Positions 1 to 19,145 of a DNA stretch of 19,145 nucleotides are shown here, piece after piece. Both the position numbers and the translations under genes were made by a program. Positions within the stretch are counted from its first letter, which is position 1; every line of letters starts with the position of its first letter. Below the pieces are notes generated by a model that saw only the letters and a list, made by a program, of their open reading frames with translations, was not told the DNA's origin and searched no databases. This DNA comes from Caldisericota bacterium (GTDB taxonomy: Bacteria; Caldisericota; JANLFM01). The stretch spans positions 11,779-30,923 of the forward strand of contig JANLFM010000015.1 in assembly GCA_024655865.1 (NCBI GenBank), read 5' to 3'.

Positions 1-464
1 TAAATGTCCGCGTTTCCGTTCCTTTCATCCTGCCAGACAATATAATCCTTCCAGATAGATGGGGATTTGTGGGAACCAGGACTGGTACAAATGGGAATTT
101 CCTGTCCCGAGCGCAGGTCGTACATGTAGATGTCCCATTTTTCCTCCTTCCCGGACATCGCTCTTTTATCCATCCACACGACACGGTCTCCATAGATTTT
201 GGGCATATACTGATCCGCGGGGTTAGTGCAGATAGCGATCTCCTTTTTGGTTTCCAGGTCGTAGAGATAAATATCAAGATTCCCTGCTCGGTTATCCACC
301 CAGACAATTCGGTTTCCACTGACCGCAGGAAACCACTGGAAGGAAGTGCTGGGTGGAACGAAATTCACGCCACTGGCCATGGTCCTAAGGGGTTCCGCAG
401 GAATCAAGATTACAATGATCAGCGCTAAAATAGCTATAAATCGTATTTTTTCAACTTTCCCCAC
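1..464 (-). CDS. Secreted TolB-like beta-propeller protein (partial, runs off left edge)
   Basis: The N-terminal 154 codons of a minus-strand gene whose 3' end lies outside the window. I chose the GTG at 464 because it gives a signal peptide: a short basic stretch (GKVEKIR), a hydrophobic run of Ile/Leu/Ala/Val, then a polar region. The mature part shows three successive propeller-type repeats, for example RIVWVDNRAGNLDIYLYDL, RVVWMDKRA...WDIYMYDL and YIVWQDERNGNADI, each with the W-x-D-x-R...DIY-x-YDL pattern of TolB/WD40-like (PD40) blades. The protein should be exported and probably binds other proteins or carbohydrate. It starts 31 bp inside the 3' end of rarA in another frame, which suggests co-transcription and translational coupling. 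The full length and any anchoring domain cannot be seen, and no enzyme activity can be inferred. Confidence 0.85.
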   Translation of the reverse strand, partial: MGKVEKIRFIAILALIIVILIPAEPLRTMASGVNFVPPSTSFQWFPAVSGNRIVWVDNRAGNLDIYLYDLETKKEIAICTNPADQYMPKIYGDRVVWMDKRAMSGKEEKWDIYMYDLRSGQEIPICTSPGSHKSPSIWKDYIVWQDERNGNADI

Positions 465-1768
465 AGCTTCTTCAACCTTTCTTTTATAGTTTTCTCCAGG
501 CCTTCCTCCGACGGATAATAATATTGCCTCATCTTAAGCTCATCTGGCAAGTACTGTTGAGGGACAAAGTGCCCCTCAAACTCATGAGCATACTTGTAAT
601 CTTTGCCATGCCCCAACTGGGCTGCCTGGGGGTAGTTGGCATCCTTTAAGTGCAGGGGAACGGAAGCCGATTTCCCTTCTTCCACATCCTTCATGGCCTC
701 CGCTATGCCCATATAGGCAGAGTTGCTCTTAGGGGCGCAAGCCACGTAAATAGCTGCCTGCGCCAGGGGAATCATGGCTTCTGGCATGCCGATGAACTGA
801 ACCGCCTGCGCGCAAGCGGTGGCAATTACTATGGCCTGAGGGTCAGCATTTCCCACGTCCTCACTGGCACAGATCATGATGCGGCGAGCGATGAACTTTG
901 GATCCTCCCCAGCGTATAGCATTTTAGCGAGCCAGAAGAGCGTAGCGTCCGGGTCAGACCCGCGCATACTTTTTATGAAGGCGGAAATGGTGTCATAATG
1001 GGCATCTGCATCCTTATCGTAGGTGATTGCCCTTTTTTGCAGGGCGTCTTGGAGTAAAGGGGTATCGAGGATAATTTTCTCTGGGGACTCCGCAAACTTC
1101 ATTTTGAAGGCCCACTCTAAGGCATTCAGGGCCACTCTGGCATCTCCATTGGAGACTCTAACCAAGAATTTGATCCCTTCCTCAGTGACCTCGACCGGGA
1201 AATTCCCCAATCCCCTTTCCTTGTCCTTTAAGGCATCCTGAATTATCTTTTCAATCTCGCTCTCGCTCAGGGGTTTAAGCTGAAAAACGCGGGATCGGGA
1301 AACGAGGGGTGAGATGACCTCAAAGAAAGGGTTTTCAGTAGTCGCTCCAATTAAAATTACTGTGCCATCCTCCACATAAGGAAGAAGCGCATCCTGCTGC
1401 GCTTTGTTGAAGCGATGAATCTCATCGATAAAAAGAATTGTTCTCTGTTTAAAAAGCTGCTTCCTCTTTTCGGCTTCCTTAACTATGACTTTTAGTTCTG
1501 AAAGTCCTGCAGTTACCGCAGAAATCTGGACGAAATTCGCCTTAGTATTCCGGGAAATGATGTTTGCCAGGGAGGACTTCCCGCATCCCGGCGGACCCCA
1601 GAGGATACAGGGAAAGAGGCTGTCAGTTTCGATCGCCTGCCTCAATATCTTCCCCTTGCCAATTACATGCTCCTGCCCGATGAATTCCTCAAGCGTACGA
1701 GGTCTCATGCGCAGAGAGAGGGGTTTTTCATTCAATTTTCCATTTTCTGAGAACTCAAAAAGCTTCAT
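434..1768 (-). CDS. rarA: Replication-associated recombination protein A (MgsA/RarA AAA+ ATPase)
   Basis: A 444-residue AAA+ ATPase of the RarA/Mgs1/WRNIP1 family, which acts at stalled replication forks with SSB in the cytoplasm. The Walker A loop GPPGCGKSS lies at about residues 58-66, Walker B FIDEIHRFNKAQQDALLP at 113-130, sensor 1 GATTEN at 141-146, and an SRSRVF stretch that may hold the arginine finger follows. The C-terminal half carries the family's conserved tetramerisation region (RGSDPDATLFWLAKML, then RRIMICASEDVGNADP). Length matches the family (about 420-450). ATG 1768 gives the expected N-terminus (LxxRMRPRTLEEFIGQ); only a weak purine-rich stretch precedes it. It diverges from serS with about 90 bp between, and a secreted propeller gene overlaps its end. 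Confidence 0.96.
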   Translation of the reverse strand: MKLFEFSENGKLNEKPLSLRMRPRTLEEFIGQEHVIGKGKILRQAIETDSLFPCILWGPPGCGKSSLANIISRNTKANFVQISAVTAGLSELKVIVKEAEKRKQLFKQRTILFIDEIHRFNKAQQDALLPYVEDGTVILIGATTENPFFEVISPLVSRSRVFQLKPLSESEIEKIIQDALKDKERGLGNFPVEVTEEGIKFLVRVSNGDARVALNALEWAFKMKFAESPEKIILDTPLLQDALQKRAITYDKDADAHYDTISAFIKSMRGSDPDATLFWLAKMLYAGEDPKFIARRIMICASEDVGNADPQAIVIATACAQAVQFIGMPEAMIPLAQAAIYVACAPKSNSAYMGIAEAMKDVEEGKSASVPLHLKDANYPQAAQLGHGKDYKYAHEFEGHFVPQQYLPDELKMRQYYYPSEEGLEKTIKERLKKLWGKLKKYDL

Positions 1769-1821
1769 GTTGTATAATTCTTCTTCAGTTGGATTTAATA
1801 TAATCGATACTTTACCATAAG

Positions 1822-1853
1822 TATAATTTATTCAATTTCTGGTTTTTAAGGAG
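1822..1853 (+). promoter_or_regulatory. -10-like element and Shine-Dalgarno of serS
   Basis: In the rarA/serS divergent gap a perfect TATAAT lies at 1822-1827, without a convincing -35 at the usual distance. The ribosome binding site AAGGAG lies at 1848-1853, four bases before the serS ATG at 1858. The SD is directly visible. The promoter assignment is an inference from the -10 match alone. Confidence 0.45.
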
Positions 1854-1857
1854 CGCC

Positions 1858-3129
1858 ATGATCGACCTGAAGCTTATAAGACAGGATCCGGATTTAGTCA
1901 GGAGTGCTCTCCAAAAGAGAGGGCGTGATCCTAACATAGTTAATGATATTTTGAGGCTTGACGAGGAATGGAGAGCTCTCCTCTCAGAGCAGGGAAAGAT
2001 GCAAGCTGAATTGAATCGCCGCTCTGAGGAAATTGGTGAATTAAAGAGAAAAGGGCAGGACATCTCCCAGCTCCTTGTGAAGCTGCGCGATCTCTCAGAC
2101 AAAGTCAAAGACCTGAACACTCCTATCAAGGAAAAGAAAGAGCAAATAACAAGGCTTCTGGAAAAAATTCCCAACATCCTCCACTCTTCCGTCCCTATCG
2201 GGCAGAGTGAGAAGGAAAACAGGATCGTAAGAAAAGGAGGGGAAATAAAAGATTTCGATTTTACTCCCCTGCCCCACTGGGAGATCGCCTCCAGGCTCAA
2301 ACTCATAGATTTTGAAAGAGGAACGAAAATTTCAGGTAGCGGTTTTATCCTCTACACCGGTTGGGGGGCTAAATTAGAACGGGCTCTGATAAACTGGATG
2401 CTCGATTTACACCGGGAAAAGCATGGCTATCGTGAGCTCTGGCCTCCTTACGTGATCAACAGGGAGGCGGCTTACGGGACGGGAAAACTACCGGATTTTG
2501 AGGATCAGATGTACAGGTTCGAAAATGCTGAGCTTTACCTCAACCCCACAGCCGAAGTTCCAGTGACCGCCATACATGCCGAGGAAATTTTAAGCGAAGA
2601 GGAGCTTCCAATTTATTATGTGGCTTACACAGCTTGCTTCCGCAAAGAAGCCGGGGCAGCAGGGAAGGACACCAGAGGGCTCCTTAGAGTACACCAATTC
2701 GATAAGGTAGAGCTGGTAAAACTTACAAAACCGGAGCACTCTTACGAGGAGCTGGAAAAAATGCTTGCTGATGCGGAGGATGTACCCAAAGGGCTGGGCT
2801 TGCCTTACGAAATCGTGGAACTCTGTTCCGCAGAAGTGGGTTTTACCGCAGCTAAAGCATACGATATTAATGTCTATTCTCCAGGAACAGAAAAATGGCT
2901 GGAGGTTTCCTCGTGCAGCAACTGTACCGATTTCCAGTCCAGGCGCTTGAATATCAGGTACAAAGATAAAGAGAGCGGAAAGCTGGAGTTCGTCCATACT
3001 TTAAACGGTTCCGGCATCGCCCTGGCCAGAACGGTTGCCAGCATCCTGGAAAACTATCAGGAAAAGGACGGCTCAGTAAGAGTTCCAGAGGTTTTGATCC
3101 CGTATCTGGGAGTGGATAAAATAAAATAA
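1858..3129 (+). CDS. serS: Seryl-tRNA synthetase
   Basis: Class II aminoacyl-tRNA synthetase of 423 residues, the usual bacterial length, charging tRNA-Ser with serine. Residues about 1-110 form the charged helical arm (a two-stranded coiled coil, heptad-rich around residues 35-100) that grips the long variable arm of tRNA-Ser. The catalytic domain shows motif 2 at about 253-290 (YYVAYTACFRKEAGAAGKDT, followed by RGLLRVHQFDKVE) and motif 3 at about 382-400 (LNGSGIALARTVASILENYQ), ending with a VPEVLIPYLG tail. The start at ATG 1858 has an AAGGAG SD. A tRNA-Ser gene follows 2 bp after the stop codon, so enzyme and substrate RNA probably share a transcript. Confidence 0.98.
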   Translation: MIDLKLIRQDPDLVRSALQKRGRDPNIVNDILRLDEEWRALLSEQGKMQAELNRRSEEIGELKRKGQDISQLLVKLRDLSDKVKDLNTPIKEKKEQITRLLEKIPNILHSSVPIGQSEKENRIVRKGGEIKDFDFTPLPHWEIASRLKLIDFERGTKISGSGFILYTGWGAKLERALINWMLDLHREKHGYRELWPPYVINREAAYGTGKLPDFEDQMYRFENAELYLNPTAEVPVTAIHAEEILSEEELPIYYVAYTACFRKEAGAAGKDTRGLLRVHQFDKVELVKLTKPEHSYEELEKMLADAEDVPKGLGLPYEIVELCSAEVGFTAAKAYDINVYSPGTEKWLEVSSCSNCTDFQSRRLNIRYKDKESGKLEFVHTLNGSGIALARTVASILENYQEKDGSVRVPEVLIPYLGVDKIK

Positions 3130-3131
3130 GT

Positions 3132-3218
3132 GGATGGGTGGCCGAGTGGTTTAAGGCGCCGCACTTGAAATGCGGTGGGCTAAAAGCCCCGTGGGTTCGA
3201 ATCCTACCCCATCCGCCA
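3132..3218 (+). tRNA. tRNA-Ser(UGA), CCA encoded
   Basis: A complete cloverleaf. The acceptor stem is GGATGGG/CCCATCC. A D-arm with GGTTTAA-type loop follows. The anticodon stem CCGCA/TGCGG has the loop CTTGAAA, so the anticodon is TGA (serine). The long class II variable arm contains the stem GGGCT/AGCCC, the T-arm is GTGGG-TTCGAAT-CCTAC, and the discriminator is G. CCA is encoded at 3216-3218. The long variable arm confirms tRNA-Ser. It begins 2 bp after the serS stop and would need processing out of the serS mRNA unless a promoter lies inside serS. Confidence 0.97.
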
Positions 3219-3231
3219 TTGCTTAAAGGGG

Positions 3232-3255
3232 GAAAGATAGGCTTTCTAAATTTTT
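3232..3255 (+). terminator. Weak hairpin plus T-run after tRNA-Ser
   Basis: GAAAG (3232-3236) pairs with CTTTC (3242-3246) around a five-base loop and is followed by TAAATTTTT. A five-bp stem is short for an intrinsic terminator. The position, in the 57-bp gap between tRNA-Ser and the convergent cysS stop, is where one is expected. Confidence 0.35.
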
Positions 3256-3275
3256 ACCCTCAAAACTCAAGGTTT

Positions 3276-4679
3276 CTAATCGCCCCATGTTTTCCTGCGC
3301 CAGCGAGTGCCCTGTGGGGTGTCCTCGAGAATAATTCCCTTTTCTAAAAGCTCCGCCCTGATTCGATCCGCGGTAGCGAAGTCCTTGTTTTTTCTCGCCT
3401 TTTCCCTCTCCTTAATCAAAGGGAGCACCCACTCCTCGAGCTCGCCCTTCTCCTCGAGTATTCCCAGAACCTGATCGAACTCTTCCATAGTCTTTAAGGC
3501 AAGGACGGCTTCCTCTCTCCCCAAGCTATGTTCCACGATCAAAGGATTGATATCGTGCATCAGGGAAAACACAGCGGAAATAGCCCCTGAGATATTCAGG
3601 TCATCCCCTAAAGCTTCGGCAAATTCCTCCTTCTTTCGCGTTATGGAATCCATCACTTGAGGATCTGGTTCCTTTTCCGGCCCGCGATACTCCTTGAGGC
3701 GGTGGAAGAAATCCAATAAGCGGTCCACGTTCTTTTCCGCTTGCTTTAAGGCTTCAAAGGTGAAGTTGAGAGGATTTCGATAATGGGTAGTAAGGAGCAG
3801 GAACCGGATAGCTTTAAAGGAGTAATTCATTTTCTCAAGGTCCCTGAGGGTATAAAAATTGCCTTTAGACTTGGCCATCCTTTCCCCGTTTACCAGAAGA
3901 TGCTGAGAATGCATCCAATAGCGCACAAAGGTCTGGCCCGTGGCAGCTTCGCTCTGGGCAATTTCGTTTTCGTGGTGAGGGAACATGTTATCAATCCCGC
4001 CGGTGTGAATGTCGAAAGTAGTTCCTAAATAGTGCATGGACATCGCGGAACACTCGATGTGCCACCCCGGCCGTCCGGGGCCAAAGGGACTTTCCCAGGA
4101 AGGTTCACCTTCCTTTTTGCCCTTCCAGAGCACAAAATCCCCTACCTCCTGCTTCTCGTATTCATCAGCGTCCAGGCGGGAAAAAGCCTTGCTACCAGGT
4201 TTTATCCGGGAAAGGCGACCGTATTTGGGGAATTTGGAAATGTCGAAATAGACGGAATCCGCAAGCCGATATGCGTAGCCCTTCTCCATTAGCTTTTCTA
4301 TTAGTGCGATCATCTGGGGAATATGATCTGTTGCTTTGGGATAGTACTCTGCGGACTCAATGTTCAAGTTTCTTAGATCCTCGAAGAAAGCCTTGATGTA
4401 AGGTTCCGTGTACTGGAAAATGGAAACTCCCTTTTCCCTTGAGGCTTTGATTATCTTGTCCTCAACATCAGTGAGGTTCATGACCTGGATTACTTTATAC
4501 CCTAGGAATTTCAAGGAACGACGCAAAAGGTCCTCAAACATGAAGGTGCGAAAGTTCCCGATATGCACGAAATCGTAGACAGTCGGGCCACAGGTGTACA
4601 TCCTGACTTCGCCCTCTTTTAAGGGTACAAAAGTTTCTTTTCTCCGGGAATATGTATTAAATAACTTCACTTTCACCAT
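3276..4679 (-). CDS. cysS: Cysteinyl-tRNA synthetase
   Basis: Class I aminoacyl-tRNA synthetase of 467 residues, normal for bacterial CysRS. The Rossmann fold carries the HIGH-type motif HIGN at 39-42 (TVYDFVHIGNFRTF) and the KMSKS-type motif MAKSKGNF at 268-275. The zinc that selects cysteine should be held by C30 (MYTCGPTV), C210 (WHIECSAMSMH), H235 and E239 (NMFPHHENEIAQ), all present. A C-terminal helical anticodon domain follows. The gene converges on serS/tRNA-Ser and diverges from the SLH-M23 gene across a gap with a duplicated 25-bp dyad. No good SD precedes ATG 4679. A TATAAT on the minus strand (4688-4693) ends 8 bases upstream of the start, which fits a near-leaderless mRNA. Confidence 0.98.
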   Translation of the reverse strand: MVKVKLFNTYSRRKETFVPLKEGEVRMYTCGPTVYDFVHIGNFRTFMFEDLLRRSLKFLGYKVIQVMNLTDVEDKIIKASREKGVSIFQYTEPYIKAFFEDLRNLNIESAEYYPKATDHIPQMIALIEKLMEKGYAYRLADSVYFDISKFPKYGRLSRIKPGSKAFSRLDADEYEKQEVGDFVLWKGKKEGEPSWESPFGPGRPGWHIECSAMSMHYLGTTFDIHTGGIDNMFPHHENEIAQSEAATGQTFVRYWMHSQHLLVNGERMAKSKGNFYTLRDLEKMNYSFKAIRFLLLTTHYRNPLNFTFEALKQAEKNVDRLLDFFHRLKEYRGPEKEPDPQVMDSITRKKEEFAEALGDDLNISGAISAVFSLMHDINPLIVEHSLGREEAVLALKTMEEFDQVLGILEEKGELEEWVLPLIKEREKARKNKDFATADRIRAELLEKGIILEDTPQGTRWRRKTWGD

Positions 4680-4687
4680 TTCTTTGA

Positions 4688-4693
4688 ATTATA
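4688..4693 (-). promoter_or_regulatory. -10 element close to the cysS start codon
   Basis: TATAAT on the minus strand, separated from the cysS ATG by 8 bases, which would put transcription start 0-2 bases before the start codon. No recognisable -35 is present. A second minus-strand TATAAT at 4717-4722 could give a leader of about 30 bases instead; its -35 region would fall inside the duplicated dyad. Confidence 0.4.
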
Positions 4694-4728
4694 TATTGGT
4701 TTGGGTGCATGTTACCATTATACGAAAT

Positions 4729-4778
4729 TAAAGGAGGTCCTCTTTTTTGATAATAAAGGAGGTCCTCTTTTTTGATAA
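4729..4778. repeat. Perfect tandem duplication of a 25-bp dyad-containing unit
   Basis: Positions 4729-4753 and 4754-4778 are identical over 25 bp with no spacer. Each unit contains an imperfect inverted repeat, AAAGGAG-GTC-CTCTTTT (seven pairs including one G-T), followed by TTGATAA. The TTGATA of the second copy is the -35 box of the SLH-M23 promoter. The block lies in the divergent gap between cysS and that gene. It could be a double operator read by a dimeric regulator. Each unit also contains a perfect SD-like AAAGGAGGT, but no gene start follows at the right distance except short TTG frames. Confidence 0.9.
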
Positions 4779-4800
4779 CCCCCTATTAAATTTTTATAGT
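4772..4800 (+). promoter_or_regulatory. Sigma70-type promoter of the SLH-M23 / Ca2+ ATPase operon
   Basis: TTGATA (4772-4777), a 17-bp spacer and TATAGT (4795-4800) match the -35/-10 consensus at five of six positions each with optimal spacing. The predicted transcription start is at about 4806-4808, on the ATG itself. No SD lies between promoter and gene, so the transcript is probably leaderless or nearly so. The -35 is the last part of the second 25-bp repeat. Confidence 0.75.
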
Positions 4801-4805
4801 AACAT

Positions 4806-6212
4806 ATGGTAGTGATGAGAAGGGTGTTTATTGCCTTAATTTGTTTCCTTGTTCTTTCCTTGGGGCAAGGCCTGTCTTGTGCACGATATATGCTTGCTTT
4901 CGGGGATTCAATTTATTTTCCGGACCTCGGAGGTCACTGGGCGCAAAATGAGATTATGGCACTTGCTGAGTCAGGAGTAGTCTCGGGATACCCTGATGGA
5001 TTTTTCTATCCGGATAAAAGAATTAGTATGGGCGAGACCCTGAAAATAGTGGCTAAGGCTAAAGGGATCAAAGTAGAAGATTTAAGTGGAAAGCACTGGG
5101 CGTACCCGTATTATCTGGCTTTAGCTCAGGAGAACTTTCTCCCCTGGGATTATTTCGACCCAGAGGAGCAACCTTCAAGGGGTGAAATAGCGGAGTTGCT
5201 GGGAAGGGCTTTCTACCCCGAGATTGAGACCCTGTCCGATCCAAGCTTCAAGGACGTTCCACCTGAACATCCTTTCTTCCGCTTCATCGAAATTTTGCAC
5301 CAACTGGGGATCATTTTGGGAAGGGAGGATGGCAATTTTTATCCAGAGGAGGCTATTACCCGTGCTGAAGTGGCAGTTGTTGTTTGTCGGATTCTTGGAG
5401 TGGAGAAAGTATCTGTTTCTCAAGAAACCCCCTATGGCTCGATAGGTCTTACTTGTGAACCCTATCGGGTGCCGCAGGGTGGTTTTTTGAGAATAAAAAT
5501 CACTCATCCCGTGAAGTTGCAGGTTAAACTTTTCTATGGCAGCCAAGGAGTAGAAATTAGAAAAGGCGGGATAGCGTTAGTCCCTATTCCTTTAGAGGAA
5601 GAGACAGGCGTAAAAAATTTGTCCCTAATAGCTTACCTGAACGAGTTTCAAGCTCAATTAGAGTTAAGAATCTTAGTCACCCTAAACGCCGTACCTTCCG
5701 AAACCATAGAGCTTCCCCCGGAAGGAATCGAACTTCTCGCACCTGAACTTTTAGCTGAAGAGAGGGAGGAAGTTTATGCTGCGCTTGCTTACTCCAGTGA
5801 TCAAATACCCGATTTGCCCTTTGCCTTACCTTTGGAATCGCCCATACTTTCTTCCTTTGGTGCTGAACGCATCTATCCTGGGTGGGGAAGTGACTCCCAC
5901 TGGGGAGTGGACATTGAAGGAAAGGAAGGAGCAGAGGTCAAAGCCGCAGGCAAAGGAACCGTGGTGCTGGCAAAGGAACTCTATTCCCGCGGAAATACCT
6001 TGATCATCGATCACGGTTCCGGTCTTTTTACCCTTTACTATCACCTCAGCGCCTTCAAAGTAAGCCCAGGGGATCAAGTGGAAAAAGGTACGGTAATTGG
6101 ACTGGTGGGGGCTACCGGGGCTGTAACTGGTCCTCATCTTCATTGGGAAGCGCGCATCGGCAAGGTTCCGGTTAACCCGATTCTTACGCTCAAAAAAGGA
6201 GGTACCCTATGA
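4806..6212 (+). CDS. SLH-domain-anchored M23 (LytM-type) peptidoglycan endopeptidase
   Basis: 468-residue exported protein. The start MVVMRRVFIALICFLVLSLG gives a signal peptide (cleavage near residues 24-27; the Cys at 25 is not in a canonical lipobox). Three SLH repeats follow at about 37-90 (FPDLGGHWAQNEI...GYPDGFFYPD), 91-138 (a degenerate one, LSGKHWAYPY) and 147-198 (FKDVPPEHPF...ITRAEVAVVV). SLH domains bind pyruvylated wall polymers. After a beta-rich linker the C-terminal M23 domain (about 345-462) shows the zinc ligands H365 and D369 (SHWGVDI) and H446 (PHLHWEAR), plus H413 (YYHLSAF). It should cut peptide cross-links in peptidoglycan. The gene overlaps the next ATPase gene by four bases. 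Starts at ATG 4806 or 4815 are both possible; neither has an SD. Confidence 0.92.
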   Translation: MVVMRRVFIALICFLVLSLGQGLSCARYMLAFGDSIYFPDLGGHWAQNEIMALAESGVVSGYPDGFFYPDKRISMGETLKIVAKAKGIKVEDLSGKHWAYPYYLALAQENFLPWDYFDPEEQPSRGEIAELLGRAFYPEIETLSDPSFKDVPPEHPFFRFIEILHQLGIILGREDGNFYPEEAITRAEVAVVVCRILGVEKVSVSQETPYGSIGLTCEPYRVPQGGFLRIKITHPVKLQVKLFYGSQGVEIRKGGIALVPIPLEEETGVKNLSLIAYLNEFQAQLELRILVTLNAVPSETIELPPEGIELLAPELLAEEREEVYAALAYSSDQIPDLPFALPLESPILSSFGAERIYPGWGSDSHWGVDIEGKEGAEVKAAGKGTVVLAKELYSRGNTLIIDHGSGLFTLYYHLSAFKVSPGDQVEKGTVIGLVGATGAVTGPHLHWEARIGKVPVNPILTLKKGGTL

Positions 6213-8869
6213 CCCTCTGGCACGCTTTATCCGCAGAACAAGTTCTGAAACATCTCTCCTCTTCCCTCTCGGGCCTTACTGAAGAAGATGCAAAGGCCAG
6301 ACTTGAAAAGTACGGTCTCAATGAATTAAAGGAAAAAGAAAAAACCCCTCTCTGGGTCAGGTTCTTAAATCAATTCAAAAGTCCTTTAATTTTTATTCTC
6401 CTCGTAGCCATTCTCATTTCCGGCATCCTCGGGGAATTCGTGGATGCCATTGTGATCTCAGCGATTGTCCTGATGAACGCCATCCTGGGATTAATCCAGG
6501 AAGAAAGGGCGGAAAAGGCCCTGAAAGCATTGAAAAGGATGGCCGTCCCCAGAACTCAGGTAATCAGGGAAGGCCAGATAAAGGAGATAAACAGCACGGA
6601 GATAGTCCCGGGAGACATAATAATCTTGAGCGCGGGAAACCGGGTCCCGGCGGATGCCAGAATTATTACATCTTTTAACCTCAGGGCAGATGAGTCTCCC
6701 TTAACAGGGGAATCACTACCTGTGGAAAAATCCGAGACAATCCTGAATGAGCAAACACCCCTTGCAGAACGCAGGAATATGGTCTTCTCCGGAACCACCG
6801 TGACCTACGGAAGAGGTGAAGCGGTAGTGGTGGCCACAGGCATGGCCACAGAGATCGGAAAAATCGCTACGATGCTGGAGGAAACGGAAAAGGAAGCCAC
6901 TCCTCTGCAGAAAAACCTCGATCAGGTGGGAAAGGTTCTGGCTTTAATGGTGTTGGGAATTTGCCTCATCGTCTTCCTCGTGGGGATCCTCCGCGGGGCC
7001 CCCATCCTTTTCATGCTACTCCTCTCGATCAGCCTCGCGGTGGCTGCTATTCCTGAAGGATTACCAGCAGTAGTTACCATTGTCCTGGCATTGGGGACTC
7101 AAAGGATGGCTCAAAGAGGAGCAATTATCAGGCATCTACCTGCCGTGGAAACTCTGGGATCCACTTCGATTATTTGTTCTGATAAGACAGGGACCATGAC
7201 CCTGAACGAGATGACCGTGGAGTCAATTTTCACTCCACAGGGGATTTTCACTGTCACGGGGCGAGGGTACGAACCGAAGGGAGAAATCAGGGGCGAGGAA
7301 GGTGCACTCTCAGATCTCCCTCTTGACCTCCAGACCCTTCTCATTGCGGCCTCCCTGAACACGGATGCTCATCTGGCTAAGGTAGGCGATAGATGGGAGA
7401 TCAGGGGTGACCCTACGGAAGGAGCGCTGGTCGTCCTTTCAAGCAAGTTAGGGTTAGATAAAAAGGAGCTTCTCTCTCAATACAGGCGTGTGCACGAGAT
7501 TCCCTTCACCTCGGAAAGAAAAATGATGACCACGATATACGAAAAGGATGGTTCCCGTTTCGCTTTTTCCAAGGGGGCTGCGGATGTTTTGATTCATTTC
7601 TGCGATCGTCTTCAGTCGGGCAGAAAGGTGGAGCCTCTTAGTGAGGAACGGAAAAAGAAAATCCTGGAACAGAACGAGGAGATGGCCAGGGAGGGGCTGA
7701 GGGTCCTGGGAATCGCTTATCAGCCACTTGGGGAAAACGACGACCCAGAGAAGAACCTGATTTTCCTCGGCCTGGTGGGAATGAGAGACGCTGCTCGCGA
7801 GGAAGTCCGGGAAGCCATTGCTGTCTGTCGCAGGGCGGGAATTAAACCAGTGATGATCACGGGAGACCACCTCCTTACAGCAATCGCTATTGGATCCCAA
7901 TTAGGCCTGATTCAGGGCGAAAAGGAAGCCATAACCGGAGAAGAACTATCGAAACTTTCTCCTCAGGAACTGCTCGCGCGGGCACCGGATTTATCGATTT
8001 ATGCTCGGGTCTCACCCGAAGATAAAGTAAGAATACTCACGGCCTACCAGAACCTGGGGCATGTAGTAGCTATGACGGGCGATGGAATTAATGATGCTCC
8101 CGCCTTGAAGCAGGCCAACATCGGCGTAGCCATGGGGATTACGGGCACTGATGTAAGTAAGGAAGCCGCGGACATGGTTTTAACGGATGACAACTTTGCG
8201 ACCATCGTGAAAGCTGTGGAAGAAGGGCGAACCATTTTCTCCAATATTAAAAAGTTCGTCTCGTTTCTCCTTTCCTGTAACCTCGCAGAAGTGCTGGCAG
8301 TTTTCCTGGGCTTTCTCCTTTTTCCTGCCCGTGAGCCCATACTCACCCCTGCGCAAATTTTGTGGATGAATCTGGTCACCGATGGCCTACCCGCTCTGGC
8401 CCTGGGAGTGGATCCCCCTGAAAAAGGAGTTATGGAACAGCAACCAAGGAGCACCAGAGCCGGAATTTTCACAAAGAGAGTGCTCTGGAGGCTGGGGATT
8501 TCCGCGATCCTGATGGCTCTGTCAACTCTTGGCGCATTTATCTTTGGCCTCGAGCATTCCGTGGCAAAAGGGGAAACCATGGCTTTTACGACCATCGTCA
8601 CCCTGGAGCTCCTTTACAGTTTTTACTCCAGATCAGATAAGCTACCGGGCTGGAAACTGGGGTTGACCTCGAATAAGTACCTGATCTGGGCTGTCCTGTC
8701 TTCCTTCGTCCTCCAGGTCCTGATTATTTATGCCCCTATTGTCTCCACAGCCTTCGGGACCATAGCTCTTACAATTACCGATTGGGGTTTGATAGGCTTG
8801 ATCGGCATCCTTAACTTCGGCTTGCTCGAGGGGTTAAAGGCGCTTTTCTTCTCAAAAATTCAGGATTAG
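6209..8869 (+). CDS. P-type (P2A) Ca2+-transporting ATPase
   Basis: 886-residue SERCA/PMR1-type cation pump that would export Ca2+ from the cytoplasm at the cost of ATP. It has an N-terminal cation-ATPase domain (VLKHLSSSLSGLTEEDAKAR), the actuator loop TGES at 166-169, the phosphorylation site SDKTGTMT with D325, and the hinge TGDGINDAP at 623-631. Calcium-site residues match SERCA: E283 in PEGLP of TM4 (SERCA E309), and N721 and D725 in NLVTDG of TM6 (N796/D800). About ten membrane segments are visible. The start ATG overlaps the M23 stop (ATGA) and a strong AAAAAAGGAGG SD lies just upstream, so translation is coupled to the wall hydrolase. The last 18 bp overlap the convergent GT2 gene. 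Mn2+ transport cannot be excluded. Confidence 0.93.
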   Translation: MTLWHALSAEQVLKHLSSSLSGLTEEDAKARLEKYGLNELKEKEKTPLWVRFLNQFKSPLIFILLVAILISGILGEFVDAIVISAIVLMNAILGLIQEERAEKALKALKRMAVPRTQVIREGQIKEINSTEIVPGDIIILSAGNRVPADARIITSFNLRADESPLTGESLPVEKSETILNEQTPLAERRNMVFSGTTVTYGRGEAVVVATGMATEIGKIATMLEETEKEATPLQKNLDQVGKVLALMVLGICLIVFLVGILRGAPILFMLLLSISLAVAAIPEGLPAVVTIVLALGTQRMAQRGAIIRHLPAVETLGSTSIICSDKTGTMTLNEMTVESIFTPQGIFTVTGRGYEPKGEIRGEEGALSDLPLDLQTLLIAASLNTDAHLAKVGDRWEIRGDPTEGALVVLSSKLGLDKKELLSQYRRVHEIPFTSERKMMTTIYEKDGSRFAFSKGAADVLIHFCDRLQSGRKVEPLSEERKKKILEQNEEMAREGLRVLGIAYQPLGENDDPEKNLIFLGLVGMRDAAREEVREAIAVCRRAGIKPVMITGDHLLTAIAIGSQLGLIQGEKEAITGEELSKLSPQELLARAPDLSIYARVSPEDKVRILTAYQNLGHVVAMTGDGINDAPALKQANIGVAMGITGTDVSKEAADMVLTDDNFATIVKAVEEGRTIFSNIKKFVSFLLSCNLAEVLAVFLGFLLFPAREPILTPAQILWMNLVTDGLPALALGVDPPEKGVMEQQPRSTRAGIFTKRVLWRLGISAILMALSTLGAFIFGLEHSVAKGETMAFTTIVTLELLYSFYSRSDKLPGWKLGLTSNKYLIWAVLSSFVLQVLIIYAPIVSTAFGTIALTITDWGLIGLIGILNFGLLEGLKALFFSKIQD

Positions 8870-9589
8870 TTTTCTTTTCGAGAAGATGTTTTTTAAAAGC
8901 AGTCGGGCATAACGGAAAAACAGTCCCAGAGAGTAATGAAATTTCGATTCCCCCACCTCTCGCACCCCCAGGGTAATGGGCACCTCTTTGAACTTTAGCC
9001 CGGCCTTCTTTGCCAGAAGGATTTCCTCTAACTGGATGGAGAAGTCATTTTCCCGACACTGGTTTATGACCTTAAAAGCACTGCGGGAAAATCCCCGAAA
9101 GCCTGAGGTGGCATCCTTTACCGGGATCCCCGCGATCCTTCCCACAAGGTTCCCGGCCCAACTCAGGAATTGTCGCCAGAGAGGAACGCCCTTCATCCTT
9201 CCCTCTTCAACATACCTGGAGCCAATCACCACCTCCGCTCCTTCTTGAAAAGCTTGAATAAAGCTCGATAAATATGCGGGGTCATGGGTCAAATCAGCAT
9301 CCATAATGATGGCGAACTCGGCGTCTGTCTGGCTCAGGAATTTGAAAGCCGTTTTCACCGCCTGAGCGTAACCCAGGTTTTTTGCGTGGTCAATGTGCTT
9401 CACATTACCGTAAGTTCCCTCCGCTTGCTCGATTTCCCGGGAAGTGGAATCCGTGCTTCCGTCGTTAATTAAGAGAATCTGGAGATTCCAGTCCTTATTT
9501 CTGATCTCTTCCTCCAGAAGCTGGACCAGGCGAAGGACGTTTCCCTCCTCGTTGAAGCAGGGGATTACCAACCATCCATTATTTAGCAT
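8852..9589 (-). CDS. GT2 glycosyltransferase, dolichol/polyprenyl-phosphate mannose synthase type
   Basis: 245 residues with a GT-A fold. LVIPCFNEEGNV opens the nucleotide-binding strand, ILLINDGSTDST holds the first acidic site, and MDADLTHDP at 96-104 supplies the DxD metal site. VIGSRYVEEGRMKGVPLWRQ followed by ATSGFRGFSRSAF is typical of DPM1-like enzymes, which transfer a sugar from an NDP-sugar to a polyprenyl phosphate at the inner membrane face. No C-terminal membrane domain is present. It diverges from a GT39-like gene, the class that uses such lipid-linked sugars, which supports the role. Its end overlaps the convergent ATPase gene by 18 bp. A consensus promoter places transcription start on the ATG (see separate entry). 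The sugar is inferred, not shown. Confidence 0.87.
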   Translation of the reverse strand: MLNNGWLVIPCFNEEGNVLRLVQLLEEEIRNKDWNLQILLINDGSTDSTSREIEQAEGTYGNVKHIDHAKNLGYAQAVKTAFKFLSQTDAEFAIIMDADLTHDPAYLSSFIQAFQEGAEVVIGSRYVEEGRMKGVPLWRQFLSWAGNLVGRIAGIPVKDATSGFRGFSRSAFKVINQCRENDFSIQLEEILLAKKAGLKFKEVPITLGVREVGESKFHYSLGLFFRYARLLLKNIFSKRKLILNF

Positions 9590-9595
9590 AGAATC

Positions 9596-9624
9596 AGTAA
9601 AATCGGGAAACTATCTCTTGTCAA
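9596..9624 (-). promoter_or_regulatory. Promoter of the GT2 gene, predicted leaderless
   Basis: On the minus strand, a perfect -35 TTGACA (9619-9624), a 17-bp spacer and TTTACT (9596-9601; four of six matches) lie only six bases before the ATG at 9589. A start seven bases downstream of the -10 is the A of the ATG. There is no SD, so leaderless translation is the simplest reading. Confidence 0.65.
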
Positions 9625-9816
9625 TAATTTCCGCCTGATTACAGCAAGAATTTCCCTAAAGGCAGAAAAATTTAACCCCAATCATTTCCTTAAATGCGAT
9701 AACCATTGCATATTTGTGTTAAAACTCCGCTTCTGCTCCGCTTCCACTCCCCTTGAAGCTCAGAGTAAAAATTCCCCAATTACTTAAAAGGCTTAAAAAT
9801 AAGTTAAAATTTCCCC

Positions 9817-11226
9817 GTGCGGAAATACTTGTGGATTATCTTAATAGCTCTTTTTTGCACTTTAAGGCTCTATGGAATTGCCAATCCCCTAAGTGAACAC
9901 GCTTCCTGGAGACAGGCAGACACCGCTTCTATGGTGGTAAATATGGCGGAAAATTTCTCCATTTTTCCCCAGCTGGATTACGACGGACCTCCCCCGAACT
10001 TTGCGGAACTGGAATTTCCCCTCTTGCCCATTCTGACTCTCCCTTTCTTCAAGCTTTTTGGCACCGTGGTTCCCATTGCCAGAGGCATCGCTATTCTTTT
10101 TTCCTTAATGAGCCTGATCTTTTTAGTTCTGCTTGCCCAGCTCAAGTTTGGGGAGAAAGCCGGTTTTATTGCCGGTTTCATTTACGCCCTCCTTCCCTTC
10201 AACATTTTTTACAACCGCGCCGTCCTCCCGGAACCAGTCCTTCTGGGAATGAGCATGGGAAGCCTGTACTTTTTCAGCCTTTACCTGGAAAGGGGAGGCA
10301 AAAAGTACTGGGTCCTGAGCACAGTTTTTCTCCTTTTATCTATCCTTTCCAAACCCAGCTTTTTATTCCTGGGGCTGCTTTTTCTCTTCCTCCTTTTAGA
10401 AAAGAAAGGAATCCGGGGCCTGGTGGACTGGAAAATATGGTCAATGGCTTTGTCGGCCTTAGTCCCCTCCTTCCTTTACTTCTGGGCCTCCCATTCCCTT
10501 GCGGAATCTAGGTTTCTCACCTCTCTCATCTCCCTGCACATGCTCCCCAATTTTTCCCAGACTATATCCTCTTTGGAATTCTGGAAATTCTTGTTTTCCC
10601 GCCTGGGAGATCGCGTGCTAACCTGGACAGGACTCGCTCTGTTCTTACTCTCTTTAGTTTTATCTCCTTTCTTTAAAAAATCGAGATTTCTGTTCCTCTG
10701 GACTTTGAGCCTCAGCATCTTTTTCGCTTTCTCCACAGCCCCCGTTTTGTACCAGCACGACTACTATCAGTTGATGCTCGTTCCCCCATTTTCCCTGGCC
10801 CTGGGATGGCTCTTTAAGGAATTATCACGGCTCAAAATCAGGAAATATGAGCTGAAAAATTGGGTTTTTGGCCTTCTGATTCTGGTGGGTGTTTTAATTG
10901 TTGTTGAGGGCCTGTCGGCAACGGGCAAGTTCTGGAACATCGATCCTTTACCACTTAAAATCGGGGAAAGGATCCGTCTTTTGACAGCAAAGGATTCGCT
11001 TATAGCTATAGATCAGTCTAACCCCGTCTACTTGTTCTACAGTGAAAGGAAGGGATTCCGGATTCTTACGGAATTGACTCCCGACACTGCGCAAAAATTG
11101 AAGGAAGCAGGAGTGCAGTTCTTGGCAGTTACAACGAGAGAAGGTAAGATAAAAGTTCCGGAGTTAAAGGGGCTCTTCCCGGTTTTGGAAGAAAGCCCCA
11201 TTTTGACTCTCTTTAAATTGAACTGA
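9817..11226 (+). CDS. GT39/PMT-family membrane glycosyltransferase (GT-C fold)
   Basis: 469-residue polytopic membrane protein with roughly ten hydrophobic segments. The N-terminal outer loop HASWRQADTASMVV, then the acidic PNFAELEFPLLPI, matches the first catalytic loop of PMT_2/ArnT-type (GT39/GT83) transferases. These move a sugar from polyprenyl phosphate to protein or lipid on the outer face of the membrane. The soluble tail of about 100 residues (from about residue 370) is periplasmic or extracellular. The start is GTG 9817, giving MRKYLWIILIALF as the first membrane segment. There is no SD; a TTAAAAT box ends six bases upstream, so the mRNA may be leaderless. It diverges from a DPM1-like gene that could make its donor, and a zinc-ribbon gene follows 12 bp downstream. 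The acceptor is not shown; secreted Thr-rich SLH proteins are candidates. Confidence 0.82.
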   Translation: MRKYLWIILIALFCTLRLYGIANPLSEHASWRQADTASMVVNMAENFSIFPQLDYDGPPPNFAELEFPLLPILTLPFFKLFGTVVPIARGIAILFSLMSLIFLVLLAQLKFGEKAGFIAGFIYALLPFNIFYNRAVLPEPVLLGMSMGSLYFFSLYLERGGKKYWVLSTVFLLLSILSKPSFLFLGLLFLFLLLEKKGIRGLVDWKIWSMALSALVPSFLYFWASHSLAESRFLTSLISLHMLPNFSQTISSLEFWKFLFSRLGDRVLTWTGLALFLLSLVLSPFFKKSRFLFLWTLSLSIFFAFSTAPVLYQHDYYQLMLVPPFSLALGWLFKELSRLKIRKYELKNWVFGLLILVGVLIVVEGLSATGKFWNIDPLPLKIGERIRLLTAKDSLIAIDQSNPVYLFYSERKGFRILTELTPDTAQKLKEAGVQFLAVTTREGKIKVPELKGLFPVLEESPILTLFKLN

Positions 11227-11238
11227 ACGGAGGAAAAA

Positions 11239-11904
11239 ATGAATACAGTTGAACGATGCCCCACCTGTGGATCGATAAAGTGCCCATCCTGTGGTGCCCC
11301 CTTAAAGGAAGGGATAACTTCTTGCCCTTACTGTGGGGTAGAGCTCAGGATCTCTGAGGATGGCACTCATTTTGTAAAGGTCGAGCGCCTTGTTTGTCCC
11401 CATTGCGGCGCCAAAGTTTCCCGAATCGACCCTTTCTGCCCTTCCTGCAAGCGCAAAGCCTGGCAGTATTGCGCCAACCTCGATTGTGCGGAAAAGTTTG
11501 ATCTGGAAGCGAAAATGTGCCCTGTTTGCGGCACTGAGGTGGAAAGCGGGATCAATAAGCTCCTCGATTCTTTAGAGGGTCTCCGGGAAAGTCCCTCGGT
11601 AAAAAGCGAGGATATCGAAGCCCAGCTGGATTCACAGGAAAAGGTCCTTGTTCTCCTCAACGCGGTGGAGGATACCTTCATCATCACTGATTCGCGTCTG
11701 GTACACAGGTCCGGTAAGCACTACTTTACTTACCATTTCTCGGAAATCGAAAACGCCACCCTCGACAAATTCGGGAACCTGATCGTTTCTCTGGGAGGAG
11801 AGAAACCGCAGGAAATCATGATCATCTGCCCTGAAAAAAAGCAAAAGCAGTTTCAGCAGGCTATCGATTTACTGTTAAAATTAAGCCGGAGAGCGAAAGT
11901 TTAG
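11239..11904 (+). CDS. Multi-zinc-ribbon protein with a C-terminal PH-like domain
   Basis: 221 residues. The first 100 hold a series of CxxC knuckles: C7/C10, C15/C18, C29/C32, C53/C56, C67/C70, C78/C83 and C94/C97, enough for three or more zinc ribbons of the double-zinc-ribbon type. Residues about 120-215 (EKVLVLLNAVEDTFIITDSR, then VHRSGKHYFTYHFSEIENAT) resemble bacterial PH-like domains (bPH/YdbT type), small modules of unclear binding role. No signal peptide or membrane segment is present, so the protein is cytoplasmic. A strong SD (CGGAGG) precedes ATG 11239, 12 bp after the GT39 stop, so the two genes form an operon. Such proteins are often adaptors; no specific function can be given. 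Confidence 0.8.
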   Translation: MNTVERCPTCGSIKCPSCGAPLKEGITSCPYCGVELRISEDGTHFVKVERLVCPHCGAKVSRIDPFCPSCKRKAWQYCANLDCAEKFDLEAKMCPVCGTEVESGINKLLDSLEGLRESPSVKSEDIEAQLDSQEKVLVLLNAVEDTFIITDSRLVHRSGKHYFTYHFSEIENATLDKFGNLIVSLGGEKPQEIMIICPEKKQKQFQQAIDLLLKLSRRAKV

Positions 11905-12145
11905 CGGGGGTTTAAGGCTTTTAGATAATTTTCTTTACGCGCCCTACCTTCAGCCCGCAGGAAGTCCCTGGGGTTATCCAAAGGGTGAAAGCGAGAGCAG
12001 TCCAAGTTAACCCACCAAGGAAATTCCCCATAAAAGAAAAAGGGGATGTGGGGGAACGCAAACCCTTTCTGGAAACCTATGGGGGTATTTTAGAACCTCA
12101 AAAATAGAGGACAAGTAAACAGGAAGAGTAGGTTTTTCGGTAAAG

Positions 12146-12215
12146 TTTGGAATCTCGATTGGCACACTCCAAAGGCCTTCCCGCACGCCGACCCGGCGGG
12201 CCCTTTGGAGTTTTT
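12146..12215 (+). promoter_or_regulatory. Attenuator-like terminator with overlapping anti-terminator
   Basis: ACTCCAAAGG (12166-12175) pairs perfectly with CCTTTGGAGT (12202-12211) and is followed by TTTT (12212-12215), a good intrinsic terminator. The enclosed 26 bases contain GCCG/CGGC and can extend the fold. Upstream, TTTGGA (12146-12151) can pair with TCCAAA (12168-12173), the left arm of the terminator, so the two folds exclude each other. This is the layout of a transcription attenuator upstream of the SLH L,D-transpeptidase gene. The switching itself is inferred. Confidence 0.5.
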
Positions 12216-12372
12216 CCCATGATCAGGTTAATGAGACTTTTGGCGGAAAGAGGAATTTTTGCACTTTCAACCCTGATTGTGGAGCAGGAAGGCTATAGCG
12301 TACCTGTTTTAAGAGGCTTTCCTCCAAATGACCAAGAAGTGAAACTCAGTAGTCGAAGCTTTCAACTCAAGG

Positions 12373-12378
12373 TAAAAT
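12373..12378 (+). promoter_or_regulatory. -10-like TAAAAT seven bases before the L,D-transpeptidase start
   Basis: TAAAAT ends seven bases before ATG 12386. No SD and no clear -35 are present. The placement repeats the leaderless pattern seen at cysS, the M23 gene, GT2 and GT39. On its own the match is weak. Confidence 0.3.
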
Positions 12379-12385
12379 AAGTGAA

Positions 12386-13585
12386 ATGAAAGTCCAAGAT
12401 GTTTCCGGTAAATCTTTCTTCAAGGCTATTATGATTCTCCTTGCCCTGATTATTTTCCTTCCCCCTTCTCCTTTGAGGGCTCAGACTGAGACCAGCTCCA
12501 CGCCCACCTGGACTCAGATTAGTTCCACCCCCACATCGACCGAGACTCCCACTACACCTACGACCACGGAAACTCTCACCACCACTACTCCAACTTCCAC
12601 CAAGACTACTACCCCCTCATCTAACAATGGGCTCTTCCCGGACATCGTGGGGCATCCTGCGGAGCAGGCCATCAGGCACCTGTGGGTGCGGGGTTTGATC
12701 AGCGGATTTCCGGACGGCACCTTTCGGCCAGATGATTTTCTTACCAGGGCGGAGTTCGCCAAGCTCTTGATCCTCTCCCTCGGGGCACAGACCCTGACTC
12801 CAACCCTTCCTTCCTTCAGTGACGTTCTCCCCTCTTATTGGGCTTTCCCCTATATCGAAGCCGGACGGCACCTGGGAATCCGCCCCTTCTTTCTCTTTCA
12901 GGGGTTCCCCGACGGAACATTCAGACCAAAAGCTTACATCACTATAGCGGAGGCTCTGACTCTCATCGCTCGATCCAAAGGCTGGGAGGATGCTCTGCGA
13001 ACCACCACCCCTTCCTCCCCTTTTGAGGACGTGCCCATAAATCACTGGGCTTTTCAGGAGATCTACTCCTGTCTTGCCTATGGAGTGGTGCAAAGCGATA
13101 AGGTCTTTCCTGACGATCCCCTCCCCCGGGGCCAGGCCGCCCTCTATTTCTTCCGGGCAATCGACCAGCCGGCCATCAAATCAATCTATATCTCCCTCTC
13201 GGAGCAACGTCTTTACGCCCTGGAGGGAGCCAGGATCGTCTACGAATTTCCCACCCTAACCGGGAAGCAGGGATGGCCCACTCCCACGGGCATTTTTTAT
13301 GTCCTGGAGAAGGTGGAGGCCGTGGATATGCAGGGGGGCCTGGGAATGGAGGAATACTATGTTCCTGGTGTCCCCTGGGTTCTCTTCTTCATCTCCCGGG
13401 TCTATGCCATCCACGGTAATTACTGGAAACCGGAAAGATATTTCGGAAATGACCCCACTTTTACCGGAAGCCATGGCTGCGTAGGTTTGATCCCGGATCA
13501 GGCTAGGCTACTCTACGACTGGACCTCAGTGGGAACCAAAATCATCATCACCTGGGATTATCTGCGCTACTCTCCAGGGGAATGA
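12386..13585 (+). CDS. Secreted SLH-domain L,D-transpeptidase (YkuD) with Thr/Ser-rich linker
   Basis: 399 residues. Signal peptide at 1-32 (KSFFKAIMILLALIIFLPP), then a Thr/Ser/Pro-rich linker at about 34-80, likely extended and a possible O-glycosylation target. Three SLH repeats follow at about 84-135 (FPDIVGHPAEQAI...GFPDGTFRPDDFLTRAEFAK), 144-198 (FSDVLPSYWAFPY...GFPDGTFRPKAYIT) and 212-258 (PFEDVPINHWAFQE...FPDDPLPRGQ). The C-terminal YkuD domain (about 265-390) has AIHGNYW (H343) and the catalytic GSHGCVGL with H363 and C365. It should form L,D-cross-links in peptidoglycan or attach proteins to it at the cell surface. It shares SLH anchoring with the M23 peptidase upstream, so the two may act on the same wall zone. 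The upstream region contains an attenuator-like hairpin. Confidence 0.93.
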   Translation: MKVQDVSGKSFFKAIMILLALIIFLPPSPLRAQTETSSTPTWTQISSTPTSTETPTTPTTTETLTTTTPTSTKTTTPSSNNGLFPDIVGHPAEQAIRHLWVRGLISGFPDGTFRPDDFLTRAEFAKLLILSLGAQTLTPTLPSFSDVLPSYWAFPYIEAGRHLGIRPFFLFQGFPDGTFRPKAYITIAEALTLIARSKGWEDALRTTTPSSPFEDVPINHWAFQEIYSCLAYGVVQSDKVFPDDPLPRGQAALYFFRAIDQPAIKSIYISLSEQRLYALEGARIVYEFPTLTGKQGWPTPTGIFYVLEKVEAVDMQGGLGMEEYYVPGVPWVLFFISRVYAIHGNYWKPERYFGNDPTFTGSHGCVGLIPDQARLLYDWTSVGTKIIITWDYLRYSPGE

Positions 13586-13890
13586 ATTGAAAATTGGACG
13601 GAATAGGTACCGAGGTTAGAAAAGCAGAGACTGGCTTAAGCGGCTGAAGGGTTGGTGCCGCTACTTGTCTGGAATATTCCCAAAGGGCTGTCTCTCAAGC
13701 ATTTTGAAATGGTTCCAATAAAGTCCAACAGAGGGTGTAATTCCATAATTGTGATCCCGCATTTTCCCCTGAATGTTTCTGCCCTTTATTGACCAAAACC
13801 TATATAATTAAGATGGTTCCTTAGGGAGACTATTCATAAATGACCGATGGCTCTAAGGCGGGGCCGACACGGAAAATGGTCTCCAGTTAC
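13586..13890. other. Intergenic region upstream of the tRNA-Arg remnant
   Basis: 305 bp without a gene. AGCGGC (13639-13644) pairs with GCCGCT (13657-13662), but without a T-run. A perfect TATAAT at 13803-13808, with no good -35 at 17 bp, probably belongs to the tRNA promoter. Between it and the tRNA, positions 13825-13834 and 13875-13884 form a ten-pair stem (GGAGACTATT with AATGGTCTCC, one G-T pair) around a GC-rich 40-base interior. I cannot assign this fold to a known RNA family. Confidence 0.5.
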
Positions 13891-13950
13891 GCGCCCGTAG
13901 CTCAAGGGATAGAGCGACGGCCTCCGGAGCCGTAGGTTGCAGGTTCGAAG
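13891..13950 (+). pseudogene. tRNA-Arg(CCG), 3' end lost at the element junction
   Basis: The acceptor 5' strand GCGCCCG (13891-13897), D-arm GCTC/GAGC, anticodon arm ACGGC/GCCGT with loop CTCCGGA (anticodon CCG, arginine), variable loop AGGTT, T-stem GCAGG and T-loop TTCGAA are all as in a bacterial tRNA-Arg(CCG). After 13949 the expected CCTGC T-stem and CGGGCGC acceptor strand are absent. Instead comes GGAGGTCGGCTTTAA and the integrase start. The tRNA cannot fold, so it is broken by the insertion unless another copy exists. The missing 3' part should lie at the far end of the element, outside the window. Confidence 0.88.
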
Positions 13951-13955
13951 GAGGT
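13939..13955. other. Probable attachment-site junction of the element (att core in tRNA T-arm)
   Basis: The tRNA-like sequence GCAGGTTCGAA ends at 13949. The integrase SD AAGGAGGT (13948-13955) starts inside its last two bases. A tyrosine integrase sits directly downstream, and the T-arm of tRNA genes is a standard integration target of this enzyme family. The crossover limits cannot be fixed without the other end of the element. Confidence 0.7.
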
Positions 13956-13964
13956 CGGCTTTAA

Positions 13965-14861
13965 ATGCGATCTGCAGGCACAAAAAAGAAGGGTGTTTTT
14001 CAAACAGCCGCTGGTTCTTTAGTTTCTCTCTATTTAAAACAGTGTGACCTCAGAGGTCTATCCCCTCGCACTTTGGCAATGTACCAAGAGAAATTAGGAA
14101 GGTTCCTTCGCTTCCTAAAGGGAGAGAGCCTGGAGGAGGCGGACATTTTCGCCTTCGTTTCCTTCCTGAAGGAATCAGGAAACGGACCGGAGAGCATCAG
14201 CATCCACTTGCGAAGTCTGAAAACATTTTACCGCTGGGCCTACAATCAGGGGTTTATCAAATCCAATCCCCTCGATGGTTTCCCAGGGGTAAAAATCCCC
14301 AAAAAGCTCCTCCCCACCTTAACTCTCACGGCCCTACAGGAGCTTCTGGAAATCGCGAAGAAATTGAAGAGGAACTCCCGGAGGAATCAAGCTGTTTTGC
14401 TCTTAATGGTGGACTGCGCCCTGAGACCGGGCGAGCTCTTGAGCCTCACTTTAAGTGACTTCCAGGAAGACTATATCAGGGTGCGCGGCAAGACCGGGGA
14501 GAGGCTTCTTCCCATCTCTCAGGTTACCAAGAGGGCGATCCAGGCCTATTTAAGAAAGAGGAAGGCGCCTCCTTCGGAGGACGCGCTCCTCACCACTTCG
14601 GACGGAAGAGCTCTCACTTACTGCGCCCTGCGCTCCATTATGCGCCTCCTCAGAAAGAGAAGCCAGGTTAGCAGGCTTTATCCTTACCTTTTCCGCCACA
14701 CCTCCGCCACCTCTTACCTCCAGAACGGAGCAGATTTAGAGACCGTGAGACGACTTTTGGGTCATACTTCCTACGCTGTAACTCAGAGATACCTCAGCTT
14801 GACCCAGAATGACCTTGCCAGAGCACAGAGAAAAGCGAGCCCGGTGAACAGGCTGAAGTAG
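13965..14861 (+). CDS. Tyrosine recombinase / element integrase
   Basis: 298 residues, XerC/D-like size. An N-terminal SAM-like core-binding domain (about 15-105, GLSPRTLAMYQEKLGRFLRF) precedes the catalytic domain. Visible catalytic residues are R154 (CALRPGELLSL), K176 (RGKTGER), R244 (FRHTSATSYL), H267 (LLGHTSYA) and nucleophile Y276 (TQRYLSL). The first His of the usual HxxR box is Tyr (Y241, PYLFRH), a substitution known in part of the family. The ATG at 13965 has a strong SD, AAGGAGGT at 13948-13955, nine bases upstream, which overlaps the tRNA-Arg T-loop. Transcription therefore probably comes from the tRNA promoter in the integrated state. Position next to the broken tRNA makes it the element's integrase rather than a host Xer. 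Confidence 0.93.
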   Translation: MRSAGTKKKGVFQTAAGSLVSLYLKQCDLRGLSPRTLAMYQEKLGRFLRFLKGESLEEADIFAFVSFLKESGNGPESISIHLRSLKTFYRWAYNQGFIKSNPLDGFPGVKIPKKLLPTLTLTALQELLEIAKKLKRNSRRNQAVLLLMVDCALRPGELLSLTLSDFQEDYIRVRGKTGERLLPISQVTKRAIQAYLRKRKAPPSEDALLTTSDGRALTYCALRSIMRLLRKRSQVSRLYPYLFRHTSATSYLQNGADLETVRRLLGHTSYAVTQRYLSLTQNDLARAQRKASPVNRLK

Positions 14862-14917
14862 GATAAATCGAGTCTGATTTTTCCAACTCCGGCGTAGCTG
14901 TAGTGCTCATAGCGCCT

Positions 14918-14938
14918 TGCACATGGTGTGTGCATTTT
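14918..14938 (+). terminator. Possible terminator after the integrase
   Basis: TGCACA (14918-14923) pairs with TGTGCA (14929-14934) around TGGTG and is followed by TTTT. The six-bp stem is modest. It lies between the integrase and the convergent orphan gene. Confidence 0.4.
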
Positions 14939-14939
14939 C

Positions 14940-15560
14940 CTAAAGAGAGCGCTGGTGGAAATCAAAGTAGCCGTCTATAATGCCAATTTTAATAATCTTT
15001 GCCAATTCTAATACGTATTTAGCTACTTCTAGTATCCATTCAAAAAATATAAGCTCCCCTAATGCTTTCCTGCCCCTGAAATCCGCATAATCTTTAAAAA
15101 TACTTTCTATCTTCTCCTGTCTCTCAAAATCGCAGTGGAAATAAAATCCGAAAAGGTAATCGTCAAATACATTTTTTATAGAGTAGTACTCACCGTGAGG
15201 TAAGGATATTTTCTGCTCCAATTCTAATTTTAATTTCCTCCACTTGCCGCGTAACTTCTGAAGTTTTTGCTTGAATTTTACATTTCCACATGCATTTATG
15301 GCCTGATTAATAACTATTTCTATCATTAACGGACTATTATTATCGAAGTAAAAATGGCGCAACAGGATTAACAGGTAGCAGAGCTGCTCTTCATCGGGTT
15401 CATTGATGATAAAGCTGACCCCGTCTCCAAAACCTATTCCCGCATTGATCTTATATTCTTTTAACATTCTGCTTCTCTCCAACTTTTCAGCCCAATGCAG
15501 GAATTTCTCTATACGATCTGCTGGGTTTAGCTTAGAATGGCCACTCTTTTTCCGGTTCAT
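14940..15560 (-). CDS. Orphan AT-rich gene of unknown function
   Basis: 206 residues that I do not recognise. The DNA is clearly more AT-rich than its neighbours (the integrase and the ImmA gene), which suggests separate acquisition. The protein is mostly alpha-helical, with Lys/Glu-rich stretches (KFKQKLQKLRGKWRKLKLEL) and many aromatics (FGFYFHCDFERQ). A conserved-looking block reads DEEQLCYLLILLRHFYF. The C-terminal helices (FFEWILEVAKYVLELAKIIK) are amphipathic rather than clearly membrane-spanning. There is no signal peptide. It lies 66 bp downstream of the ImmA-HIRAN gene on the same strand, in the slot where temperate elements keep accessory genes. A defence or superinfection-exclusion role is possible but rests only on position. 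Confidence 0.75.
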   Translation of the reverse strand: MNRKKSGHSKLNPADRIEKFLHWAEKLERSRMLKEYKINAGIGFGDGVSFIINEPDEEQLCYLLILLRHFYFDNNSPLMIEIVINQAINACGNVKFKQKLQKLRGKWRKLKLELEQKISLPHGEYYSIKNVFDDYLFGFYFHCDFERQEKIESIFKDYADFRGRKALGELIFFEWILEVAKYVLELAKIIKIGIIDGYFDFHQRSL

Positions 15561-15626
15561 TTATCTTCTTCACTTCTTTCCATTAATTTCAAATATATTG
15601 CTCGGTAGAGCCTTAAAAAATGTTAA

Positions 15627-16598
15627 TTAAGTTGGCAATTGTATCCACACCGAGAAGCGAATGCCTGGAGACTTCCTCCTCCTGGGCAGGATCACGGTCT
15701 CCAGGGTGGCGAAGAGCTCTGCTGAGGAAGCCTCTTGGGCAATGCGAAGGGCCAGCTCTCGGGGGACGTAGCCCAAGAGCCCGGAGCATTCCTTTCCTTC
15801 TTTGTCCCTCCAGTGGCCGAGCACCTCCACAGCGTTCTGGTCGTAGGGATTCTGAGGATCGCGCCTCAATTCAAGGGAGCGCTCTTTTCCGTAGGCAAAG
15901 GAAAGGGCGTTTTCCTTGGTGCTCTCAAAGGAGATCCCGGCCACCTCCACTCCCTGGGCGAAAAGCTTGGCCCCTTCAGGGGCAGGTTGTCTTAAGCGAA
16001 TCCAGTGAGGGGGATCCCCGGGGTAGCGGAACTCCTGATTGTAGGGGAAAGCTTCCTCTGGGGAGATTACGGGGAGATTCTTTCCCGGGAGCCTGGGCAA
16101 GGAAGCAGTTTCCCCAGAGGTAATATTTGGGGTGGGCATATTAGCCTGCGGGGCACCGGAGAGGAGCCACTCGCCCAAGTCCTTTCTCAGGGCTTTGAGG
16201 TCCATCAAGCGCCTGACCATGGCCTCGAAGGAGACATCAAACTTTCGGGAGAGGTGCTCCACCTGAGAGGAGATCTGCTCAGGCTCATAGAGATCGGGAA
16301 GGCCGGAGAGGAGCTCCTCTTTGGGCATCAAAAGCTCGGCGGCATAGAGGTTGGCCTCGTGTTCCATCTGGGAATTTTCCCCGTAATCAGCAAAGAGGGT
16401 GGAGAGGTGGCGGTGGTGGTCAAAGTGGTAGAGCTCGTGGGCCAGGGTGAATTTCTGGTGGGTGCGGGACTTCCTGGAATTGATGATGCAGTACCAGGAA
16501 CCCTCCTGGTACTTGAGGATCCCCGAGACCTCCTCGCTCAGGGGATGGAAGATCACCTTGATCTTCCTCTTTTCGAACTCTTCAAGGAGCTTTTCCAA
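15627..16598 (-). CDS. ImmA/IrrE-type metallopeptidase fused to a HIRAN domain
   Basis: 323 residues. The N-terminal half is a DUF955/ImmA-IrrE zinc peptidase: HELYH (H54, E55, H58) in KFTLAHELYHFDHH, then the downstream EHEANLYAAELLMP (79-92) that supplies the third ligand. Such enzymes cut partner Xre repressors. A Pro-rich linker (about 141-205) leads to a C-terminal HIRAN domain at about 215-312, with VEVAGISFES, LELRRDPQNPYDQNAVEVLG and GLLGYVPRELALRIAQE as its typical blocks. HIRAN domains of HLTF/Rad5 bind 3' DNA ends at stalled forks. The start is TTG 16598, with SD AAAGGAG seven bases upstream and 12 bp after the Xre stop, so both are one operon. The fusion suggests that DNA damage triggers repressor cleavage; this is inference from the domains. 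Confidence 0.88.
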   Translation of the reverse strand: MEKLLEEFEKRKIKVIFHPLSEEVSGILKYQEGSWYCIINSRKSRTHQKFTLAHELYHFDHHRHLSTLFADYGENSQMEHEANLYAAELLMPKEELLSGLPDLYEPEQISSQVEHLSRKFDVSFEAMVRRLMDLKALRKDLGEWLLSGAPQANMPTPNITSGETASLPRLPGKNLPVISPEEAFPYNQEFRYPGDPPHWIRLRQPAPEGAKLFAQGVEVAGISFESTKENALSFAYGKERSLELRRDPQNPYDQNAVEVLGHWRDKEGKECSGLLGYVPRELALRIAQEASSAELFATLETVILPRRRKSPGIRFSVWIQLPT

Positions 16599-16610
16599 GA
16601 GGACTCTCCT

Positions 16611-16940
16611 TTACCTTCTTCTTTTCTTGGCGCTCTTTTTGGCCGGGGGAAACTTTTCCCGGATGATCCTCTCCGCTTCCTTCTCGATCATCTTGCGGAT
16701 GCTCTCATCAATGATACCCCGGGCGAACATCCTCTCCCTACCTACGAGCTCATCCAGGGAGATGTTGAAGAAATCGGCGATCTTTAAAGCGCTCTCGATG
16801 TCCGGGGAAATCCTGTTGTTCAGGATGTGGTAGATCGTGGACTGGGATTTTCCCAAATATTCCGCCAGCTCAATTACAGTTTTTCTCTGATTTTTGAGCA
16901 AGGCACGGATGCGGTCTCCAAGCTTCACAAAATCTTCCAT
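16611..16940 (-). CDS. Xre-family HTH repressor of the element
   Basis: 109 residues from ATG 16940, chosen because AGGAGG lies six bases upstream; an ATG 30 bases further upstream has no SD. An HTH_3/Xre domain spans about 5-65: LGDRIRALLKNQRKTVIELA, then EYLGKSQSTIYHILNNRISP and ALKIADFFNISLDELV. The C-terminal third is helical and charged (DESIRKMIEKEAERIIREKF) and ends in a very basic tail (KKSAKKRRR) that could add DNA contacts. There is no LexA/CI-type self-cleavage domain, so release of repression needs another factor, plausibly the ImmA-HIRAN protease encoded next. It diverges from the early genes, with two matching palindromes in the shared promoter region. Confidence 0.9.
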   Translation of the reverse strand: MEDFVKLGDRIRALLKNQRKTVIELAEYLGKSQSTIYHILNNRISPDIESALKIADFFNISLDELVGRERMFARGIIDESIRKMIEKEAERIIREKFPPAKKSAKKRRR

Positions 16941-16960
16941 TTCAGTCCTCCTTTGTATTG

Positions 16961-16989
16961 ATATTATCATAACATTGTTATTACATCAA
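16961..16989 (-). promoter_or_regulatory. Probable promoter of the xre/immA-HIRAN operon
   Basis: On the minus strand, TTGATG (16984-16989), 17 bp, then TAATAT (16961-16966). Transcription would begin near 16954, ahead of the SD and ATG 16940. The palindrome 16969-16981 lies between the two boxes, so a bound repressor would block this promoter. Confidence 0.5.
16969..16981. promoter_or_regulatory. Candidate repressor operator O1
   Basis: ATAACATTGTTAT is a perfect inverted repeat of five bases with a three-base centre. It shares the form ATAAY-N3-RTTAT with the palindrome at 17038-17050. It sits inside the xre promoter. Binding by the adjacent Xre protein is inferred from position and symmetry. 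Confidence 0.5.
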
Positions 16990-17017
16990 TAGTTTTAAAA
17001 AAATTTTTTTTCCATTC

Positions 17018-17047
17018 TTGACAACTTAATAGTCTCAATAATATGAT
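17018..17047 (+). promoter_or_regulatory. Early promoter of the element's plus-strand operon
   Basis: A perfect TTGACA (17018-17023), 18-bp spacer and TATGAT (17042-17047). The predicted start is near 17054, about 50 bases before the RHH gene. The leader can form a hairpin (TTCTTCA 17069-17075 with TGAAGAA 17084-17090). The -10 box lies within the palindrome at 17038-17050, which fits repression in the lysogen. Confidence 0.75.
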
Positions 17048-17050
17048 TAT
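17038..17050. promoter_or_regulatory. Candidate repressor operator O2 over the early -10
   Basis: ATAATATGATTAT is a perfect inverted repeat of five bases with a three-base centre. It has the same half-site form as 16969-16981 and covers the early promoter's -10 box. Its AT-richness makes a chance palindrome possible. Confidence 0.45.
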
Positions 17051-17103
17051 ATGCGTGAATACTATCACTTCTTCATCAAATTGTGAAGAAAGAAGGGATC
17101 GAA

Positions 17104-17280
17104 ATGAGAAAGAAACCCCGGGGAAGGCCGCTCAAGAGGACTACCTATGTGATGGTGCGCCTCTCCCCCAAGGAGAAGAGGATCTGGAAGGAGTTAGCCT
17201 TGATGGAGAGGATGAGCCTCTCGGAGTTCCTGCGCCAGCTCATCACGGAAAGGGCCAAAGCCCAGGAAATATGGAAGTAG
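17104..17280 (+). CDS. Small ribbon-helix-helix (CopG/Arc-type) DNA-binding protein
   Basis: 58 residues from ATG 17104, preferred over the in-frame ATG at 17083 because AAGGGA lies at 17093-17098. A basic N-terminus (MRKKPRGRPLKRTT) leads into the strand VMVRLSPKEKR and two helices (IWKELALMERM, SLSEFLRQLITERA), the standard RHH/CopG layout. It is the first gene of the plus-strand early operon, facing the Xre repressor, where phages place a Cro-like or secondary regulator. The product is likely a dimeric regulator that may bind the same intergenic DNA. Its stop codon overlaps the HNH start by ten bases in another frame. Confidence 0.85.
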   Translation: MRKKPRGRPLKRTTYVMVRLSPKEKRIWKELALMERMSLSEFLRQLITERAKAQEIWK

Positions 17281-18086
17281 AGGAGCGCTTCTGGTCCATG
17301 GTGAAGAGGGACAATCCTTATTCCTGCTGGGAGTGGCAGGGATACACCTTAAGGGATGGATACGGGGCCTTCCACTTTCAGGGAAAGAGGATCATTGCCT
17401 CGCGCTTTGCCTGGATTTTAACCTATGGGGAGATCCCTCCTGGGATGTGCGTCCTCCACAAGTGCGACAACCCCTCCTGCGTCAACCCCAGGCACCTCTT
17501 TTTAGGGACACAGAAGGACAACATGCATGACGCCGTCTTGAAGGGCATGAAGAGTGGGCCGCACAACGGGCGCACCAGGCTCACCTGGCCCCAGGTGGAC
17601 GCCATCCGCCTGCTGCTCCAGAACGGCTGGAGCGCCTACCGATTGGCCAGGTTCTTCGGCGTGAACTACAAGACTGTCTGGCAGATCCTCAGGGGGAAGA
17701 CCTGGAGGGAGCCGGCGGAGGTCATGGATGTGGAGGCATTCAAAGGAAAATCGGAAAAGGCTGGGGAGGTGATGGGCAAAGGAGCATTCAAAGAGGAACC
17801 GGGAGAGGCCGCAGAGAGCTTCCAAAAGGAGGAATTCGAGATGAAAAGGAAGGGCATGTGGCTTGTGACGGAGCGCGTGGAGACTCCGGCTTTGACTCTG
17901 GAGTTCCCGGTGGGCATGTTCTGCTCCCGGGAGGCCGCACTGGCCTTCGTCCGGGGGAAGGAGAAGGCCTACCGCCTGCGGTGGATTTCGAGCGATATCG
18001 GAGAGGCCAATTACTGTGAGGTAGCTGAGGTGAGTTCAGACGGTGCGGGAGAGGCCGAAGAGAACTTCAAGAAGGAGGAATTCTGA
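17271..18086 (+). CDS. HNH endonuclease with HTH domain, apparently fused to a small downstream protein
   Basis: 271 residues from ATG 17271 (AGGA just upstream). Residues about 5-85 form an HNH_3-type nuclease: NPYSCWEWQG, DGYGAFHFQGK, then VLHKCDNPSCVNPRHLFLGT with catalytic H63 and the Cys/His zinc set. An HTH of the kind found in homing endonucleases follows (LTWPQVDAIRLLL...LARFFGVNYKTVWQILRGKTW, about 104-145). Two 16-residue repeats (149-164 and 165-180) lead to M191. There a new domain begins (MKRKGMWLVTERVETPALTL...EAALAFVRGKEKAY), preceded by a strong SD, so it may also be made separately. The stop TGA shares one base with the next ATG. Upstream codons in this frame (17043-17270) only shadow the RHH gene. 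Likely a free-standing phage HNH nuclease, possibly mobile itself. Confidence 0.85.
   Translation: MEVEERFWSMVKRDNPYSCWEWQGYTLRDGYGAFHFQGKRIIASRFAWILTYGEIPPGMCVLHKCDNPSCVNPRHLFLGTQKDNMHDAVLKGMKSGPHNGRTRLTWPQVDAIRLLLQNGWSAYRLARFFGVNYKTVWQILRGKTWREPAEVMDVEAFKGKSEKAGEVMGKGAFKEEPGEAAESFQKEEFEMKRKGMWLVTERVETPALTLEFPVGMFCSREAALAFVRGKEKAYRLRWISSDIGEANYCEVAEVSSDGAGEAEENFKKEEF
17715..17810 (+). repeat. Two tandem 48-bp coding repeats in the HNH gene
   Basis: They encode AEVMDVEAFKGKSEKA (17715-17762) and GEVMGKGAFKEEPGEA (17763-17810), sharing the xEVMxxxAFKxxxxxA pattern. At DNA level both contain GGAGGT directly followed by an ATG, so they resemble degraded gene starts. Confidence 0.7.
17801..17837 (+). 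repeat. Direct repeat copy 1 carrying a Shine-Dalgarno (partner at 18047-18083)
   Basis: The 37 bp here match 18047-18083 with four mismatches. Both run from GGGAGAGGCC to AAGGAGGAATTC. Copy 1 is read through (…EEFEM191), whereas copy 2 ends in the stop TGA overlapping the next ATG. Confidence 0.85.
17841..18086 (+). CDS. Possible independently translated small protein (internal start of the HNH gene)
   Basis: The ATG at 17841 is in frame within the HNH gene and would give 81 residues beginning MKRKGMWLVTERVETPALTL. An AAAAGGAGG at 17824-17832, eight bases upstream, is as strong as the SDs of the neighbouring genes. The sequence (GMFCSREAALAFVRGKEKAY, then RLRWISSDIGEANYCEVAEV) looks like a small self-contained alpha/beta domain and has nothing typical of HNH enzymes. 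I do not recognise the family. It probably represents a formerly separate gene whose upstream stop was lost, with both fused and separate products possible. Confidence 0.55.
   Translation: MKRKGMWLVTERVETPALTLEFPVGMFCSREAALAFVRGKEKAYRLRWISSDIGEANYCEVAEVSSDGAGEAEENFKKEEF
18047..18083 (+). repeat. Direct repeat copy 2 carrying the Shine-Dalgarno of the next gene
   Basis: It matches 17801-17837 with four mismatches over 37 bp. Its AAGGAGG (18072-18078) is the ribosome binding site, seven bases before ATG 18086. Confidence 0.85.
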
Positions 18087-19000
18087 TGGAGGAGAAAGGC
18101 ATTTATCCCGTGGAGGTGAAAGAGGGGGAGAGCTCTCTTCGACCCCTCGTCCAGGCGCCGGAGGTAGTTCTCCAAGAAGCGCAGAGGGCAGCACAGGCTC
18201 TTCAGAGAGTTGTGGCGGGAAAGAAGAAGCCCGTGATCTTCAAAGGGGAGCAGTATTTAGAGTTTGAGGACTGGCAGACCGTGGGCAAGTTCTACGGATT
18301 GTGTGCCCGCACCTTTGAAGCTACCCCTGTGGAGATTTTCGGGGTGAAGGGAGCGAAGGCCAGGGCCGAGGTGGTGGATCTGAGAACTGGACAGGTGGTG
18401 GGAGGGGCGGAAGCCTACTGCATGAGGGATGAGGAAAAGGAAAACTGGGCGGTGAAGCCCTGGTTTCAGCTGGCAAGTATGGCCCAGACCAGGGCCGGAG
18501 CAAAGGCGCTTCGGAACGTCCTGGCCTGGGTGGTGGTGCTCGCCGGCTACAGGCCCACTCCGGCGGAGGAGCTTCCGCCGTCCCCCGCTCAGGGGGTGAA
18601 GGCGAAGGTTATCGCGCCTCAGGGGAGCTCGGGAGGGAGCGCAGGATTATCCGGGCAGGGAGCTCAGGGATTCTCTCCTTCTGGACAGAGTGCTCCGGGA
18701 TCCTCTTCCGTGCAGGGAGCTCTAGCAGAAAAGAGCGCCTCCCCTACTCCCTCCACGGAGCGCCCCACCAGGGAGGAGATCCAGAACCTGCTCCGCCTGG
18801 CGTATAAGAACGGCTTCCAGACCGTAAACGCTGAGGGTAAGAAGTGCGTGGACTACCACCACCTGGGAGCGTTTCTGAAGGGAAACGGTCCCCCCATGAT
18901 CCGGGACTTAACCAGGGAGGAGTGCCGCATCGCCTCCCTTTCCTTAGAGGCCAGAGCGAAAACCCTCTTTCCCCAGGGGGAAAAGGAGATCCCGCTGTGA
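18086..19000 (+). CDS. Conserved phage protein, possible recombination/annealing-module member
   Basis: 304 residues. The N-terminal domain (about 1-165) contains KPVIFKGEQYLEFEDWQTVG, KFYGLCARTFEATPVEIFGV, VVGGAEAYCMRDEE and LASMAQTRAGAKALRNVLAW. The QTRA-x-x-KALR stretch recalls the helix of ERF/Sak-type single-strand annealing proteins, but I cannot assign a family. A Ser/Gly/Gln/Pro-rich disordered linker (about 166-225) joins a C-terminal helical domain (TREEIQNLLRLAYKNGFQTV...KTLFPQGEKE). The start ATG shares one base with the HNH stop and has a strong SD. It overlaps the following gene by four bases. Placement before a replication-type gene supports a DNA metabolism role. Confidence 0.75.
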   Translation: MEEKGIYPVEVKEGESSLRPLVQAPEVVLQEAQRAAQALQRVVAGKKKPVIFKGEQYLEFEDWQTVGKFYGLCARTFEATPVEIFGVKGAKARAEVVDLRTGQVVGGAEAYCMRDEEKENWAVKPWFQLASMAQTRAGAKALRNVLAWVVVLAGYRPTPAEELPPSPAQGVKAKVIAPQGSSGGSAGLSGQGAQGFSPSGQSAPGSSSVQGALAEKSASPTPSTERPTREEIQNLLRLAYKNGFQTVNAEGKKCVDYHHLGAFLKGNGPPMIRDLTREECRIASLSLEARAKTLFPQGEKEIPL

Positions 19001-19145
19001 GATCCCTGTGTCTGGATACCGACATTCTTTACCATCCCGTGCTCAGGCGCCTGCGCGCCTCCGAGCGCTGGGTTTTCCTTGCCCTTCTCCTTTTATCCGG
19101 GGAAGAGGGAAGGCTTGTTTATGGGGATATGGCACTCGGGAGCAG
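18997..19145 (+). CDS. Probable phage replication-initiation protein (partial, runs off right edge)
   Basis: 49 complete codons from a GTG start overlapping the previous stop by four bases (GTGA), with AAGGAG eight bases upstream. The visible sequence MRSLCLDTDILYHPVLRRLR followed by ASERWVFLALLLLSGEEGRL resembles the N-terminal winged-helix domain of phage replisome organiser/DnaD-like proteins, where a W-x-x-L-x-x-L-L helix follows a short strand. The C-terminal part is outside the window, so the function is tentative. Confidence 0.55.
   Translation, partial: MRSLCLDTDILYHPVLRRLRASERWVFLALLLLSGEEGRLVYGDMALGS

Follow-up and report, generated by a model that had tools for sequence, protein, structure and literature searches.

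The closest described relatives of the locus analyzed here are pairs of an Xre-type repressor and an M78 (ImmA/IrrE) zinc peptidase: CapP-CapH, associated with CBASS in Thauera sp. K11; PprI/IrrE-DdrO of Deinococcus; and ImmA-ImmR of ICEBs1 and the pneumococcal ImmAR prophages. The signal that activates ImmA-type proteases is a long-standing question, and the response of PprI and CapP to single-stranded DNA (ssDNA) was found only recently. Binding of ssDNA causes both enzymes to cut their Xre-type partners (PMC10904395; PMC13373217), and in PprI the C-terminal GAF-like domain mediates this activation (PMC10904395). Pneumococcal ImmAR prophages lyse cells independently of RecA, and ssDNA sensing has been suggested for them (PMC12637031). 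A second domain relevant to this locus, HIRAN, binds DNA ends in human repair proteins. In the translocase HLTF, its DNA cavity has Y72 and Y93 at the edge (PMC4666394). In bacterial HipL kinases and HipN antitoxins, HIRAN has been proposed to sense DNA ends, in a role similar to the recognition of foreign or replicating DNA (PMC8262856). One prophage paper also notes a lysogeny module that includes a membrane HIRAN protein, thaL.

The analyzed stretch of 19,145 nucleotides (the window) belongs to a metagenome-assembled genome (MAG) of a Caldisericota bacterium (GCA_024655865.1). Its left two thirds are chromosomal, with serS, cysS, and genes for SLH proteins and a P-type ATPase, while a mobile element starts at about 13.9 kb and reaches the contig end at 19145 (Table 1). 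The probable junction is marked by a truncated tRNA-Arg gene, 95%–97% identical to intact tRNA-Arg(CCG) genes of relatives and of the same assembly, in which the match stops at the T-loop; no tRNA was called at this position. About 300 bp comprising the truncated gene and its upstream region (13657–13949) share 84% identity with an intact counterpart on another contig of the assembly (C62, locus L065). Neither attR nor a second T-loop core was found within the window, where the contig ends. The integrase, the repressor operon, the divergent early genes, joined by replication genes in a second element described below, and the tRNA site together match a temperate-phage lysogeny module. No virion structural genes were seen in the sequenced parts of the two elements, both of which run off contig ends and are thus called only phage-like. 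The 206-aa ORF downstream of the immA-HIRAN gene, on the same strand, is AT-richer than its neighbors.

Table 1. Coordinates of the mobile element features in the window
Feature	Position	Strand	Details
tRNA-Arg(CCG), 5' part, cut within T-loop	13891..13949	(+)	Probable attachment junction
Tyrosine recombinase (integrase)	13965..14861	(+)	Phage_integrase E 3e-26 (Pfam); PHROG 1 E 4e-47
206-aa ORF	14940..15560	(-)	No family match; element membership uncertain
ImmA-HIRAN gene	15627..16598	(-)	323 aa; TTG start; good AAGGAG site upstream
HIRAN domain	15636..15956	(-)	Residues 215-321; Pfam, Foldseek, VIA-align
Helical region, disordered linker (residues 158-178) and NQEFRYPGDPPHWIRLRQPAPEG stretch	15957..16202	(-)	AlphaFold model; conserved in G001, G430
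M78/ImmA-IrrE peptidase domain	16203..16574	(-)	Residues 9-132; zinc ligands H54, H58, E79
Exchanged cassette	16368..17279	.	Peptidase residues 1-77, whole Xre gene, control region, RHH gene
Xre (cI/HTH_3) repressor	16611..16940	(-)	109 aa from ATG at 16940; 119 aa from earlier ATG
Divergent control region	16941..17082	.	Consensus matches only
Ribbon-helix-helix (RHH) gene	17083..17280	(+)	Pfam NikA-like E 8e-7, RHH_1; ATG at 17107 is the probable start
HNH endonuclease, phage type	17271..18086	(+)	HNH_3 E 4.5e-12; PHROG 1872 E 1e-30, PHROG 59 E 6e-29
Phage early protein, no assigned function	18086..19000	(+)	PHROG 19042 E 2e-12

The central gene of the element encodes an M78 peptidase fused to a HIRAN domain. 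Both domains scored above their Pfam cut-offs: Peptidase_M78 matched residues 9–132 with E 6.4e-21 and 74.9 bits (cut-off 22 bits), and HIRAN (PF08797) matched residues 215–321 with E 3.8e-10 and 39.9 bits (cut-off 24.7 bits). The peptidase half contains the zinc motif H54-E-x-x-H58 (HELYH) and E79 within the EHEANLYAAELLMP helix, and was matched by the capP model of PADLOC (E 5e-25). The best PDB matches by sequence only were HLTF and IrrE, both weak (E 0.013–0.018). The AlphaFold model had an overall pLDDT of 84 with both domains confident, a pTM of 0.59, and a disordered linker at residues 158–178. In Foldseek searches with this model, HLTF HIRAN-DNA complexes (6kcs, 4s0n, 4xzf; E 6e-5 to 8e-5) and a PprI-ssDNA complex ranked first. 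VIA-align placed residues 1–168 closest to CapP (7t5t, Z 13.0), followed by the IrrE/PprI structures at Z 10–11 (IrrE 3dte, Z 10.9), and residues 208–323 closest to the HIRAN protein lp_0118 (3k2y, Z 9.9) and HLTF (4xzf, Z 7.4). A GAF-like C-terminal domain of the PprI type is absent, its place being taken by the half that matches HIRAN structures. The fusion is more than a chance arrangement because a second Xre plus M78-HIRAN pair occurs in the assembly, the HIRAN domain has a dN/dS of about 0.11–0.14, indicative of purifying selection, and the model is confident. Together with the Pfam cut-offs, these results ruled out a chance ORF or a misread domain.

The protease gene is second in its operon, and the Xre gene ends 12 bp before it (gap 16599–16610). 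The Xre protein matched HTH_3 (E 2.8e-14), the PHROG 8 transcriptional regulators (E 6e-22), and, in PADLOC, capH (E 1e-6), while no S24 self-cleavage domain was detected by Pfam. By analogy with the described pairs, this protein is the probable substrate of the fused protease. The intergenic region on its other side carries a promoter-like TTGACA-18-TATGAT at 17018–17047, a consensus match only, and imperfect inverted repeats, for example, 16956–16972/16975–16991. The divergent RHH gene occupies a place like that of Cro or an antirepressor. Thus, a sequence-only reading of this DNA, which had proposed an ImmA/IrrE-HIRAN protein of 323 residues behind an Xre repressor without a self-cleaving domain, all on a mobile element, was borne out on each of these points by the Pfam and structural matches and by the integrase, truncated tRNA-Arg, and phage early genes.

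Given the ssDNA-activated cleavage by CapP and PprI and the behavior of the pneumococcal ImmAR prophages, the economical reading is that of a prophage-like anti-repressor in which HIRAN stands in the position of the GAF-like domain of PprI. The Xre protein would repress the divergent early genes, and the zinc peptidase half would cut this repressor. HIRAN, carried on a flexible linker, would bind to DNA ends or to single-stranded 3' tails, thereby raising or localizing the peptidase activity, so that host DNA damage or fork collapse would induce the element and switch on the early operon. We give an even chance to this reading, in which an integrated phage-like element uses the locus as its lysogeny (immunity) switch, with the fused protein acting as an anti-repressor that cuts Xre and HIRAN responding to DNA ends.

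Each of the known systems shares part of this design. CapP-CapH, the best structural and PADLOC match, has the same two-gene composition but controls immune operons, and no HIRAN has been described for CapP. PprI likewise combines an M78 peptidase with a C-terminal nucleic-acid sensor that activates repressor cleavage on ssDNA; however, this sensor is GAF-like rather than HIRAN, and DdrO represses a host regulon, whereas the Xre protein here is of phage type. ImmA-ImmR is a repressor-protease pair inside an integrative element, as here, but no HIRAN domain has been described for ImmA. HLTF and Rad5 HIRAN domains share the fold (Foldseek E 6e-5; VIA-align Z 7.4) and the RDPxNPYDxNA motif, although HLTF is a translocase fusion and the present protein a protease fusion. 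HipL and HipN likewise couple HIRAN, proposed to detect DNA ends, to a bacterial effector or regulator (PMC8262856), but the effector is a Ser/Thr kinase instead of a repressor-cutting protease. The domain assignment first proposed from the sequence is supported, but direct DNA sensing was already established for this protease class through PprI-DdrO and CapP-CapH, which makes the mechanism here a variant. HIRAN may thus modify or take the place of a sensing mode that the class already had, instead of introducing it. The ligand known from human HLTF nevertheless provides a concrete and testable guess for the signal, namely 3' DNA ends. If correct, it suggests a way for a mobile element to detect damage independently of RecA and LexA. 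The host also encodes a LexA-like S24 protein, so the switch would add to the SOS response and not substitute for it.

The best-surviving alternative is that ssDNA is sensed by the peptidase half itself, in the manner of CapP, while HIRAN is not the switch and serves only as a tether to DNA ends or forks or as a source of added affinity. Residues 1–168 resemble CapP most closely, and CapP is activated by ssDNA with no HIRAN described; HIRAN-free Xre-M78 pairs occur in the same family of genomes, and the linker between the two domains is predicted to be flexible. Against this, purifying selection on HIRAN and its N-terminal extension in both copies would be unexpected if they were dispensable, and we consider this division of labor unlikely, though a serious contender.

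A second alternative retains the DNA-sensing role of HIRAN but tunes it to foreign or replicating DNA, such as the ends or tails of superinfecting phages, so that the locus would serve phage-phage conflict or defense instead of responding to host damage. Such a role has been proposed for HipL/HipN HIRAN (PMC8262856), CapP-CapH pairs control defense operons, and the second element shares its contig with type I restriction genes. However, the repressor faces phage early and replication genes instead of a defense operon: up to the contig end at 19145, only the RHH, HNH, and phage early genes were found, with no immune operon of the types controlled by CapP-CapH pairs (CBASS, Bub, etc.). This interpretation therefore appears improbable.

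Comparison with the second fused copy (L058:10532–11542, contig C13 of the same assembly) separated the exchangeable parts of the proposed lysogeny switch from the constant ones. This copy has the same gene order and an adjacent Xre gene, its HIRAN domain scored 35.8 bits (cut-off 24.7), and its element continues with phage replication-initiation and helicase-loader genes. Genes for type I restriction (hsdR, hsdM, and hsdS-like) and for a DUF262-like protein lie near it on C13 (L057/L058). The DNA of the two loci is 83% identical at 15645–16367 and 82% from 17280 onward, while no BLAST-detectable similarity was found across 16368–17279. In a global alignment, identity fell at the cassette borders from about 0.85–0.91 to 0.2–0.5 and then returned; both borders are sharp, one inside the peptidase gene and the other after the RHH gene. 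At the protein level, peptidase residues 1–77 are 41% identical between the copies and the remainder about 85%, whereas the Xre proteins share 32%. The zinc-ligand half, the linker, and HIRAN are common to both. Since the host genome is a MAG with an estimated contamination of 2.85%, the C13 copy could stem from another strain, which leaves the comparison unchanged.

As judged from these alignments, the pattern resembles that of heteroimmune phages. The exchange points to the repressor and the peptidase N-terminus as a specificity unit: they look like a matched pair, with HIRAN as a constant module. It thus offers natural evidence for the part of the protease that recognizes the repressor (residues 1–77), and the two copies supply ready-made cognate and non-cognate protease-repressor pairs. 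A lysogeny module with exchange of immunity cassettes also argues against a toxin-antitoxin pair, in which the fused protein would be a toxin cutting other proteins and Xre its antitoxin. Genome surveys and work on Brucella list Xre/COG2856 pairs among candidate type II toxin-antitoxin systems, but the Xre-M78 pairs studied biochemically (PprI-DdrO and CapP-CapH) cut the repressor, and the toxin-antitoxin interpretation is very unlikely. A more specific form of the lysogeny switch would have HIRAN recognize 3' DNA ends and allosterically trigger repressor proteolysis. The repressor would be swapped together with the substrate-recognizing half of the protease as an immunity cassette while the sensor remains constant, which would be a modular design not described before. 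This form is tentative, with the balance tilted slightly against it: the disordered linker and the pTM of 0.59 mean that no interdomain contact is predicted, which leaves allosteric coupling unsupported.

The DNA-end reading depends on the HIRAN pocket. In the motif alignment, HLTF Y72, N91, Y93, D94, and K113, all at the HLTF pocket, correspond to F224, N250, Y252, D253, and R280 of the fused protein. HLTF R71, Y72, and H110 are replaced by S223, F224, and Y277, and a helix (residues 225–236) is inserted. The NPYD..NA motif together with F224, N250-P-Y252-D253, Y277, and R280 was kept in all three Caldisericota copies, namely the two fused ones and a peptidase-less copy in the MAG A05DMB09 (G001) of the same genus. 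Conservation of the pocket, expected from the sequence-only reading, thus holds for the NPYD..NA motif, Y252, D253, and F224 within Caldisericota but not for the R71 and H110 positions, nor for a homologue in the unrelated genome G430, where NPYD is lost. The same loss and the replacement of R71 could suggest that HIRAN does not bind DNA ends here and is either a relic or an OB-like fold for protein binding, but the pocket tyrosine, aspartate, and asparagines kept in every Caldisericota copy and the low dN/dS make this extremely unlikely.

The HIRAN module, including the NQEFRYPGDPPHWIRLRQPAPEG stretch, exists without the peptidase in both A05DMB09 and G430 and, therefore, was not made solely for a repressor switch. 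In A05DMB09, it is an open frame under purifying selection, without peptidase or Xre (L056:7833–8459), located 230 bp upstream of tRNA-Arg(TCG), with a truncated SLH domain on the opposite strand upstream. The G430 homologue (L111:6240–6752) has 170 aa, is 37% identical, and falls below Pfam detection. It is encoded directly behind a calcineurin-like phosphoesterase gene and the gene of a long AAA/SMC-type ATPase, whose products look like DNA-end repair proteins of the YhaO/YhaN-SbcCD type; the Yha naming is our own reading.

Both fused copies belong to one MAG, and each stands beside an Xre gene, a linkage that the sequence-only reading had proposed to examine across genomes. In three overlapping samples of 386–389 genomes each, about 8%–12% had HIRAN, yet at none of the 46 HIRAN loci outside Caldisericota did the ORF itself or its surroundings of about 1.5 kb contain an M78 domain. 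On these sampled genomes, a widespread fusion was rejected. When 84,980 species genomes, possibly excluding the window's own, were scanned for the module, one locus was returned, the A05DMB09 copy. Neither the fusion nor the HIRAN module with its extension was matched in viral contigs. Twelve viral HIRAN loci with the NPYD pattern had HIRAN ORFs of 110–347 aa, all without M78, and phage and plasmid collections yielded M78-only or HIRAN-only matches. Relatives of the 18086–19000 protein were present in 38 IMG/VR viral contigs, and neither M78 nor HIRAN was found in the sequence examined there. No paper combining HIRAN with ImmA/IrrE was found in the searchable literature, in agreement with the initial impression of novelty, although an unremarked domain-database entry (e.g., in InterPro) may exist. 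The M78-HIRAN fusion thus appears to be undescribed and rare.

Several other arrangements were recorded. Plasmids of Rhizobium and Methylocystis (L007, L008) carry Xre-ImmA operons with an ExoI-like exonuclease, divergent from multi-ubiquitin/ThiF operons. They were ruled out as a split version of the fusion since the exonuclease lacks HIRAN, and probably represent Bub-type immune operons controlled by a regulator resembling CapH-CapP. The HIRAN-free Xre-M78 pairs in the same family of genomes (L012, L026, L028, and L029), several of them beside genes for cytosine-permease-like transporters, are probably host metabolic regulators. In another phage lysogeny region, that of Terrisporobacter phage TPELB_ph1 (L113:4191–5690), a 499-aa protein with HIRAN and TPR is encoded between the repressor gene and the integrase. 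The viral structure entry A0A8S5V4G8 (309 aa), a HIRAN domain protein by name, aligns across 230 columns and could be another fusion.
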